Of a DNA stretch of 64,000 bases, positions 1 to 64,000 are shown piece after piece; position 1 is the first letter of the stretch; every line of letters begins with the position of its first letter. Location of the stretch: assembly GCF_022811725.1 (NCBI RefSeq), contig NZ_CP094527.1, positions 682,001 through 746,000 of the forward strand, read 5' to 3'. The notes below the pieces were generated by a model. It was not told the origin of the DNA, ran no database searches, and worked only from the letters and a program-made list of their open reading frames with translations. Source of the DNA: Mucilaginibacter sp. SMC90 (GTDB lineage: Bacteria > Bacteroidota > Bacteroidia > Sphingobacteriales > Sphingobacteriaceae). The position numbers and the translations under genes are program-made.

Positions 1-3000
1 AGTAATATCATCAGTAGGCAGGTGACAGTCATCGGCCTGGGTTGCGGTAAGTGTTAATTTAACCGATCCGTTGGCAATATCAATAGGATCGGGCTGAAAG
101 GTTGGGTTCAGTACATTATCCGAAGGAATGAACCTTCCCAACCCAGACGCTGAAGTCCATTTTACAGTAGTGCCTGAAAATACCTGTCCTGTTAAAGCCA
201 CCATAGGGTTCTGGTTACAAACATTATCAATACTTGCCGGACCAGCATCTGCACCAGGGCTTGGCGCAAAGGTAATTATAACATCTTTGTGTACCGCTGC
301 ACAATCATTGCCGGTTGATGTCAGGGTTAATTTAACCGATCCTGCAGCCCTGTCTGCTGCCGATGGAAAGTACTGTGTTGTGGGATCATCCAGCTTAGCG
401 AAAGTTCCTCCTGCGCCGCCGCTCCAGATCCCTGTTCTGCTGACGCTACCTGCAAGTTGTATAAATGGAACACTAACACACTCCGAATGTGAGGGGCCTG
501 CGTCAACAATTGGGATACTGTTTACCACAACCGGTATGGGAGTTGGTTCGCCCGGGCAGCCGTTTACCACCAAAGATAAATAATAGGGGCCCGCATTGGC
601 AGCTGTAGCGTTTGGAATGGTTGCGCTTGGGCTTTGAGTTTCTGATCTGTAATTATTGGGGCCGGTCCACAAATATGTTACGGTACCTGCTATGGGCTGG
701 GTTTGCAGCACAATGTCGCTGCCCTCACAAACGGGCGTGTTGCTATGCCCGTCTATGCGTAGCGTTTGAGGTTTTACAGTTACAGTATACTTAACGGGAG
801 TACCCGGGCAATCAAATGCTACAGGCGTTATGGTATAAGGAACCTGAATGGAGCTTGTTGTGGTATTAACCAATACCTCATTAATAGGGTTTGCTGTTTG
901 ATCGGTAGCGGCGGCATTACTGATGCCGGGAACAACCGGCCTGCTCCATAAATAAGTAGCCGAAGATATATTGGATGTTAAAGTAAGCCCCAGCGGCGTA
1001 TTATTGCATACAGAAGATGAGAGCGGCAGCGGATTGGTAATTACCGCACCCGGATTAACCGTTACCTTAAGCTGGTATGGGGTTCCCGGGCAGTCATTGG
1101 TTTTAAAATTGAATACATAAATAACATCAACAGGATCATTGGTGGTATTATAAAGCACTTCTTTTATGGTAGCTGCGGCCTGCCCGGTTATAGCAGCATT
1201 GCTGATACCTGTTACAGCTTCCCGGCTCCAGGTATAGCTTGTTGACTGAGTGTTAAATTGAATCTGGTAGTTGGTACTTGTGCCATTACAAACCGGGCCA
1301 GGCTGGGGACTTGTAACAACAGGAGTAGCATTTACCTTTACTGTATATTGAAACACGGGGCCGGGGCAACCGTTTAAATACGGTGTTATATTATAAATTA
1401 CATCAACCGCGGCACCATTGGGATTGGTGTTGATCAGTGTTTCGGTAATTGAGCTTGTTGTTTGTCCGGTTACTGCGGTGTTACTGATGCCGGCAACGGC
1501 AGGGCGGTCCCATGAATAAGTTGTGCCGGGCTGATCGGCTGTCATGGTGTAACTTAGTGCGGTACCGCTACACACAACATCGTTGGCCCCGCTTGTTATT
1601 TTGGGGGCAGGCGTAACCACAACATCAACTTTGGTACGCTCACTGGTACAATCATTAACCTTAGTCTCTACATAATAACTCCTGTTGATAGTTAGCTGAG
1701 CTGTAGTGAAAGGATTGCCCTGTTTTATAGGTGTCCCTCCAACAGGCACATTATACCATGTATAAGTACCTGTTGAACCGCTTGCAGTAAGTATTGCAGA
1801 TTGCCCTTCGCAAACGGTTGCCTTGTTATCTGTGTTAACAGTAGGTGCTGTTGGAGGGGGCACTGCCTGAACCAATACAGGGGCACGCTCGCTGGTAATA
1901 CCTCCTATAGTAGTTGATACATAATAAGTAATGTCATTAAGTATTGGCGGGGTAGTAAATATAGGGCCGGTTTTAAGTGCCGTGCCGCCAGTAGCATCGC
2001 TATACCAGCGGTATGTACCGCCCGGCGCAGTGGCTATGAGAGTAGCAGTACTGCCCACACAAACAGATTTGCCTGGTGCTGTAGGCGCAGTGGGCACAGG
2101 ATTTATAGTTATGACAACCGTACTTGATTTTGAGTCGCAGGGGCCGGTGGGATTATCTGAAGTTAACGTAAGCGTTGCTACTGTTTCGCCAGCGGCAGGA
2201 GTATAAACAGCGTTCTTCTGTGTATCATCAGAAAATGTACCTGCACCGCCTGTCCATTTCACTGCTGTTGTATTTGCACTACCGGCCAGCTGTATCGGAA
2301 CACCCGGTGGGCGGGTTTGATTAGGCCCGGCATATATTGTGACCTTATTGTAAATAGTTATTGTACCGGTAGCGATACTTTGTGCGCAACCGCTGCTCGC
2401 GGCTATAGTATTGGTTATGGTATATGTTCCCGGCTGACTGTTAGCCAGGTCTATCTCACCAGTACTTACATTTTTAAATTTCAAGTTACCTGATGGTTCG
2501 CTGAAAATACCTGCGCTGGCCCCCGTCTGAAATAAAGGCAGTGGATCTTTTACATCATTACAGATCGGGCTATTATATGAAAAACGGGCATCGGGTGTTG
2601 TTACTATAGATATGCTTTGGCTGGCTGCTCCTGCGCATGTACCTCCGTAGGCGAAAATAACGGTGTATTTTCCTAATGTGCTTGCCGCTACATTGATCTC
2701 ACCGGTAGTGTTGCTTACAAAAACAAGCCCTGCGGGTATTGACGAAAAAGTCCCTCCGGCCGGATTAAAAATAGTTGGCGAAACGTTACTTCCTGAAGTA
2801 CAAATAGTACCCGATGGATATCTGAACTGGGGATCAATGATTGGAGTTATCGATACTGTAAAGGCGGTACGCGGACTAATACATGAACCATTGACGGCCT
2901 CGGCGTAAAACGTTGTTTGAGCAAACAAAGGATCGGTAGTATAGGTGTTGCCTGTATGCACCGGCGTGCCTCCGGTGGCATCGGTATACCATCTGATAGT

Positions 3001-4833
3001 TTCGCCCGAAGCCGGAACGCTTAAACTGGCTGACTCACCCGGACATATCGTTGCTGTGCCATTTACAGCAGGCGCGGCGGGCGGTGGATTAACTTGCACC
3101 GTTACTGCAACACGCGCGCTGTTGCAACCATTGGCCGTGCTTTGTACATAATAAGTTGTATTTGCTGTTAGCTCAGGTGTAACATAGGTATTGCCGGTTA
3201 TCAGAAGATTACCGCCGGTAGGCTGATCATACCATTCATAATCATCGGGCGAGCCGGTTGCTGTGAGTGTTGCCGAAGTGCCGGAGCATGTTGGCGTTCC
3301 CGGCGCTGTAGGAACCGGGATAGCGTCAAGTAAGGTTACAGTAATTGCTGACCTGTCACTTATGCATGTCCCTACAGTTGTCTGAACGTAATAAGTAGTG
3401 GTAGCTGTTAAAGTCGGGGTTGTAAAAGTATCGCCCGAAAATATAGCTGTGCCACCAGTGGCCGTGGTAAACCACTGAAAAGTTGCACCCTGTGCAGGCG
3501 AGGTGGCGGTTAAAGAGGTTGATGTGCCATTGCAGATCACCGGTCCGTCGGGCACAATCGGAGCATCCGGTGGCGGGGTAACGGTTACGGTTACCGGGGT
3601 ACGGCCACTTGTGCAACTGCTCGTAGTATGTTCAACGTAATAGGTTGTATTGCTTGTTAAAACCGGGGTTTGAAAAGTATTGCCTACGCGTATAGGGCTG
3701 CCGCCTGTTGCTGATGTATACCAGGCATAGGTACCGGTGGGTGATTGGTCGGCAGTTAAGTTAGCACTTGTACCGTAACAGGTAGCCGGCGATTGTGAAG
3801 GTGGTGCCGCAGGTATTGGCGTTACAGATACCGGTACTGCTATACGGTTACTTGTACAATCACCTACGCGTGTTTGTACATAATAAGTTACCGGCGATGT
3901 GAGTACCGGTGTTGTATAATCCGGACTTGAAATTAGCGGTGTCCCCCCCGAAGGCACATCATACCACTCCACCACGCCAGAGGCATCGGCATGGAGGTTG
4001 ATAGAGGATCCCGAACAAACGCTGTTATTAACTGGGTTTACCACCGGAACAGCCGGCGGGGCATTTATCCTGGCAACTACCGGGATACCTGAACTTGTAC
4101 AGCCGTTAATTACAGTAAAAAGATAATAAGTAGTGTTTGCAAATAAAACAGGAGTTACAAAAGTGGCATCATTGCTTAACGGAGTGCCTGTACCTGAAGC
4201 ATTAGCATACCAGGCGTAACTGTTAGCGCCCGAAGCCTTTAATGTTGCCTGGGATCCGTAACACACCGGATCTGACTGAATACTTGGTCCGCCGGTTACA
4301 TAAACAATAACAGAACTTCTTGTACTGGTACAATTGCCTACTGTTGTTTCAACATAAAAAACCGTGGCCTGGGTAATTGGTGCGGTTACATATGGGTTTC
4401 CTGTAAAAAGGAAATTGCCGTCTGCATCATACCATTGATAAGTGCCGCCAGGTGCGGTTGCAGTTAAGGTTGCCGGTGTATTAGGACAAACAGCCTGGTT
4501 ACCAACTGTAGGCGGATTTGGAGATGCTGTAGCGGCAACCTGAAAAGTAGTTGATTTTGGCTGGCAACCGGGAGTTTTATCGCTTACTGTAACCGTGTAG
4601 GTTCCTGCTTTGTTTACATTAATGGATGATGTATTTTCACCGGTATTCCAGATATAAGTGAAAGGGCCGGTGCCTGCGGTTACATTAGCAGTTAAGGTAA
4701 CATTTCTTCCCGAACAAATTGTATTTCCTGTTGAGGTTATATTTACGTTTAACGTACAAGTTTGACTATATCCGGCAAAGGAACAAAGGATCAGCAAAAA
4801 CAGTACAAGTAACGGCTTATTAATGTTCTTCAT
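1..4833 (-). CDS. Giant secreted surface protein with Ig-like (CHU_C-associated) and PKD-like repeats, 5' part
   Basis: The minus strand is open without a stop from an ATG at 4833 to the left edge, giving at least 1611 residues; the 3' end lies outside the window. The protein starts MKNINKPLLVLFLLILC and has a signal peptide ending near AGYSQ. A first PKD/SprB-like module (WNTGENTSSINV, GTYTVTVSD) is followed by about seven 70-80 residue Ig_7-type units with the signature WY...GG...T....TYYV.......C.S.R. Two glycine/serine-rich beta modules and a DAGPNQT-type module come next, then two more Ig_7 units. Three PKD-like modules follow (pattern YxWxRxxVxGISNxAxTxQ...CPGxP), and finally DAGP-type modules. 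Such proteins in Bacteroidota are usually exported by the type IX system and end in a gliding-motility or sorting domain; that end is not visible here. Adhesin or matrix function is inferred. Confidence 0.9.
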   Translation of the reverse strand, partial: MKNINKPLLVLFLLILCSFAGYSQTCTLNVNITSTGNTICSGRNVTLTANVTAGTGPFTYIWNTGENTSSINVNKAGTYTVTVSDKTPGCQPKSTTFQVAATASPNPPTVGNQAVCPNTPATLTATAPGGTYQWYDADGNFLFTGNPYVTAPITQATVFYVETTVGNCTSTRSSVIVYVTGGPSIQSDPVCYGSQATLKASGANSYAWYANASGTGTPLSNDATFVTPVLFANTTYYLFTVINGCTSSGIPVVARINAPPAVPVVNPVNNSVCSGSSINLHADASGVVEWYDVPSGGTPLISSPDYTTPVLTSPVTYYVQTRVGDCTSNRIAVPVSVTPIPAAPPSQSPATCYGTSANLTADQSPTGTYAWYTSATGGSPIRVGNTFQTPVLTSNTTYYVEHTTSSCTSGRTPVTVTVTPPPDAPIVPDGPVICNGTSTSLTATSPAQGATFQWFTTATGGTAIFSGDTFTTPTLTATTTYYVQTTVGTCISDRSAITVTLLDAIPVPTAPGTPTCSGTSATLTATGSPDDYEWYDQPTGGNLLITGNTYVTPELTANTTYYVQSTANGCNSARVAVTVQVNPPPAAPAVNGTATICPGESASLSVPASGETIRWYTDATGGTPVHTGNTYTTDPLFAQTTFYAEAVNGSCISPRTAFTVSITPIIDPQFRYPSGTICTSGSNVSPTIFNPAGGTFSSIPAGLVFVSNTTGEINVAASTLGKYTVIFAYGGTCAGAASQSISIVTTPDARFSYNSPICNDVKDPLPLFQTGASAGIFSEPSGNLKFKNVSTGEIDLANSQPGTYTITNTIAASSGCAQSIATGTITIYNKVTIYAGPNQTRPPGVPIQLAGSANTTAVKWTGGAGTFSDDTQKNAVYTPAAGETVATLTLTSDNPTGPCDSKSSTVVITINPVPTAPTAPGKSVCVGSTATLIATAPGGTYRWYSDATGGTALKTGPIFTTPPILNDITYYVSTTIGGITSERAPVLVQAVPPPTAPTVNTDNKATVCEGQSAILTASGSTGTYTWYNVPVGGTPIKQGNPFTTAQLTINRSYYVETKVNDCTSERTKVDVVVTPAPKITSGANDVVCSGTALSYTMTADQPGTTYSWDRPAVAGISNTAVTGQTTSSITETLINTNPNGAAVDVIYNITPYLNGCPGPVFQYTVKVNATPVVTSPQPGPVCNGTSTNYQIQFNTQSTSYTWSREAVTGISNAAITGQAAATIKEVLYNTTNDPVDVIYVFNFKTNDCPGTPYQLKVTVNPGAVITNPLPLSSSVCNNTPLGLTLTSNISSATYLWSRPVVPGISNAAATDQTANPINEVLVNTTTSSIQVPYTITPVAFDCPGTPVKYTVTVKPQTLRIDGHSNTPVCEGSDIVLQTQPIAGTVTYLWTGPNNYRSETQSPSATIPNATAANAGPYYLSLVVNGCPGEPTPIPVVVNSIPIVDAGPSHSECVSVPFIQLAGSVSRTGIWSGGAGGTFAKLDDPTTQYFPSAADRAAGSVKLTLTSTGNDCAAVHKDVIITFAPSPGADAGPASIDNVCNQNPMVALTGQVFSGTTVKWTSASGLGRFIPSDNVLNPTFQPDPIDIANGSVKLTLTATQADDCHLPTDDIT

Positions 4834-5051
4834 AAGTCTCTTTATACTCAATAAATGTGACTGCAAGCGGCTCATATTAACGACTCCCCTTATTGAGCAC
4901 AGTTTTAAGATTGGCAGATAATTGTGCTGTTTTATACCAACCTGGCAATGATGTGTCCCTTTATACGTAAAATACTAAAAATATGTTCTACAAAACATGA
5001 ATAAAATGAACAATGAAACCACGGTGAAAGTATTTCTATTACTGGTTAAAA
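4834..5051. other. Leader region upstream of the giant surface protein
   Basis: This spacer between the start of the surface-protein gene (leftward) and the terminator of the DUF1398 gene must hold the surface-protein promoter. I see no convincing TTTG/TAnnTTTG pair on the minus strand and no other gene. Confidence 0.4.
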
Positions 5052-5082
5052 AAATGCCCGGTTAGGAAATAACCGGGCATTT
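5052..5082 (-). terminator. Intrinsic terminator of the DUF1398 gene
   Basis: Perfect 12-bp stem (AAATGCCCGGTT / AACCGGGCATTT) with a 7-nt loop. On the minus strand it is followed by a T tract, and it lies 24 bp past the stop codon of the DUF1398 gene. Confidence 0.85.
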
Positions 5083-5105
5083 TAAACTGCTTTTGATGAG
5101 ATACT

Positions 5106-5501
5106 TTATTCCACTTGCGGGATTGGTTCAGCAACCATTTCATTGTTTTCCGAATCGTAATAAATACAAAGCATCTTTTGTGTGTCAATCACCCACTTTT
5201 CAACCCCGGCTTCTGCCGCTTGTTTACAAAAAGTGATAAAATCTGTTAAGCCTTGCTGGTGAATTTTAATGGTATGTTGCAATTGTTCCGGAGAGGAGTT
5301 GTCGGCGATTTGTATCTGCGGATATTTGGGATCGCTGTTTACTTGATGTCCACTACTGCCGTAGTAAATGACCCTGCCGTTATCCACCCAAAATTCATAT
5401 TTCAGCAAACCGAGTTGTTTTATTTCCTTAATATATCCAGGGAAATCGGCCCCGGTTTTCACCCGGCTGTGTGCTTCTTTTAATTGTTGTTCTGTAAACA
5501 T
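5106..5501 (-). CDS. DUF1398 family protein
   Basis: Small soluble protein starting MFTEQQLKEAHSRVKTGADF. The family pattern is clear: an N-terminal helix, YIKEIKQLGL, the YYGSSGHQV segment, and a C-terminal GVEKWVIDTQKMLCIYYD block. The open frame extends 12 codons further upstream, but the MFTEQQ start matches the usual family N-terminus, so 5501 is preferred. The family (DUF1398, YbcV-like) has no assigned biochemical role. It lies 63 bp downstream of an AraC-type regulator gene on the same strand and may be cotranscribed with it. It ends in a strong terminator. Confidence 0.8.
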   Translation of the reverse strand: MFTEQQLKEAHSRVKTGADFPGYIKEIKQLGLLKYEFWVDNGRVIYYGSSGHQVNSDPKYPQIQIADNSSPEQLQHTIKIHQQGLTDFITFCKQAAEAGVEKWVIDTQKMLCIYYDSENNEMVAEPIPQVE

Positions 5502-5564
5502 AATCTTGCTTTTTCTATAAACAAAATTACCGGCCAAGCCCTATGGGGTATTGTAAAAAATCGT

Positions 5565-6344
5565 TCATTTATCTGCATAGCCTTGCTGTGCCTTCATATA
5601 CTGTTCGGGCGTAGTGCCGGTATGCGTTTTAAACTCCTTAATGAGATGTGCCTGATCATAATATCCTGCGGCATAAACTGCTTTTTGCCAGCCATCGGTC
5701 TTCAGTAACTCCAATGTGCTTTGAGCCCTCACAATGAGTGCAAACTTTTTAGGAGATGCGCCTACCACCTTTCTGAATCGCTTTTCGAGTGGACTTTGAC
5801 TGGTGTTGAGGTTACGGGCAAGGTCGGCTATTTTGATCACACCCTTATGCTGATAAATACCAGCTACAGCAGCGCTGACCAATTTATCTTCGCTACGCCC
5901 TATGAGATGACTGATAAGCAGCTGCTCAACAATGGCAATGCGCGCGGTATCATCATTGGCCATTGACAGCAATTCTTCTGTTTCACGGATAATGGTGCGG
6001 TCAAAAAAATGATCCAATGAAAGGCTTTCGTCAAAAAGCTCATTTACAGGTTGCCTTAAAAAATGCGAGGCCCCTGTTTCATTAAAAACAACCAGTATTG
6101 TACCAACGTTTGTTGTATTGCTGAAAGTTCGGTAACCATCCATTAAGCCGGTTATTCCGGTTGTTGCAAGCATGGTTTCAGTTCCGTTTTTTAAATAGGT
6201 TAACCTGCCTGTATACTGAAACCCCATTACCAGCGAAGTGCCGGGCAATACTTTATAAGTTTGGGCATCGCTATTTTCAGACACAACAAAGTGCTTAATA
6301 TAAGCTGCAAGCCTATGGCATGGCAAATAGCGTTGAAATTTCAT
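5565..6344 (-). CDS. AraC-family transcriptional regulator
   Basis: 259-residue protein. Residues 1-150 resemble the DUF6597-type N-terminal domain (CHRLAAYIKHFVVSEN, LPGTSLVMGFQYTG, FNETGASHFLRQP), presumed to sense a ligand. Residues about 160-255 are a C-terminal HTH_18 domain: KIADLARNLNTSQSPLEKRFRKVVGASPKKF, then AGYYDQAHLIKEFKTHTGTTPEQY, the canonical second helix-turn-helix. It sits between trpC and a DUF1398 gene. Whether it controls DUF1398 or a distant target cannot be read from the sequence. Confidence 0.88.
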   Translation of the reverse strand: MKFQRYLPCHRLAAYIKHFVVSENSDAQTYKVLPGTSLVMGFQYTGRLTYLKNGTETMLATTGITGLMDGYRTFSNTTNVGTILVVFNETGASHFLRQPVNELFDESLSLDHFFDRTIIRETEELLSMANDDTARIAIVEQLLISHLIGRSEDKLVSAAVAGIYQHKGVIKIADLARNLNTSQSPLEKRFRKVVGASPKKFALIVRAQSTLELLKTDGWQKAVYAAGYYDQAHLIKEFKTHTGTTPEQYMKAQQGYADK

Positions 6345-6388
6345 CCTTACCTGTAATATTATTTAAAGGTAAGGATTTGCCTGCACCG

Positions 6389-7171
6389 TTATAATAAAGC
6401 CACAAAATCGCGCATAGCTTGTCCGGGATCGGGCTGTTTCATGAAAGTTTCGCCAATGAGGAAACCATTGAAACCTTCCAGTTTTAAATGACGGATAGTT
6501 TCGGGGTCGCTGATGGCGCTTTCCGAGATTTTCATAAACTCAGCCGGGATATGTTTGGCCAGTTTATAAGAGGTTTCTACCGATACGGTAAAATCTGCCA
6601 GGTTGCGGTTGTTTACGCCTATGGCATCCAGGTTAGGGTTAATGCTCCGTTCCAGCTCTTCAAGGTTATGTACCTCAAGCAACACATTAAGCCCTATACT
6701 TTTGGCAAGTTTGGCCATAGTATCAATTTCGGCAGGGCTGAGTATGGCGGCTATCAGCAGGATGATATCAGCCCCTAATGATTTGGCTTCTATCACCTGG
6801 TATTCATCTATCATAAAATCCTTGCGCAATACAGGAATGTTATTTACAGAACGGGCCTTCAGCAAATCGGCCTTGCGGCCCATGAAAAAATTACGGTCGG
6901 TTAATACAGATAGCGCAGAAGCGCCTGCAGCGGCATAGTCGGTAGTAACAGCACTAACCCTCACCTTATCATTAATGATTCCCTTTGAGGGCGATTTACG
7001 TTTAAATTCGGCTATAATACCGGTACGTGCCGGATCAAGCAGAAAATCCTTAAATGAATAAGTATCACGGTGAAAATGTTCCGACTCTTCAAGTACGGTA
7101 TACGATGTGCGTTTTTTTGCCGAAGCAACTTCTTTTTTTTTATTGGCAACTATTTTATCAAGTATCGTCAT
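6389..7171 (-). CDS. trpC: Indole-3-glycerol phosphate synthase
   Basis: Converts 1-(2-carboxyphenylamino)-1-deoxyribulose 5-phosphate to indole-3-glycerol phosphate in tryptophan synthesis. From the preferred start (MTILDKIVANKKKEVA) it is 260 residues, the normal length. Visible family blocks are IIAEFKRKSPSKGII (catalytic Lys), VLTDRNFFMG, VLRKDFMIDEYQV, LLIAAIL, LLEVHNLEEL, IGVNNRNLADF and ISESAI, then GFLIGETFM. The frame stays open 30 codons upstream, but that extension runs through a palindromic repeat and matches nothing in the family. trpD, usually between trpG and trpC in this phylum, is not here. Confidence 0.95.
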   Translation of the reverse strand: MTILDKIVANKKKEVASAKKRTSYTVLEESEHFHRDTYSFKDFLLDPARTGIIAEFKRKSPSKGIINDKVRVSAVTTDYAAAGASALSVLTDRNFFMGRKADLLKARSVNNIPVLRKDFMIDEYQVIEAKSLGADIILLIAAILSPAEIDTMAKLAKSIGLNVLLEVHNLEELERSINPNLDAIGVNNRNLADFTVSVETSYKLAKHIPAEFMKISESAISDPETIRHLKLEGFNGFLIGETFMKQPDPGQAMRDFVALL

Positions 7172-7189
7172 AAAGCCTTTTACAATTAT

Positions 7190-7281
7190 GTCATTACGAG
7201 GAGGAACGACGAAGCAATCGCGAACTTTGCAGATCCTCTCTGTATAGTATGCGATTGCCACGCTATCGCTCGCAATGACAT
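7190..7281. repeat. Dispersed palindromic element (GTCATTGCGAG type)
   Basis: Arms begin GTCATTACGAGG and end CGCAATGAC, with inner GAAGCAATCGCGA and GCGATTGCCACGC blocks. This is one of several copies in the window (also near 10929, 19649, 50703, 50938, 58988). It fills the trpG-trpC spacer, where trpD would normally lie, and creates a spurious N-terminal extension of trpC. Confidence 0.8.
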
Positions 7282-7337
7282 ATTATTTTTACTTCTTTAA
7301 TAATCAAAGAAAACAAAGTTATCATTATTCCTTAAAA

Positions 7338-7910
7338 CTAAGCCTTTAGCCAGTTCCGCATCATTTCTTTACCGTAATCGGTCAGGATAGATTCAGGATG
7401 GAACTGTACGCCCCTTACATCGTACTGTTTGTGCTTAAGCGCCATGATAGAATTATCGGCCTCATCAATAGCAGTAACCTGCAATGAATCGGGCAGATCG
7501 GTTCCATTTACCACCCATGAATGGTAACGGCCAACTTTAAAGCTTTCAGGCAAGCCAACAAAAAGCTCCTCATCGCCATCAGTAACTTTTATAGGTGTGG
7601 CTATACCGTGCATAGGCTGGTTCAGGTTATACAGGCTGCCGCCAAATGCTTCGGCAATGGCCTGCTGACCAAGGCATACACCAAATATGCTTTTTGTAGG
7701 CGCGTACTTTTCTATCACTTCCAGTAACAAACCAGCCTCTGAAGGGATGCCCGGCCCCGGCGAAAGGATGATCTTATCAAAGGCGTCAACGTCTTCAATA
7801 GCAAACTGATCATTTCTCCAAACCTCGCACTCCAGGCCAAGCTCATTAACCAAATGCACCAGGTTATAGGTGAAAGAATCGTAATTATCTATTATTAAAA
7901 TATTTTTCAT
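7338..7910 (-). CDS. trpG: Anthranilate synthase component II (glutamine amidotransferase)
   Basis: Supplies ammonia from glutamine to TrpE. The start MKNILIIDNYDSFTYN gives 190 residues; an ATG seven codons upstream is less likely. The amidotransferase triad is visible: Cys in the nucleophile elbow FGVCLGQQAIAEAFGG, then His and Glu in VQFHPESILTDYG. Oxyanion-loop motif ILSPGPGIPSEAG. It lies directly downstream of trpE; the 53-bp spacer holds a short phrase repeat. trpC is the next gene downstream. Confidence 0.95.
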   Translation of the reverse strand: MKNILIIDNYDSFTYNLVHLVNELGLECEVWRNDQFAIEDVDAFDKIILSPGPGIPSEAGLLLEVIEKYAPTKSIFGVCLGQQAIAEAFGGSLYNLNQPMHGIATPIKVTDGDEELFVGLPESFKVGRYHSWVVNGTDLPDSLQVTAIDEADNSIMALKHKQYDVRGVQFHPESILTDYGKEMMRNWLKA

Positions 7911-7931
7911 GTCCGTTTTCTTAAAATTCAA

Positions 7932-7963
7932 CTAACCTCTTATCTCCAATCTCTAAACGCTAA
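7932..7963. repeat. Short phrase repeat between trpG and trpE
   Basis: Contains CTAACCTCT, ATCTCCAATCTCTAA and CGCTAA. It is the same phrase vocabulary (CTAACCTCTAATCTCTAA) seen as a fold-back at 21974-22101. Only one arm is present here. Confidence 0.5.
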
Positions 7964-9373
7964 TTACAACTCCTCCGCCAACTCAAAAGCCTTTCTTAAG
8001 GCCGAGATCTTGGTATCAACCTCGCGTAGTTCGCTTTCAGGTATGGAGCCGGCCACTATGCCTGCACCTGCCTGGTAATGCAGCGTATTGTTTTTGCTCA
8101 AAAATGAGCGGATCATAATGGCGTGGTTAAAATCGCCGTTAAAGCCCAGAAAACCAATAGCACCGCTATAAAAGCTGCGTTTAATGTTTTCGTTTTCGTC
8201 GATGATCTCCATAGCGCGATATTTAGGCGCGCCGCTGAGCGTACCTGCAGGGTAAGTATCGGCAACAACCTTAAATGCCGACGCGCCAGGCTTCAGCTTG
8301 CCGCTCACATGCGATACCAGGTGGATGAGGTGCGAATAATACTGAACTTCTTTAAATGCCTTAACGGTTACATTTTCACAATGCCGGCTCAGGTCATTAC
8401 GGGCTAAATCAACCAGCATTACATGCTCTGCCGACTCTTTTGGGTCGTTTTCCAGATTACGGGCCAGTTCTGCATCTTTCTCGTCGTCACCACTGCGCTT
8501 AAACGTTCCCGCTATCGGGAATATATTAGCTACGTTATTTTTAATGGTGATCTGCGCCTCGGGTGATGAACCGAAGATCCTGAAATCGCCAAAATCAAAA
8601 TAGAACAAGTAAGGTGATGGGTTGATAGACCGCAAGGCGCGGTAAACGTTAAATTCATCGCCCAGGAAGGTGCGCGAAAATGCTCTTGAAGGCACTATCT
8701 GAAAAACATCCCCCCGGTAAATGTGCTGCTTCATTTTTTCAACTATAGCAATGAACTCATCGCCGGTAAGGTTTGATTTTTCATCGCCATTACTTTTGAA
8801 GCTGTATTCCGGGAAATTTTTGTTTTTGATGAGATATTCCAGTTTTTCGATACCGCCGTTGGTTGGAGCGCCTTCAGGCTGATTATGGAAGATATAAAGT
8901 TCGTTTTTAAAGTGGTCGATAGCGATGATGTACCGGTAGATGTGGTACTGCATTACCGGGATCTTACGATCGGTATTATCGCTTTGCTTTAGTTTGATGG
9001 TTTCGTAATGCTCAACCGCTTCATGGGTAAAATAACCGAACAATCCATTGGTGATCATTTTCAGCGGCAGCGAATCAGTTTCAAAACTACCGATGAAACT
9101 ATTGATCTGCTCAATAAGATCGAACGTGCCGGGCTCATTTGTTTCATGACTGCCATCCGGGTACTGCTTTTTCAGTACACCATTGTTCAGCACAATGCCA
9201 CTCAGCGGTTCGCAGCAAATATAGCTGGTGCTGTTTTCGCGGCTGTGGTAGTCGGAACTTTCCAGCAGTAACGAATTTGGGAATATATCGCGCAGGCGAA
9301 GGTAAATGCTAACCGGTGTGGTGGTGTCGGCCAGCAGCTTTTTATAAGTGGTAGTGATCTTAAATGTGCTCAT
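7964..9373 (-). CDS. trpE: Anthranilate synthase component I
   Basis: Catalyses chorismate plus ammonia (from TrpG) to anthranilate, the first committed step to tryptophan. From ATG at 9373 (MSTFKITTTYKKLLADTTTP) it is 469 residues. The N-terminal domain carries LLESSDYH, the LLESS feedback-site motif. The chorismate-binding domain shows GDVFQIVPSRAF, SPYLFYFDFGDF, GSSPEAQ, PIAGTFKRSGD, LARNDLSRHC, HLVSHVSGKL, PAGTLSGAPKYRAMEIIDE and QAGAGIVAGSIPE. A frame extension to 9445 crosses the leader terminator and is judged not to be translated normally. Expression is probably controlled by the attenuator at 9396-9535. Confidence 0.95.
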   Translation of the reverse strand: MSTFKITTTYKKLLADTTTPVSIYLRLRDIFPNSLLLESSDYHSRENSTSYICCEPLSGIVLNNGVLKKQYPDGSHETNEPGTFDLIEQINSFIGSFETDSLPLKMITNGLFGYFTHEAVEHYETIKLKQSDNTDRKIPVMQYHIYRYIIAIDHFKNELYIFHNQPEGAPTNGGIEKLEYLIKNKNFPEYSFKSNGDEKSNLTGDEFIAIVEKMKQHIYRGDVFQIVPSRAFSRTFLGDEFNVYRALRSINPSPYLFYFDFGDFRIFGSSPEAQITIKNNVANIFPIAGTFKRSGDDEKDAELARNLENDPKESAEHVMLVDLARNDLSRHCENVTVKAFKEVQYYSHLIHLVSHVSGKLKPGASAFKVVADTYPAGTLSGAPKYRAMEIIDENENIKRSFYSGAIGFLGFNGDFNHAIMIRSFLSKNNTLHYQAGAGIVAGSIPESELREVDTKISALRKAFELAEEL

Positions 9374-9395
9374 CTTATTTTTTAAATGTCTTAAA

Positions 9396-9430
9396 ACAAA
9401 AAAACCCGGCGAATTGGGGTCGCCGGGTTT
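9396..9430 (-). terminator. trp attenuator terminator
   Basis: Stem AAACCCGGCG / CGCCGGGTTT (10 bp) with a 9-nt loop, followed on the minus strand by TTTTTTTG. It stands upstream of the trpE start, so it can only stop leader transcription. The 5' arm (CCGGC) can alternatively pair with GCCGG at 9482-9486 inside the leader peptide coding region, a candidate antiterminator. Confidence 0.88.
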
Positions 9431-9466
9431 CCTATTTAGGTTCACAATTGATTAGGTTGTCTCTGA

Positions 9467-9535
9467 TCAAAAAGCGCAAGCCGGCTGCCAATTTAGTTGG
9501 TGCCACCAGCTATTTTTATGTGTGTTTTTAATCAT
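9467..9535 (-). CDS. trpL: trp operon leader peptide (22 residues, three Trp)
   Basis: Short frame starting ATG at 9535 and ending TGA at 9467-9469, encoding MIKNTHKNSWWHQLNW followed by QPACAF. Two adjacent Trp codons and a third five codons later are far above chance in 22 residues. The frame is followed by a strong intrinsic terminator and then by trpE, the arrangement of a ribosome-stalling attenuator. When charged tRNA-Trp is scarce, stalling at the WW pair would leave GCCGG (9482-9486) free to pair with the terminator's 5' arm and permit trpE transcription. When the ribosome reaches the stop codon that segment is masked and the terminator forms. The gene is too short for routine gene finding. 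The mechanism is inferred from family precedent; the codons and hairpin are seen directly. Confidence 0.88.
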   Translation of the reverse strand: MIKNTHKNSWWHQLNWQPACAF

Positions 9536-9620
9536 CGCGGTCACAAATTTATAAAGAAATTTGAATTGTCAAATTTTTTGTGAAATTATTTCTTTGCTAA
9601 ATCCTATTAGCTACGTAGAA

Positions 9621-10046
9621 TTACTGTGGGATGAGCATAATACCTACCGCAATAAGCACAATTCCGATCAAATAGAAGATCGCGATAGCTTTATGCTTCG
9701 CCTCTGGCAGTGTTGCTTTTTTCGATTTGCTGTGCCCGATAGTGATCAGCGCGATGGCAATGATCATAATCACCCAGTGCTCAACCGTAAAATAACGGGT
9801 AATAGGATTTTTCATGGTATCCTTGCTAAACTGCACCATCGGACTGATAAAAAACAGGATGATGCCCAGCAGGAACTGTGTATGTACCGAGATCATGGCA
9901 AACAGGTTAAGCTTGCGGTTACCCTCGCCATAAGGTCTTTTGCCAAACCAGCCCATAAATGCGCGTACAAGGGCCAGCAATACCAATACAATAACAATGT
10001 ACCTGAAACCGGAATGAAATTCCTTAAAAAAGCTATAAAGTGTCAT
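9621..10046 (-). CDS. Four-helix integral membrane protein, conserved in Bacteroidota
   Basis: 141 residues with four hydrophobic segments: about 14-33 (FRYIVIVLVLLALVRAFMGW), 48-67 (LFAMISVHTQFLLGIILFFI), 88-104 (VEHWVIMIIAIALITIG) and 119-139 (IAIFYLIGIVLIAVGIML). Histidines occur in FHSGFRY, VHTQF, EHW and GHSK, which would suit heme or quinone contact, but no family signature proves this. Homologues are commonly left as hypothetical or cytochrome-b-like membrane proteins. It is the last gene before the trp leader and is separately transcribed or read into from upstream. Confidence 0.75.
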   Translation of the reverse strand: MTLYSFFKEFHSGFRYIVIVLVLLALVRAFMGWFGKRPYGEGNRKLNLFAMISVHTQFLLGIILFFISPMVQFSKDTMKNPITRYFTVEHWVIMIIAIALITIGHSKSKKATLPEAKHKAIAIFYLIGIVLIAVGIMLIPQ

Positions 10047-10260
10047 ACATCAAAATTTGCCGTGAATATACACATATCGGTCATTGAAGTCATTAGGGCA
10101 TTGTGTCATTTTTTTATATGGATGCCTTGATTTTGTGCAATACTTTCATTAAAACATGTTTAGTAGTTGGCTCGTGCGCGTGATGTGTGCTTTACAAGTC
10201 CGGTAACTCATGTATTGCATTTATCAGTATAGCTATTCAAGATGCGTGCTATAGCCTGAC

Positions 10261-10731
10261 TTATTTGCTCCGTTTATAAATGCAATGCTTGTTGAAAATA
10301 ACAGATGGCAAGCCTTTCCTTTCAATGAATTCTGTTTGTTCAACAGTGTGAAGTCGTTCTGAATTTAATTCGACAATGTCAAAATTCAGGTATCTCATTC
10401 TGATTGTATCCTTCTGAATTACTATAATATTGGGAATGAACGACAATGTAGCTATCGCTCTTTGGTTATTAATAGTGATTGCAAATCTCCCCTCCTCACT
10501 ACCCCCAACATCATCGTTCATCCCTTCGCGTGAGTACCGGAATCCCTCCTTTAAAATAAATTTACTAAAAGTGGTGGCTTTATAATATTTACCAGATGGG
10601 GTCGATGCGCTGTCTAATATCCAGGTACCAATTATCTTCTTATTTATCTTATCAGGTTCAGTTGAAGAAGAGCAAGAAAACAGGAGTTCCATCAAAATAA
10701 TTAGCAGAATATATTTAAATGAAGAAGCCAT
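10261..10731 (-). CDS. Lipocalin-like lipoprotein, unknown function
   Basis: 156 residues with an N-terminal lipoprotein signal (KYILLIILMELLFSCSSS; Cys about 20). The mature part begins KKIIGTWILDSAS, the GTW motif typical of small lipocalin-like domains, and continues as alternating beta strands (RFAITINNQRAIATLSF, NIIVIQKDTIRMRYLNFDIVEL). Probably anchored in an outer or inner membrane leaflet. No function can be assigned. It has no obvious operon partner; 214 bp separate it from the downstream membrane-protein gene. Confidence 0.75.
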   Translation of the reverse strand: MASSFKYILLIILMELLFSCSSSTEPDKINKKIIGTWILDSASTPSGKYYKATTFSKFILKEGFRYSREGMNDDVGGSEEGRFAITINNQRAIATLSFIPNIIVIQKDTIRMRYLNFDIVELNSERLHTVEQTEFIERKGLPSVIFNKHCIYKRSK

Positions 10732-10928
10732 GTTTTGATAATTATTGCTTTATATCGCCTTTTTCCTTCTTATTAGCATTTTTAGGCAGTTTGTAGCTGA
10801 TCCTAATATACCTAATTTAAACTCTCACGTGTAATAACATACCGAACTTAAGTTAAAAACTTAAGCTATTGTACACCACGGGTTACGTTATCGCTAAACC
10901 CGCGGCAGATACAGATGCAATTAAAAAT
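10732..10928. other. Gene-free spacer with a possible coding remnant
   Basis: A short minus-strand frame near 10742-10817 reads RYIRISYKLPKNANKKEKG then DIKQ-stop, preceded by a stop, with no start codon. It could be the tail of a decayed gene. A short perfect palindrome (CTTAAGTT-AAA-AACTTAAG) lies at 10847-10865. Nothing else is recognisable. Confidence 0.4.
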
Positions 10929-11040
10929 GTCATTGCGAGGAGCGGCAGAGGGTAGAGCGCGGCAGCGACGTGGCAATCTCATAGCCATGCATATCGAATT
11001 GTCATTGGATACGAGATTGCCACGCTACGGCTTAATGATA
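10929..11040. repeat. Dispersed palindromic element (GTCATTGCGAG type), degenerate
   Basis: Begins GTCATTGCGAGGAGCGGCAG, contains GACGTGGCAATCTC and its inverse GAGATTGCCACGC, and ends in a diverged CTTAATGAT arm. Same family as the copies at 7190, 19649 and 58988. Confidence 0.7.
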
Positions 11041-11054
11041 TAATTAGAAAAATT

Positions 11055-11139
11055 GTCATCCTGAGCGATAGCGAATGATCGTCTTCGATAAGCAAGGCGG
11101 CTATACAGGACGAAGAAGATGCTTCGTGCCTACCCATGA
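11055..11139. repeat. Dispersed palindromic element (GTCATCCTGAGCG type)
   Basis: Begins GTCATCCTGAGCGATAGCGA, has inner GATCGTCTTCG and CGAAGAAGATGC, and ends CCCATGAC. It is a related but distinct repeat class, placed next to the GTCATTGCGAG element. Confidence 0.65.
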
Positions 11140-11162
11140 CAAAGGGACAAAAACTACATAAA

Positions 11163-11196
11163 CAAAAAAAGCGATGAGCCTAAACCCATCGCTTTT
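11163..11196 (-). terminator. Intrinsic terminator of the pdh genes
   Basis: Stem AAAAGCGATG / CATCGCTTTT (10 bp) with a 10-nt loop and a T tract on the minus strand, 34 bp past the pdhC stop. Between it and the stop is a run of the phrase AAATCCGA / GAAATCGAAA (11197-11229). Confidence 0.8.
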
Positions 11197-11229
11197 CAAA
11201 ATCCGAAATCGAAAATCCGAGATCCGAAA

Positions 11230-12885
11230 TTATATCAGCAGCCTTACAGGCTCTTCTAATAATTGTTTTAACGTTTGCAGGTAGGCTGCAGCTGAAGCAC
11301 CATCAACCACGCGGTGGTCGGCGCTCAGGGTTACCTTCATGATGTTACCAGGTACTACGGCACCGTTTTTAACAACCGGTACAGCCTGGATCCCGCTTAC
11401 AGCAAGGATACATGCGTTAGGTGTGTTAATGATGGCTGTAAACTCGTCAACACCAAACATACCAAGGTTTGAGATGGTGAAGGTTGAGCCTTCCATTTCA
11501 TTTGGCTGCAGTTTTTTAGCTTTTGCTTTACCGGCAAACTCTTTCACTTCAACCGAAATGTGGCTTAATGATTTACCATCAGCAAATTTGATAACCGGAA
11601 CCAGCAAACCTTCGTCAACAGCAACAGCAACGCCGATGTGAACATGCTCGTTAGTTCGGATCTTATCGCCTAAGAATGATGAGTTGATTGCAGGGTGCTG
11701 CCTTAAGGCAACAGCGCAGGCTTTAACAACAAAATCGTTAAATGAAATTTTAACCGGGGCAATCTCATTCATGCGGGTACGGGCAGCAATAGCCTGATCC
11801 ATATCAATGGTCATGGTTACATAGAAATGCGGCGCAGTGAACAAGCTTTCGCTTAAGCGGCGGCTGATAGCTTTACGCATTTGAGTAACCGGCCTTTCGC
11901 TGAATTTCTCTTCGCCGGTAAAGGTTGGCAATACGATAGGTGCTTTTTCAGCAGCAGCCGGAGCGGCAGCAGGTGCAGCCTCAGCAGCCGGAGCCGCAGC
12001 TGGTTTAGCAGATGGTGTATATTCCTCAACATCTTTTTTGATGATACGGCCGCCATCAGCGCTACCTTTTACATCATTAAGGTTGATGCCTTTATCTTTA
12101 GCTATTTTACGTGCAAGCGGCGATGCTTTTACACGGCTGTCATCTGAAGATGAGCTTTCAGTAGCAGGTGCAGCAGCAGTTTCTTCTGTTTTAGCTTCAG
12201 CAGCAGGTGCAGCAGCTTCAGCGGCAGGGGCCGAACCACCATCCTGTAATAAAGGAGTGATATCAGTACCTTCTTTACCTACTATAGCAATAATGCCGTT
12301 TACTTGTGCGGCTTCGCCTTCTTTTACACCTATATATAATAAGGTACCGGCTTCATAACCCACAACTTCCATAGTAGCCTTATCGGTAGCCACATCAGCC
12401 AGTGAATCATCAGCTTTTACTTTATCGCCAACTTTAAAGTTCCATTTTTCGATGGTGCCTTCGGTCATGGTGTCACTCAGCAACGGCATACGGATCACCG
12501 TGGCCGGGATGCTTGACAGATCAACCTTTGGTGCAGCTGGTGCCGGAGTAGCGGCAGGTGCCTTATCGGCAGCGGGAGCTGCTTCTTTGGCCGGTTCTGC
12601 TGCAGCGCCGCTGCCAGCCTGATCAAGTAAGGGTTTGTAATCTTCGCCTTCTTTACCTAAAATGGCAATTACTGAATCAACCGGGGCAGCAGCGCCTTCC
12701 TGTATACCGATGTACAGCAATACGCCATCCTGGTACGATTCAAAATCCATGGTAGCTTTATCGGTTTCAATCTCGGCCAGTACATCGCCCGATTTAACCT
12801 TATCGCCAACTTTTTTATGCCATTTAGCCAATACCCCTTCGGTCATGGTATCGCTCATTTTAGGCATTTTTACTACTTCGGCCAT
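11230..12885 (-). CDS. pdhC: Pyruvate dehydrogenase complex E2, dihydrolipoyl acetyltransferase
   Basis: Forms the core of the PDH complex and transfers acetyl groups from lipoate to CoA. 551 residues. There are two lipoyl domains, each with a lipoylation ETDKATM/ATDKATM motif (Lys about 43 and 169). Ala/Pro-rich linkers separate them from an E3-binding domain (VKASPLARKIAKDKGINL, about 252-288) and the catalytic domain (about 330-551) with SFNDFVVKACAVAL, TFTISNLGMFGV and DHRVVDGASAA (catalytic His). It lies 136 bp downstream of pdhA on the same strand; the spacer is a phrase-repeat fold-back. The E1-beta gene is not in the window. Confidence 0.96.
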   Translation of the reverse strand: MAEVVKMPKMSDTMTEGVLAKWHKKVGDKVKSGDVLAEIETDKATMDFESYQDGVLLYIGIQEGAAAPVDSVIAILGKEGEDYKPLLDQAGSGAAAEPAKEAAPAADKAPAATPAPAAPKVDLSSIPATVIRMPLLSDTMTEGTIEKWNFKVGDKVKADDSLADVATDKATMEVVGYEAGTLLYIGVKEGEAAQVNGIIAIVGKEGTDITPLLQDGGSAPAAEAAAPAAEAKTEETAAAPATESSSSDDSRVKASPLARKIAKDKGINLNDVKGSADGGRIIKKDVEEYTPSAKPAAAPAAEAAPAAAPAAAEKAPIVLPTFTGEEKFSERPVTQMRKAISRRLSESLFTAPHFYVTMTIDMDQAIAARTRMNEIAPVKISFNDFVVKACAVALRQHPAINSSFLGDKIRTNEHVHIGVAVAVDEGLLVPVIKFADGKSLSHISVEVKEFAGKAKAKKLQPNEMEGSTFTISNLGMFGVDEFTAIINTPNACILAVSGIQAVPVVKNGAVVPGNIMKVTLSADHRVVDGASAAAYLQTLKQLLEEPVRLLI

Positions 12886-12933
12886 ATATTGATAGTATTA
12901 TAAATTCTGTATAAATATAGTTTGTTCTCAGTA

Positions 12934-13026
12934 TGAAGTCTAAAGTCTTAAGTTTTTAGTCTGAAGTCAGTGCTTAACTATAAGACTATCGGCTCTCGAC
13001 TTAGTACTTTCGACTTAAAACTTAGT
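12934..13026. repeat. Phrase fold-back between pdhC and pdhA
   Basis: Left arm GAAGTCTAAAGTCTTAAG...TAGTCTGAAGTC, right arm GACTATCGGCTCTCGACTTAG...TTCGACTTAAAACTTAG. The arms are imperfect inverted copies of an AAGTCTAAAGTC phrase, and the right arm runs into the pdhA stop codon. Confidence 0.6.
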
Positions 13027-14017
13027 CCCTGATATAAGGGTAATCTTCCTGAACATAAACATCTGTATATAATTCAGATGCATCAGGCCATGGTGATTCT
13101 TCAGCAAACTTAACCGCTTCGTCAACAATAGCTTTGATCTTAGCGTCCATTTCGTCAAACCATGCTTCATCAGCATATTTTTCAGTAATGATAGTTTGTT
13201 TGGTAACCTCAATAGGATCTTTTGCCTTGTAGCTTTCAAGCTCATCTTTTGTACGATACTTTTGCGGATCGGACATTGAGTGGCCTTTGTAACGGTAAGT
13301 ACGCATTTCAAGGAAGGTTGGGCCTTCGCCCGCACGTGCACGCTGAACAGCTTCATCCATTGCCACATGTACCGCAGCTGGGTCCATACCATCAACAGCC
13401 GATGAAGGGATACCATAAGGCAAGCCTAATTTGTAAATATCAGTTTGGATGGTGGTACGCTCAACAGAAGTACCCATAGCATAACCGTTGTTTTCGCAAA
13501 CAAAAATTACAGGAAGCTTCCAAAGTGCAGCCATGTTAAAAGTTTCGGTAAGTGCACCCTGGCGTACGGCACCATCGCCCATATAGGCAATGTTTACAAA
13601 CTCGGTGCCTTTATATTTTTCGGCAAAAGCTATACCGGCACCCAGTGGTACCTGGCCGCCTACTATACCGTGGCCACCATAAAAATGTTTTTCCTTATCA
13701 AACATGTGCATAGAACCACCTTTGCCTTTTGAGCAGCCGGTAGCTTTACCATACATCTCGGCCATAATGGCGTTTGGAGTTACACCTTTAGCAAGTGCGT
13801 GAGCATGATCGCGATATGCGGTGATCATACTGTCTTCAGGTTTAATTACAGACATTGCTCCGGCTAAAACAGCCTCCTGCCCAATATACAGGTGGCAAAA
13901 GCCCCTGATTTTTTGTTGTCCGTATAACTGTCCTGTTTTTTCTTCGAACCTGCGCATCAATAGCATCTGTTCGTACCACATCAGGTAGGTGTCCTTGTTT
14001 ATTTCGATTGAACTCAT
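13022..14017 (-). CDS. pdhA: Pyruvate dehydrogenase E1 component, alpha subunit
   Basis: Thiamine-diphosphate-dependent decarboxylation of pyruvate with transfer to lipoyl-E2; acts as an alpha2beta2 E1 with PdhB. 331 residues, normal length. The ThDP-binding motif GDGAVRQG...CENN spans about 147-177. GGSMHMFD and GHGIVGGQVPLGAG are also present, and the phosphorylation-loop-like region reads YRYKGHSMSDPQKYR. Transcribed leftward into pdhC. The adjacent E1-beta gene seen in many bacteria is absent, so pdhB must lie elsewhere, an arrangement I believe is common in this phylum. Confidence 0.96.
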   Translation of the reverse strand: MSSIEINKDTYLMWYEQMLLMRRFEEKTGQLYGQQKIRGFCHLYIGQEAVLAGAMSVIKPEDSMITAYRDHAHALAKGVTPNAIMAEMYGKATGCSKGKGGSMHMFDKEKHFYGGHGIVGGQVPLGAGIAFAEKYKGTEFVNIAYMGDGAVRQGALTETFNMAALWKLPVIFVCENNGYAMGTSVERTTIQTDIYKLGLPYGIPSSAVDGMDPAAVHVAMDEAVQRARAGEGPTFLEMRTYRYKGHSMSDPQKYRTKDELESYKAKDPIEVTKQTIITEKYADEAWFDEMDAKIKAIVDEAVKFAEESPWPDASELYTDVYVQEDYPYIRD

Positions 14018-14484
14018 GTATTAAACAACCTTTTTGGAGTAAAGCGCAAATCTAATTATATCCTGCAAAATATCGAAACCTCAAGCAAATTGTTGCAAAA
14101 TTTTATTTGGCTGCTTTTAGGCATGCCTTGCATCAATAAACCAACCTGTTATGGGATCAGCACAGTCAATTAAGCTAATTTAGAACTTAAAAAAACACAC
14201 CTTTGGGCAATAAATTATCGTTTTAGGAAGTTTTAGAAGGGTTGTTTTTATCTCAAAGCTCTTGAAAGGCCTTAAATAATTACAACCAAATTACATTGGA
14301 GATCGTACAAAAGTCTGTTTATTAAAAGGATGTGCAATAAAAAGCGCTTTTTTATATTTTTCGAAAAATAAGCTGCATTTATTTGCAATTTTAAAAAATA
14401 TAAATAGTTTTGTAGAGCAAGATAGACATAGTGTCTGATTTAATAAACAATTTGTTGCCCTAACACAACAAACAAACTGATTAA
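14018..14484. other. Divergent intergenic region between pdhA and the NlpC/P60 gene
   Basis: A 467-bp AT-rich spacer between divergently transcribed genes; it must hold both promoters. The rightward promoter candidate is listed separately. No RNA gene or further coding frame is apparent. Confidence 0.6.
14382..14412 (+). promoter_or_regulatory. Candidate Bacteroidota sigma-A promoter for the NlpC/P60 gene
   Basis: TTTG at 14382-14385, a 19-bp gap, then TAGTTTTG at 14405-14412. This matches the Bacteroidota consensus TTTG-N19-TAnnTTTG, 72 bp upstream of the start codon. Confidence 0.65.
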
Positions 14485-15090
14485 ATGAAGAAATTTGCCC
14501 TGGCTATTGCCTTACTTTTCAGCGTCGTAGCTTCACAAGCTCAAACCAAAAGTGCCCCGAGCGCAAGTGATGACAACAAAGACGACCAGGAAAGTTTAGG
14601 TAAAGCATACTTTTCCCAAATCATGGGAGTTGCTTTATCTGCTACCTCAAACATGAAACTCTTTCACTTTGTATACGATTGGATTGGTACCCCTTATCAT
14701 TTTGGCGGAAGCTCAAGAAGAGGTATCGACTGCTCGGCCTTTACAAAAGAATTATACAGCGAAGTTTTTAACCTTGACATTAAACGTAACTCACGTGATA
14801 TTTTCAGCATGGTTAACCCTGTTGCTAAAGATGAGTTAAAAGAAGGCGACTTGGTTTTCTTTAAGATCCACAGCCGCAGCATCTCGCACGTTGGTATTTA
14901 CTTAGGCAACAATAAATTTGCACATGCTTCATCAAGAGGTGTAGCTATCAGCAGCCTTGATGATGCTTACTACAGCCGTTTCTTTTATAAAGGGGGCAGG
15001 TTGTTAGCCTCGTTTAAAGATGAATTTAAAGGTTCGGCCTCCACAGGTAACAACGATATGGGCGACGACGTAGACGAAAGCAAGAACTAA
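14485..15090 (+). CDS. Secreted NlpC/P60 family cysteine peptidase
   Basis: Probably a peptidoglycan endopeptidase acting in the periplasm. 201 residues with a signal peptide (MKKFALAIALLFSVVASQAQ). The catalytic domain holds Cys83 in RRGIDCSAFTKELY, His135 in RSISHVGIYLGN and His147 in KFAHASSRGVAI, in the order expected for NlpC/P60. The preceding WIGTPYHFGGSS is the usual domain entry. A short acidic tail (NNDMGDDVDESKN) follows. It is a single-gene transcription unit with a good promoter upstream and a strong terminator 30 bp downstream. Confidence 0.93.
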   Translation: MKKFALAIALLFSVVASQAQTKSAPSASDDNKDDQESLGKAYFSQIMGVALSATSNMKLFHFVYDWIGTPYHFGGSSRRGIDCSAFTKELYSEVFNLDIKRNSRDIFSMVNPVAKDELKEGDLVFFKIHSRSISHVGIYLGNNKFAHASSRGVAISSLDDAYYSRFFYKGGRLLASFKDEFKGSASTGNNDMGDDVDESKN

Positions 15091-15119
15091 ACGATTTTGA
15101 AATAAATAAACTAATTTGG

Positions 15120-15149
15120 TCCCTTCATTTTTATGAAGGGATTTTTTTT
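15120..15149 (+). terminator. Intrinsic terminator after the NlpC/P60 gene
   Basis: CCCTTCAT / ATGAAGGG stem (8 bp), 4-nt T loop, followed by TTTTTTTT. The next gene starts 4 bp later, so its promoter must overlap or lie upstream of this hairpin. Confidence 0.88.
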
Positions 15150-15152
15150 ATA

Positions 15153-16298
15153 ATGAGATTTTTATTGCTTACAGCAGCCTGCCTGGCGCTGTTTTTACAG
15201 GCGTGTAACCACCCGCCCAATAAAAAACAAATACTGGCAGCTGCTCCCAAACCTAAACCCGACACAGCAACAACAGCCATTGCCGCTGTTCAGCCTGATT
15301 CATCCATATCCATAGCCGCCGTTGGCGATATGATGCTCGGAACATCCTACCCCAATAATTACACCCTACCACCCGATAGCGCTAAAAACAGCTTCAATGT
15401 TATTGCCGGTGAATTGAGAAATGCCGATGTAACTTTTGGTAACCTGGAAGGTAGTTTGCTTGATGGCGGTAGTCCGGCTCATTATAAGCTACACCAGCGA
15501 AGTAAAGCTTACTTATTCAGGATGCCTACTGCCTATGCAGGGGTTTTTAAAAATGCCGGGTTTAACTTACTTAGCCTGGCCAATAACCACATCGGTGATT
15601 TTGGTGATACCGGGCGCATGAGTACTACCCGTGTATTGGATAGCATAGGTATTAATTATGGCGGCTTGCTTAGTCACCCTTCTGCTGTATTTGAACGCAA
15701 TGGCATTAAATATGGCTTTTGCGCCTTTGCGCCAAATGCTAATACTTTACCAATACTTGATCTTAAAAACGCTACCCGCGTTATCAGCGAGTTGAAACAG
15801 CGCTGTGATATCCTCATTGTATCTTTTCATGGGGGCGGCGAGGGTGTAGCTTATGAGCATGTGCCCTTTGCCATGGAATCATTCATCAGCGAAAAGCGTG
15901 GCGATGTGAATGCCTTTGCGCATAACGCTATTGATGCAGGGGCAGATATTATACTGGGGAACGGCCCGCATGTGAGCCGGGCAATGGAGGTTTATAAAAA
16001 CCGTCTCATCGCTTACAGCCTGGGTAATTTTTGCACTTATAAAAGTGTGAGTGTAGCCGGTGTTTGCGGCTTGGCTCCCTTGTTAAAAGTAAAGCTGAAC
16101 AAAAAGGGAGAATTTTTGAATGGCCGCATTATATCCCTGAGGCAGGCACATGATAAAGGTTTGGAACTTGATACCCTTAACAGGGCTGCTATCCGGATCA
16201 GGGAACTTACCGAAACTGATTTTCCAGATGCGGGATTGCTTATATCAGACACCGGCGAGATCAGTCTTAATCCGGTTATTCAGGCCGAGGGCCTGTAA
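15153..16298 (+). CDS. CapA-family (poly-gamma-glutamate synthesis type) metallophosphatase-like lipoprotein
   Basis: 381 residues with a lipoprotein signal (LTAACLALFLQACNHPP; Cys18). The PGA_cap domain covers about 50-330: AAVGDMMLGTSYP, VTFGNLEGSLLDGG, LLSLANNHIGDFGDTG, DILIVSFHGGGEGV, ILGNGPHVSRAMEVY and IAYSLGNFCTY. These are the metal-binding blocks of the calcineurin-like fold used by CapA. The family is named for capsule synthesis in Bacillus, but many members have other or unknown roles, so only a cell-envelope location is inferred. No other capsule genes are adjacent. Confidence 0.85.
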   Translation: MRFLLLTAACLALFLQACNHPPNKKQILAAAPKPKPDTATTAIAAVQPDSSISIAAVGDMMLGTSYPNNYTLPPDSAKNSFNVIAGELRNADVTFGNLEGSLLDGGSPAHYKLHQRSKAYLFRMPTAYAGVFKNAGFNLLSLANNHIGDFGDTGRMSTTRVLDSIGINYGGLLSHPSAVFERNGIKYGFCAFAPNANTLPILDLKNATRVISELKQRCDILIVSFHGGGEGVAYEHVPFAMESFISEKRGDVNAFAHNAIDAGADIILGNGPHVSRAMEVYKNRLIAYSLGNFCTYKSVSVAGVCGLAPLLKVKLNKKGEFLNGRIISLRQAHDKGLELDTLNRAAIRIRELTETDFPDAGLLISDTGEISLNPVIQAEGL

Positions 16299-16398
16299 GT
16301 AGCAAAGCGGAGCAACAGTCGCGCAATCTCTGCTTTTTGAAGCTTACCCCTAAACAAGCTGATGCCAAACTAATTTGCTTATCAGTAGTTTATACATC

Positions 16399-17487
16399 AT
16401 GGCTAAAAAACCGCTGCTTGAATTTACTGATAGAGGAATTTACTGCGCCCCGGGCAAATTTTATATAGATCCCTGGAAGCCGGTTAATGATGCCGTGATT
16501 ACCCATGCCCATGCTGATCATGCTTATTGGGGCCATAATCATTACTTAGCGCACCATCTCTCGCGCGAGGTTTTACTTTATCGCCTTGGTGAAATCAATC
16601 TGCAAACTGTAGAGTATGGCGAAACCATACTTAAAAATGGCGTGAAAATTTCTTTATATCCAGCTGGCCATGTGATCGGGTCGGCACAAATAAGGGTTGA
16701 ATACAAGGGGGAGGTTTGGGTTGTATCCGGCGATTACAAGGTGGAAAACGACGGTATCTCCACGCCCTTTGAGCCGGTTAAATGCCATCATTTTATTTCT
16801 GAATGTACCTTTGGCATGCCGGTTTACCAGTGGAAGCCACAGGTGCAAACTTTTAACGAGATCAACAACTGGTGGCGCAATAACCTCGATCATGGATTGG
16901 CCACGGTATTGGTAGGTTATTCGTTAGGGAAAGCTCAAAGAATATTACAAAATCTCGATCTGTTGAACGGTAAGGTTTATACCCACGGCGTTATCGAAAA
17001 TACCAATGAAGCATTGCGGCGCAATAGTGTTATATTAAACCCAACTGAAAGGATCACACAGGAAAGCTCAAAAGAAGAAGTGCGTAAGGGAATTATCATA
17101 GCGCCTCCATCATCAGTAGGAACGCCCTGGATGCGTAAGTTTCAGCCCTACAGTTTTGGTTATTGCTCTGGTTGGATGGCTATTCGTGGGGCCAAACGCC
17201 GTCGCGCTGCCGACAGGGGCTTCGTACTCTCTGATCATGCCGACTGGGATGGCCTTATTACTGCTATTGATGCAACAGGTTGCGAGTGTGTTTATCTTAC
17301 CCATGGTTATACCGCTACATTTACCCGGTATTTAAATGAGATCGGTTTTAACGCGCGTGAGGTGCATACGCTTTATGGAGGCGAAGAGGAAGACGCCCCC
17401 ACCCAACCTGCCGCGGAAGGAGAGGAGTTAAATGGATCAAACAAAGTCTCCCCTTCCGGCGAAGATTTAGAGGGGGCTGATCTATGA
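16399..17487 (+). CDS. Ligase-associated DNA exonuclease (metallo-beta-lactamase fold)
   Basis: Beta-CASP/beta-lactamase-fold nuclease of the set associated with a DNA ligase (TIGR04122-like). The start MAKKPLLEFTDRGIYC at 16399 is preferred; an upstream ATG at 16375 adds eight poorly conserved residues. The metal site is visible: THAHADHAYWGHNHY, PAGHVIGSAQI, VSGDYKVE, SECTFGMP and FVLSDHADWDGL. The last roughly 30 codons (after LYGGEEEDAP) lie inside a fold-back repeat and look acquired. The TGA stop overlaps the ligase ATG (ATGA), so the two are translationally coupled. A role in DNA repair is inferred from the partner. Confidence 0.9.
   Translation: MAKKPLLEFTDRGIYCAPGKFYIDPWKPVNDAVITHAHADHAYWGHNHYLAHHLSREVLLYRLGEINLQTVEYGETILKNGVKISLYPAGHVIGSAQIRVEYKGEVWVVSGDYKVENDGISTPFEPVKCHHFISECTFGMPVYQWKPQVQTFNEINNWWRNNLDHGLATVLVGYSLGKAQRILQNLDLLNGKVYTHGVIENTNEALRRNSVILNPTERITQESSKEEVRKGIIIAPPSSVGTPWMRKFQPYSFGYCSGWMAIRGAKRRRAADRGFVLSDHADWDGLITAIDATGCECVYLTHGYTATFTRYLNEIGFNAREVHTLYGGEEEDAPTQPAAEGEELNGSNKVSPSGEDLEGADL
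17395..17478. repeat. Fold-back palindromic element inside a coding region
   Basis: Arms GCCCCCACCCAACCTGCCGC... and ...CGAAGATTTAGAGGGGGCT, with inner GGAAGGAGAGGAGTT and AAAGTCTCCCCTTCC. This is a common intergenic repeat type (CCCCCTCTAAAT...GGGGAGACTTT), here translated as the C-terminal tail of the exonuclease. Confidence 0.75.
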
Positions 17488-19100
17488 AAGCCTTTGCACA
17501 GCTCTTTCTCTCGCTTGATGAAACCAACAAAACCAACGAAAAGGTTAAAGTATTAAAAGAGTATTTTAATACTGTGCCTGATACGGATAAGATGCACATG
17601 CTTGCTTTGTTTACCGGGAGGCGACCGAAACGGCAAATCAATTCAACACTGGTGCGTAACTGGGCTGTAGAAGCATCGCATATCCCTGCCTGGCTGTTTG
17701 AAGAAAGCTACCATGTTGTAGGTGACCTTGCCGAAACAATGGCGCTCCTGATGCCTCAAAGTGATGCCAGCAGTAGCAAAACGCTTACCGAGTGGATAGC
17801 CGAGATCAATGCCCTGAATGATAAAACCGAGGAGCAAAAAAAGGAATGGCTGATGGAATCATGGGCGATGCTGGATAGTCAGGAGCGCTTTGTGTTTAAC
17901 AAACTGCTTACGGGCAGCTTCAGGGTTGGAGTATCCCAAAATTTGGTGATCAAGGCATTGGCCGATATCTCCGGATTGGAACCTGCGGCGCTTACCCACC
18001 GTATTATGGGAAGCTGGCTGCCCGAAACCTACCAGTTTTCGCAACTGATGGAGGAGCAGGATGCCGAAGCAAATATATCCCGGCCCTATCCTTTCTTTTT
18101 AGCTTATCCCATCCAGGAAACATCCGAAAAACAAAAAACACCTGCCGAAGTTGGTATTGCCCTTGGCGATGCCGCCGACTGGCAGGCCGAATGGAAATGG
18201 GATGGTATCCGCGCACAAATGATAAAGCGTGGCGGCGAAATATTTATCTGGAGCCGGGGCGAGGATCTGGCTACTGATAAGTTTCCTGAATTGCACCCTT
18301 TTCTGAATGCCCTGCCTGATGGTACGGTGATAGATGGGGAGATCCTTAGTTTTCAAAATGGTTTGCCCATGCCTTTCAATGTGTTGCAAACCCGTATAGG
18401 CCGTAAAAATTTAAGCAAAAAGATTTTGGAGGAAAGTCCGGTTGCTGTAATTGCTTATGACTGTCTGGAGTATCAGGGGGAAGATATCCGGTATAAAACC
18501 CAAACAGAGAGGCGGGGAATTCTGGAGCGCTTACAAGCACAGACTTTATATCCTGAAATATTCCGTATCTCATCACTTATCCGGTTTGAAAGCTGGGAAG
18601 AGCTTGGCAGTATCAGGGAGCAATCGCGCGCCATGATTGCCGAAGGGATTATGCTGAAACGGAAAAACGCCACTTACCAGGTTGGCCGCCGCCGTGGCGA
18701 CTGGTGGAAATGGAAAATCGATCCGCTGTCGGTTGATGCAGTGATGATCTACGCCCAAAAAGGCCATGGCCGAAGGGCTGACTTGTACACCGATTACACT
18801 TTTGCCGTTTGGGATGGCGATAAGCTGGTTCCCTTTGCAAAGGCTTATTCGGGCTTAACCGATGCAGAGATCAACAAGGTTGATTACTTTGTAAAACGCA
18901 ACACCATCGAAAAATTTGGCCCTGTACGCACCGTAAAACCCGAATTGGTATTTGAGATAGGTTTTGAGGGTATTAACAAGTCAACCCGGCATAAATCGGG
19001 TATTGCATTGCGTTTTCCACGGATTTTGCGGTGGCGGCACGATAAACCCAAAGAAGAGGCCGATACACTTGATAGCTTAAAGGCTTTGCTGGGCGAATAA
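17484..19100 (+). CDS. ATP-dependent DNA ligase (ligase/exonuclease repair set)
   Basis: 538 residues. An N-terminal helical DNA-binding domain occupies about 1-200 (FNKLLTGSFRVGVSQNLVIKALA). The adenylation domain has the nucleophile motif EWKWDGIRAQ (Lys238), IFIWSRGEDL, GTVIDGEIL, EGIMLKRKNATYQVGRR and WWKWKIDP. The OB domain is at the C-terminus (RHKSGIALRFPRILRWR). It joins nicked DNA through a ligase-AMP intermediate. It overlaps the exonuclease stop by 4 bp. In related genomes this pair is usually followed by a DEXH helicase and a PdeM-type phosphoesterase; neither follows here, and the next gene is an unrelated MaoC hydratase. Confidence 0.94.
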   Translation: MKAFAQLFLSLDETNKTNEKVKVLKEYFNTVPDTDKMHMLALFTGRRPKRQINSTLVRNWAVEASHIPAWLFEESYHVVGDLAETMALLMPQSDASSSKTLTEWIAEINALNDKTEEQKKEWLMESWAMLDSQERFVFNKLLTGSFRVGVSQNLVIKALADISGLEPAALTHRIMGSWLPETYQFSQLMEEQDAEANISRPYPFFLAYPIQETSEKQKTPAEVGIALGDAADWQAEWKWDGIRAQMIKRGGEIFIWSRGEDLATDKFPELHPFLNALPDGTVIDGEILSFQNGLPMPFNVLQTRIGRKNLSKKILEESPVAVIAYDCLEYQGEDIRYKTQTERRGILERLQAQTLYPEIFRISSLIRFESWEELGSIREQSRAMIAEGIMLKRKNATYQVGRRRGDWWKWKIDPLSVDAVMIYAQKGHGRRADLYTDYTFAVWDGDKLVPFAKAYSGLTDAEINKVDYFVKRNTIEKFGPVRTVKPELVFEIGFEGINKSTRHKSGIALRFPRILRWRHDKPKEEADTLDSLKALLGE

Positions 19101-19113
19101 GCGCTATAATTTA

Positions 19114-19121
19114 TACCTTTG
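19114..19121 (+). promoter_or_regulatory. Candidate -7 element (TACCTTTG) for the MaoC gene
   Basis: An exact TAnnTTTG match followed by C, 40 bp before the start codon. The nearest upstream TTTG is 25 bp away, longer than the usual 19, so the -33 box is uncertain. Confidence 0.45.
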
Positions 19122-19161
19122 CGGCTTCTGGATTAAATGACCCTAACTATTAATAACCAAT

Positions 19162-19623
19162 ATGATTGTAATCAGTAATTTTCAGGAATTTGAACAACAG
19201 GTGGGCAACGACCTTGGCGTTTCATCATGGCATACCATTACACAGGAGCAGATCAACAAATTTGCCGATGCAACCCTTGACCATCAGTGGATCCACACTG
19301 ATCCTGAAAGAGCCAAAACCGAAAGCCCCTTTAAATCTACCATAGCACATGGTTACCTGACGCTTTCGCTGATCCCTCACCTGTGGAAAGAGATCGTAAA
19401 AATCGAAAACCTGAAGATGGAGATTAACTATGGTATAGAAAATTTGCGTTTTGCACAGCCGGTACTGGTTGATAATGAAGTGCGGTTAAAAGTAAAACTT
19501 GCCGGTTTGCTTAACTTGCGTGGTGTGATCAAGGCTACCATGGCCATTGAACTCGAAATAAAAGATCAGCGTAAGTCTGCATTTAACGGTGAAGTTGTGT
19601 TTTTATACCATTTTATAGGGTAA
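19162..19623 (+). CDS. MaoC family (R)-specific enoyl-CoA hydratase-like protein
   Basis: 153 residues with a single hot-dog fold. The hydratase motif is clear: INKFADATLDHQWIHTDPERA (catalytic Asp and His), then STIAHGYLTLSLIPHL. Such enzymes hydrate trans-2-enoyl-CoA/ACP to (R)-3-hydroxyacyl thioesters in fatty-acid or polyhydroxyalkanoate metabolism. Substrate and pathway are not shown by the neighbours: the ligase is upstream and a palindromic repeat plus convergent nadD are downstream. Confidence 0.9.
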   Translation: MIVISNFQEFEQQVGNDLGVSSWHTITQEQINKFADATLDHQWIHTDPERAKTESPFKSTIAHGYLTLSLIPHLWKEIVKIENLKMEINYGIENLRFAQPVLVDNEVRLKVKLAGLLNLRGVIKATMAIELEIKDQRKSAFNGEVVFLYHFIG

Positions 19624-19648
19624 GGGATAGCTTCTATTTCTATACACT

Positions 19649-19725
19649 CGTCATTGCGAGGTACGAAGCAATCCCCGATTAGCAGGTCCGCCCTGCGTAG
19701 TTCGCGATTGCTTCGTGCAATGACG
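19649..19725. repeat. Dispersed palindromic element (GTCATTGCGAGG type)
   Basis: Arms CGTCATTGCGAGGTACGAAG and GCTTCGTGCAATGACG, with GCAATCCCCGA / TTCGCGATTGC inside. It lies between the convergent MaoC and nadD genes and may serve as a bidirectional terminator. Confidence 0.8.
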
Positions 19726-19735
19726 TTTTTTGTAA

Positions 19736-20308
19736 CTACCTGTACAAACTCTTGCTCTCAATAAATTTCAACACTGGGTCAGGTACAAAATATTGCACAT
19801 TCTTTTTTTCGGCGATGGATTTGCGGATAAAGGTTGCAGAAAGTTCCATAAGCGGCGTCATGGTGATGGTAACTGAAGGGTGATCGGCCAGCTCGGCATT
19901 TTCATATCCGGGGCGCGGATATACATAAATGCGATAATCGCGCAGAATAAGTTTATAGTTTTTCCATTTATGCAGGGTGCCGAGGTTATCAGAGCCCATA
20001 ATAAGGGCAAACTCATGTTCCGGATATTTTTCCTTTAAATGGGCAAGGGTATCAATGGTATACGATGGTTGAGGCAGTTTTAGCTCTACATCGCTTACGG
20101 TAATATTGGTTGCGTTATCTGTAGCTAATCGGGCCATCTCCAACCTGTCATAAGTATTGATCAGGTCGCCATATTTTTTAAAAGGATTTTGGGGCGATAC
20201 CACCAGCCACACCTTATCAAGTGAGGTATGGTTTGCCATGTAATTAGCGATAATCAAATGCCCTATATGTATAGGATTAAACGAACCAAACAGTAAGCCT
20301 ATCTTCAT
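19736..20308 (-). CDS. nadD: Nicotinate-nucleotide adenylyltransferase
   Basis: Adenylates nicotinate mononucleotide in NAD synthesis. The start MKIGLLFGSFNPIHIGH at 20308 gives 190 residues; an upstream ATG adds eight residues from a repeat element. Nucleotidyltransferase motifs: GSFNPIHIGH (8-17), VSPQNPFK, SYTIDTLAHL, FALIMGSDNL and SATFIRKSI, the ISSTxIR equivalent. It follows gmk and yicC on the same strand, separated from gmk by a composite palindromic repeat. Confidence 0.95.
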   Translation of the reverse strand: MKIGLLFGSFNPIHIGHLIIANYMANHTSLDKVWLVVSPQNPFKKYGDLINTYDRLEMARLATDNATNITVSDVELKLPQPSYTIDTLAHLKEKYPEHEFALIMGSDNLGTLHKWKNYKLILRDYRIYVYPRPGYENAELADHPSVTITMTPLMELSATFIRKSIAEKKNVQYFVPDPVLKFIESKSLYR

Positions 20309-20314
20309 GCGGTG

Positions 20315-20421
20315 CCCCCTAACCTCCGCCACCTGGCGGGGAAATTAAAAGTTTTGTAGATTAAAATGTCCCGGTGTACAAAATGGGATTTTTGTACTCC
20401 CCCTTTAGGGGGCCGGGGGGC
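20315..20421. repeat. Composite palindromic repeat between nadD and gmk
   Basis: Contains CCCCCTAACCTCCGCCACC, TGGCGGGGAAATT and then ACTCCCCCTTTAGGGGGCCG followed by GGGGGCC. The last block encodes the gmk stop codon and the final residues (GPPAP). A second copy of the CTCCCCCTTTAGGGGGCC block is at 54738. Confidence 0.7.
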
Positions 20422-20986
20422 CAATAAACGTACTCACTAATTCCTCTGCCTCATTGCAGGCCGTTTCAAGATCGTAATTTTTGAGTATAATATCAAATTG
20501 TGGAGCGTATTTGAGCTCTTTTTCTGCTTTGGCAAAGCGTTCTTTCAGTTTTTCTTCACTATCAGTACCTCTGCCGGTCAATCTTTCAATCAAAACATCA
20601 AGTGATGGGGGCTGTACAAATATGGCAAGTGCCTGAGAACCGTATTTGCGTTTAAGGTGAAGACCACCTTCCACATCAATATCAAATATCACAGTTTTAC
20701 CTTTTGCCCAGATGCGCTCAATTTCGGTGCGTAGCGTACCATAAAAGGTACCGGTATAAACCTCTTCAAATTCAACAAACTGCTTTTTGGCAATACGGTG
20801 CAAAAACTCTTCTTTGCTTATAAAATAATAATCCTGTTCATGCACCTCATCACCGCGGCGTTCGCGCGTGGTAGCCGAAATGGAAAATTCCAGCTCAGGG
20901 ATTTTCCCAAGCAAGTGGTGTACTATTGTGGTTTTGCCAGCACCCGACGGAGCCGAAAATATGATGAGTTTACCTTCTTTGGCCAT
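20405..20986 (-). CDS. gmk: Guanylate kinase
   Basis: Phosphorylates GMP to GDP. 193 residues. P-loop SAPSGAGKTT at 11-20, GMP-binding SISATTRERRGDE, YYFISKEEF, EYTGT-type segment VYTGTFYGT, VIFDIDVEGG and the lid RLTGRGTDSEEKLKERF. The C-terminal STFIGPPAP and the stop lie in a repeat element, so the natural tail may have been replaced. It sits downstream of yicC, a frequent bacterial pairing. The spacer to yicC is a phrase fold-back. Confidence 0.96.
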   Translation of the reverse strand: MAKEGKLIIFSAPSGAGKTTIVHHLLGKIPELEFSISATTRERRGDEVHEQDYYFISKEEFLHRIAKKQFVEFEEVYTGTFYGTLRTEIERIWAKGKTVIFDIDVEGGLHLKRKYGSQALAIFVQPPSLDVLIERLTGRGTDSEEKLKERFAKAEKELKYAPQFDIILKNYDLETACNEAEELVSTFIGPPAP

Positions 20987-20987
20987 T

Positions 20988-21080
20988 GTTCATTAGTTCA
21001 TTAGTTCAGTTGTTCATTGGTAGCATAGTCCATAAGATTTGAAAAACCAATGAACTAATGAACCAGTGAACTGATGAACT
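20988..21080. repeat. Phrase fold-back between gmk and yicC
   Basis: Left arm is built from TTCATTAG and TTCAGTTG and ends TTCATTGG. Right arm is CCAATGAACTAATGAA followed by CCAGTGAACTGATGAAC. TTCATTAGTTCA-type phrases pair over most of both arms across a loop of about 25 nt. The arms touch the gmk start and the yicC stop. Confidence 0.65.
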
Positions 21081-21954
21081 ATAATACGTTTAACAGTTGT
21101 TCTTTAATTTTTTCAAGCTCTTCTTTCATGCCTACAACCAGTTTCTGGATATTGGCATCATTGGCTTTTGATCCTAATGTATTGATCTCACGGCCAATCT
21201 CCTGCGAAATGAAACCCAGTTTTTTACCGTTTGCATCGGCATTTTTAAGGGTTTCAATAAAATACTCGCAATGCGCTTTTAATCTTACCTTTTCTTCGGT
21301 TATATCAAGCTTATCGATATAATAGATCAGCTCCTGTTCAAAGCGGTTTTGATCGATAGCCTCGCGGCTTGCGGCCTCGGCCAAAAATGTATTGAGGCGC
21401 TCGCGGATCAAAGGAACCCGTTTTGGGTCTTCCAGTTCAACAAGTTCAAGGTTTTTCAATATGGTATTGATACGGCCTTTTATCTCCTGTTCAATAACAT
21501 TCCCTTCCTGCGCCCTAAAATCCTGGAAAGCGGCCATAGCCTGCTGAAAGGTCTTTTCAACGGCCTTCCATTCATCCTCAGATATGGTATCTTCTTCGTA
21601 TTTCACAACCTCGGGTAAACCTAACGCCAACTGAAGCAGGTTGCCTGTTGGCTCGCCAAGCTCTTCACTTACAGCCCTAAGTTGATTATAGTAATGTTTA
21701 AGCAGATCTTTATCGATACCGGCCGCTTTTACCGATTGGCTAACCTGTTCGGTATTGATAGATAAATTAACCTTACCGCGTTCAATAAGCTTGCTGCAGT
21801 CGTTACGCAACTGAAACTCTTTTTCGGCAAAAATCTTCGGTAAACGAAGTGATAATTCTAAAAATTTGCTGTTCAGGGATTTAACCTCTACGGTATATTT
21901 TGTATTGCCCGAATCAAAACTGGCAATTCCATACCCTGTCATGGATTTTATCAT
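21079..21954 (-). CDS. yicC: YicC family endoribonuclease-like protein
   Basis: 291 residues from MIKSMTGYGIASFD, the invariant family N-terminus; an upstream in-frame ATG adds five residues. The YicC_N domain spans about 1-155 (VEVKSLNSKFLELSLRLP, KLIERGKVNLSI). The C-terminal DUF1732 domain contains RFEQELIYYIDKLDITEEKVRLKAH, GKKLGFISQEIGREINTLGSKANDA and the VGMKEELEKIKEQ tail. Family members act as RNases in other bacteria; that activity is inferred here. Probably cotranscribed with gmk. Confidence 0.93.
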   Translation of the reverse strand: MIKSMTGYGIASFDSGNTKYTVEVKSLNSKFLELSLRLPKIFAEKEFQLRNDCSKLIERGKVNLSINTEQVSQSVKAAGIDKDLLKHYYNQLRAVSEELGEPTGNLLQLALGLPEVVKYEEDTISEDEWKAVEKTFQQAMAAFQDFRAQEGNVIEQEIKGRINTILKNLELVELEDPKRVPLIRERLNTFLAEAASREAIDQNRFEQELIYYIDKLDITEEKVRLKAHCEYFIETLKNADANGKKLGFISQEIGREINTLGSKANDANIQKLVVGMKEELEKIKEQLLNVL

Positions 21955-21973
21955 GCGCAAAGATAGCAAATTT

Positions 21974-22101
21974 AGTTAGAGGTTAGAGATCGGAGATTAG
22001 AGGTTAAGACAATGCAGGTTTTAAGAAATTCAAATAACAAGACACAGAAACTTCACCGAGCAAAGGGAAACCTAATCTCTAATCACCAACCTCTAACCAC
22101 C
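21974..22101. repeat. Phrase fold-back upstream of yicC
   Basis: Left arm GTTAGAGGTTAGAGATCGG and GAGATTAGAGGTTAAG; right arm CCTAATCTCTAATCACC and AACCTCTAACCACC. They are inverted copies of a TTAGAGGTTAGAGAT phrase in the spacer between divergent genes. The same vocabulary occurs at 7932-7963. Confidence 0.6.
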
Positions 22102-22175
22102 AGCGCGAAGCGCTTTAACACTTTTTCACATTTCAAATAAAATACAGTTCCTATATTTACGTTCAATTATCACTG

Positions 22176-22985
22176 ATGCGCAACTATTTATACCTGCTTG
22201 TAACAGGCGTTCTATGCCTTATAACCGTTCATGTTTCGGCCCAGGAGTTTACGGTAAAAGGAGTTATTTCTAAAAAAGTGACCAACGAGCGTGTAGGACA
22301 AGTTTTTGTTAAAGATCTGAATACCAAAACACTGATACTTAGCGACGATGTTGGCTGGTTTAGCATAAAAACCCGTGTTGGCGATACCCTGCTTTTTACC
22401 AGGGACGATTATACTCCCCAAAAAGTGGTAGTGCTTAATAATAGTGATATGCCGGTTTATATGCAGCCTGTAATTAAGTTAGATGAGGTAAAAGTTGTTG
22501 GTCAAACCAAAAGGCAGGAAATAAACGAGGTTTTGAAAGATTACAAGAAACAAGGTTCTACTTATAACGGAAGACCGCCGGCATTATCTTTTTTAAGCAA
22601 TCCTGTAACCGGTTTGTATGAGCTTTTGGGCACAACTCCTAACCGGGCCCGTCGCTTTGCGCAAAATGCTCAAAGCGAACTGGAGCAGGCCGAAATTCAC
22701 AAGCACTATAACATACCTTTTGTAAAGCAATATACCGGGCTGGCTACGGATAGCCTTGCACGTAAGTTCATGAATTATTATACGCCTACCTACAAGGATA
22801 TTAAAGCATGGACTGATTATGACCTGATTAAGCATACCATACGGGCGTATGAATATTACAAGAATAGCAGTGAAAAAGAAAAGCTTGAAAAACTCAACAG
22901 TCCAACATTCATCGTGCCAGACTCAGCCGTAAAGCTTGGTGAGGGGCCTGTGGAGCTAAAAAAGGAAAAGAAACTACCGCTTTAA
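22176..22985 (+). CDS. Secreted protein with carboxypeptidase-regulatory-like domain
   Basis: 269 residues with a signal peptide (MRNYLYLLVTGVLCLITVHVSAQ). Residues about 25-100 form a CarboxypepD_reg-like beta-sandwich (TVKGVISKKVTNERVGQVFVKD, GWFSIKTRVGDTLLF), as found at the front of many Bacteroidota envelope proteins. The remainder is helical and charged (RRFAQNAQSELEQAEIHKHYN) and ends in a Lys-rich tail, with no known family. It converges on rnc with only 11 bp between stop codons, so the transcripts probably overlap. Function unknown. Confidence 0.8.
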   Translation: MRNYLYLLVTGVLCLITVHVSAQEFTVKGVISKKVTNERVGQVFVKDLNTKTLILSDDVGWFSIKTRVGDTLLFTRDDYTPQKVVVLNNSDMPVYMQPVIKLDEVKVVGQTKRQEINEVLKDYKKQGSTYNGRPPALSFLSNPVTGLYELLGTTPNRARRFAQNAQSELEQAEIHKHYNIPFVKQYTGLATDSLARKFMNYYTPTYKDIKAWTDYDLIKHTIRAYEYYKNSSEKEKLEKLNSPTFIVPDSAVKLGEGPVELKKEKKLPL

Positions 22986-22996
22986 AAAAACTAAGG

Positions 22997-23725
22997 TTAA
23001 ATGCCCAAAGTTTCGCAGGCCTTTTCGGCAGCAAGTTTTTCGGCGTTCTTTTTACTGAACTCTTTACCAGATCCCATAACTTCGCCGTCAACACTGGCCT
23101 GTACGGTGAATAGTTTGGTGCTTTCACCATCCTGGTTAGTTACCAGTTCAAAAATAATATCACGGCCATGGCGCTGGCACCATTCAATGAGCTTGCTCTT
23201 GAAATTGGTTTCAGTTTGCTCAAGCGTATGGATATCAATATGGGGCTTTATGATGTGGTTAATGAGGAAATTTTTAGTAAAGTCATAGCCTTTATCTAAA
23301 TAAACCGCACCTATCAAAGCTTCAAAAGCATCACCAAGCAATGATCCCTGCCTGCTTGAGTTAAGCATTCGGTTATCATATTCAATGAGTTTATCAAAGC
23401 CAAGTTTTTTGCCGAGCGCATTAAGGTTAACACGGCTTACTATTTTTGAGCGCAATTCGGTCAAAAATCCCTCATCTTCATAAGGGTATAATTTAAAAAG
23501 TACTTCAGCAACAACACTGCCCAATACGGCATCACCCAAAAACTCAAGGCGTTCGTTACTGTTCTTCACCCCCTTTTTGATGTTTTGAGCTACCGATTTA
23601 TGGCGAAAAGCCATGCGGTATAAAGACAAATTGCCCGGCACAAAGCCGAGCAAATTCTTTAAAATTTTAACATACTTCCTGTTGGGTGATATATAAAGCT
23701 TGTAGAACCGACTGATAGGCATCAA
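22997..23725 (-). CDS. rnc: Ribonuclease III
   Basis: Cleaves double-stranded RNA in rRNA and mRNA processing. 242 residues. Signature NERLEFLGDAVL at 58-68 region; second acidic site in GDAFEALIGAVYLD (about 129-142). The double-stranded RNA-binding domain is at about 170-240 (FKSKLIEWCQRHGRD, GSGKEFSKKNAEKLAAEKA). It starts 7 bp after the fabF stop, so acpP-fabF-rnc form one operon, the usual Bacteroidota order. The many long inverted repeats in nearby spacers would be plausible substrates. Confidence 0.96.
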   Translation of the reverse strand: MMPISRFYKLYISPNRKYVKILKNLLGFVPGNLSLYRMAFRHKSVAQNIKKGVKNSNERLEFLGDAVLGSVVAEVLFKLYPYEDEGFLTELRSKIVSRVNLNALGKKLGFDKLIEYDNRMLNSSRQGSLLGDAFEALIGAVYLDKGYDFTKNFLINHIIKPHIDIHTLEQTETNFKSKLIEWCQRHGRDIIFELVTNQDGESTKLFTVQASVDGEVMGSGKEFSKKNAEKLAAEKACETLGI

Positions 23726-23732
23726 ACCACAA

Positions 23733-24986
23733 TTAATCTTCGTACTTTTTAAATATTACAGAAGCATTGTGTCCGCCAAAACCAAATCCGTTGCTTTGCA
23801 CAATATTAATATCGCGTTTTTGGGCGGTATTGAAAGTGAAATTGATCTTAGGATCAAATGCCGGATCATCAGTAAAGTGATTAATGGTTGGAGGGATGAT
23901 ACCATGTTTTAATGCCAGTATCGATGCAATAGCTTCAACCGCGCCGGCAGCCCCAAGTAAATGGCCTGTCATTGATTTGGTTGAGCTAATGTTGATACGG
24001 TATATATCATCGCTAAACACATCCTGTATTGCTTTAATTTCTTGCGGATCACCGATTGGGGTTGATGTGCCGTGAACGTTCACATAATCAATATCGGCAG
24101 GTGTAAGGTTAGCATCTTCAAGAGCAGCGCGCATAACAAATGCAGCTCCCAAACCATCAGGGTGAGGTGCTGTCATATGGTAAGCATCGGCGCTCATGCC
24201 GCCGCCCATCATTTCGGCGTATATTTTTGCGCCGCGGGCTTTAGCATGTTCTAATTCCTCTAAAATAATGGTACCTGCACCCTCACCGGCCACAAAACCA
24301 TCCCTGTCCAAATCAAACGGACGCGATGCCGTTGCCGGATCATCATTACGGGTTGATAATGCATGCATGGCGTTAAAGCCACCTATACCCGCTTCGTTGA
24401 TAATAGCTTCAGAACCACCGCTGATAAACATATTAGCTTTACCCAAACGGATATAGTTAAATGAATCAATCAGTGAGTTATTTGATGAAGCACATGCCGA
24501 AACGGTTGTGAAGTTAGGGCCGCGCAAACCATATTTGATAGAAATATGGCCCGGGGCTATATCTGCGATCATTTTAGGGATGAAGAACGGGTTAAAACGT
24601 GGCGAACCATCCCCTTTTGCAAAGGCCGTAACCTCATCAAGGAAAGTTTTTAAACCACCAATACCCGAACCCCAGATAACGCCAATGCGACTGGTATCCA
24701 GTTTTGAAAAATCTAATCCCGCGTCTTTTACAGCTTCTTCTGTTGAGAATAAAGCGTATTGTACAAAGGGATCCAATTTACGGGCGTCTTTACGACCTAA
24801 AAAACCATCCGCGTCAAAGCCTTTCACTTCACACGCGAACTTAGTTTTGAATTTTTCTGTATCAAAACTCTTAATCAAGGCAGCGCCACTTACTCCATTG
24901 ATCAGTCCGTTCCAATAATCTGAAACAGTGTTACCAATAGGAGTAAGTGCTCCAAGCCCGGTTACTACAACTCTTTTAAACTCCAT
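23733..24986 (-). CDS. fabF: 3-oxoacyl-[acyl-carrier-protein] synthase II
   Basis: Condenses malonyl-ACP with acyl-ACP during fatty-acid elongation. 417 residues. Catalytic Cys165 is in TTVSACASSNNS; the two His are in VNVHGTSTPIGDP and STKSMTGHLLGAAGAVEA. GFGFGGHNASVIF closes the fold. It lies 20 bp downstream of acpP and 7 bp upstream of rnc. Confidence 0.97.
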   Translation of the reverse strand: MEFKRVVVTGLGALTPIGNTVSDYWNGLINGVSGAALIKSFDTEKFKTKFACEVKGFDADGFLGRKDARKLDPFVQYALFSTEEAVKDAGLDFSKLDTSRIGVIWGSGIGGLKTFLDEVTAFAKGDGSPRFNPFFIPKMIADIAPGHISIKYGLRGPNFTTVSACASSNNSLIDSFNYIRLGKANMFISGGSEAIINEAGIGGFNAMHALSTRNDDPATASRPFDLDRDGFVAGEGAGTIILEELEHAKARGAKIYAEMMGGGMSADAYHMTAPHPDGLGAAFVMRAALEDANLTPADIDYVNVHGTSTPIGDPQEIKAIQDVFSDDIYRINISSTKSMTGHLLGAAGAVEAIASILALKHGIIPPTINHFTDDPAFDPKINFTFNTAQKRDINIVQSNGFGFGGHNASVIFKKYED

Positions 24987-25006
24987 TTAATCCAGTTAGG
25001 GAGTTC

Positions 25007-25243
25007 TTATTTAACGTTTTTTTCAAGGTAAGCAACTGCCTGGCCAACAGTACCAATAGTTTCAGCCTGATCGTCAGGAATAGCCACGTTAAATTCTTTT
25101 TCAAACTCCATGATTAATTCCACGGTGTCTAACGAGTCGGCACCAAGATCATTGGTGAAACTCGCTTCTGGCGTAACTTCACTTTCGTCAACACCCAGTT
25201 TTTCTACGATAATAGCTTTTACTCTTGAAGCGATATCAGACAT
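25007..25243 (-). CDS. acpP: Acyl carrier protein
   Basis: 78 residues, highly acidic. The phosphopantetheine attachment site is Ser37 in [19 protein letters not shown]. It carries growing acyl chains for FabF and the other Fab enzymes. First gene of the acpP-fabF-rnc operon; a minus-strand TAGATTTG at 25307-25314 upstream is a possible -7 element, without a well-spaced -33 box. Confidence 0.97.
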
Positions 25244-25391
25244 AGTCTTTATAGTTTAATGATTAATAAAAATTCAGTGCAAAGAAAAATAAATTCTGTC
25301 AATAAACAAATCTAAAACTTTTACAATATAAATCTCTAAACAAAATTTTATTGAAACAGTTTGTATTAGTAATTTTGACGGCGTAAAAGTA

Positions 25392-25817
25392 ATGATTTTG
25401 AACAGGAAATTTTTAAAGTTTGAGATCGATTTTGATTTTGTGCTCATTGCAGTAACAAGCTCACTTAAAGATTACCGGGTTTGTTTTCTTATAAACAAGT
25501 ACTTAAATTTTAATTTCTCAAAAACCGATGACCTGGAAGTAGATATTTACCCCGGGGCTGAGCCTGTTTTGTTTTCACTATACCGCTACAGTTGGGAAAC
25601 TACCGAAACCGACTTCTTCTTTATTGGCAATAAAGGCTCTGATGGTTACCTGGTACCAGAAATAAAAAGCGCCGACTATTTTTTAATGATCCGTAACTAT
25701 ATAGATGATAATGAGCTTGATACGATCATCTCATCGCTCAATAAAATACCTGAGATAGTTGCAGCCGTAAAGATTGACCCAAAAAAAATAAAATCACGGG
25801 AAAATCTGTTATTTTAG
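25392..25817 (+). CDS. IPExxxVDY family protein
   Basis: 141 residues. The family is known only from Bacteroidota and named for its central motif, here in the variant form LVPEIKSADYFLMIRNY. The rest is a small alpha/beta protein (FLKFEIDFDFVLIAVTSSLKDYRVCFLINKYL). It immediately precedes pyk, a conserved neighbourhood, with 65 bp between, so cotranscription with pyruvate kinase is likely. No biochemical function is known. Confidence 0.88.
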   Translation: MILNRKFLKFEIDFDFVLIAVTSSLKDYRVCFLINKYLNFNFSKTDDLEVDIYPGAEPVLFSLYRYSWETTETDFFFIGNKGSDGYLVPEIKSADYFLMIRNYIDDNELDTIISSLNKIPEIVAAVKIDPKKIKSRENLLF

Positions 25818-25882
25818 CGCCGAATTTAAAAAGGTGTTGGTTTTAAAATCATTAAATATCCTCCAGTTTTAACCCGAATAAT

Positions 25883-27322
25883 ATGGAACTATACTATAAT
25901 CGTACAAAAATTGTTGCCACCATGGGGCCGGCATCAGCTAAAAAAGATGTTTTATTAGCGATGATCAAGGCAGGTGTTAACGTTTGCCGTCTTAATTTTT
26001 CGCACGGTAAGCCCGAAGATCATAAGGTAGTGATCGATCTTATCCGTGAGATTAACGAGCAATACAAAACAAACGTAGGCATCCTTGCCGATTTGCAGGG
26101 CCCAAAGATCCGCATAGGCCTGGTAAAGGATGGCGGTATTCATTTAGTTAACGGAACGCACATTAAAATTACTACACATGAGTGTATTGGTAATGATGAG
26201 CAGATCTATATTACTTATGATACCTTCCCTCAGGATGTACAGGCAAATGAAATTATTTTGCTTGATGACGGTAAACTGCAATTAAGGGTTATTGAAACCA
26301 ACAAAATTGATACAGTTATATGTGAGGTTGTTCACGGCGGTATTTTAACATCACGTAAAGGTGTTAACCTGCCAAACACCAAAGTATCTATCCCAAGCTT
26401 AACCGAAGAGGACCTGATCAACCTTGAATTTGCCCTTAAACAGGATGTTGAATGGATAGGCCTATCTTTTGTGCGCACAGGCGAGGATATTATTGACCTG
26501 AAACGTATTATAGCACGCAACGGTTCGGCAGCTAAGGTTATTGCCAAAGTTGAAAAACCGGAAGCTATTGATAATATTGATGCTATTATTGCCGCTACAG
26601 ACGGTGTAATGGTTGCCCGTGGCGACCTTGGTGTTGAAATGCCGCTTGAAGAAGTGCCATTGCTGCAAAAAATGATTGCCCGTAAATGCCGTGCCGCTTC
26701 AAAACCGGTTATCGTAGCTACCCAGATGCTTGAATCAATGATCACTACGCCGCGCCCAACCCGTGCCGAAGTAAATGACGTTGCCAACTCAGTACTTGAC
26801 GGTGCCGATGCTGTGATGCTAAGCGGTGAAACATCAGTTGGTGAGTTTCCGGTTATCGTTATTGAAACTATGGCCAAAATTGTGCGTAATGTTGAAGAGT
26901 TAGGCTATCCTTTTAATGCTCCTAAACAGGCAGTAGCTAAAGATCAGTCATCTCCGGATTTCCTGATCAATGCGCTTTGCGAATCTGCCGTACACATTGC
27001 TGAGCAAAGTAATGCAGTTGGTATCGTTTCAATGACCACTTCGGGTTATACTGCATTTGAAATATCAAGCCACAGGCCTAAAGCCAGTACATATATCTTT
27101 ACGTCGAACAAGCAATTATTAAATGCGCTTAGCCTTGTTTGGGGTGTAAGGGCATTTTACTATGATCAGCTGGAAAGCACAGATCAAACTATTGCCGATG
27201 TTAATGAGATCCTTAAAGCTGAAAACCTGATCAAATCGGGCGATGTGGTTGTTAATACAGCTTCAACGCCTATTATTAAACAAGGCAAAACCAACACGCT
27301 TAAACTGAGCGTTGTTGAATAA
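25883..27322 (+). CDS. pyk: Pyruvate kinase
   Basis: Converts phosphoenolpyruvate and ADP to pyruvate and ATP, feeding the PDH complex encoded elsewhere in the window. 479 residues. Motifs: RTKIVATMGPAS, NVCRLNFSHG, ILADLQGPKIRIG, the B domain with LLDDGKLQL, VIAKVEKPEAIDNID with catalytic Lys, GVMVARGDLGVEMP, KPVIVATQMLESM and RAEVNDVANSVLDGADAVMLSGETS. A C-terminal allosteric-type domain follows. It ends 30 bp before a terminator. Confidence 0.97.
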   Translation: MELYYNRTKIVATMGPASAKKDVLLAMIKAGVNVCRLNFSHGKPEDHKVVIDLIREINEQYKTNVGILADLQGPKIRIGLVKDGGIHLVNGTHIKITTHECIGNDEQIYITYDTFPQDVQANEIILLDDGKLQLRVIETNKIDTVICEVVHGGILTSRKGVNLPNTKVSIPSLTEEDLINLEFALKQDVEWIGLSFVRTGEDIIDLKRIIARNGSAAKVIAKVEKPEAIDNIDAIIAATDGVMVARGDLGVEMPLEEVPLLQKMIARKCRAASKPVIVATQMLESMITTPRPTRAEVNDVANSVLDGADAVMLSGETSVGEFPVIVIETMAKIVRNVEELGYPFNAPKQAVAKDQSSPDFLINALCESAVHIAEQSNAVGIVSMTTSGYTAFEISSHRPKASTYIFTSNKQLLNALSLVWGVRAFYYDQLESTDQTIADVNEILKAENLIKSGDVVVNTASTPIIKQGKTNTLKLSVVE

Positions 27323-27351
27323 GAATATTTAAGATCTTACTTTTAATGAAG

Positions 27352-27384
27352 AAGGCTCGCCGGGATAACTGGCGGGCTTTTTTG
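27352..27384 (+). terminator. Intrinsic terminator of the pyk transcript
   Basis: Stem AAGGCTCGCC / GGCGGGCTTT (10 bp including two G-U pairs) around a short loop, followed by TTTTTGTT. Confidence 0.82.
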
Positions 27385-27544
27385 TTGGGGCTACACCCTG
27401 GAAACGGGCGTAAAAACAATGCCGGCTACCCGAAGATAAACCGGCAAAGCACAATTAAAATCAAACATAATCCAGTTTAGGTTGAATGGGTTGATCTCTC
27501 TTGCTATCCTAAAAAATAAAAGGTAGATGTTTCTTTAATAAAGG

Positions 27545-27766
27545 CTATCCGCGTTTGTAAAAGCGATTTAAGCATTTGTCGCAGCGGTAATGTTTTACCT
27601 GAAGCCAGGGGAGTAATATTTTAACAAGGGCTCCCCTCTTTATCCTGTCGCAAAATTTATTTTTACATCTTGGGCATATTGCGGCAGATGTTTTGCCAAT
27701 GGTAGGAATAGCATGAGGTTGGCTATTGTCAATATCGGGCTTATCCTTGTTAAAAATTACAGTCAT
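27545..27766 (-). CDS. Small zinc-ribbon-like protein, unknown function
   Basis: 73 residues from MTVIFNKDKPDIDNSQ; the open frame extends 20 codons further up through a hydrophobic stretch that is probably untranslated. Two CxxC knuckles (AAICPRCKNKFCDR and YRCDKCLNRFYKRG) separated by a basic/hydrophobic linker (KRGALVKILLPWLQVKH) indicate a zinc ribbon with a possible membrane-associated hairpin. It lies between the pyk terminator and a hybrid kinase gene. Confidence 0.65.
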   Translation of the reverse strand: MTVIFNKDKPDIDNSQPHAIPTIGKTSAAICPRCKNKFCDRIKRGALVKILLPWLQVKHYRCDKCLNRFYKRG

Positions 27767-27929
27767 TGTATTAGGGGGAATAGTATGTAACAAAGCTGCC
27801 CATAAACAATATAATAAAACTGCCATTTAACTTCACAAAACCGCCATTTGTGTTAAAAAAGCCATCTTTGAAGTTAAAATATGCCTGAAAACTAAAAAGA
27901 CTAACTAAAATGACAGCCCAACATGAGGT

Positions 27930-30782
27930 TTAAAGCAATTCGTTAACGTCTCGGCCGTAATGTTCTTTAAACAATTTACTGAAGTATGCGGGGGTATCAA
28001 ATCCTGCAGCGTATGATACTTCGGCAATGGTGCGGTACTTACCGCTTTCAATAGCTTCGCGCCCAATTTGTAACCGTATAGCGCGGATATATTTGTTAGG
28101 GGTAAGCCCGGTAATTGATTTTATGCGGCGAAACAATTGACGCTCACTGATGGCAAGTTCATAACTCAGCGCGGCAAGGGTGAGATCCGTTTTACCGGTA
28201 TGTTTCCGTACCATAACTTCCAGTTCCTCAAGCCAGGATAAATCGGCCGGTGAAAGTACGAGATCCGGGCTTTCTGTGGCTTGCTCAAACTGCTGACCGT
28301 TTGCTACAATAATTATGTCCTCATCGTCCGGAACAGTGGCCCCTGAACGGGCAGCAGCATTGTTGATAAGGTTTGCAGTGCGTGCAAGTAACTCGCTGCT
28401 TAAAAATGGCTTGGTAAGGTAATCATCAACGCCTGTATGAAGCGCTTTGAGTTTATGTCTTGTATCAGCCAGCGCCGTAAGCATAATCACCGGGATATTG
28501 CAATAAGCTGGGCTTTGTTTCAGGGTTTCAAGCAGGGTAAAGCCATCCATTTCGGGCATCATCACATCTGAAATGATGAGGCTGGGCGTTGCAGGGAGTT
28601 CCTGGAGCTTTTTTAATGCTTCGCGGCCGTTATTGGCCGTAATGAGCCGGTACAGAGGGCGTAAAATATCTGCAATATAAGCCGCCATTTCATGGTGATC
28701 TTCTACAAGCATGATCAGTTGCTGGCCGGTATCAGGCTTACCAAACCTGGCAACTTTAAAGTCATTTTCATCAACAGTTATTTCAACAGCAGGTTCGCTG
28801 GCAATTTTAAGGGGAATACAGGCTTTAAATACTGCACCCTTTTCCCAGTTATTCTCTACCGTAATCCCCCCGCCCAAAAGTTCAGTTAATTCGCGTGCTA
28901 TAGCAAGGCCAATACCTGTTCCGCCTTCCAGCGGCGCTTCATCATGTTTGCCCTGATAATAACGGTCAAAAATATGCGGCAGGTCATTTGGCTGGATACC
29001 CATACCCGTATTTGCCACGCTAAATTCAATCATGTTGGGCTTTGTAGCTACAGTTACGGTAATAGTGCCTGTATGCGGGGTGAATTTGATAGCGTTGCTG
29101 ATTAAATTGTTGGCTATCTTTTCAAACTTTTCCTGATCGAGTAAAACGAAAAGTGTTGGGCTAACAGAGTTAAGCAAGCTGTAATTGATTTCCTTATATT
29201 CTGCAGCTGATGCAAACGCCTGAAACAGGGTTTTTACAAATGAAGATAATGCAACGGCTTTTGGAGTTATAACTAATTTCCCTGCTTCCAGTTTACCAAG
29301 GTCGAGCAGTTCATTAACTATATTAAGCAGCTTTTTACTATTGTTTGATATAGTTTGCAACATTCCCCTTTGCTCATCTTCATAGTTGTTAAAACTCATC
29401 AGTTGATTTGCCGGCCCCATGATCAGCGTTAACGGGGTGCGCAACTCATGGCTTATATTGGCAAAGAAGCGCGTTTTCATGGCATCCAGTTTTTCCAGCT
29501 GGCTATGTTCTTCGGCCAGTAAAGCGGCTTCCCTTTTCTTTTTGATGATGAACCAGCGGTAACTCAAAACTGATGCTATAGCAATAACCAGTGCAAGTGC
29601 AATTAAAAAATTGCGCTGCACTTTAACCAGTTTAGTTTGAGTGGCGGCTATTAATAAGCGTTTATCTGCCTGATATTTTTTATCCAGTTCGGCAGCATCG
29701 TGTGTTTTGTCGAGTGCGTTGATGCTGTCGTTAAGCCGGCTATACAGATAATTATATTTAAAGGCATTTTTATAATCATCGATGCCCTTATATGCAATGG
29801 TTAAATGGTCATAGATATTTTTTTGAATGGTGATATTACTTTGTTCTTCGGGTTGTATATTAACAGCCATCTCGCCGTATTGTACAGCTTTTTTAAAATC
29901 CTTATGATCAACATACATGGTCATAAGCTCATTAAGATTATGCTTTTCGAGCGTTTTAAAACCTCCTTTACGTGATGTTGCCAGTGCCTGCATCAGTATG
30001 TCTTCGGCCTTTTTATCCTGATTGGTCATGAGGTATAAGCGGCCAAGGTTGCCCTGGTAGCGGGCTACGCTAAAATCTGAAAGAAAATGCTGATACTTTT
30101 TATCAAGTACCTTCTCCATTAAGAGGGTTGCTTTGGCCAAATTGGTGGGGGATGACATGCTTCGTTCAGAAAGTATGTTGGAGATATTGCTCAGCGCGAA
30201 AATATAAGCAGCAGTGTCCTTTATACTTAATGCATCTTTTGAAGCCTGTTCTGCATATGGCAGGGCCTGTTTAGGGTTGTCAATTGACCGGTAGATGTCG
30301 GCAATGCAAGCGCGGCAATCAATACTTAAACTTTTCCATCCGCGGCTATCGCATTCCTTTAATATTTTAAAAGCAACATTTAAGGCCTCAACTGTTTGGG
30401 CTTCGCGGCTCAGCATGTAAGCGGCCATGATAGGCGACTTTTCATAAGTTAATGAATCGGCAGGCGTTGCGAGTTTAGTGGCTTCACGGGCAAATGTTAA
30501 GGCATCGTGTTCGTTCCCGATACCGTAAGCTTGATAGGCCTGTGCCAGTAATACCCGTGCTTCAAACGGTTTATTGTTATTTTTCCGGGCCGAATCGATG
30601 AGATTTTTTGCAAGCACAGCGGCCGAATCCTGGCTTTTCATTCCCCTTAGCATTTTCAATATTGGTTCTTTACCGGGCTTGGACTTGTTTTGGGCCTGAG
30701 CCATAAAACCACACAAAAAAATAAAGAAAAGTAAAACGAGCCTTCGAAAAGGGCGGGTAGGGGTAATTGTAATAGGGGTCAT
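27930..30782 (-). CDS. TPR-sensor hybrid histidine kinase / response regulator with AraC output domain
   Basis: 950-residue single-protein two-component system. A signal peptide (LVLLFFIFLCGFMAQAQ) is followed by a periplasmic array of tetratricopeptide repeats (about 40-370) in place of the beta-propeller sensor of classical polysaccharide-sensing hybrids. One membrane helix lies at about 393-413 (LIALALVIAIASVLSY). HisKA has phospho-acceptor His in FFANISHELRTPLTLIMGP; HATPase_c has NLISNAIKFTP and GGTGIGLAIARELTELLGG. The receiver domain has LIISDVMMPEMDGF and VIMLTALAD. An AraC DNA-binding domain closes the protein (LSYELAISERQLFRRIKSITG, AGFDTPAYFSKLFKEHYG). Ligand and target genes are not indicated by the neighbours. 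Confidence 0.93.
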   Translation of the reverse strand: MTPITITPTRPFRRLVLLFFIFLCGFMAQAQNKSKPGKEPILKMLRGMKSQDSAAVLAKNLIDSARKNNNKPFEARVLLAQAYQAYGIGNEHDALTFAREATKLATPADSLTYEKSPIMAAYMLSREAQTVEALNVAFKILKECDSRGWKSLSIDCRACIADIYRSIDNPKQALPYAEQASKDALSIKDTAAYIFALSNISNILSERSMSSPTNLAKATLLMEKVLDKKYQHFLSDFSVARYQGNLGRLYLMTNQDKKAEDILMQALATSRKGGFKTLEKHNLNELMTMYVDHKDFKKAVQYGEMAVNIQPEEQSNITIQKNIYDHLTIAYKGIDDYKNAFKYNYLYSRLNDSINALDKTHDAAELDKKYQADKRLLIAATQTKLVKVQRNFLIALALVIAIASVLSYRWFIIKKKREAALLAEEHSQLEKLDAMKTRFFANISHELRTPLTLIMGPANQLMSFNNYEDEQRGMLQTISNNSKKLLNIVNELLDLGKLEAGKLVITPKAVALSSFVKTLFQAFASAAEYKEINYSLLNSVSPTLFVLLDQEKFEKIANNLISNAIKFTPHTGTITVTVATKPNMIEFSVANTGMGIQPNDLPHIFDRYYQGKHDEAPLEGGTGIGLAIARELTELLGGGITVENNWEKGAVFKACIPLKIASEPAVEITVDENDFKVARFGKPDTGQQLIMLVEDHHEMAAYIADILRPLYRLITANNGREALKKLQELPATPSLIISDVMMPEMDGFTLLETLKQSPAYCNIPVIMLTALADTRHKLKALHTGVDDYLTKPFLSSELLARTANLINNAAARSGATVPDDEDIIIVANGQQFEQATESPDLVLSPADLSWLEELEVMVRKHTGKTDLTLAALSYELAISERQLFRRIKSITGLTPNKYIRAIRLQIGREAIESGKYRTIAEVSYAAGFDTPAYFSKLFKEHYGRDVNELL

Positions 30783-31006
30783 GATATAGAGGCCAAATTA
30801 CAATTTTATCGGTGCCGGGAATTAATTAATTTGATATAAATTTCCTTATAAATAACTTTTATCCAGAATGTTTTCCAGTGTGCGCTTTTTAAATCAATAG
30901 TTAAAATTGTTTGTTTTGTTGTTAATATTACGGCATTATAAACGGCATGACCGGCATAAAGCTATAATTGATTACTTTAGCAGCTGGTATTGTTATAAAA
31001 TTACCC

Positions 31007-31813
31007 ATGAAACATTACGGACTAATTGGTTTTCCGCTTTCTCATTCATTTTCAAAAAAATTTTTTACTGAAAAATTTGAAGCCGAAGGCATTACAGATG
31101 CGCGCTATGATCTCTACCCCATTGAGCATATCAAAGATTTGCAGGACCTGCTTGATGAACATCCCGACATTTGTGGCCTTAATGTAACCATCCCTCATAA
31201 AATTAATGTTTTGCCATTATTGGATTGGATAGAGCACGATGCCCGCAAAGCTGGTGCAGTGAATTGTATCAGGGTAACAGCCGAAAGCCCGATAGAAGCT
31301 GCATTTTCGGGCGAGATAGGGGTTAAAGACCATGATTTCAGGTTGGAAGGGTACAATACCGATATCTACGGTTTTGAGCAGTCATTAAAGCCTTTAATTG
31401 GCGATGGTAATGATGATGCCCTGATTTTGGGTGATGGCGGTGCCGCCAAAGCAGTAAAGTGCGTACTCGAAAATTTAGGTATCAGTTATAAAGTTGTTAC
31501 CCGGAAGCCAACGCACCATGCGGATAATATTTTGTTTAAAGATCTTAAGCCGCATCATATAACACAGCATAAGATCATCATTAACACAACTCCGTTAGGA
31601 ACCTACCCCAAGGTTGATGAGTGCCCGCCTATCCCCTATGATTTTATAGGAGACGGTCATGTTTTATACGACCTGATATACAACCCTGAAGAAACCCTGT
31701 TTTTAAAGCAAGGCCGCGAGCGAGGTGCTGTAACAAAGAATGGCTATGAAATGTTAGTTTTACAAGCCGAAAAATCATGGGAGATCTGGAACTCAAAAGA
31801 GAAGCATCCATGA
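31007..31813 (+). CDS. aroE: Shikimate dehydrogenase
   Basis: Reduces 3-dehydroshikimate to shikimate with NADPH in the chorismate pathway, upstream of the trp enzymes also in this window. The start MKHYGLIGFPLSHSFSKKFF at 31007 matches the family; the frame opens 13 codons earlier. Motifs: GFPLSHSFSK, LNVTIPHKINVLP with catalytic Lys, GAVNCIRV, EGYNTDIYGF, LILGDGGAAKAV, INTTPLGTYPKVDECP and NGYEMLVLQAEKSWEIW. The stop overlaps the gldD start (ATGA). Confidence 0.95.
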   Translation: MKHYGLIGFPLSHSFSKKFFTEKFEAEGITDARYDLYPIEHIKDLQDLLDEHPDICGLNVTIPHKINVLPLLDWIEHDARKAGAVNCIRVTAESPIEAAFSGEIGVKDHDFRLEGYNTDIYGFEQSLKPLIGDGNDDALILGDGGAAKAVKCVLENLGISYKVVTRKPTHHADNILFKDLKPHHITQHKIIINTTPLGTYPKVDECPPIPYDFIGDGHVLYDLIYNPEETLFLKQGRERGAVTKNGYEMLVLQAEKSWEIWNSKEKHP

Positions 31814-32388
31814 AGTATTTAACCCTTTTAGTAGCGGCATTGCTGTTTCTGGCTGCGTGCGGCAGTAATCATGACTACGCGCCTAAGCCACGTGGTTTTT
31901 ATCGTATCCCATTCCCCAAAAAAGAATACCAGGATTATGCTGCCGGTTGCCCGTATACCTTTACCTACCCTAAATACGCTAATATCGAACCCGATAAAAA
32001 ACGCGATGCTAAACCTTGCTGGGTAAATATGCAGTTTCCGCAGTTTAATGCCACATTGCATTTAAGTTATCAGCCCATCACTTCAAAAAAAGAGTTTCAC
32101 CAATTGGTTGAAGATGCACGCACGTTTGCCTTTAAGCATACTGTTAAAGCAACATCTATTGATGAAGGTATTATCCATTATGCCGATAAAAAGGTTTATG
32201 GTATTTATTATACCATAGATGGCAATGCAGCCTCGTCTGCCCAGTTTTTCCTTACAGACAGTACGCATAACTATATCCGTGGAGCACTATATTTTAATAG
32301 CGAGCCCCGGCTTGATTCCATCCAGCCTGTACTTAATTTTATAAAGCAGGATATGGCTGTGATGATCAAAAGCTTTAAGTGGAAGTAG
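31810..32388 (+). CDS. gldD: Gliding motility lipoprotein GldD
   Basis: 192 residues from MKYLTLLVAALLFLAACGSN, a clear lipoprotein signal (Cys18). The mature part shows the family blocks PKPRGFYRIPFPKKEY, CPYTFTYPKYANIEPD, CWVNMQFPQFNATLHLSYQPI and GALYFNSEPRLDSI, then PVLNFIKQDM. GldD is needed for gliding and the type IX secretion machinery in gliding Bacteroidota and is retained in many non-gliding relatives. Translationally coupled to aroE by a 4-bp overlap. Its presence fits type IX export of the giant repeat protein at the left edge. Confidence 0.93.
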   Translation: MKYLTLLVAALLFLAACGSNHDYAPKPRGFYRIPFPKKEYQDYAAGCPYTFTYPKYANIEPDKKRDAKPCWVNMQFPQFNATLHLSYQPITSKKEFHQLVEDARTFAFKHTVKATSIDEGIIHYADKKVYGIYYTIDGNAASSAQFFLTDSTHNYIRGALYFNSEPRLDSIQPVLNFIKQDMAVMIKSFKWK

Positions 32389-32470
32389 GGTGTAGAGGCA
32401 AGACTTGAAGAACCAGGAGGCAGGTGTCTTTCTATTGAATTAGTGAAACCTAAGAAAATAGGTTTAAAGG

Positions 32471-32956
32471 TTAATAATATGGAGCTGATTTGTTTTTGAA
32501 CTTTTCTAACTCAATTGCTTCTTCAAAATAAGCTTTAAATTTAGTTGAAAGTGCTTCGTCCATAAATTTAATGATGGTGTATCCGCTATCAAAGCAAATA
32601 ATTTCCACAACCGCTCCTGGATATTGAATATTACCGTTTTTCCAAACGATAGCTGTATTTTCTGCATAAGGCAAATTGTTCAAATCAACCTGTATCTGGA
32701 TTTGTTGAGGCACGCCGAGAAATATGCCCCATATAATTTGCATTTCGGTGTTGGCCACAGCTTTAAACTCTGCAGCATTTAGTATCCGATATTCATCATC
32801 CATACTAATCGGCGGCTGGCTACCATCCCAAACACAATACTCTAAATCAGTTACCAACCAATTCAGGTCGGCGATATCATTAAATATCGGCTTTATAACT
32901 TCTTTAAGATTTGTATGATAATCAAACTTATTGCTTTTACGTAAGATCCAGTTCAT
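32471..32956 (-). CDS. Hypothetical protein, possibly DUF2691-like
   Basis: 161 residues, soluble, no signal peptide. The segment NLKEVIKPIFNDIADLNWLV followed by a beta-rich middle (EMQIIWGIFLGVPQQIQIQ) weakly resembles DUF2691 proteins, a resemblance recalled rather than searched. The C-terminus is an amphipathic helix (KFKAYFEEAIELEKFKNK). It converges on gldD, with an 82-bp spacer between stop codons. Function unknown. Confidence 0.6.
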   Translation of the reverse strand: MNWILRKSNKFDYHTNLKEVIKPIFNDIADLNWLVTDLEYCVWDGSQPPISMDDEYRILNAAEFKAVANTEMQIIWGIFLGVPQQIQIQVDLNNLPYAENTAIVWKNGNIQYPGAVVEIICFDSGYTIIKFMDEALSTKFKAYFEEAIELEKFKNKSAPYY

Positions 32957-33059
32957 ATCAATAAAGATAGGTTTTAGAATATATTGAGCAATTTAAAACA
33001 TGCTTATCGATAACGCTGTTATAAATATGCCGGGTTTCCGGTTTAATAATAACTCAACA

Positions 33060-33620
33060 ATGAAACTCATCAAAATCAATAAAATACGTACTGATATCCG
33101 GCTGCATACCGAAAGCCTTGCCCATAGCGGGTTTAAGAAAATATTTGAAGGTATCGATCAGCTTAAAATAAAAAATGGTGTTGATAAACTTGGCCTCGAA
33201 GGTTTTATTAACCAATGCGCCTGTCTTGCGGCAGGTTCCGGTGCTATGGCGGGCAGTGGCGGCATGTTTACGCTGATAGCAGGGATCCCTTTTGATTTCA
33301 TCAACCTGATCACCCAGCAGTTCAGGGCTATTATGGGTATCATGTATTATTACAGGGGTACCTATGACAATGGTTTTGATGATTTCATGTCGTTAGTGGC
33401 AACATCGGTAAGGGTTGAAGCTGGTGTAGCTATTACCAAAAGCATGATGGAAGGCATTGCCGAACGAATGCTGATGATATTAGGTACCCGCACCGCCGAA
33501 CGCCTGGTGCCCGTTGTAGGGGCTGTAATTGGCGGCACAGCAAATTACCTGTTCATTAAACGCATGGCCGAACAGGTTAAGCGGATGCAGAAGGATTATG
33601 TAGTGATTGAGGTGGGATAG
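33060..33620 (+). CDS. EcsC-like membrane-associated protein
   Basis: 186 residues from MKLIKINKIRTDIRLHTES; an ATG 20 codons upstream (33000) is possible but the added residues look non-conserved. Hydrophobic Gly/Ala-rich segments (CLAAGSGAMAGSGGMFTLIAG, about 50-75, then PFDFINLITQQFRAIMGIMYYY) and a C-terminal ERLVPVVGAVIGGTANYLF block are the hallmarks of the EcsC family. Members are of unclear function; the Bacillus protein sits with an ABC transporter, which is absent here. Monocistronic, with a MITE-like repeat directly after it. Confidence 0.72.
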   Translation: MKLIKINKIRTDIRLHTESLAHSGFKKIFEGIDQLKIKNGVDKLGLEGFINQCACLAAGSGAMAGSGGMFTLIAGIPFDFINLITQQFRAIMGIMYYYRGTYDNGFDDFMSLVATSVRVEAGVAITKSMMEGIAERMLMILGTRTAERLVPVVGAVIGGTANYLFIKRMAEQVKRMQKDYVVIEVG

Positions 33621-33648
33621 AAAATCAAGTGGCGGACTATGCGAGAGA

Positions 33649-33826
33649 TTTGGGCTAAAGCCCGCGCTTAGCAATGTTTTTATCCGTTGGTTAAAACCAA
33701 TGGCAATGAAGCTAAATTTGGGGTTCATCGCCATCACTTCTGTCGGTAATGAACTCGAATTTTCCATTCATTGCCGTCCCATTTATGGGACGGAACCCAA
33801 ATTATACAAAGTGGCTTTAGCCCAAA
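33649..33826. repeat. MITE-like element with 14-bp perfect terminal inverted repeats
   Basis: Ends TTTGGGCTAAAGCC (33649-33662) and GGCTTTAGCCCAAA (33813-33826) are perfect inverses, 178 bp overall. Internal short palindromes include TTGGTTAAAACCAA and CCGTCCCATTTATGGGACGG. No coding capacity. Inserted between two convergent genes. Confidence 0.8.
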
Positions 33827-33886
33827 TGAACTATGTATTAAAGCGTTTTCGATTGTAAAGTCTATCGGCTTTCAGCTTCCCAAAAG

Positions 33887-34435
33887 CTACATTCCATCAA
33901 ACATGCTCAGATCAAATTTAGGTTTGATGGCATATCTAAGCTGCACCAACCCGCTCGAAAATTGCTCGCTGCTCAGTAAAATAAGTTCTACACGATCTTT
34001 TGAACCGGTGAATAAAGGCTTCCCTCCGCCTAAAATAATGGGGTGAACCGAGAGCATAAACTCGGTGATCAAGCACCGGTCGATAAATGCAGAAACAAGG
34101 CTTGCACCTCCAAATAACCAAATATTGCTGCCTGCTTGGTTCCTGATCTCTTCTACACGCGCTGCAAACTCGGTGCTATTAATAATTTCGGTATTGGGAT
34201 TTTGTGATGCCCGAAGTGTATCCGAAAAAACATACATTTTTAGGGCTCCAAACATTTCAGGATCGGTACTCATGAGCAAATCGTAGCTTTTACGACCTAT
34301 GAAAATGGCATCGCTGCTGTTTAGAAACTCGGTCATCCCATAATCCTGATCGGTAAGGCACCAGTCATATTCGCCGTTAGTACCTTCAATAAAGCCATCG
34401 AGGCTCACCGCAAGGTTTAAAATTATTTTACGCAT
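33887..34435 (-). CDS. Dihydrofolate reductase family (RibD C-terminal domain) protein
   Basis: 182 residues: MRKIILNLAVSLDGFIEGTNGEYDW, AIFIGRKSYDLL, VFSDTL, IWLFGGASLVSAFIDRCLITEFMLSV and HPIILGGGKPLF form the NADPH-binding RibD_C/DHFR-like fold. These standalone proteins are widespread in Bacteroidota and probably act as NADPH-dependent reductases of unknown substrate; true folate reduction is not implied. It starts 3 bp after the lutB stop, so it is translated from the same message. Confidence 0.88.
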   Translation of the reverse strand: MRKIILNLAVSLDGFIEGTNGEYDWCLTDQDYGMTEFLNSSDAIFIGRKSYDLLMSTDPEMFGALKMYVFSDTLRASQNPNTEIINSTEFAARVEEIRNQAGSNIWLFGGASLVSAFIDRCLITEFMLSVHPIILGGGKPLFTGSKDRVELILLSSEQFSSGLVQLRYAIKPKFDLSMFDGM

Positions 34436-34438
34436 GGG

Positions 34439-35827
34439 TTATTCTTCAGGTGTATTATTCATTTCCTGCCACTGCTTGCTGAACGATTTATCAGCCACGT
34501 TTGGCATGTCGCGTAAATGGCCCCATGTGCGTTTAAAAAAAGTTTTGAGCAGGAAGTTTTTCATGCCGCCGCCAAAAAAATCGGTAAGCTTGCGTTTAAG
34601 CATTCCCTTTTTCCAGATAGCCCAACCCCAGCGCTCTTTGTTGGTAACCAGGTTCTCATTCACCGCGTCACGGCGGTTCAAGAGCAACATTTTGTGGATA
34701 TCGATCTTAACCGGGCAAACTTCTGTGCATTTGCCACATAAACTTGAGGCGTAACTCAAGTGCTTAAAATCTTCCATACCACGTGTATGCGGGGTAATAA
34801 TAGAGCCTATCGGGCCGCTATAGGTGGTGGCGTAAGTATGGCCGCCAATGTTTTTATAAATTGGGCAACCATTGAGGCATGCCCCGCAGCGGATGCAATA
34901 TAGTCCCTGGCGCTGGTCTTTTTTTGCCAGCAGATTAGTACGTCCGTTATCCAGCAATACTACATACATTTCTTCAGGGCCGTCGGTTTCATTTGATTGG
35001 CGCGGACCGCTCAGTATGCTATTATACACAGTAAGGTTTTGACCAGTGCCGTGGGTTGAAAGCATTGGCCAAAACAAATCCAGATCGGTAATGGAAGGAA
35101 TGATTTTTTCAATACCCACAATGGCTATATGTATTTTAGGGAATGTGGTACAAAGGCGCGCGTTCCCTTCATTTTCGCTGATAGCAATGCTGCCGGTATC
35201 AGCCAGCAGGAAGTTAGCGCCTGTTATGCCTACATCGGCCTGTACATATTTTTCGCGAAGCAGTTCGCGGGCTTTCAGGGTAATTTGTTCGGGTGTGGCG
35301 TCAATGGGGGTACCAAACTTTTCGTTAAAAAGCTTCGCTATATCCTCCTTGCTCAGGTGCATAGCCGGGGTAACAATATGGTAAGGCTTTTGGCCTAACA
35401 ACTGTACTATATATTCGCCAAGATCTGTTTCGAGCGACTCGATCTGGTTACTTTCCAGAAATTCATTGAGGTGAATTTCTTCAGTAACCATCGATTTTGA
35501 TTTTACTACGGTTTTAGCATTGGCCTTTTTGATAATATTCAGGATTTCGCGCTGGGCTTCTTCTACATCATTAGCCCAAATCACCTTGCCGCCGCGTTTT
35601 TGGAAATTTGCCTCAAATTCGGGGAGGAATTTATCAAGGTTTTCCATCACCTTCCATTTAAGCACATGGCCTTTTTTCTTGGCATTATCTAAATTGATAA
35701 GGCGCGACAAGCCCCGGGATACCGCTGTATCATACCGGTCAATATTGAAATTGATAATCCGGCGATGATCGGCATCAAAAGCCTTCTCCTCCGATTTTAT
35801 CAGGAATTCTTCAGCGGTTGCTCCCAT
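34439..35827 (-). CDS. lutB: LutB-type iron-sulfur lactate utilization protein
   Basis: 462 residues. An N-terminal LUD domain (DUF162) covers about 50-290 (KTVVKSKSMVTEEIHLNEFLE, GITGANFLLADTGSIAISENEGN). Two 4Fe-4S cluster motifs follow: CIRCGACLNGCPIY and CGKCTEVCPVKIDIHK. In Bacillus the LutABC complex oxidises L-lactate to pyruvate. lutA and lutC are not adjacent here, so either they lie elsewhere or this is a stand-alone paralogue. A DHFR-like gene follows at 3 bp. Confidence 0.92.
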   Translation of the reverse strand: MGATAEEFLIKSEEKAFDADHRRIINFNIDRYDTAVSRGLSRLINLDNAKKKGHVLKWKVMENLDKFLPEFEANFQKRGGKVIWANDVEEAQREILNIIKKANAKTVVKSKSMVTEEIHLNEFLESNQIESLETDLGEYIVQLLGQKPYHIVTPAMHLSKEDIAKLFNEKFGTPIDATPEQITLKARELLREKYVQADVGITGANFLLADTGSIAISENEGNARLCTTFPKIHIAIVGIEKIIPSITDLDLFWPMLSTHGTGQNLTVYNSILSGPRQSNETDGPEEMYVVLLDNGRTNLLAKKDQRQGLYCIRCGACLNGCPIYKNIGGHTYATTYSGPIGSIITPHTRGMEDFKHLSYASSLCGKCTEVCPVKIDIHKMLLLNRRDAVNENLVTNKERWGWAIWKKGMLKRKLTDFFGGGMKNFLLKTFFKRTWGHLRDMPNVADKSFSKQWQEMNNTPEE

Positions 35828-35862
35828 ATATGCGAAAGTAGGGTTTTGTTTTTATTTTTTAT

Positions 35863-36044
35863 GGTGAGCGGTTGATTGAGTTGATTAAGTGAGTGGTTTT
35901 TTATTTTTTGAACATCTTATTAGTTAAATGGTTTTCGCAAAATCAATTTTCCTTTAACAAAAAGAGGCGCAAGTGATGCGCCTCTACATAAAATATTTTC
36001 AGCGAGCAGAACCACTCACCTAATCAACTCAATCAACCAGTCAC
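35863..36044. repeat. Phrase fold-back flanking a terminator, lutB / M28 peptidase spacer
   Basis: Left arm (35864-35898) and right arm (36010-36044) are inverted copies matching at about 32 of 35 positions. The phrase is GTGAGTGGTTGATTGAGTTG. The right arm reaches the peptidase stop codon, and the left arm begins 36 bp from the lutB start. A terminator hairpin sits between the arms. Confidence 0.75.
35956..35985 (-). terminator. Intrinsic terminator of the M28 peptidase gene
   Basis: Perfect 9-bp stem AGAGGCGCA / TGCGCCTCT with a 5-nt loop, followed on the minus strand by TTTTTGTT. Confidence 0.85.
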
Positions 36045-37603
36045 TACTTCCCAACAGCATCCACTGCGGGGCGTTTATCGCGATTGGCCAATTCCCAGCC
36101 GGTGTAAAATACCAGTTGAGCGCGTTTGGCTAACAGCGGGAAATTGATCTTGCTTACTTCATCGCCAGGCTGATGGTAATCGGCATGAACACCATTAAAG
36201 TAGAAGATAATAGGTACGCCGTGTTTTGCAAAGTTGTAGTGATCGCTGCGGTAGTAAAATCTGTTAGGATCATTAGGATCATCATACTTATAGTCAAGTT
36301 TTAGTTTTGTATAAGTATTGTTGGCGTTTTCACCAATTTCATGCAGCTCCTTGCTCAACATAGCCGAACCGATAGGGTATACATAGTTTGCGGAATCGGG
36401 TTTGCCAATATATTCTTCGCCAACGCGGCCAATCATATCAATGTTTAAATCGGTAATGGTATTAGCCAGCGGGAATACAGGATGATCTGAATAATACTCA
36501 GAACCTAATAAACCTTTTTCTTCGCCTACGTTACCTAAAAACAGGATACTGCGGCGTGGGCCATGACCGTCTTTTTTTGCCTTGGAGAAAGCCCGGGCAA
36601 TTTCCAAAATGCCGGTAGTACCTGAACCATCGTCGTCGGCACCGTTGTTTACTTTATCCTTTGCCTTTTCATCGGGGTTTAAGCCTATATGATCATAATG
36701 CGCCGAAAAAACCAATACTTCATCTTTCAGATCGGTACCCGGCATGTAGCCCAATACGTCAACCGCTTTTACATCATTTTTTGTAGTAGCGTAGTTTATA
36801 ACCACGTTATTTTTAATATCTGCCGCAGGAGTAACCGCCGCTGCCGAAGCAGATTTAAGGTCGGCATAGGTTTTACCTGTTGATTTTACAAGTGCGTCGG
36901 CCAATGTAGCAGTGATATTGAACACAGGTGCATTCGTATTTGCCGGTTTAGCCGCTTCATCTTTAATGGTTAGCTTAGGGCTTGTTACGCTTTTACCAAA
37001 ACGGGCCAGTGCAGCTGCAATACCCGGGTTGGCAGCTAAAATGATCGCCGGATTTTTGCTTTGTAAATTCTTTACAACCTTCATGCGCGCATTGGTCATG
37101 CGATAGCTGGTATTGGGTGTAGTGCCTGCTTCTGGTTTATCCTCGTTAATCCAAAGCACAATTTTCCCTGCCAGATCGGTATTGCCAATTTCAGCATCGG
37201 TACCATAGCCAACAAATACGATGTTATTTACTGATGTGCTTTTATCCGGGAATGAACCTCCTAAATAAAAGTCGGTGCCATACTCAAATGATTTTCCGTT
37301 AACCGTAAATGCGGTTACTTTCAAAGCATTTTCGGTAAGGGGTACATTCAAGAAGTATGACCCGTTAACAGGTGCCTGCAGCCCTAATTTTTTAAACTCA
37401 TTGGCTATGTAATTAGCGGCTTTTTCGGCACCTGGTTTACCCGTTTCACGGCCTTCAAAGGCATCTGAAGCCAGGATGCTCAGGTGCTTTTTCGCATCAT
37501 CTGCAGTTATCAGCCCGGCGTATTTCATAGCCGTGCTGTTCTGCTGTGCACAGGCCGTCGTTGCCGAGGCCAGTGCAATGAGCAATAATGGTAATTTATT
37601 CAT
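36044..37603 (-). CDS. Secreted M28 family metallopeptidase
   Basis: 519 residues with a signal peptide (MNKLPLLLIALASATTACAQQ; a lipoprotein Cys is possible but the lipobox is imperfect). A PA-type insert (about 120-270) interrupts the peptidase domain. Zinc ligands appear in order: VFSAHYDHIGLN, NGADDDGSGTTGILEIA, FLGNVGEEKGLLGSEYY, DLNIDMIGRVG and YRSDHYNFAKHGVP. Such enzymes are aminopeptidases acting in the periplasm or outside the cell. Flanked on both sides by phrase fold-backs. Confidence 0.92.
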   Translation of the reverse strand: MNKLPLLLIALASATTACAQQNSTAMKYAGLITADDAKKHLSILASDAFEGRETGKPGAEKAANYIANEFKKLGLQAPVNGSYFLNVPLTENALKVTAFTVNGKSFEYGTDFYLGGSFPDKSTSVNNIVFVGYGTDAEIGNTDLAGKIVLWINEDKPEAGTTPNTSYRMTNARMKVVKNLQSKNPAIILAANPGIAAALARFGKSVTSPKLTIKDEAAKPANTNAPVFNITATLADALVKSTGKTYADLKSASAAAVTPAADIKNNVVINYATTKNDVKAVDVLGYMPGTDLKDEVLVFSAHYDHIGLNPDEKAKDKVNNGADDDGSGTTGILEIARAFSKAKKDGHGPRRSILFLGNVGEEKGLLGSEYYSDHPVFPLANTITDLNIDMIGRVGEEYIGKPDSANYVYPIGSAMLSKELHEIGENANNTYTKLKLDYKYDDPNDPNRFYYRSDHYNFAKHGVPIIFYFNGVHADYHQPGDEVSKINFPLLAKRAQLVFYTGWELANRDKRPAVDAVGK

Positions 37604-37634
37604 TCTTTTAGTTAATAGTTCTTTTTTAAGGTGC

Positions 37635-37730
37635 CCTTTAAGGTCAAAGGCTAAAGGTTAAAGGCGAAAGGTAGCTGCATCTTGCAAAGCGAAAGACGAT
37701 AAAAACCTTTTACCTTTTGCCTTTAACCTA
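37635..37730. repeat. Phrase fold-back between the M28 peptidase and rpiB
   Basis: Left arm AAGGTCAAAGGCTAAAGG then TTAAAGGCGAAAGG; right arm CCTTTTACCTTTTGCCTTTAA. Inverted AAAGGTTAAAGGC phrases. A single arm with the same vocabulary is at 44283-44316. Confidence 0.65.
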
Positions 37731-37732
37731 AA

Positions 37733-38170
37733 TCAAGCGCACGCAATTTTCTCCACACGATGGGCATGCCTGCCGCCTTCAAATTCAGTATTTAAAAATG
37801 TAGTTACAATTGCCGTCGCTTCTTCGGGGGTAACAAAGCGGGCAGGTACGCAAACTATGTTGGCGTTGTTATGGCTGCGGGCCAGCACAGCAATTTCTTC
37901 TTTCCAGCAAATGGCCGCACGAATATTTTGGTGTTTGTTGGCTGTTATAGCCACACCATTAGCCGCACCACAAATCAGGATCCCCAGGTCGCATTCGCCG
38001 CTTTCAATGGCATTAGCTACGGGGTGCGCAAAGTCAGGATAGTCAACCGATTCAGATGAATAAGTGCCGAAGTCTTTTACTTCGGTCATTGATAGGGCCG
38101 CGGTTAAAATTTCTTTGTATTCATACCCGGCATGATCCGAACCAATTGCAATTTTTAATCCTTGCTTCAT
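37733..38170 (-). CDS. rpiB: Ribose 5-phosphate isomerase B
   Basis: Interconverts ribose 5-phosphate and ribulose 5-phosphate. 145 residues. Substrate-binding IAIGSDHAGYEYKE and DFGTYS, conserved VDYPDFAHPVANAI and ARSHNNANIVCVPAR. The active-site loop reads ILICGAANGVAITANKH with Cys67 present but CGAANG instead of the more usual CGTG/CGSG form. C-terminal HAHRVEKI matches the family. It is followed downstream by the M28 peptidase. Confidence 0.93.
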   Translation of the reverse strand: MKQGLKIAIGSDHAGYEYKEILTAALSMTEVKDFGTYSSESVDYPDFAHPVANAIESGECDLGILICGAANGVAITANKHQNIRAAICWKEEIAVLARSHNNANIVCVPARFVTPEEATAIVTTFLNTEFEGGRHAHRVEKIACA

Positions 38171-38337
38171 TTAACAAAAGTATAACGTTTTACCGTGTTT
38201 AAAGGTAAATAATTTGTTATAAACAGGCCAGTGTGTAAACGCTCAAAAAGATGGTTTCTCAGTCCTTAAAATATGCGGATCTCACTTATTTGCTGCTTTA
38301 GCATAGAAAAAGCAGCCGACAGCTTAAAAAGACGTTA

Positions 38338-39204
38338 TTAAGCTCTGTCTAAAGCTTCTTCTTTTTTGATCTTACGTTTTTCAACAAGGCCGGCTACAAT
38401 TATACTAACCTCGTATAATACAAACAGCGGGATACTAACCACGGTCATGGTAAGCATATCAGGTGTAGGGGTAACTACCGCAGCTATGACCAGGATCACC
38501 ACAATGGCATACCTGCGTGTTTCTTTCATGAACTTGGGCGTCATGATACCCAGATTAGCCAATATATAAACCAGGATAGGCAATTGAAAAACAAGGCCTG
38601 TAGCAAGGGTAAGGGTTGCCACCGAAGATAGGTAAGAGTCCGTATCAATCAAATTCTCAATAGCCGCGCTTACAGTATAGCCCGACAGGAAGTTGATTGA
38701 CATCGGTGTGATTACATAGTAACCAAACAGGACACCCAAAAAGAAAAGAAAACAGGCATAAAATACAAATCCGGTAGCTGCCTTACGCTCCTTGTCATGT
38801 AACGCAGGCTTTATAAAACGCCAGAGTTCCCAGATCAGGTATGGAACGCCCAGCGTGATCCCGATTATTAATGCCGAGTTGATCTGGAGCGTAAACTGAC
38901 CAGCCAGTTCGGTATTGATCAGGCGGATTTTAACATTACTAACGCAAAAGCCGTCGCGATGCAGGGCAGCACCGATTTTGCAAAGCATACGGTAAGTCCA
39001 GAAAGTTGACTTGCTGGGCCCCATGATAATGGTATCAAAGATCCAGTCGTAGTAATAAAAAACAACAGCGGTAAATACTACAATGGCTATTGAAGCACGT
39101 ATAAGATGCCCCCTTAAAGCCTCGAGGTGATCAAAGAAAGACATTTCTGCCTCTAACGTTTTACCTTTTTCCTTTATGGCCTTGATGATCTTGTTTTCGC
39201 TCAT
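38338..39204 (-). CDS. tatC: Sec-independent protein translocase TatC
   Basis: 288 residues with six membrane segments. Family motifs: MSFFDHLEALRGHLIRASIAIV near the N-terminus, GVPYLIWELWRFIKPALHDKERK, FYACFLFFLGVLFGYY, ATGLVFQLPILVYILANLGI and FMKETRRYAIVVILVIAAVVTPTPDMLTM. TatC recognises twin-arginine signal peptides with TatA partners, which are not in the window. A loop insert with two Cys (MLCKIGAALHRDGFCVSN) lies in the first periplasmic region. It lies downstream of accC on the same strand, with 74 bp between. Confidence 0.95.
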   Translation of the reverse strand: MSENKIIKAIKEKGKTLEAEMSFFDHLEALRGHLIRASIAIVVFTAVVFYYYDWIFDTIIMGPSKSTFWTYRMLCKIGAALHRDGFCVSNVKIRLINTELAGQFTLQINSALIIGITLGVPYLIWELWRFIKPALHDKERKAATGFVFYACFLFFLGVLFGYYVITPMSINFLSGYTVSAAIENLIDTDSYLSSVATLTLATGLVFQLPILVYILANLGIMTPKFMKETRRYAIVVILVIAAVVTPTPDMLTMTVVSIPLFVLYEVSIIVAGLVEKRKIKKEEALDRA

Positions 39205-39278
39205 TGTAATATATACCGCTGTATCAACGCTATTGTGCTAAATACGTTTAATAGTATGAAGTTAGTTTGAATTTATTT

Positions 39279-40613
39279 TTATAATTCAAATGTATCCATA
39301 AACTTGGTGGTAAAATTACCAGCGCGGAAGTTTGGATCCTTCAATAATTTTAAATGGAATGGAATGGTTGTTTTAACGCCTTCTATCACGAATTCGCTCA
39401 ATGCGCGCTCCATGGTGCTCAAAGCTTCATCGCGGGTTTGGGCCACGCAAATAACTTTGGCAATCATTGAATCATAATTTGGAGGAATAACATAGCCGGT
39501 ATATACGTGTGTATCTATACGCACACCATGTCCGCCCGGAGAGTGGAAATTGGTTATTTTACCAGGTGAAGGACGGAAACTGTTAAACGGATCTTCGGCA
39601 TTGATACGGCATTCAATGGCATGCATTGTTGGCTCGTAATTTTTACCAGAGATGGGGATGCCTGCAGCAACTTTGATTTGCTCTTTGATCAGGTCAAAAT
39701 TGATCACCTCTTCGGTAACCGGGTGTTCAACCTGGATCCGGGTATTCATCTCCATGAAGTAGAAGTTACGGTCTTTATCAACCAAAAACTCTACAGTACC
39801 GGCACCTTCGTATGAAACAGCTTTGGCACCTTTTATAGCGGCCTCGCCCATTTTTTTACGTAGTTTTTCGGTCATGAAAGGTGAAGGTGATTCTTCAACC
39901 AGTTTCTGGTGACGACGTTGGATAGAGCAGTCGCGCTCAGAAAGGTGACATACTTTGCCAAACTGATCACCCACAACCTGAATTTCGATGTGACGCGGGT
40001 CCTGAACATATTTTTCAAGGTATAAGCCATCGTTACCGAAAGCAGCACCAGACTCGGCACGGGCAGAATCCCAGGCGTTTTCAAATTCTTCGTCTTTCCA
40101 AACAATACGCATACCGCGGCCACCACCACCGGCAGTAGCTTTTAATATAATAGGGTACCCAATTTTGTTGGCGATAGAAATACCTTGTTTAACATCGCTA
40201 AGCAAACCATCTGAACCGGGAACGATAGGTACACCAGCTTTTTTCATGGTATCCTTAGCTGAGGCTTTATCACCCATCTGGTTGATCTGCTCGGCAGTGG
40301 CACCGATAAATTTAATGCCATATTCAGCACAAATGGCCGAGAACTTGGCATTTTCAGACAGGAAGCCGTAACCAGGATGGATCGCATCTGCATTGGTTAA
40401 TTCGGCAGCCGATATGATGTTTGGAATATTTAAATAGGAATCGCGACTTGGCGGCGGACCGATACAAACAGCTTCATCGGCAAAACGAACGTGAAGACTA
40501 TCGCGGTCGGCGGTTGAATATACAGCTACCGTTTTAATACCCATTTCTTTACAGGTACGGATAATACGAAGGGCGATTTCGCCACGGTTAGCTATTAATA
40601 TTTTTTTAAACAT
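39279..40613 (-). CDS. accC: Acetyl-CoA carboxylase, biotin carboxylase subunit
   Basis: ATP-dependent carboxylation of biotin on AccB, the first step to malonyl-CoA. 444 residues. [40 protein letters not shown] (ATP grasp), [58 protein letters not shown] and ECRINAEDP are all present. Downstream of accB; the 147-bp spacer holds a perfect 26-bp inverted repeat. Confidence 0.97.
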
Positions 40614-40624
40614 TGTTTTTCTTT

Positions 40625-40750
40625 GATGTGCAAATTACAGATGTGCAAATATGCAGATGAAAATATTAACGAATGATTGATGGGCAAATATGTAAATTAT
40701 AAATGTGCAAACGAATTAAATATCATTTGCACATCTGTAATTTGCACATC
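40625..40750. repeat. Phrase fold-back with 26-bp perfect inverted repeat, accC/accB spacer
   Basis: 40625-40650 (GATGTGCAAATTACAGATG...) and 40725-40750 are exact inverse complements. The arms are themselves two tandem copies of GATGTGCAAAT. The 74-nt interior contains more decayed copies (GGGCAAATATG, AAATGTGCAAACG). The element occupies almost the entire spacer between two genes of the same operon. Confidence 0.9.
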
Positions 40751-40760
40751 AGTTCATTAA

Positions 40761-41234
40761 CTAAACTGGTTCTACTAAAAACAGGGGTTGATCGTACTCA
40801 ACCGGTGAGGCGTTATCAACAAGTACTTTTACGATACGGCCCGAAACTTCTGATTCAATTTCATTGAATAGTTTCATAGCTTCAATGATACATACTACGC
40901 TACCTGGTTTTATCTCATCGCCAACGTTTACAAACAAAGGTTTATCCGGGCTTGATGAACGGTAAAAAGTACCGATCATAGGTGATTTAACGGTAATGTA
41001 TTTTGATGTATCAGGAGCAGCCGGTGCAGCAGGCTCAACCGGGGTTGGTGCCGGAGCAGATGGCAATACCGGAGTAACAGGTTGTGTAACTGCCGGGATA
41101 GTAGCATGAACCACCGTAGGCTGTACCTCGTTGGTTTTTATTGTGATCTTAAAATCTTTTTGCTCGATTGATACTTCGTTCACGCCCGATTTGGAAACAA
41201 AGCGAATAAGGTCCTGAATTTGTTTAATATCCAT
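40761..41234 (-). CDS. accB: Biotin carboxyl carrier protein of acetyl-CoA carboxylase
   Basis: 157 residues. A short N-terminal helix ([20 protein letters not shown]) is followed by an Ala/Pro-rich hinge (about 45-75) and the biotinyl domain with [20 protein letters not shown] and the biotin attachment Lys121 in [13 protein letters not shown]. It shuttles carboxybiotin between AccC and the carboxyltransferase. Lies between fabH and accC. Confidence 0.97.
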
Positions 41235-41285
41235 GTTGAAGGATTAATTGGTTTTGGACAAAGTTTATACCTAAATTATATATTA

Positions 41286-41522
41286 ATGTGCAAACTACAG
41301 TTGTGCAAATATGCAAATCCATGTATTGATGTGCAAATGCGTTGTGTTGCAAATTATACGTTAGTTAATTAATCAGAGGTTCAATTACGTTGATAATTGA
41401 ACAGTTTTATATGTTTTTATAAGCAGATAACATGTGCCGTTTACAGATGTTTTAATTTTTTGATATGGTAGATATGCTTTGATAAAGAAAATCAGCACAT
41501 CAGCATACCTGAAATTTGCACA
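41286..41522. repeat. Phrase-repeat spacer between accB and fabH
   Basis: Copies of GTGCAAACTACAG, TGTGCAAATATGCAAAT and GATGTGCAAATG at the accB end, with inverted GCACATCAGCATACC and AAATTTGCACATC at the fabH end. The vocabulary is the same as the accC/accB fold-back 600 bp away, but here it is degenerate. Confidence 0.65.
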
Positions 41523-42512
41523 TCAATAAGCCCACTTCAAATACACCGCGCCCCAGGTAAATCCGCCGCCAAAAGCTGCTAAAATCAGGTTATCCCCTTT
41601 CTTAAATTTGCTTTCCCATTCCCACAAACAAAGCGGGATTGTTCCGTTGGTGGTGTTACCATAGCGCTCAATATTGATAATAACTTTATCGGCACTGATA
41701 CCTGTACGGTTTGCAGTAGCATCAATAATGCGCTTGTTGGCCTGGTGCGGTACCAGCCAGGCAATATCATCGCCTGTTAGGTGGTTACGTTCCATTACTT
41801 CGTGCGCAACATCGGCCATGTTGGTTACTGCAAATTTAAATACAGCCTGGCCTTCCTGGTACGCATAATGCTCACCGGCGTCAACGGTAGCATGGCTGGC
41901 TGGTTTTAATGAACCGCCGGCTTTAAGGTTAAGGTACTGACCTCCGGCACCGTCGCTTCTTAAAATAGAATCGATCAGGCCGTTGCCTTCCTCATTTGGC
42001 TCAAGCAGGGCCGCGCCGCAGCCATCACCAAAAATAATGCAGGTAGCACGATCTTTATAGTTAACAATAGCCGACATTTTATCGCCGCCAACAACCAATA
42101 CTTTTTTATGCTTGCCGCTTTCAATAAATTGAGCGCCTGAAGTTAAGCCGTATAAGAAACCGGAGCATGCAGCCTGCAAATCAAATCCCCACGCATTTTT
42201 TGCACCAATTTTGTGGGCTAAAATGTTGGCCGTAGCCGGGAAGATCATATCGGGGGTGGTAGTACAAAAGATGATAAGGTCGATCTCATCGGCACCGATA
42301 CCGCGTTTTTTAAGGAGCTCGGTAACGGCGGGGACCGCCATATCAGATGTAGCAAGGCCTTCGCCTTTTAATATGCGTCGCTCTTTGATACCGGTACGGC
42401 TGGTTATCCATTCGTCGTTTGTATCAACCATTGTTTCCAGTTCCTGGTTGGTTAATACATAGTCGGGAACGTAACCATGTACAGCGGTAATAGCGGCATG
42501 AACTTTACTCAT
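41523..42512 (-). CDS. fabH: 3-oxoacyl-[acyl-carrier-protein] synthase III
   Basis: Starts fatty-acid synthesis by condensing an acyl-CoA primer with malonyl-ACP. 329 residues. Catalytic Cys116 in [15 protein letters not shown], His in [11 protein letters not shown] and Asn in [27 protein letters not shown] near residue 33 and the C-terminal [16 protein letters not shown] are typical. Begins 10 bp after the plsX stop. Confidence 0.96.
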
Positions 42513-42522
42513 CTTTATAAAA

Positions 42523-43461
42523 TTACTGGAATGCTTGTTTTATTTTATCAACGAGGTTACTCTCTATCATGTTCCTTGATAAAAGGACCATGTTTTTTAT
42601 CGCCTCGGGGCTCGAGATGCCGTGACCAACAACAACGGGGGCATTTACACCCAGTATTGGGCTGCCGCCATATTGTTCATAATTAAACCTGTCAAAAAAC
42701 TCGTCCTTCAGCTGTTTCTTCCGCGTTACAACATAAAACGATTCTGCAAGCTTTAATATTACATTGCCTGTAAAACCATCACATACATACACATCGGTGC
42801 CTTCGCTAAAAAGATCGCGCCCTTCAACATTGCCAACAAAGTTAAACAACTTTGTTTCTTTCATTAACGGGTAGGTAGCCTGGCAAAGTAAGTTGCCTTT
42901 TTCCTCCTCTTCGCCAATGTTAATGAGCGCAACCCGCGGGTTAGGTATATCATAAACAGTTTGGGCAAACAGGCTGCCGAGTACGCCGAACTGAACAAGC
43001 ACATCAGGCTTGCAATCGGCATTGGCACCTACATCCAACAAAATACCCAAACCTCCTTTAAGTTTGGGTACAATAGTAGTCATAGCCGGGCGTACAACAC
43101 CCGGAATAGTTTTTACGCTGAACATGGCGCCAACAAGCATAGCGCCGGTGTTACCAGCCGATGAGAAAGCCTGAATTTCGCCGGCTTTAAGCAGTTGGAA
43201 ACCAACTGATATGCTCGAGTCAGGCTTTTGAACAATAGCTTTAGTCGGGTGTTCGCCCATACCAATAACTTCGGTTGTATGTACAAACTCGAAGTTATCA
43301 GGGCTTACACCGTTTTCCTGAAGAATACTTACTGTAACTTCTTTATCGCCAATGAGTACCAGTTTCTGGTCGGCAGATAAAGTTTTATACGCTTCGATAG
43401 CTCCTAAAACAGCTGCTTTGGGAGCGTAATCACCGCCCATAATATCTAAGCCAATCTTCAT
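42523..43461 (-). CDS. plsX: Phosphate acyltransferase PlsX
   Basis: Makes acyl-phosphate from acyl-ACP for phospholipid synthesis. 312 residues. Motifs [89 protein letters not shown] and [15 protein letters not shown]. In the conserved order rpmF-plsX-fabH. Confidence 0.96.
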
Positions 43462-43477
43462 TTTCAGAAAATTAAAC

Positions 43478-43669
43478 TTAGGCTACTGCTGCTTTCTCAA
43501 TAAGAACTTTACCGTTGTAGTAAACGTTACCATCAACAGTATACGCACGGTGTGGCAAGTGCACAGCGCCTGTAGTTTGGCAGGTAGTTAAAGTTGGAGC
43601 TTCCGCTTTGTAATGGGTTCTGCGTTTATCTCTCCTTGATTTTGAAAATTTCCGCTTTGGATGTGGCAT
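43478..43669 (-). CDS. rpmF: 50S ribosomal protein L32
   Basis: 63 residues: [20 protein letters not shown] followed by the conserved [18 protein letters not shown]. One Cys (TTCQTT) remains; the full zinc-binding set of other L32 forms is not present. Lies between yceD and plsX, the usual bacterial order that couples ribosome and lipid genes. Confidence 0.96.
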
Positions 43670-43685
43670 AATATCCTAATATTAA

Positions 43686-44207
43686 TTATTTATTCATGTT
43701 CCTGAGCGCATCCCACCGTGGGTCTGTTTGCTCACTTTGTTCACCATTTGCCGATAAGCTGTTAAGCTTGTCAAGCATTTCTTTATCACAGGTTGAGGTA
43801 TTACCCTCGCCGCAAATTGATATAAACGGCACTGCAACATTAATGTATTCATATATCAACCCGGCAATATCGATCTCGTGATCATTTTTACCAAGTGTTA
43901 TAATCTCTTCATCCTCGTCAACTGCTTCATCGCTAAATTTAGCTATCTGCTGTTCGGTAATGTCAAGTTGTATTGGCAATACCTTCAGGCACCTGTCGCA
44001 GTTGGCATCAATCGTGCCATCTATCTTAAAGTTCAGGATCAGCATAGTTTCCTGCTTGTCCAGTTCAACTTCACAGTGCAGGGTTGCTTTCTTAACGAGT
44101 GAGTATTCAAACTCGTCAAAAAAATCATCCTGTATGTCATACTCAAACAGGTGTTTCCCCAGTTTAAGCCCCGTAAAGGGAATCGAATATTTTTTAAGCG
44201 ATTTCAA
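43686..44207 (-). CDS. yceD: YceD/DUF177 family protein with a TTG start
   Basis: 173 residues if started at TTG 44207 (MKSLKKYSIPFTGLKLGKH), which matches the usual family N-terminus. No ATG occurs in frame between the upstream stop at about 44265 and the conserved region; another TTG lies at 44228. The DUF177 domain shows CEVELDKQETMLILNFKIDG and DANCDRCLKVLPIQL (CxxC), EIDIAGLIYEYINVAVPF and CDKEMLDKLN, then DPRWDALRNMNK. The family is linked to 23S rRNA and L32 biogenesis in other bacteria. First gene of the rpmF-plsX-fabH-accB-accC block. Confidence 0.88.
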   Translation of the reverse strand: MKSLKKYSIPFTGLKLGKHLFEYDIQDDFFDEFEYSLVKKATLHCEVELDKQETMLILNFKIDGTIDANCDRCLKVLPIQLDITEQQIAKFSDEAVDEDEEIITLGKNDHEIDIAGLIYEYINVAVPFISICGEGNTSTCDKEMLDKLNSLSANGEQSEQTDPRWDALRNMNK

Positions 44208-44282
44208 TGAGCAACAATTAGCCCGCAAATGTATGGAAAAATACCATAACTGGAAAGTGTTTTTTTATTTTGGCCCTGCGGT

Positions 44283-44316
44283 GAGGCGAAAGGACAAAGG
44301 CTGAAGGTAAAAGGTT
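44283..44316. repeat. Single phrase-repeat arm upstream of yceD
   Basis: GAGGCGAAAGGACAAAGG then CTGAAGGTAAAAGGTTG, the same AAAGG vocabulary as 37635-37730. No convincing partner arm is present. Confidence 0.45.
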
Positions 44317-44368
44317 GATAATTAATGAGATTGATAGCAGGTGCATAACCTCCTTAATTGCCATCAAA

Positions 44369-46021
44369 TCAATTAACTAAAACCTCGGGTTTCATTTTTG
44401 AGGCCAGCTGCAACGCTTTATACGCATTTACTATACCTCCTGTTTTTGATAACGTTGTAAAATCAACCTTTTCGGTTTTGCTGCCTGGCTTTAATACCAT
44501 AGTGCCGGTAAGCGGGGTAGCCGAACCTAAAATAGCTTCCTTTACCTGCCTGGCGCTCAGGGTTGGATAATATTCTAATATCAAAGCAGCTATGCCCGCT
44601 GTTATTGGCGATGAAAAGCTGGTGCCGTCTTCGGTATCAACTTCAGCATCGGTAGTGATAGAGGTTACTTTAACCCCCGGTGCAAAAATATCAACGTTTT
44701 TTTTACCATAGTTTGAAAAATCGCCGGCAAGGTTTTGCCCTAACTTAGGCCCCGAAGCGCCTACACTGATCACGTTATCCGCGTCGGTTGATGATCCGTC
44801 TAAAAAAGTATCATTCGGAAATTCGGGCTGGGTATCCATGTCCTGGTTGTCATTACCGGCAGCCATCACCAGTAAAACATTTTTTGATGCGGCATATTTA
44901 AAGGCAGCATCAACCCATTCCTTATGCGGCGAGATCTTTTTCCCGAAGCTCATGTTAACCACACGTGCGCCATTATCAACCGCGTAGCGAATGGCGTTGG
45001 CTATATCTTTATCGTATTCATCACCATTAGGCACAGCCTTAATGATCATGAGCTTTACATTATCGGCAACACCGTTAATGCCATAGTTGTTGTTGCGTAC
45101 AGCGCCGATAAGCCCGGCTACCCCGGTACCGTGTGCTGCATCGGCAAATTTTACCAGGTTGTTGCCGTAAGGCTTGCCATCCATGGTATCCGGATCATCA
45201 CCTACAATACGCTTGCGCGATGTAAGGTCAGGAGATACATCATTGTTAAGCTTCGCCAGGTATTCGCTTAAGTCTTTAATAATTTTGGCGTTGGTAGAGC
45301 CCGCTCCTTCCTGTGCAAATACCGATTCCCAAACATATTTACTTTGGCTTAAGGTATCGTTAGCTACTTTAACCTTAGCCAGATCTGCCTGGGTAAAGGT
45401 GCCGTTCGCCGGTAAATTAAGACCGCGTTTAATATACCCACTGGTAACCATCAGCGCGTTCATCACCGGCGAAAGCTGGCCAATTTCGGTATTAGCTTTG
45501 TTTACCGTTGAATCATAAACTGTTTTTACACGCAGCCAGTAAGCATACTCTTTTTTATTGGTATTGGCGGTTGAATCGGTAACTGAAGCGTATTTGTCTT
45601 TTAATTTATTGTATTCACGTACTTCTTCAGTGGTTTCGGTAAAGTCGGCCTTGCCACCGGGGCCGCCCAAAAAGTTCCAGCCATGTACATCATCAACATA
45701 ACCATTATGGTCATCATCAATGCCGTTGCCCGGAATTTCCTTTTTATTTACCCACAATACTGTCTTTAGGTCGGTTTGCGAGGTATCGGCGCCACTGTCA
45801 ATAGTTGCCACAACAACAGGTTTGCTTTTTTTGCCCTGTACAAATAAGTAAGCTTGTTTCAGGCTGATGCCATAAAAGCCACTTTCCTTTAAATCAAGCA
45901 GGTGCCAGGCTTTTGGCGGGGCGGGGTCAGCAACGGGTGCTTGCTGTGCCAATGCCGGTAAATTAATTAATAATGCTGCTGATAAAGTGGTTGCGCTTAC
46001 GTACTTACAAAATTTGAACAT
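44369..46021 (-). CDS. Secreted S8 family serine peptidase (subtilase)
   Basis: 550 residues with a signal peptide (TTLSAALLINLPALAQQ). Catalytic Asp in VVATIDSGADTSQTDL, His in AAHGTGVAGLIGAVRN and Ser in DGTSFSSPITAGIAALILEYYP. A 130-residue insert between the Asp and His blocks (about 130-260, DKYASVTDSTANTNKK onward) enlarges the domain. SVGASGPKLGQNLAGDFSNYGKKNVDIFAPG is the calcium/S1 wall region. No C-terminal sorting domain is visible, so periplasmic or outer-membrane location is inferred. Confidence 0.93.
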   Translation of the reverse strand: MFKFCKYVSATTLSAALLINLPALAQQAPVADPAPPKAWHLLDLKESGFYGISLKQAYLFVQGKKSKPVVVATIDSGADTSQTDLKTVLWVNKKEIPGNGIDDDHNGYVDDVHGWNFLGGPGGKADFTETTEEVREYNKLKDKYASVTDSTANTNKKEYAYWLRVKTVYDSTVNKANTEIGQLSPVMNALMVTSGYIKRGLNLPANGTFTQADLAKVKVANDTLSQSKYVWESVFAQEGAGSTNAKIIKDLSEYLAKLNNDVSPDLTSRKRIVGDDPDTMDGKPYGNNLVKFADAAHGTGVAGLIGAVRNNNYGINGVADNVKLMIIKAVPNGDEYDKDIANAIRYAVDNGARVVNMSFGKKISPHKEWVDAAFKYAASKNVLLVMAAGNDNQDMDTQPEFPNDTFLDGSSTDADNVISVGASGPKLGQNLAGDFSNYGKKNVDIFAPGVKVTSITTDAEVDTEDGTSFSSPITAGIAALILEYYPTLSARQVKEAILGSATPLTGTMVLKPGSKTEKVDFTTLSKTGGIVNAYKALQLASKMKPEVLVN

Positions 46022-46351
46022 GAACAGTGTATTATTATATAATGTCTTATGTAAAGACCAATGAATCGTTTTAGTTTTTATTTTAATCTTCCAGCCTTTT
46101 ACGTGCCGGTTTTCATTTAGGTTAATTTTTATTTCGGGGCGTTGCCTCCGGCCGGGCTATCCGCTCATACGCCTGCAGGCATTACGCTCATGGCCGGTAT
46201 CCGCTGCTATCCCTAACGCTATCTGAATCGGGATTTGGGTGGATTATGGGGATGGACAGGATTTTATTTCTTGTCCCAATTAATTTATAAAAACAAGACA
46301 AGCAAATCCCATAAATCTTAAAATCCCCCAAATCCTGGTTCAGACAATCCC
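46022..46351. repeat. Gene-free spacer with a palindromic element and a phrase fold-back
   Basis: 46136-46222 holds GGGGCGTTGCCTCCGGCCGG, GCTATCCGCTCATACGCC and GGCCGGTATCCGCTGCTATC, an intergenic repeat type I recall from other Bacteroidota genomes. 46222-46265 and 46304-46346 are inverted phrase arms (GGATTTGGGTGGATTATGGG against CCCATAAATC..., ending GGTTCAGACA). The right arm ends 6 bp from the aldehyde dehydrogenase stop. Confidence 0.65.
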
Positions 46352-47893
46352 CTACAAATCAAACTTGATCCCCTGGGCTAAAGGCAACGTTTTTGAATAG
46401 TTTATAGTATTGGTTTGCCTCCTCATATAAACTTTCCATGCATCTGAGCCTGACTCCCTGCCGCCGCCGGTTTCCTTTTCACCGCCGAATGCGCCGCCTA
46501 TTTCAGCACCGGATGTACCGATGTTAACATTGGCAATGCCGCAATCAGAACCAGCGTAGGATAAAAATTGTTCTGCCTCACGTAAATTATTGGTCATAAT
46601 GGCTGATGATAATCCCTGCGGAACACCATTTTGTAAGTCTATCGCTTCCTCGATATCGCTGTATTTAATGAGGTAAAGGATAGGCGCAAAAGTTTCATGC
46701 TGCACTATCTTAAAGTGATTTTCAACCTCCGCAATGCAGGGTTTCACATAACAGCCCGATTCATAGCCCGCTCCTGCCAGCTTGCCGCCCTCAACCACAA
46801 AGTTGCCACCTTCGGCCTTGCATTTCTCAATCGAGTCAAGATATAAAGCAACAGCATCAGTATCAATCAGCGGGCCCATGTGGTTATGTTCATCAAGCGG
46901 GTTACCTATCCTGATCTGTTTGTAAGCATTAACCAGTTTTTGTTTAAAGGCCTCGTAAACGCTTTTGTGAATAATGAGCCTGCGGGTACTGGTACAACGC
47001 TGACCGGCAGTGCCTACAGCGCCAAACACCGCCCCAATGAGCGACATATCCAGGTCGGCATTTTCGCTGATGATAATGGCATTGTTACCGCCAAGCTCCA
47101 ACAGGCTTTTGCCCAACCTTGCGCCAACAGCTGCGCTCACAGCTTTACCCATGCGGGTTGAACCAGTGGCCGAAACTAAGGGAACCCGTGTATCGGCAGC
47201 CATTAGTTCGCCAATGTTACGCTCGCCAATTACCAGGCATGAAACGCCCTCTTCAATATTATTCTTTTTAAAAACTTCCTTTGCTATGTGCTGGCAGGCT
47301 ATAGCCGTTAAAGGTGTTTTTTCTGATGGTTTCCAAATGCATACATCCCCGCAAACCCAGGCTAACAGGGAGTTCCAGCTCCAAACAGCAACGGGAAAGT
47401 TAAAGGCCGAAATAATACCAACAATACCCAGCGGATGATATTGCTCATACATGCGGTGCTCGGGCCTTTCGCTGTGCATGGTTAAACCATACAGCTGGCG
47501 GCTCAGGCCTACGGCAAAATCGGCAATATCAATCATTTCCTGTACTTCGCCCAATCCTTCCTGCAGGCTTTTGCCCATTTCGTATGATACCAAAGTACCC
47601 AGGTCCTGCTTGGCAGCGCGGAGGGCCTCGCCAATCTGGCGTACAATTTCGCCGCGTTTGGGTGCAGGTGTTTTACGCCAGGTTTTAAATGCTGAGGCAG
47701 CTTGTTCAACAACCTGGTTATAATCCGCTTCGGTTGCAAGGCGTACCGACGCAATCTTTTTGCCGTCGACCGGCGACGTTATATCTTTTACCGCGGCACC
47801 GGCACTGCTGCCCCAGGTGCTGCCTGTACTAAAGGCTTCATTAATATCGTTTATATGTAAACGTTTTAGGATATCTGAAATATTAGGCTCCAT
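46352..47893 (-). CDS. Aldehyde dehydrogenase, ALDH7-like
   Basis: 513 residues from MEPNISDILKRLHIND; the frame opens six codons earlier. Catalytic Cys in GTAGQRCTSTRRLI, Glu in LLELGGNNAI, NAD-binding GIISAFNFPVAVWSWN, WKPSEKTPLTAIA and GSTRMGKAV, plus the C-terminal GGAFGGEKETGGGRESGSDAWKVYMRRQTN split across the oxyanion region. The overall pattern resembles antiquitin/alpha-aminoadipate semialdehyde dehydrogenase (AmaB), suggesting lysine catabolism, but no other pathway gene is nearby. Confidence 0.9.
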   Translation of the reverse strand: MEPNISDILKRLHINDINEAFSTGSTWGSSAGAAVKDITSPVDGKKIASVRLATEADYNQVVEQAASAFKTWRKTPAPKRGEIVRQIGEALRAAKQDLGTLVSYEMGKSLQEGLGEVQEMIDIADFAVGLSRQLYGLTMHSERPEHRMYEQYHPLGIVGIISAFNFPVAVWSWNSLLAWVCGDVCIWKPSEKTPLTAIACQHIAKEVFKKNNIEEGVSCLVIGERNIGELMAADTRVPLVSATGSTRMGKAVSAAVGARLGKSLLELGGNNAIIISENADLDMSLIGAVFGAVGTAGQRCTSTRRLIIHKSVYEAFKQKLVNAYKQIRIGNPLDEHNHMGPLIDTDAVALYLDSIEKCKAEGGNFVVEGGKLAGAGYESGCYVKPCIAEVENHFKIVQHETFAPILYLIKYSDIEEAIDLQNGVPQGLSSAIMTNNLREAEQFLSYAGSDCGIANVNIGTSGAEIGGAFGGEKETGGGRESGSDAWKVYMRRQTNTINYSKTLPLAQGIKFDL

Positions 47894-48132
47894 AATTGTT
47901 ACTTTTGTCAAAGGTAGAAATCTTTAGGGCAATTTTTCAGAATCACTCATCGCTTGCCTGTTGTATCAATTATCATTAATTATCAATGATTTGTATTTAA
48001 CAGTTGTTGAGAATGTTTGAATGTTGAAAACTAAATTGCATTTTGGTTGCTTACTTATTGTAATTTGAGTCTCAATAAGTCTTTACAAGGCAATTTGTCA
48101 ACCTAAAGCGGATGTTCTGCAAACAAAATTGA

Positions 48133-49536
48133 ATGGAAGAAGAATTTGAATTTGGTTTTACCGAAGACCCAAAATTCTCGGTAGAACGGTACGAGGAAAT
48201 GATCAGAAATCAGGACTTGTACTTTTTTGATGCCCAGGCGTTTGAGAACATTATCGACTATTACATCGAAAAAAATGATCCGGCCAGGGCATTACAGGTA
48301 GCAGAGTACGCGCGAAGCCAGCACCCTTTTGCGGCAATTTTCCTGATAAAACAGGCCCAACTGCTTGTGGTAAGCAACAAAGTTCCGGAAGCTTTTGCCG
48401 CACTGGATAAAGCTGCCATGCTCGAAGCATCTGACGCGGATATATATATTATCCGTGGCAATTTGTATGAAAGCCTGGAACGTTATGCCGAAGCGCTGGA
48501 AAATTACGAAAAGGCCCTTGACCTTGCCGAAGAGACCGACGAGATCCTGTTGCACATAGCCTACGTTTACCAAAACATGGGCGATTATGACACGGCCATA
48601 ACTTACCTTAAGCTTTGCCTTAAGCAAAATATGGAAAACCAGGATGCCCTTTACGAGCTGGCTTTTTGCTATGATGTAATGGACAACCAGCAGGAAAGCG
48701 TTCAGTTTTACCAGCAATATATCGATAACGAACCATACAGTTACGCCGCCTGGTACAATTTAGGCAATGCCTATACCAAGCTGAGCCTGTTTGAAAAAGC
48801 TATCGACTCCTATGATTATGCCATATTAATTAAGGACAGCTTTGCATCGGCCTATTTCAATAAAGGTAATGCATTAGTTAACCTTGAAAAATACGCTGAA
48901 GCTATAGAAGTATACCGCCACACCTTTGAGTACGAGCAACCCAATGCAGATACTTATTGCGCTATTGGCGAGTGCTATGAAAAGCTGGAGCAAATGGACG
49001 ATGCACGCGCTTTCTACAAAAAATCGGTGAAGATGGACCCTAAGCTGGCTGATGCCTGGTTTGGAATTGGTGTTACCCTTGATTTTGAGGAACGTTACTT
49101 TGAAGCGCTGCACTTTTACAAAAAAGCGCTCGACCTGGATATAGCCAATGCTGATTACTGGTTTGCTATAGCCGATGCTGAGTACAAACTCGGCCATTTA
49201 GATGAAGCAGAAAAGGCCTACGAAAAAGTAGTGGAATTAAACCCGCTGGATATTGACGCATGGCTTGATTATTCATCGATACTTTATGAGCAGCAAAAGC
49301 TTAATGAAGCTATTGAGATCATAGCACAGGCTATCAAAAATAATCCGGAAGCAGCAGAGCTTTACTACCGTATGGTAGCTTACCTGTTTGCCAAAGGCGA
49401 ATACAATGAAGCCCTTAATAACCTGGAGTACGCCTTAGCCGCAGACCCGGAAAAACATTACATCCTGTTTGATTACCTGCCGCAATTGCAAAAGAATAAA
49501 GTAATTGTGGATATCATTAACAGGTATACTAAGTAG
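48133..49536 (+). CDS. Tetratricopeptide-repeat protein
   Basis: 467 residues, no signal peptide, strongly acidic N-terminus (MEEEFEFGFTEDPKFS). About eleven TPR units follow from residue 40 on, for example ADIYIIRGNLYESLERYAEA, AWYNLGNAYTKLSLFEKAI, AYFNKGNALVNLEKYAEAI and ADAWFGIGVTLDFEERYFEA. A cytoplasmic scaffolding role is inferred. It stands alone between a divergent aldehyde dehydrogenase gene and a terminator flanked by phrase repeats. Confidence 0.9.
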   Translation: MEEEFEFGFTEDPKFSVERYEEMIRNQDLYFFDAQAFENIIDYYIEKNDPARALQVAEYARSQHPFAAIFLIKQAQLLVVSNKVPEAFAALDKAAMLEASDADIYIIRGNLYESLERYAEALENYEKALDLAEETDEILLHIAYVYQNMGDYDTAITYLKLCLKQNMENQDALYELAFCYDVMDNQQESVQFYQQYIDNEPYSYAAWYNLGNAYTKLSLFEKAIDSYDYAILIKDSFASAYFNKGNALVNLEKYAEAIEVYRHTFEYEQPNADTYCAIGECYEKLEQMDDARAFYKKSVKMDPKLADAWFGIGVTLDFEERYFEALHFYKKALDLDIANADYWFAIADAEYKLGHLDEAEKAYEKVVELNPLDIDAWLDYSSILYEQQKLNEAIEIIAQAIKNNPEAAELYYRMVAYLFAKGEYNEALNNLEYALAADPEKHYILFDYLPQLQKNKVIVDIINRYTK

Positions 49537-49722
49537 GGAGTGAATGGTTGATTAGGTGAGTGGTTGGTTGGGTGAATAGTTCTATCTCTTTAATAAAATA
49601 AAACACGAAAAGACACATATAATTATGCGTCTTTTCGTGTTTTAAGATAAAACCGATTGCCAACAGGATCGAAGTATAGTCAACCACTCACTTAATCAAC
49701 CCAATCAACCACTCACCATTCC
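49537..49722. repeat. Phrase fold-back around a terminator, TPR gene / phosphosulfolactate synthase spacer
   Basis: Left arm 49537-49581 with GTGAATGGTTGATTAGGTG and AGTGGTTGGTTGGGTGAA; right arm 49681-49722 with AACCACTCACTTAATCAACC and CAATCAACCACTCACC. The phrase is the same as at 35863-36044, 14 kb away, and again it brackets a terminator hairpin. Confidence 0.75.
49600..49648 (+). terminator. Intrinsic terminator after the TPR gene
   Basis: 15-bp perfect outer stem AAAACACGAAAAGAC / GTCTTTTCGTGTTTT with a further partly paired inner stem. The AT-rich flanks could allow function on both strands. Confidence 0.8.
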
Positions 49723-49772
49723 ACAACAACAATGAATTTACCGTGAGCTTTAAAATCATTTAACATTTCAAA

Positions 49773-49804
49773 TTTGCACATCTGCATATTTGTTGCGACC
49801 TTTG
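49773..49804 (+). promoter_or_regulatory. Candidate promoter for phosphosulfolactate synthase gene
   Basis: TTTG at 49773-49776, 20-bp gap, GACCTTTG at 49797-49804 (one base from TAnnTTTG), 43 bp before the start codon. The -33 box lies inside a TTTGCACATCTGCATATTTG phrase, the vocabulary of the acc spacers. Confidence 0.5.
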
Positions 49805-49847
49805 CCTCGTTAGAACTTTTAGTTATAGGCTATAACAAATACTCACA

Positions 49848-50609
49848 ATGAACTACACTATCAATCATCTTCCTGAACGTACAGCTAAACCACGCGATAA
49901 AGGCATCACCATGGTTATGGATAAAGGCCTTAGTTTGCGCCAGGTTGAAGATTTTATTGAAGTAGGCGGGCCTTATACTGATATTGTAAAACTGGGTTGG
50001 GCTACATCATATGTTACTCCTAATCTTGAGCAGAAATTAAAACTTTACCGCGAGGCCGGCATTCCGGTTTATTTTGGCGGTACGCTATTTGAAGCCTTTA
50101 TCGTACGTAATCAGTTTGATGATTATCGCCGTTTACTGGATAAATATCAGCTGGAACATTGCGAAGTTTCTGACGGGTCAATTACGATTGAGCATGATGT
50201 AAAATGTAAATACATTAGCGAGCTGGCCAAACAAGTTACCGTTATATCTGAAGTGGGTTCAAAAGATGTGCAAAAGATCTTCGCCCCCTATAAATGGATC
50301 AAACTGATGAGCGCCGAAATTGAGGCCGGCTCATGGAAGGTTATTGCCGAGGCCCGTGAAAGCGGAAATGTAGGCATCTACCGCGATTCGGGCGAGGTAC
50401 GCCAGGGCCTGGTTGACGAGATCCTGACTCAGATTCCCGAAGGAACCATTATATGGGAAGCACCCCAAAAAGCCCAGCAGGTTTGGTTCATTAAACTGAT
50501 TGGGGCAAATGTAAGTTTGGGCAATATAGCCCCTGCGGATATCATCCCGCTTGAAACTTTAAGGTTAGGTATCCGCAGCGATACTTTCGACCATTTTTTA
50601 GAGATGTAA
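49848..50609 (+). CDS. comA: Phosphosulfolactate synthase (ComA family)
   Basis: Family enzymes add sulfite to phosphoenolpyruvate to make phosphosulfolactate. 253 residues in a TIM-barrel: KPRDKGITMVMDKGLSLRQ, DIVKLGWATSYV, PVYFGGTLFEAFIV, CEVSDGSITIEHDVKCKYI, VISEVGSKD, EAGSWKVIAEARESGNVGIYRDSGEVR and IWEAPQKAQQVWFI match the family. In archaea it starts coenzyme M synthesis; in Bacteroidota it more likely serves sulfolactate or sulfonated-compound metabolism, unproven. It is monocistronic with its own terminator, and no comB/comC is adjacent. Confidence 0.9.
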   Translation: MNYTINHLPERTAKPRDKGITMVMDKGLSLRQVEDFIEVGGPYTDIVKLGWATSYVTPNLEQKLKLYREAGIPVYFGGTLFEAFIVRNQFDDYRRLLDKYQLEHCEVSDGSITIEHDVKCKYISELAKQVTVISEVGSKDVQKIFAPYKWIKLMSAEIEAGSWKVIAEARESGNVGIYRDSGEVRQGLVDEILTQIPEGTIIWEAPQKAQQVWFIKLIGANVSLGNIAPADIIPLETLRLGIRSDTFDHFLEM

Positions 50610-50641
50610 TTGTTGACTGATCTTAATATAACAATTAACCC

Positions 50642-50676
50642 AAGCCCTCAGAGTAATCTGAGGGCTTTTTGTTTTC
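50642..50676 (+). terminator. Intrinsic terminator of the comA gene
   Basis: Perfect 10-bp stem AAGCCCTCAG / CTGAGGGCTT, 6-nt loop, followed by TTTGTTTT. Confidence 0.9.
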
Positions 50677-50702
50677 ATCCCCAAAGTGAATAATCTCTTC
50701 TA

Positions 50703-51022
50703 TGTCATTGCGAGCGCAGCGTGGCAATCGCATGCTATACAGAGCGCCGTGCTAATAGGGTACTTCATCCCCATGCAGGCAGCCACTGTCTTGTCCTAAA
50801 GGTCACAAGTCAGCCCCACACAGGCAGCCACACAAGACTTGCGCCAGCGGGTGCCCTAAAGGTCACAAGTCAGCCCCACACAGGCAGCCACACAAGACTT
50901 GCGCCAGCGGGTGCAACCTCTCCACCACGTCATTGCGAGGTACGAAGCAATCCCAAACTCTACAGGGCGAACTTGTATAGCTACTCTGCCAGTCGGGGAT
51001 TGCTTCGTTCCTCGCAATGACG
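50703..51022. repeat. Nested repeat block: palindromic elements around a tandem duplication
   Basis: A half element GTCATTGCGAGCGCAGCGTG at 50703 is followed by a 60-bp tandem duplication (next entry). A full palindromic element follows at 50938-51022, with arms GTCATTGCGAGGTACGAAGC and GCTTCGTTCCTCGCAATGAC. No gene. The region 51023-51272 beyond it is the nrdJ leader. Confidence 0.8.
50795..50914. repeat. Perfect 60-bp tandem duplication
   Basis: 50795-50854 and 50855-50914 are identical. Each unit contains GGTCACAAGTCAGCCCC and ACAAGACTTGCGCCAGCGGG; AAGTC and GACTT can pair within a unit. A partial diverged copy precedes it (GCAGGCAGCCACTGTCTTGT). Confidence 0.95.
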
Positions 51023-51272
51023 CTTTTATTTATATTAACCAATGCTGTTCCCTTCCTTAAAAAACATAAAATCCATAATTATTAACATCGTAAAAATCTA
51101 AAAATCAAGCTATTTAATTTACGCAATCCTCATCTGCCGCATTTACTGCCAACCCTGTGGAAAACTCCGGCTATTATGCTATTCAGCATACTGATAGATT
51201 TGAGTTAAAACCCCTGAACTTTTTTTTGTGTTGCATCTACTCAGTTAATTTTATCATAATTCACGAAAAGCT
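51023..51272. promoter_or_regulatory. nrdJ leader region
   Basis: A TAGATTTG -7 match is at 51195-51202, directly after a small hairpin TATGCT-ATTC-AGCATA (51175-51190); no well-spaced TTTG is seen upstream. I looked for the cobalamin-riboswitch core and found none, and no clear paired NrdR boxes. Confidence 0.4.
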
Positions 51273-54200
51273 ATGGCTAAAAACATTACCAGTAAGGCGC
51301 CCGCAACAAGCGGAGGAAAGGGACTCAAAGCAGAACGCTATTTCAGCAAAGAAGGCATCAATGTTTATGACCTGTTTAAATATGAAAAACGCTCGTCGGT
51401 TATCCGTAACCCATCCGGCGATGCCGTGTTTGAAATGAACGATGTTGAAGTGCCGGCAGGCTGGTCGCAGGTGGCCACTGATATACTGGCCCAAAAATAT
51501 TTCCGCAAGGCTGGCGTTCCGCAGCCTGACGGCACAACCGGAGCCGAAAAAAGCATTAAACAGGTTGCCCATCGCATGGCCAATTGCTGGAAAGATTGGG
51601 GCATGCGTTACGGTTACTTTTCTACTCCTAAAGATGCCGATATATTTTACGACGAAATAGTTTATACCATAGCAGGGCAACTGGCCGCGCCAAACTCGCC
51701 GCAGTGGTTCAACACCGGCCTGCATACATCATACAGCATTACAGGAAAGCCGCAGGGGCATTATTTTGTGGATCCGGTAACAGAACAGCTAAGCAAATCG
51801 ACATCAGCATATGAGCGCCCTCAGCCTCATGCCTGCTTTATTCTTTCTGTTGATGACGACCTGGTGAACGAAGGTGGCATTATGGACCTTTGGGTTCGCG
51901 AAGCCCGTATCTTTAAATACGGATCGGGTGTTGGTACAAACTTCTCCAAGATTCGCGGTGATAACGAAAAGCTGTCGGGCGGCGGTTACTCTTCCGGCCT
52001 GATGTCGTTCCTTAAAATTGGCGACAGGGCAGCAGGTGCCATCAAATCGGGCGGAACAACCCGCAGGGCAGCAAAAATGGTTTGCCTTGACCTTGACCAC
52101 CCCGAAATTGAAAGTTTTGTGAATTGGAAGGTAGAGGAAGAGAAGAAAGTAGCTGCTTTAATAGCTGCCGGTTATTCTTCAGATTATGAGGGTGAGGCCT
52201 ATCGTACAGTATCCGGTCAAAATTCAAACAATTCGGTACGGATCCCCAATAGTTTTTTCAATGCACTTAAAACGGGTTCAAGCTGGAACCTAACCAGCCG
52301 CATGAGCGGCAAAACGGTAAAATCCATAGCTGCACAAAAGCTTTGGGATGATATTTCATTTGCCGCTTGGGCCTGTGCCGATCCGGGTGTACAGTTTGAC
52401 AGTACTATCAACGAATGGCATACCTGCCCCGAAGGCGGCCGGATCAATGCATCCAATCCATGTTCGGAATACATGTTTTTGGATAATACGGCCTGTAACC
52501 TCGCATCTATCAACCTCGCCCATTTCTTTGATCCGCAAACCCGCGTGTTTGATGTAAAAGGCTTTGAACACGCCTGCCGCATGTGGACCATCGTACTGGA
52601 AATTTCGGTATTGATGGCGCAGTTTCCATCGAAAGAAGTAGCGCAATTATCATATGATTATCGTACGCTTGGTTTGGGTTATGCCAACCTTGGTTCGGCA
52701 TTGATGGTAAATGGCATTCCTTATGATAGTGATGAGGCCCGCGCTATTGGCGGAGCGATTACTGCTATCATGACCGGTACTGCTTACGCTACCTCGGCCG
52801 AAATGGCCCGGGAACTTGGAGCTTTTAGCCGTTATAACGATAATAAAGCGCACATGATGCGTGTAATGCGCAACCACCGGTACGCCGCCTACAATTCAAC
52901 CGAAAACTACGAGGGACTGGAAATAGCCCCTCCGGGTATCGATCAAAAGATCTGCCCTGATTATTTGCTTTCAGCGGCCTGCAACGCCTGGGATAAAGCC
53001 GTTGAAATGGGTGAAAAATACGGTTATCGTAACGCGCAAACCACCGTAATTGCACCAACAGGTACTATTGGTTTGGTAATGGATTGTGATACTACCGGCA
53101 TAGAGCCCGATTTTGCCTTAGTGAAATTTAAAAAGCTATCTGGCGGGGGATATTTCAAAATTATCAACCAGGCAGTGCCCGAAGCCTTACGTAACTTAGG
53201 CTACCAGGAGCACGAGGTTATCGCAATTGTTAATTACGCCAAAGGTGCAGCCACTTTAAAAGGAGCTCCGCATATCAACATCGATATCCTTAAAGCCAAA
53301 GGTTTTACTGACAACGAACTGGAAAAACTGGACAAGGCAATGGTATCAGCTTTTGAAATTGGTTTTGCATTCAATATCTGGACATTAGGCGAAGACTGCC
53401 TGAAACGTCTTGGCATAAATGCCGAGCAATACAACGCTCCTGATTTTAACTTGTTAAAAGCAATAGGTTTCAATAAGAAACAAATTGCCGAGGCCAACGA
53501 ATATATCTGCGGAACCATGACCATTGAAGGAGCTCCGTATCTGAAGTTACAACACTATCCAATTTTTGATTGTGCCAACAAATGCGGTGCAAAGGGCGAA
53601 CGTTATATCCACGCTCATGGTCACATCAAAATGATGGCCGCCGCACAGCCTTTCCTTTCGGGGGCTATCTCCAAAACCATTAACCTGCCTAACGAAGCTA
53701 AGGTTGAAGAGATCAAAGATTGCTACGAGCTTTCATGGCAGCTGGGTTTAAAAGCTAATGCGCTTTACCGTGATGGCTGCAAACTGTCGCAACCACTGTC
53801 GACCAAATCGGACGTTAAAGAGGAAGCCGACGAAAAACTGGATACCGTTGAAGAAGTATTGGGCGAAGCGGCCAACGTAAAACTGAGCGACTTAACCCCC
53901 GAACAGGTTATTGAGGCAGCAATAGCTATCATGGAAAAATCGAAGGACACGGCCTTTATGCGCCAGCTTTCGCGCGTTGTACAAAAGAAACACCTGCCTT
54001 ATAAACGCCGCGGCTTTACACAAAAGGCCAGTATCGACGGGCAAACCGTTTTTGTGCGCACTGGTGAGTACGAGGACGGCACCCTGGGCGAGATCTTTGT
54101 GGATATGCACAAAGAAGGCGCAACATTTCGTTCACTCATGAACTGTTTTGCTATCGCGGTTTCCATCGGATTGCAATATGGTGTACCATTGGAAGAATAT

Positions 54201-54611
54201 GTAGAGAAATTTACCTTTACCCGTTTTGAGCCGGCCGGTATGGTTGTTGGCCATACCAATATCAAAAGTGCAACATCCATTATCGACTATATTTTCAGGA
54301 TGCTGGGCTATGAATACCAGGACCGGACCGATCTTGTACACATCATTACCGATAAGAACGGCGTATTAGGCAATCCGCAAATGGGCGATGAGGATTTCAA
54401 TGTTGATGAAACCAACGTTTACCAGCCATCTACCCATAATCAGGTATCTTCAGAAAATTCTTCAAATGCTCAAAGAAAAGGCTTATCTTTCGACGTTAGT
54501 ATGGGTGTGCAAAGCGATGCACCAAGCTGCAACGTTTGCGGGCATACCACGGTACGTTCGGGCACTTGCTACAAATGTTTAAACTGCGGTAACTCTATGG
54601 GTTGCTCTTAA
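51273..54611 (+). CDS. nrdJ: Adenosylcobalamin-dependent (class II) ribonucleotide reductase
   Basis: Makes deoxyribonucleotides using a B12-derived radical, without oxygen and without an NrdB partner. 1112 residues, the long form. Active-site blocks: SPQWFNTGLH, HACFILSVDDDLVNEGGIMDL, GSGVGTNFSKIRG, RRAAKMVCLDLDHPEI, NASNPCSEYMFLDNTACNLASINL (redox and radical Cys region) and TTVIAPTGTIGLVMDCDTTGIEPD. A C-terminal tail carries paired Cys (CNVCGHTTVRSGTCYKCLNCG) for reductase recharging. Monocistronic with a terminator. The cell therefore needs cobalamin, made or imported. Confidence 0.96.
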   Translation: MAKNITSKAPATSGGKGLKAERYFSKEGINVYDLFKYEKRSSVIRNPSGDAVFEMNDVEVPAGWSQVATDILAQKYFRKAGVPQPDGTTGAEKSIKQVAHRMANCWKDWGMRYGYFSTPKDADIFYDEIVYTIAGQLAAPNSPQWFNTGLHTSYSITGKPQGHYFVDPVTEQLSKSTSAYERPQPHACFILSVDDDLVNEGGIMDLWVREARIFKYGSGVGTNFSKIRGDNEKLSGGGYSSGLMSFLKIGDRAAGAIKSGGTTRRAAKMVCLDLDHPEIESFVNWKVEEEKKVAALIAAGYSSDYEGEAYRTVSGQNSNNSVRIPNSFFNALKTGSSWNLTSRMSGKTVKSIAAQKLWDDISFAAWACADPGVQFDSTINEWHTCPEGGRINASNPCSEYMFLDNTACNLASINLAHFFDPQTRVFDVKGFEHACRMWTIVLEISVLMAQFPSKEVAQLSYDYRTLGLGYANLGSALMVNGIPYDSDEARAIGGAITAIMTGTAYATSAEMARELGAFSRYNDNKAHMMRVMRNHRYAAYNSTENYEGLEIAPPGIDQKICPDYLLSAACNAWDKAVEMGEKYGYRNAQTTVIAPTGTIGLVMDCDTTGIEPDFALVKFKKLSGGGYFKIINQAVPEALRNLGYQEHEVIAIVNYAKGAATLKGAPHINIDILKAKGFTDNELEKLDKAMVSAFEIGFAFNIWTLGEDCLKRLGINAEQYNAPDFNLLKAIGFNKKQIAEANEYICGTMTIEGAPYLKLQHYPIFDCANKCGAKGERYIHAHGHIKMMAAAQPFLSGAISKTINLPNEAKVEEIKDCYELSWQLGLKANALYRDGCKLSQPLSTKSDVKEEADEKLDTVEEVLGEAANVKLSDLTPEQVIEAAIAIMEKSKDTAFMRQLSRVVQKKHLPYKRRGFTQKASIDGQTVFVRTGEYEDGTLGEIFVDMHKEGATFRSLMNCFAIAVSIGLQYGVPLEEYVEKFTFTRFEPAGMVVGHTNIKSATSIIDYIFRMLGYEYQDRTDLVHIITDKNGVLGNPQMGDEDFNVDETNVYQPSTHNQVSSENSSNAQRKGLSFDVSMGVQSDAPSCNVCGHTTVRSGTCYKCLNCGNSMGCS

Positions 54612-54653
54612 CAAAAGGATTTTCGATCAATTATAAATAGTTAATTATGTGAC

Positions 54654-54685
54654 AGCCCCGTCCCTCAGGCGGGGCTTGTTTGTTT
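54654..54685 (+). terminator. Intrinsic terminator of nrdJ
   Basis: Stem AGCCCCG / CGGGGCT (7 bp) with a 9-nt loop followed by TGTTTGTTTTT. Confidence 0.8.
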
Positions 54686-54734
54686 TTAGGGCGGTAATTA
54701 TTACTTACTGTCATAACAAATTAAGCCAATCAAA

Positions 54735-54763
54735 AAACTCCCCCTTTAGGGGGCCGGGGGGCT
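54735..54763. repeat. CTCCCCCTTTAGGGGGCC palindromic element
   Basis: Near-identical to the copy covering the gmk stop codon at 20397-20421. It is 22 bp upstream of the DUF1835 start. Confidence 0.75.
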
Positions 54764-54785
54764 AATTATTTATAACTTAGCTTTT

Positions 54786-55574
54786 ATGAACTCTATCCTA
54801 CACATATTAAATGGTGATGCCGCGTTAGATGGTTTTGATCAGACCGGGCTCGACGGTGATGTTATGGTTTGGCGTGAAGTATTTTCTGAAGGTCCGCTGG
54901 AGGAAAATATCCTGTCGGGTAGTTTTTGGAGCGCCCGCCGCAACTGGATCGAAAAAACATTTGACGCACCCGAGGGCGATTATCAGCATAAAGTGTTGGA
55001 TGAATTGGGCAAACTCAACAGCCAGTATAAAGAGATCAACCTGTGGTTTGAATTTGATTTGCATTGCCAGGTAAACTTGCTGGGTGTTTTGGAAATGCTA
55101 TCGCTCAAAACGGATATGTCGGCACCGGCTATTTACCTCATTTGTTTGGCAGATTGTATTCAGTTTGATAACAAGAAAGGCCTTGGTGAACTAACCGGCG
55201 AGCAATTTGAAGAATTGTACGATGCGCGCGAACGCCTGAACGAATGGGAACTGGGCCTTGCCTTTGATGCCTGGAGACTGTATGTAAATAATGACCTGGC
55301 CGGGTTAGAAAAATGGCTTAATGAAAACTCCTTTTGGGGTGCCGTACCCCTGCTTAAACCCGCGCTAAAAGCACACCTGAAACGGATGCAAATCAATGCA
55401 GATGGGTTAACTTATATTGAGCAAAGACTATTGGATATTTACAACAGCGGCGCTAAAACCAAATCAGCCATTTATATTGTGTTCTGGAAAACTGAAAGTA
55501 TTTTTGGTTTTGGTGATTCGGAAATTGATATCTACCTTAATAGATTGCAAGAAAAGGGGTTGATTGAATTATAG
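54786..55574 (+). CDS. DUF1835 domain-containing protein
   Basis: 262 residues. The N-terminal DUF1835 domain is recognisable: HILNGDAALDGFDQTGLDGDVMVWREVFSEGPL, with later INLWFEFDLHCQVNLLGVLEML. The C-terminal half (about 140-262) is helical, including GLAFDAWRLYVNNDLAGLEKWL and LTYIEQRLLDIYNSGAKTKS, as in the paired DUF3658-type region. Function is unknown; some relatives are described as regulatory. No operon partner. Confidence 0.82.
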   Translation: MNSILHILNGDAALDGFDQTGLDGDVMVWREVFSEGPLEENILSGSFWSARRNWIEKTFDAPEGDYQHKVLDELGKLNSQYKEINLWFEFDLHCQVNLLGVLEMLSLKTDMSAPAIYLICLADCIQFDNKKGLGELTGEQFEELYDARERLNEWELGLAFDAWRLYVNNDLAGLEKWLNENSFWGAVPLLKPALKAHLKRMQINADGLTYIEQRLLDIYNSGAKTKSAIYIVFWKTESIFGFGDSEIDIYLNRLQEKGLIEL

Positions 55575-56046
55575 ATTGCCTCCCTGCGGAAGCAATAGCC
55601 CATGAATTGACAATTCCCTTCCCTGGGTTTAAGTTTACCCACAAAATTTATCAATCCAAAATTTCAATAGGAGGCACCTACGGAGCCAAAAAATCTCCTC
55701 TTTAGGGCTATAAACACGTGGCCCCGCTGGGGCCGGCTGGTTTTATAATATAATCAGATACTAATTAATGCTTAAGGACAGATGCACCGGAGGTGCAAAA
55801 GGTTTGTAGCATAAAAGTATAGAAATACCTTTTGACCCAGAGGGTCAAAACAAAACACCTTGCTGATTAAACGACAAAACAATTTTGTGGGTTAACTAAA
55901 CCCCTGGGAGGGGTGCGTTGGGGCTGTGTATTGGCAGGGAGGGGTTTATACGTCTTGCTCACGATTAGGCAACTCACTTAAACCTTTCCCTACACCTTCT
56001 CTGGGGAGGAAATCGGACAGACCCCACCAATATTCGTAAATGCCCC
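55575..56046. other. 472-bp gene-free region dominated by a palindromic mosaic
   Basis: Most of it is the inverted-repeat element at 55621-55908. The remainder includes a GC-rich CTGGGGAGGAAATCGGACAG stretch near 56000 of the CCCCT repeat type. No coding frame is supported. Confidence 0.7.
55621..55908. repeat. Large fold-back element with internal mini-palindromes
   Basis: Terminal arms 55621-55648 (CCCTGGGTTTAAGTTTACCC...) and 55881-55908 (...GGGTTAACTAAACCCCTGGG) are inverted with a few mismatches. Inside are GGCACCTACGGAGCC, GGCCCCGCTGGGGCC (55720-55734), GCACCGGAGGTGC (55784-55796) and TTTGACCC-AGA-GGGTCAAA (55831-55849). Confidence 0.8.
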
Positions 56047-57612
56047 CTATGGCACCGTAACCGCTATTGTAGGTGAGCGTTCACTTTCATTCTTCATCCT
56101 GTCAAGTGCCGTAACCACATAGAAATATATTTTACCCTTAACAACGGTATTGTCATCATAACCCAGCGCAGGATCATATTTGATCTTGAGGATATTTTTA
56201 GGATTTTCGATATCAATTTTTTCGCCATCATCAAAGCGGTATACAACATAGCCATAAACCGGCTCTTCGTCTTTAGCCAGCGTTGGCGTGAGCCATCTTA
56301 CCGCTACGCTTTTGCCTGCGGCTTTGGCCGTAACCTGTTGCGGGGCATTAGGTGGTATCGAATCGCGCCATAGCATTACAGGCGGCAGTGCAGGATACTG
56401 GTAGTAATTATCCCGCAATGAATCGGTAAAACCAAGCGGATTACTGGTAAGTGAATTTGAACTGAAATAAACACTGCCCTGTACCCTTGGGTTATCACGT
56501 ATGAGTTCTATTTGCTGTGGCAACTGCGCAGGGTTTCTGAAAGCCTGTACCTTGCGCTCATTGATGCGGTATGCAGCCTGCCCTATATACAAGTGCCTGC
56601 CGTAGGTGTTATCACTCCACCAGCTTAGTAGTTTTTGAAAATCGGCAGCGCGGTTGCCTATCTGCCAGTAAAGCTGCGGATTAATATAATCTATCCAGCC
56701 TTCTTTTACCCATTTACGGGTATCGGCATAGTTTTCATAATATGACGAGCCGCCGTTGGTTTCAGAGCCTTCTTCATTTTGAGCTTTATTGGCCCAAATA
56801 CCAAACGGACTGATACCGAATTTGATATTAGGGTCATGCGCATGTACGCTATCTGCAATCATTTTTATCAGCAGGTCTACATTGTGGCGGCGCCAGTCTT
56901 TAATGTTATCATAGCCTTCGCCATACTGTTTAAACGTTGCATCATCGTTTATTTTTTGCCCGGCAATGGGGTATGGGTAAAAATAATCGTCCATGTGTAC
57001 ACCGTCGATATCATAGTTATCTACCACATCCAGTATCACTTGTACAATATAATCGCGCACCTCGGGCAAGCCTGGATTAAAAGTTTTTATGCCGCCATAG
57101 GTAAAAAACCATTCTGGCTTAATTTTGGTGATGTGCTGTGGGCTTAGCGCTGCAAAGTTGCCATCAAACGTAGCACGGTAAGGGTTAAACCAGGCATGCA
57201 GCTCCATGCCGCGCTTGTGCGCTTCGGTAATAGCAAACTCAAGCGGGTCATAGTTTGGGCTTGGTGCCTGCCCTTGTTTACCGGTTAAATATTTTGACCA
57301 GGGCTCGCGGCTTTTGGCGTAAAAAGCATCGGCAGCGGGCCTTACCTGTAACATAACTGCATTAATGCCGGTTTCCTGGTGCGAGTTTAATATATCGATA
57401 AGCTCCTGCTTCTGTTTTTCGGATGGCGACCTGGAATTGGTGGGCCAGTCGATATTAACCACGGTAGCTATCCATACCCCCCTGAATTCGCGTTTGGGCT
57501 GCATTTTTGCTTCAACCGGGGCCGGTACAAGCTCGGCCGGCTGTGCGCTAACTGTTAAGTATGTAATCAGGGATATGATCAGGAGTATGAACCGTTTGTA
57601 TATATGCATCAA
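56047..57612 (-). CDS. Secreted GHL10-type glycoside hydrolase-like protein with fibronectin III domain
   Basis: 521 residues with a signal peptide (FILLIISLITYLTVSAQPAE). The GHL10 (DUF187, YngK-like) TIM barrel spans about 40-400: REFRGVWIATVVNIDWPT, GINAVMLQVRPAADAFYAK, GMELHAWFNPYRATF, YDIDGVHMDDYFYPYP and KFGISPFGIWAN, then WIDYINPQLYWQIG. A C-terminal FN3-like domain follows (PPNAPQQVTAKAAGKSVAVRW). Members are thought to act on peptidoglycan or related glycans in the envelope; substrate not shown. It stands alone. Confidence 0.9.
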   Translation of the reverse strand: MMHIYKRFILLIISLITYLTVSAQPAELVPAPVEAKMQPKREFRGVWIATVVNIDWPTNSRSPSEKQKQELIDILNSHQETGINAVMLQVRPAADAFYAKSREPWSKYLTGKQGQAPSPNYDPLEFAITEAHKRGMELHAWFNPYRATFDGNFAALSPQHITKIKPEWFFTYGGIKTFNPGLPEVRDYIVQVILDVVDNYDIDGVHMDDYFYPYPIAGQKINDDATFKQYGEGYDNIKDWRRHNVDLLIKMIADSVHAHDPNIKFGISPFGIWANKAQNEEGSETNGGSSYYENYADTRKWVKEGWIDYINPQLYWQIGNRAADFQKLLSWWSDNTYGRHLYIGQAAYRINERKVQAFRNPAQLPQQIELIRDNPRVQGSVYFSSNSLTSNPLGFTDSLRDNYYQYPALPPVMLWRDSIPPNAPQQVTAKAAGKSVAVRWLTPTLAKDEEPVYGYVVYRFDDGEKIDIENPKNILKIKYDPALGYDDNTVVKGKIYFYVVTALDRMKNESERSPTIAVTVP

Positions 57613-57945
57613 ATAATATTAAGTTAGAAAGCTGCAAAGATATAAACTCATAACGTAGCAGGCTTATTATGAAGTATAAAAATTGAAGCCGTATTGTGTT
57701 TTAAACATTTTGTATTTATTTTAGCACCACGCCTAACACAATTGATGTAATAATTTTTTTTAAATCATATTTTTATTGTTTTAACGTTCAATAGGTTGAT
57801 CATTAAAAATAAACACGCCTGTATATACTTACAGGAGAGCGCTTTACATCAATAACAGTTGATATTTCGCCAAAAACTAAACACTATAGCTAAGCTTTTG
57901 TTATACCACTTGCTTAACTATGCTAAAACTTAACATTTAATTGCT
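57613..57945. other. Divergent spacer between the GHL10 gene and the coiled-coil gene
   Basis: AT-rich 333-bp region that must carry two divergent promoters. I see no exact TAnnTTTG with a well-spaced -33 box, no repeat and no small gene. Confidence 0.5.
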
Positions 57946-58863
57946 ATGGAAAACCAATCTGGGCAACAACAACCTAAGAAAAACTCAAACGTCATTTATT
58001 TTCTTATCGTAGTAGTACTTGCTTTATTGGGTACCGATGTGTACCTGTACCTGCAAAAAAACAACTCCGATAAAAAAATAGTTTATCAGCATGATGAGCA
58101 AACAAGGCTTCAAACCGAGCTTGACAGTCTTGAATCGCAGGTTGAACAGGTCACTGCAGGCAAAGCCAAAATGACCGCCGCGCTAACCGCCAAAAACGAC
58201 TCGTTAAAGTCGACCATCAAAATTCTGAGAGCCAAACTGGCTAAAGGTAAACTTACCACGCAGGAACTTGCCAAAGTACAGGAAGATGTGAAACAGCTTC
58301 GCTATTTTGTAACTAAGTACACTGCTGATATCGATGAGCTTAAAAAACAAAACACATCGCTTACCAATGAGCGGGATACCCTGAAAACCAACCTGGCAAC
58401 AGTTGCTAAAAAGGTGGATACGCTCTCCAAACAGAATGAAGATCTTGGTGCTAAGGTTAAAGTAGCCCAGGCGCTCAAGCTGGCAACATCAGATGTGGTG
58501 GCCTATAAAATAAAAGGTAGCGGCAAGGAGGTTGATGTAACCCGGGCAAACCCGGCCAAAAAATTGAAGATCAACTTCACCGTAGCCAGTAACACTCTGG
58601 CAACAAAAGCCATGCATGATATCTATGTACGTGTTATTGATCCTACCGGTAACCTGATCACTGCACCTGATTCGGGCACTTTCAGCGCCGACGGCCAGGA
58701 TCTGCAATACACCTACAAAACATCAATTGATTTTAAAGATGATGGTTCACAATACACCATCGACTGGATCAACCCAACCTTACCATTTCAAAAAGGAACA
58801 TATACCATTATGCTTTATGCCGATGGCGGTACTATGGGTAAAACAGGTGTAACACTTAAATAA
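57946..58863 (+). CDS. Membrane-anchored coiled-coil protein
   Basis: 305 residues. A short N-terminal cytoplasmic tail (MENQSGQQQPKKNSN) and one membrane helix (VIYFLIVVVLALLGTDVYLYL, 16-36) precede a long heptad-rich coiled coil (about 50-180: LQTELDSLESQVEQV, LKKQNTSLTNERDTLKTNL, VDTLSKQNEDLGAKV). The C-terminal 120 residues form a beta domain (KLKINFTVASNTLATKAMHDIYVRV, GTYTIMLYADG). A periplasm-facing structural role is likely; I know of no assigned function. It has its own terminator. Confidence 0.82.
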   Translation: MENQSGQQQPKKNSNVIYFLIVVVLALLGTDVYLYLQKNNSDKKIVYQHDEQTRLQTELDSLESQVEQVTAGKAKMTAALTAKNDSLKSTIKILRAKLAKGKLTTQELAKVQEDVKQLRYFVTKYTADIDELKKQNTSLTNERDTLKTNLATVAKKVDTLSKQNEDLGAKVKVAQALKLATSDVVAYKIKGSGKEVDVTRANPAKKLKINFTVASNTLATKAMHDIYVRVIDPTGNLITAPDSGTFSADGQDLQYTYKTSIDFKDDGSQYTIDWINPTLPFQKGTYTIMLYADGGTMGKTGVTLK

Positions 58864-58913
58864 TTTTCGGCACTGATTTTTTCGAATCAGGACGAATTAC
58901 ACGAATAAAAGGG

Positions 58914-58950
58914 AGAGGCCCGGTTTGCGTAGCAAACCGGGCCTCTTTTT
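58914..58950 (+). terminator. Strong intrinsic terminator after the coiled-coil gene
   Basis: Perfect 15-bp stem AGAGGCCCGGTTTGC / GCAAACCGGGCCTCT with a 3-nt loop, followed by TTTTT. Confidence 0.95.
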
Positions 58951-58987
58951 TCTGATTATGTTGTTTCGCAAACCCCTTTAAAATCAT

Positions 58988-59071
58988 GTCATTGCGAGCG
59001 CAGCGCGGCAATCGCATGCTATACAGGGTGGCCATGCTTCCGTGCGATTGCCACGCTGCGCTCGCAATGAC
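58988..59071. repeat. Dispersed palindromic element (GTCATTGCGAGCGCAGCG type)
   Basis: Cleanest copy in the window: arms GTCATTGCGAGCGCAGCGCG and GCGCTCGCAATGAC; inner GGCAATCGCATGC and GCGATTGCCACGC. Located between convergent genes. Confidence 0.85.
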
Positions 59072-59081
59072 ATAATGGAAT

Positions 59082-60476
59082 TTACATTTTCATCAGCGCC
59101 GGGCTTATCCTTAAATAAACCTCAAATCCAACCGGGGCACTGCCATAAAGCGGTTTTAATGCCGTTGGCGATACATTTAGCGTTGCTTGTACACCACCAG
59201 TTACATTGGTATTTTTAAAGCTGCTTAAAATGCGGTTAACCCCTAATGTTAAAGCGTTGATATTGAAGTTGGGGTTTAGCGGATAGGCGTCATGCATGTC
59301 CAATTCCTCAGCATCTTTTTGCACAAACTCATATCTGCCATAAACAGCGGTTTTGTTGAGTTGAAAAGTATTCTCTAACAATACAGATGGCTGCGTTTTA
59401 TGATTATCCGAGTAGTGATTTTGTCCGTAAACCAATGTTGTTGCAACATAACTGTTTTTACCTAACATTTTGGTATGGATGGCTGAGGCTGTAAACCTAT
59501 TCACGTTTTGCGCCGGTTCTGCTTCTTCCGGGCTGTGGATCCATCCCTCAGATACCTGCAGCGCCCATTCTTTTGACGGATTGTAAGATAAACGGGCCGA
59601 GTACGAATCGAACCGCATCTTATCAAAATCATACCGGTGTTCATCCGGCTCGCGGCCTGTAAATATAGATCCCTCCAGCTTTACATTTTTTATGCGGAAA
59701 CCCAATGTAGCTACCCCAAAGGTAATATGTGTAGCGTCCTGGTAATGATGACCAAGCGGTGCATCGGGATCATTGATAGCCGATAACCTGTGCATAAACA
59801 CCGGCGGACCTAATGCCGGTTCGCCCGGATATCCAAAAGAGAGGGAGATATCGGCATCCTTTGCCACGCGTTGGGTATAGGCCACGCTCAACTCAGCAAA
59901 AAGATCATGTGGGTGTTGTTTATCAACCAGTTTTTGCCCTTTATATGATTCGCCGGTTTGATAAAGGAGCGGATAACCGCCATTGCCAACCAAAAGAGGA
60001 TCAAGAGAGAACATGGTGTTGATAGAAAACAGACCATTGTTACCCACCTTACGCTGGGTCATGAACATGAGCCAGTTAGGCACATCGAGCCTGTTGCTGC
60101 CTCCGCGTTTGCCGGAGTTAAAAAGGTCCTGGTTGTTATAACGGGCAAAGAAACTTCCGTGCACCATGCTCATCCACTTTTTACCATGGATCATGTAGGC
60201 ATACATCGGCGTTTCATCCGGCACCCATGAAGTTCCGGAACCGTCGCGGTTCATGGGTAAATCGCGCGAGAACTGGCTGGTCATCATCATATGGTGGTGC
60301 ATGGGGGTATCCATTTTCATATCTCCCATGTTCATACCGTCCATCACCATGGGTTTTGTGCTGTTCATGCGTAGATTTTTCTTTGTCGTATCGCTCATCT
60401 GCATGTCATGATGATGTTGGGCAAATGTGCTAACCGACATCACGGACATGATGATGAACAAAATATATGATTTCAT
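59082..60476 (-). CDS. Outer-membrane beta-barrel protein with His/Met-rich N-terminus
   Basis: 464 residues with a signal peptide (LFIIMSVMSVSTFAQ). The mature N-terminus is extraordinarily rich in His and Met (HHHDMQMSD, MDGMNMGDMKMDTPMHHHMMM), a pattern typical of copper or silver binding. The rest alternates as beta strands (ADISLSFGYPGEP, FGVATLGFRIKNVKLEGSIFTG, GVQATLNVSPTALKPL), fitting a porin-like barrel. It is the last of four leftward genes that also encode a heavy-metal-associated domain protein. Role in copper resistance or export is inferred, not proven. Confidence 0.82.
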   Translation of the reverse strand: MKSYILFIIMSVMSVSTFAQHHHDMQMSDTTKKNLRMNSTKPMVMDGMNMGDMKMDTPMHHHMMMTSQFSRDLPMNRDGSGTSWVPDETPMYAYMIHGKKWMSMVHGSFFARYNNQDLFNSGKRGGSNRLDVPNWLMFMTQRKVGNNGLFSINTMFSLDPLLVGNGGYPLLYQTGESYKGQKLVDKQHPHDLFAELSVAYTQRVAKDADISLSFGYPGEPALGPPVFMHRLSAINDPDAPLGHHYQDATHITFGVATLGFRIKNVKLEGSIFTGREPDEHRYDFDKMRFDSYSARLSYNPSKEWALQVSEGWIHSPEEAEPAQNVNRFTASAIHTKMLGKNSYVATTLVYGQNHYSDNHKTQPSVLLENTFQLNKTAVYGRYEFVQKDAEELDMHDAYPLNPNFNINALTLGVNRILSSFKNTNVTGGVQATLNVSPTALKPLYGSAPVGFEVYLRISPALMKM

Positions 60477-60488
60477 AGCAGAGTAGGG

Positions 60489-61289
60489 TTATAGATTAAA
60501 AAAATTGTACTCCAGCCTGATGAGGTACATGTTCTTGGTATTTCGCTGCATATCATTATAGATAGGCGTACGATACGAGAAATCAAGCCGGCAGGTGCTG
60601 TTAAAGATCAGCTGCAGGGCAGGTGCCACATCCAGGTAGCTTTCGCCATGACCAGGGTTGGCTTTGCCCAGCAGCTCGCAATACAGGTTAAGATTTACCT
60701 GTTTATAATCGCGGTAGTTTCTTGGTAGCAGTAAATACCCGCCCGATAGGGTATAGGCTGCCGCATTACGAACCCTTTCTGTTGGTACTTCATAATCTCC
60801 GCTATTGTTAAAGGCGCGCAAATAACTTGCAGAGCCCGATAGCGCCAGTTTGTGCAATAGTTGTGTGAAAACCACCCCGCCCTGCGCGCCGCTGTTATCA
60901 CCTTCTAACGTTATTTCGCGGTTGGCTATAGGATTGTTAATGCTTGATAGTTTGGCAAAAAAAGCTCCCCTGAAATGCCGCTGAACGGTATCGATAGATA
61001 AAAACCGGTATTTGGCGTACACGCTGCCTCCTTCAAAATGCTGATTGGAGCTATAATAATCAGACATATACACAGATCCATGCACCATAATATGGCGGTT
61101 AAGGCCGTACATAGCTTCAATGGTGCTGCGGTTTTTATATGTTGGTGTAAAGTAACCCTGGTTTTCAACACGGATGCCCAATGAGCCCGTCGCCATATTA
61201 CTGGCAGGCTCTGTATTTACATACAGCTCCTGCGCCAATACGGGGCAAGCCATTGCCATAAGGCAAACAGCCAATAATATCTTCTTCAT
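60489..61289 (-). CDS. Outer-membrane beta-barrel protein, metal cluster
   Basis: 266 residues with a signal peptide (KILLAVCLMAMACPVLAQE). Regular amphipathic strands (ATGSLGIRVENQGYF, RHIMVHGSVYMSDYY, GGSVYAKYRFLSID, GQSNFRFDF-like CRLDFSYRTPIYND) and a C-terminal aromatic strand (YLIRLEYNFFNL) indicate an outer-membrane barrel. Twelve bases separate it from the downstream His/Met-rich protein gene, so they are cotranscribed. Function unknown beyond context. Confidence 0.8.
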   Translation of the reverse strand: MKKILLAVCLMAMACPVLAQELYVNTEPASNMATGSLGIRVENQGYFTPTYKNRSTIEAMYGLNRHIMVHGSVYMSDYYSSNQHFEGGSVYAKYRFLSIDTVQRHFRGAFFAKLSSINNPIANREITLEGDNSGAQGGVVFTQLLHKLALSGSASYLRAFNNSGDYEVPTERVRNAAAYTLSGGYLLLPRNYRDYKQVNLNLYCELLGKANPGHGESYLDVAPALQLIFNSTCRLDFSYRTPIYNDMQRNTKNMYLIRLEYNFFNL

Positions 61290-61311
61290 AAAAATGATGT
61301 TAAATGAAGAA

Positions 61312-61812
61312 CTATATAGCTAAATGATAAACCCGGCCACTTGCAGGGGCGGTGTCGGTAACCTGGCCGAGATATTTTTTAGATACCGATTTAGGGGCAA
61401 AACCGTTATCAACTACAATAAAATTAACGTCGCCGGTAAACGATTTATCGGCAGCGTTAAGCAGGCGGTAGGTATCGCCTCCGTAATTGAAGGTGTTTTC
61501 GGCAACCTTGGTATTGGCAAAGTTAAAAGTGGCCTTTAAACTGTTAACTGAAAAGCCCGAACCCTGAACCTTTTTACTGATCTGCTCAAAATTTACCGGC
61601 ACATCGTTTTTAAAGGTAATGAGATAGGTATTGCGGATAAGATCGGTTTTAATTTCGCCGACAAAAGGCAGCGCACGCAGCGCTTTTTCAGTTGATTTGG
61701 CGCAAAGGGCGCATGTAAGGCCGCTAACCTGCAATTCGGCTTTAGTAAATTGTGCTTTAGCTGCGGTTACAGAAAGCGAAAATATGATGATGAATATTTT
61801 TAAAGATTTCAT
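61312..61812 (-). CDS. Secreted heavy-metal-associated (HMA) domain protein
   Basis: 166 residues with a signal peptide (IFIIIFSLSVTAAKAQ). An HMA ferredoxin-like domain follows with metal-binding CxxC in VSGLTCALCAKSTEKALRAL (Cys34, Cys37) and LITFKNDVPVNFEQISKKV. A 70-residue C-terminal extension is unassigned. As a periplasmic HMA protein it could carry copper between the barrel proteins and other sites. Lies 22 bp upstream of the barrel gene. Confidence 0.88.
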   Translation of the reverse strand: MKSLKIFIIIFSLSVTAAKAQFTKAELQVSGLTCALCAKSTEKALRALPFVGEIKTDLIRNTYLITFKNDVPVNFEQISKKVQGSGFSVNSLKATFNFANTKVAENTFNYGGDTYRLLNAADKSFTGDVNFIVVDNGFAPKSVSKKYLGQVTDTAPASGRVYHLAI

Positions 61813-61880
61813 GTTGATCGTGTAATTAATTGTTAGATAATAAACTGATGATAAGGTTTACCGGGTTAACAATTAACAGA

Positions 61881-62270
61881 TCAAATGCGGAAGATACAGT
61901 TGCGGATAAAGGTGGCAATGCCCTGAACAGGCGGATCGGGTGGGCCGCGGTCATAAAACCTGTCGGACGAGGAGGATGGCAAAGCAGGAAAAAGACTATC
62001 AAACGACCAGCTCGGCAGTTCAAAGCCAAACATCTTCGCCAAAAATGAGGTTGCTTCGCCCTGGTGAGCGTCTTTAACCTTTACTTCAACCTGTTTGTCC
62101 TTGCAGCATTTCATTTTGCCGCCCTGCTTGTCCATTTTACAATTAACAGCAGGCGCATCAATTTTTACAGATGCTACATAGTTACCGCAGATATGGAAAT
62201 TAAGAGCAAAGCCCAACACTGTAACTGTATACAGCATAGTGAGTAATATTGCTCCTGACCTTTTTACCAT
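61881..62270 (-). CDS. HYC_CC_PP family protein
   Basis: 129 residues with a hydrophobic N-terminus (ILLTMLYTVTVLGFALNF). It shows the three motifs that name this Bacteroidota family: an H-x-C site (LNFHICGNYV), a Cys pair (GKMKCCKDKQV) and a Pro pair (RGPPDPPVQG). The Cys and His residues suggest metal binding. It is the first gene of the leftward cluster with the HMA and barrel proteins, 68 bp upstream of the HMA gene. Confidence 0.85.
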   Translation of the reverse strand: MVKRSGAILLTMLYTVTVLGFALNFHICGNYVASVKIDAPAVNCKMDKQGGKMKCCKDKQVEVKVKDAHQGEATSFLAKMFGFELPSWSFDSLFPALPSSSSDRFYDRGPPDPPVQGIATFIRNCIFRI

Positions 62271-62370
62271 ATTACAAAAGTAGGTGATTAACTTGTTGAT
62301 TACAAAATGTTTTTATCAGTTTGAATAAGTCATGACTTAACAAATGTGCAATTAGTGATTTTAGCATATA

Positions 62371-62400
62371 CAAAAAAGCCCCGGCCTTGCGCCGGGGACT
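62371..62400 (-). terminator. Intrinsic terminator of the OmpA-like gene
   Basis: Stem GCCCCGGC / GCCGGGGC with a 5-nt loop; on the minus strand it is followed by TTTTTTG. Confidence 0.88.
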
Positions 62401-62440
62401 TCCTCATTAAACTATTAACTGATCTTATTATCTTATTTAA

Positions 62441-63118
62441 TTATTGAGCTTGTTTAGCCTGCTCTTTCATTTTTTCGTTGGCTACAATGGTAATCTCAAC
62501 CCTGCGGTTTTGCGCACGGCCATCTGCAGTGGTATTATCTGCAATTGGCTCGCTTTCGCCTTTGCCGGTTACAGTCATACGTGATGATGATACATTGCCT
62601 GCAGCCAGGTATGATTTTACAGCATCAGCCCTTTGTACCGAAAGGGTTTGGTTATAGCTATCAGAACCGGTATTATCGGTATGGCCAATGATGGTAATAT
62701 TAGTTTCCGGATTTTTTTGCAGTGAAGCAGCCAGGTTCTGCAAGTTGGTTTGTGCAGCAGGCTTCAAATCTGATTTATTGGTATCAAATAGGATACCTGA
62801 ATCAAACTTAACTAAAATACCTTCGCCTTCGCGGGTTACTGTGGCACCCGGTACTGTTTGTTTTATTTCAGCAGCCTGCCTGTCCATATTACGACCAATA
62901 AAAGCACCCGCAGTGCCACCCACGGCACCACCTATGATAGCGCCTAAAGCAGTATTACCGGCGGCTTTACCAATAAATGCACCTACTGTTCCTCCTGCAC
63001 CTGCACCAATAGCAGCACCTTTTTGTGTTTTTGTAAGTGAATTACATCCTGAGCCTAACAGGCCTGCAGTAGCTAATGCTATGCCAAGGGTGGCTACTTT
63101 TAATTTAAGCGTTCTCAT
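62441..63118 (-). CDS. OmpA-family lipoprotein with glycine-zipper segment (YiaD-like)
   Basis: 225 residues. Lipoprotein signal ATAGLLGSGCNSLTK (Cys25). A glycine-zipper membrane segment spans about 34-75 (GAAIGAGAGGTVGAFIG, ALGAIIGGAVGGTAGAFIG). The OmpA peptidoglycan-binding domain follows (about 100-215): ILVKFDSGILFDTNKSDLKP, ITIIGHTDNTGSDSYN and LSVQRADAVKSYL, then AQNRRVEITI. It links the outer membrane to peptidoglycan. Single gene with its own terminator. Confidence 0.93.
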   Translation of the reverse strand: MRTLKLKVATLGIALATAGLLGSGCNSLTKTQKGAAIGAGAGGTVGAFIGKAAGNTALGAIIGGAVGGTAGAFIGRNMDRQAAEIKQTVPGATVTREGEGILVKFDSGILFDTNKSDLKPAAQTNLQNLAASLQKNPETNITIIGHTDNTGSDSYNQTLSVQRADAVKSYLAAGNVSSSRMTVTGKGESEPIADNTTADGRAQNRRVEITIVANEKMKEQAKQAQ

Positions 63119-63374
63119 CGTACTTGTATAGTTATGTTATACCGTACAATTTACAAAGCAGATGCCAAAATGAGGTGATGGCAGTTTTAATAACCACATT
63201 CTTTAAAAGAACATTGCCTATCAATCACAGCAATATTTTTTTAATGATAAGTAAAGTTAATTTCAACGAAGTAAAGAATGCTGGATTGGATACGTTTTCG
63301 ATACTGCCCGGTTTTTAGTACAAAATAGCCGTAAAATTTTCGATACAGTACAACATGACATGTTTTTTGCTGTT

Positions 63375-64000
63375 TTAGGACACAACAATCAATGTAGCCG
63401 GGAAGATAAGTTTGAAAGTGCTTCCTTTGCCTTTTTCGGAAATTACATCAATTTCAATATCATGAAAAGCTGCAATTGATTTTACAATAGGCAGTCCCAG
63501 TCCAAAGCTATCCTGCTGTAATGATTGTCTGAATTTTTTGAAGCGATTAAAGATCAGCGGTATAGCGTCTTCGGCAATGCCTATGCCGGTATCGGTTATA
63601 CTGATCATAAATTTATTATTTACCGTAACACCGGTTACATTAATACTGCCACCTTCATTGTTGTATTTAATAGCATTATTAATAAGATTAAAGAACAGGT
63701 TAAAAAGTAAAAATTTATTGATGTTGACAAAATGCCAGTTATCAGGCATGGTCATTTGATAATCTATGTTTTTATCCTGCAGCCTGATCGAAATCTCGTC
63801 ATAAACTTCCTGTAATAGTTCGGATACAGAAACCTTATCTTCTTTTAAAAACTGCTCGTTCTCTATCTGCGAAATAAGCAGCAGTGTTTTAGTGATGCTT
63901 TTCAACCGGTTCAGGATCTTCTGCATTTCCAGCAACCGGCCTTTAAGCTCGTCGTTGATATCTTCCTCCTCAAACATATTCTCAATTTTTGACTGGAGGA
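63375..64000 (-). CDS. Sensor histidine kinase, 3' part
   Basis: The frame is open to the right edge; only the C-terminal roughly 208 residues are in the window. The visible part begins within the HisKA dimerisation region (LQSKIENMFEEEDINDELKG, LKSITKTLLLISQIENEQF). It continues with a complete HATPase_c domain: NLINNAIKYNNEGGSI, ISITDTGIGIAEDAIPLIFNRF, FGLGLPIVKSIAAFHDIEIDVIS and GKGSTFKLIFP. The phospho-acceptor His and any sensor domain lie beyond the edge. A partner response regulator would be expected upstream, outside the window. Confidence 0.88.
   Translation of the reverse strand, partial: LQSKIENMFEEEDINDELKGRLLEMQKILNRLKSITKTLLLISQIENEQFLKEDKVSVSELLQEVYDEISIRLQDKNIDYQMTMPDNWHFVNINKFLLFNLFFNLINNAIKYNNEGGSINVTGVTVNNKFMISITDTGIGIAEDAIPLIFNRFKKFRQSLQQDSFGLGLPIVKSIAAFHDIEIDVISEKGKGSTFKLIFPATLIVVS

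Follow-up and report, generated by a model that had tools for sequence, protein, structure and literature searches.

The DNA directly upstream of trpE in Mucilaginibacter sp. SMC90 (RefSeq assembly GCF_022811725.1) carries a short Trp-rich reading frame followed by a GC-rich hairpin, which raises the question of how transcription into the trp genes is controlled at this locus. We examined it in a window of 64,000 nucleotides (the whole stretch of DNA analysed; contig NZ_CP094527.1, positions 682,001 to 746,000), to which the coordinates below refer, and in the corresponding regions of related genomes. Judging from these sequences, the element is very probably a transcription attenuator of the classical, ribosome-mediated kind that controls the trpE-trpG-trpC operon.

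The trp operon and the loci compared

The three genes of the operon follow one another in the order trpE-trpG-trpC (Table 1). The nearest named relatives of the trpE product are Mucilaginibacter proteins with 99% identity, and it scored 415.5 bits against TIGR00564, under the strict cut-off of 517.7. An in-frame GTG at 9445 would extend trpE through the terminator (window 9374-9445, minus strand), and a gene caller could choose it. We rejected this start, which is kept in only 3 of the 69 loci of the genus, the other 66 carrying A in place of its second G. Upstream of the leader lies a gene for a probable membrane protein of 141 aa (9621-10046, minus strand) without a Pfam or NCBIfam match; by eye, similar frames precede trpE in other genera (e.g. 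L081 and L084).

For comparison, trpE was found in 284 of 301 Sphingobacteriaceae genomes. We first selected 110 loci from the upper part of this list, of which some rows were skipped: 69 belong to the same genus, counting the window genome, and 41 to other genera. A later extension comprised 30 loci of mainly lower-listed genera, 39 outside the family but within its class, and 5 from more distant Bacteroidota. Paired cells and two-sided changes of the helices were counted on the alignment of the 69 loci of the genus. As an independent set we used 80 named records, nearly all Mucilaginibacter, with a rule that takes a fixed 260-nt window and a loose logical order and misses one terminator spelling; 78 of the 80 passed, including 42 of the 44 that were new. 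The two failing records, L278 and L304, both possess a leader and a terminator, which sit farther upstream in L278, while the terminator of L304 reads GGGTCTTTT.

Table 1 Features of the trpE operon and its leader region in the window.
Feature	Position	Strand	Basis or remark
trpE, anthranilate synthase component I	7964..9373	minus	PF04715 and PF00425 over cut-off
trpG, anthranilate synthase glutamine amidotransferase	7338..7910	minus	TIGR00566 over cut-off
trpC, indole-3-glycerol phosphate synthase	6389..7171	minus	NF001377 over cut-off
-33 promoter element TTTG	9570..9573	minus	sequence; 18 nt from the -7 box
-7 promoter element TAAATTTG	9544..9551	minus	sequence; perfect TAnnTTTG
Predicted transcription start	9538..9539	minus	inferred from published start-site spacing; 5' UTR 3-4 nt
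Leader peptide ORF, MIKNTHKNSWWHQLNWQPACAF and stop	9467..9535	minus	translation; 22 codons; W at codons 10, 11 and 16
Tandem Trp codons TGGTGG, regulatory	9503..9508	minus	kept in 69/69 loci of the genus
1:2 hairpin hiding segment 2	9483..9504	minus	9504-9502 with 9485-9483; 9500-9497 with 9491-9488
Segment 2, GCCGG, anti-terminator strand	9481..9485	minus	pairs with 9426-9422
Conserved block AATCAATTGTGAACCTA	9437..9453	minus	between leader and terminator
Segment 3, AAACCCGGCGA, terminator 5' arm and anti-terminator partner	9420..9430	minus	CCGG invariant in 69/69 loci of the genus
Terminator loop	9413..9419	minus	sequence
Segment 4, TCGCCGGGTTT, terminator 3' arm	9402..9412	minus	compensatory changes with segment 3
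Terminator T tract	9398..9404	minus	first three T also pair in segment 4

A conserved Trp leader frame precedes trpE

The initial annotation had described a 22-codon frame with a Trp pair and a third Trp codon, and the frame translates as described. Within the genus, TGGTGG is in frame and unchanged in all 69 aligned loci. The third Trp codon (codon 16), which adjoins segment 2, did not hold up as a feature of the leader: it is not conserved, and the same TGGCAG stands out of frame in many relatives.

At least two Trp codons were present in the leader ORF of 109 of the 110 Sphingobacteriaceae loci, the remaining one (L071) having a single Trp codon. The cluster varies by genus: WW in Mucilaginibacter, WLW or WQW in g14, WWW or WW in g18 and g21, WWW in most genera represented by one locus, WCW in g22 and a single W at the cluster position in g3. 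Across the Bacteroidota loci tested, a Trp-rich leader, defined as an ORF of 9-45 aa with WW or W.W inside the last 280 nt before trpE, was found on the sense strand in 180 of 184. The same rule was satisfied by 1 of 184 antisense regions, 2 of 184 regions farther upstream and about 1.5% of Markov shuffles. The four loci that fail it are three of g3 and L203, whose WWW leader begins 287 nt upstream.

We also measured distances blind to the frame. The distance from the first ATG past the -7 box to TGGTGG is a multiple of three in 69 of 69 loci of the genus (27, 30 and 36 nt in 62, 6 and 1 loci, respectively), and this frame is also kept in 79 of the 79 named records where it was measured. From TGGTGG to segment 2, the distance leaves a remainder of 0, 1 or 2 in 42, 11 and 16 of the 69 loci. 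Since the first distance is always a multiple of three and the second is spread over all phases, translation appears to matter up to the Trp pair and RNA structure after it. Past that pair, relatives read the peptide in differing phases (WQP., LAAG, GSR.), so the C-terminal half seems not to be selected as protein.

Competing pairings involve the leader and the terminator

The GC-rich hairpin with a T tract that had been noted before trpE is present, with the trpE ATG (9373) 24 nt past the T tract. The hairpin alone is not decisive, because a terminator scan of positions 5000-14500 returned nine sites, of which this one was listed first, against a mean of 9.8 in shuffles; the comparative evidence decides. 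A hairpin with T tract follows the leader in 110 of 110 loci by a permissive finder, and among the further loci the same finder detected a terminator in 72 of 73, 71 of them below -8 kcal/mol (none in L207, a weak one in L169, L203 unscored). In the 69 loci of the genus, 97.0% of the cells of the terminator helix (3:4) are paired, and two-sided changes occur in 5 of 9 pairs (11 cells), a result reached by 0 of 500 shuffles, a count that overstates independence because the loci share ancestry, as do the other shuffle counts on this alignment.

The best supported helix is a further hairpin, 1:2 (GGC.CCAA/UUGG.GCC), which overlaps the regulatory Trp codons, which was absent from the initial annotation and which explains why a stall at the Trp pair would free segment 2. 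Within the genus 91.6% of its cells are paired, a level reached by 0 of 500 shuffles. Its 61 cells with two-sided changes and its covariation score were likewise each reached by 0 of 500. These changes fall in 6 of 9 pairs, and as 43 of 500 shuffles match this, that measure is not extreme. Slid registers drop to 17-52% paired. Over the 110 loci, the energy of the 1:2 region averages 1.4 standard deviations below shuffles (control windows, -0.05), being weak in several genera. The fold of 9370-9560 as a whole beats 197 of 200 shuffles and is equalled by the other 3 (z = -2.37).

The anti-terminator pairing of GCCGG with CCGGC of the terminator 5' arm, which the initial annotation had proposed, stood, but its position did not: GCCGG lies at 9485-9481 rather than 9482-9486. 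The core of this 2:3 helix is paired in 97.4% of cells in the genus and competes with the terminator. Within these 69 loci no covariation was found in 2:3, since both strands hardly vary. Changes in the terminator affect segment 4 rather than segment 3, which is what two partners for segment 3 would lead one to expect: two neighbouring pairs account for 17 deviating cells in segment 4, whereas CCGG of segment 3 is kept in 69 of 69 loci. Comparison of the genera shows joint changes of segments 2, 3 and 4, as in g18 (TCGG with CCGA) and in two loci of g14 (GTCTA.GTCG with CGAC.TAGAC).

We also compared the native 2:3 pairing with pairings to segment 3 of other genera. The native pairing was stronger in 8 of 13 genera, including all four with at least five loci, with native against swapped values of -13.6 and -10.1 kcal/mol in Mucilaginibacter (g1), -14.9 and -11.7 in g14, -10.7 and -7.7 in g18, and -13.4 and -11.4 in g21. 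Among the smaller genera it was stronger in four of nine (g2, g22, g4 and, barely, g13), and the result went against it in g3, g12, g10, g20 and g25 (3, 1, 1, 1 and 1 loci). On these sequences, the evidence between genera for 2:3 can be called good in 8 of 13.

The spacing of the segments is compatible with attenuation. Counted from where the last regulatory Trp codon begins, segment 2 starts 13-26 nt on, and at least 14 nt on in 109 of 110 loci, so that a ribosome stalled there would leave segment 2 free. If an assumed footprint is applied, segment 2 would be covered by a ribosome standing at the stop codon in 70 of 110 loci. For the remaining 40, whose stop codon is too far downstream, the model depends on 1:2 reforming behind the ribosome.

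The initial annotation held that its reading would fall if relatives lacked the Trp codons or the terminator. The alignments of relatives that it had called for show Trp codons, terminator and competing pairings all retained, which supports the attenuator interpretation.

A conserved block lies between leader and terminator

The AACC of the block AATCAATTGTGAACCTA is invariant in 69 of 69 loci of the genus. AAACC was found in the spacer between leader and terminator of 92 of 110 loci, where Markov shuffles average 12; kinship inflates this count. The single loci of g2, g4, g10, g12, g20 and g25 lack it, g22 reads AACCTAA, and a similar motif appears in merely 18 of the 73 further loci. We therefore regard the block as a feature of part of the family. 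The AACC count in the 80 named records was left unused, as it may match the terminator arm.

No pairing partner for the block was found. Pairing of AAACC with GGUUU of the terminator 3' arm was rejected because the block stays where the arm differs: the arm reads GGGCUUU or GGAUUU in L032, L070 and 12 of 13 loci of g14, yet AAACC or AACC is kept. A genome-wide search for copies of the block, with at most two mismatches allowed, found 17 places; the reversed pattern was found at 8, and we take the likeness as chance. Three of the 17 are copies of one hairpin-bearing repeat (L222, L223 and L225, near position 1500 of each) without a tRNA or Rfam match. Its hairpin arms vary between copies around CTGATGGGCAG, followed by CTAACCAATTATAAACCTAAATTATGAGAAGA, and by eye tRNA-like fragments adjoin two of the copies.

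The leader start codon is predicted to lie at the 5' end of the transcript

The promoter consensus of Bacteroidota is TTTG/TAnnTTTG (PMC6847099, PMC7366714). Transcription starts 4-5 nt past the -7 box in Flavobacterium johnsoniae (PMC6847099), and the box lies at -12 to -5 in F. psychrophilum (PMC9723704). From the perfect match to this promoter ahead of the leader, we infer that transcription of trpE starts upstream of 9400; a start downstream of that position is what the initial annotation had named as counter-evidence.

Under two rules combined, 137 of 140 Sphingobacteriaceae loci have a -7-like box 3-13 nt ahead of the start codon of the leader. For the first 110 loci the box was T[AT]nn(n)TTTG and was found at 3-13 nt in 110 of 110, with a rule that favours short gaps, as the start codon was picked among those with a box within 24 nt. 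The strict form TAnnTTTG was present at up to 24 nt in 105 of 110. In the 30 added loci, under a slightly looser rule, the box lies at 4-10 nt in 27, and TTTG alone at 5 nt in 3. For the frame-blind part and the named records the first ATG after the box was taken instead, and the gap was 7-13 nt in 79 of the 80 named records. Such spacing implies a near-leaderless mRNA.

Outside the Sphingobacteriaceae, the gap in 18 loci of family f4, probably Flavobacteriaceae, measures 16-20 nt in 12 and 4-11 nt in 6. The other 26 loci of other families have the box at 4-10 nt in 10 and at 16-21 nt in 3, with TTTG alone at 5-19 nt in 5 and no box in 8. Among 48 mechanical ORFs examined in the window, a box lies within 13 nt in 1 of the 8 long ORFs that have one within 120 nt. 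Short 5' leaders of this kind are rare in Bacteroidota: leaderless starts make up 5.5% in F. psychrophilum (PMC9723704), and 5' leaders under 10 nt make up 3.7% in B. thetaiotaomicron (PMC7366714).

Two other leaders of this genome start farther from a box, the his leader at 32 nt and that of a second trp operon at 15 nt from an imperfect one, so the short spacing is a property of the trpE leader and not of all leaders. This second operon, trpD-(trpF::trpB fusion)-trpA (L117, G000:C1:5664500-5674500, minus strand, upstream of 6806), has the leader MNKLNNNWWWLNE with WWW and the terminator GGGTTGCC/GGCAACCC with a T tract. The gene hisG (L118, 3966, minus strand) is preceded by the His leader MNGIALHHLHLHHHHVVIS with seven His codons and by the hairpin ATCACCAC/GTGGTGAT, with no T tract visible right after it before hisG. 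Ahead of pheA (L119, 3680, minus strand) lies the Phe/Tyr-rich leader MKLTGAYFFGYYFYFTSKSRD and then the terminator AAAAAGTCCCGGC/GCCGGGACTTTTT. Each of these three frames closes with a stop codon.

Proposed mechanism and rival explanations

In the mechanism that we propose, RNA polymerase would start 3-4 nt ahead of the leader AUG, and a ribosome would begin the leader peptide at once. When charged Trp-tRNA is scarce, the ribosome would stall at the Trp pair and cover the 5' arm of 1:2, leaving segment 2 (GCCGG) free for segment 3 (CCGGC); with 2:3 formed, the terminator would be blocked and trpE transcribed. When Trp is plentiful, the ribosome would reach the stop codon and cover segment 2 or, where the stop codon lies farther on, allow 1:2 to reform behind it. 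With segment 2 unavailable, segments 3 and 4 would pair and transcription would end at the T tract. Without translation 1:2 would form as well, with the same outcome.

The hairpin might instead be a mere terminator of the upstream 141-aa gene, and the Trp frame a chance ORF. That gene has the same orientation as the hairpin, terminator-like sites are no commoner here than in shuffles, and the leader ORF has no classical start signal, which is explained by the lack of Shine-Dalgarno sequences in Bacteroidota (PMC6847099). Against this stand a perfect promoter between the 141-aa gene and the leader, the excess of sense over antisense Trp leaders, the frame kept in every locus of the genus and the compensatory changes of the 1:2 helix. 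Together these make a chance origin extremely improbable. We give just as little credence to a Trp-binding protein or metabolite (TRAP, a riboswitch or a T-box) choosing the hairpin in place of the ribosome. The AAACCTA block could be a protein site, but what is conserved is a set of in-frame tandem Trp codons. Moreover, profile searches of the genome gave no match to the Trp repressor (PF01371) and none to TRAP (PF02081), the latter profile matching in the Bacillus subtilis control, and no Rfam family matched in the window at its gathering score.

The leader peptide may also act in trans, beside or instead of attenuation, like peTrpL of Sinorhizobium (PMC7298713). Plentiful Trp would be expected to give an excess of terminated leader RNA and peptide, which suits such a role; however, the differing phases in which the C-terminal half is read do not look like selection on a protein, and we hold a trans-acting peptide to be very unlikely, if slightly less so than the other two explanations. 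More tentatively, and with more doubt than belief, we suggest that a near-leaderless start may be built into the trpE attenuator of the Sphingobacteriaceae type, the ribosome loading without a Shine-Dalgarno sequence as the RNA emerges and staying tightly coupled to the polymerase, and that AAACCTA may act in cis as a further element, for pausing or for binding, and set the timing of the hairpin choice.

Relation to known attenuators

The enterobacterial trp attenuators of the Yanofsky model comprise tandem Trp codons, the pairings 1:2, 2:3 and 3:4 and an intrinsic terminator. The present element shares all of these, and it differs in its predicted 3-4 nt 5' UTR and in the absence of a TrpR match. 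The window scores 17.7 bits against the Rfam model RF00513 (Trp_leader), whose gathering score is 41. Other Rfam matches (STnc180, Qrr and others) were discarded, as they fall below their gathering scores and reflect the hairpin with its T tract.

The Rfam element of Bacteroidota is RF01692, Bacteroid-trp (Weinberg et al. 2010, PMC2864571). At an E-value of 0.01 and with stricter filters it matched 20 of 198 Bacteroidota genomes, 15 over the cut-off and 18 of the 20 in family f4, and the control genome of Bacteroides ihuae was matched as well. In all 18 matches in f4 and one in family f5, a trpE-like gene is preceded by a leader ORF with WWW, and the 18 trpE loci tested in f4 also carry a terminator, in likeness to the element here. 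The terminator sequence, the leader and the spacing are nevertheless unlike those of the Mucilaginibacter element. RF01692 (at least 49 bits) gave no match in the window, neither at its gathering score nor at E up to 10, none in 20 diverse Sphingobacteriaceae loci at E up to 1, and none in the SMC90 genome. Its sole match in the family, below the cut-off, is a leader related to that of the second trp operon, in g14 (L140).

Leaderless Trp-rich leaders are known elsewhere. Streptomyces lividans trpL1 precedes trpE with a terminator (PMC8079986), as proposed here, and the gGCC-rGCy-GGCC triple of actinobacterial trp attenuators (PMC1262725) resembles GCC-GGC-GCC of the present locus. Streptomyces differs in phylum and promoter type, and leaderless starts are reported there at 17% (PMC8079986) as against the 5.5% of F. 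psychrophilum (PMC9723704). In F. psychrophilum itself, leader peptide attenuation has been reported upstream of amino acid operons from transcript maps (PMC9723704), so the phylum and the proposed mechanism are the same and the family is another; the work of Lopatovskaya et al. 2010, cited in PMC4833913, may cover Bacteroidetes as well. Given RF01692, attenuation in F. psychrophilum and the leaderless trpL of Streptomyces, we regard the finding as real and ordinary in kind. New here are the comparative proof for Sphingobacteriaceae, the near-leaderless start and the AAACCTA block.

Implications for the Bacteroidota

A Trp leader peptide precedes nearly every sampled trpE of the Bacteroidota, a phylum without Shine-Dalgarno sequences, and the public RNA model RF01692 covers just part of these leaders. 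Since the mRNA seems to begin almost at the start codon, the trpE leader of the Sphingobacteriaceae would be a good place to ask how a ribosome loads fast enough for attenuation without a Shine-Dalgarno sequence.
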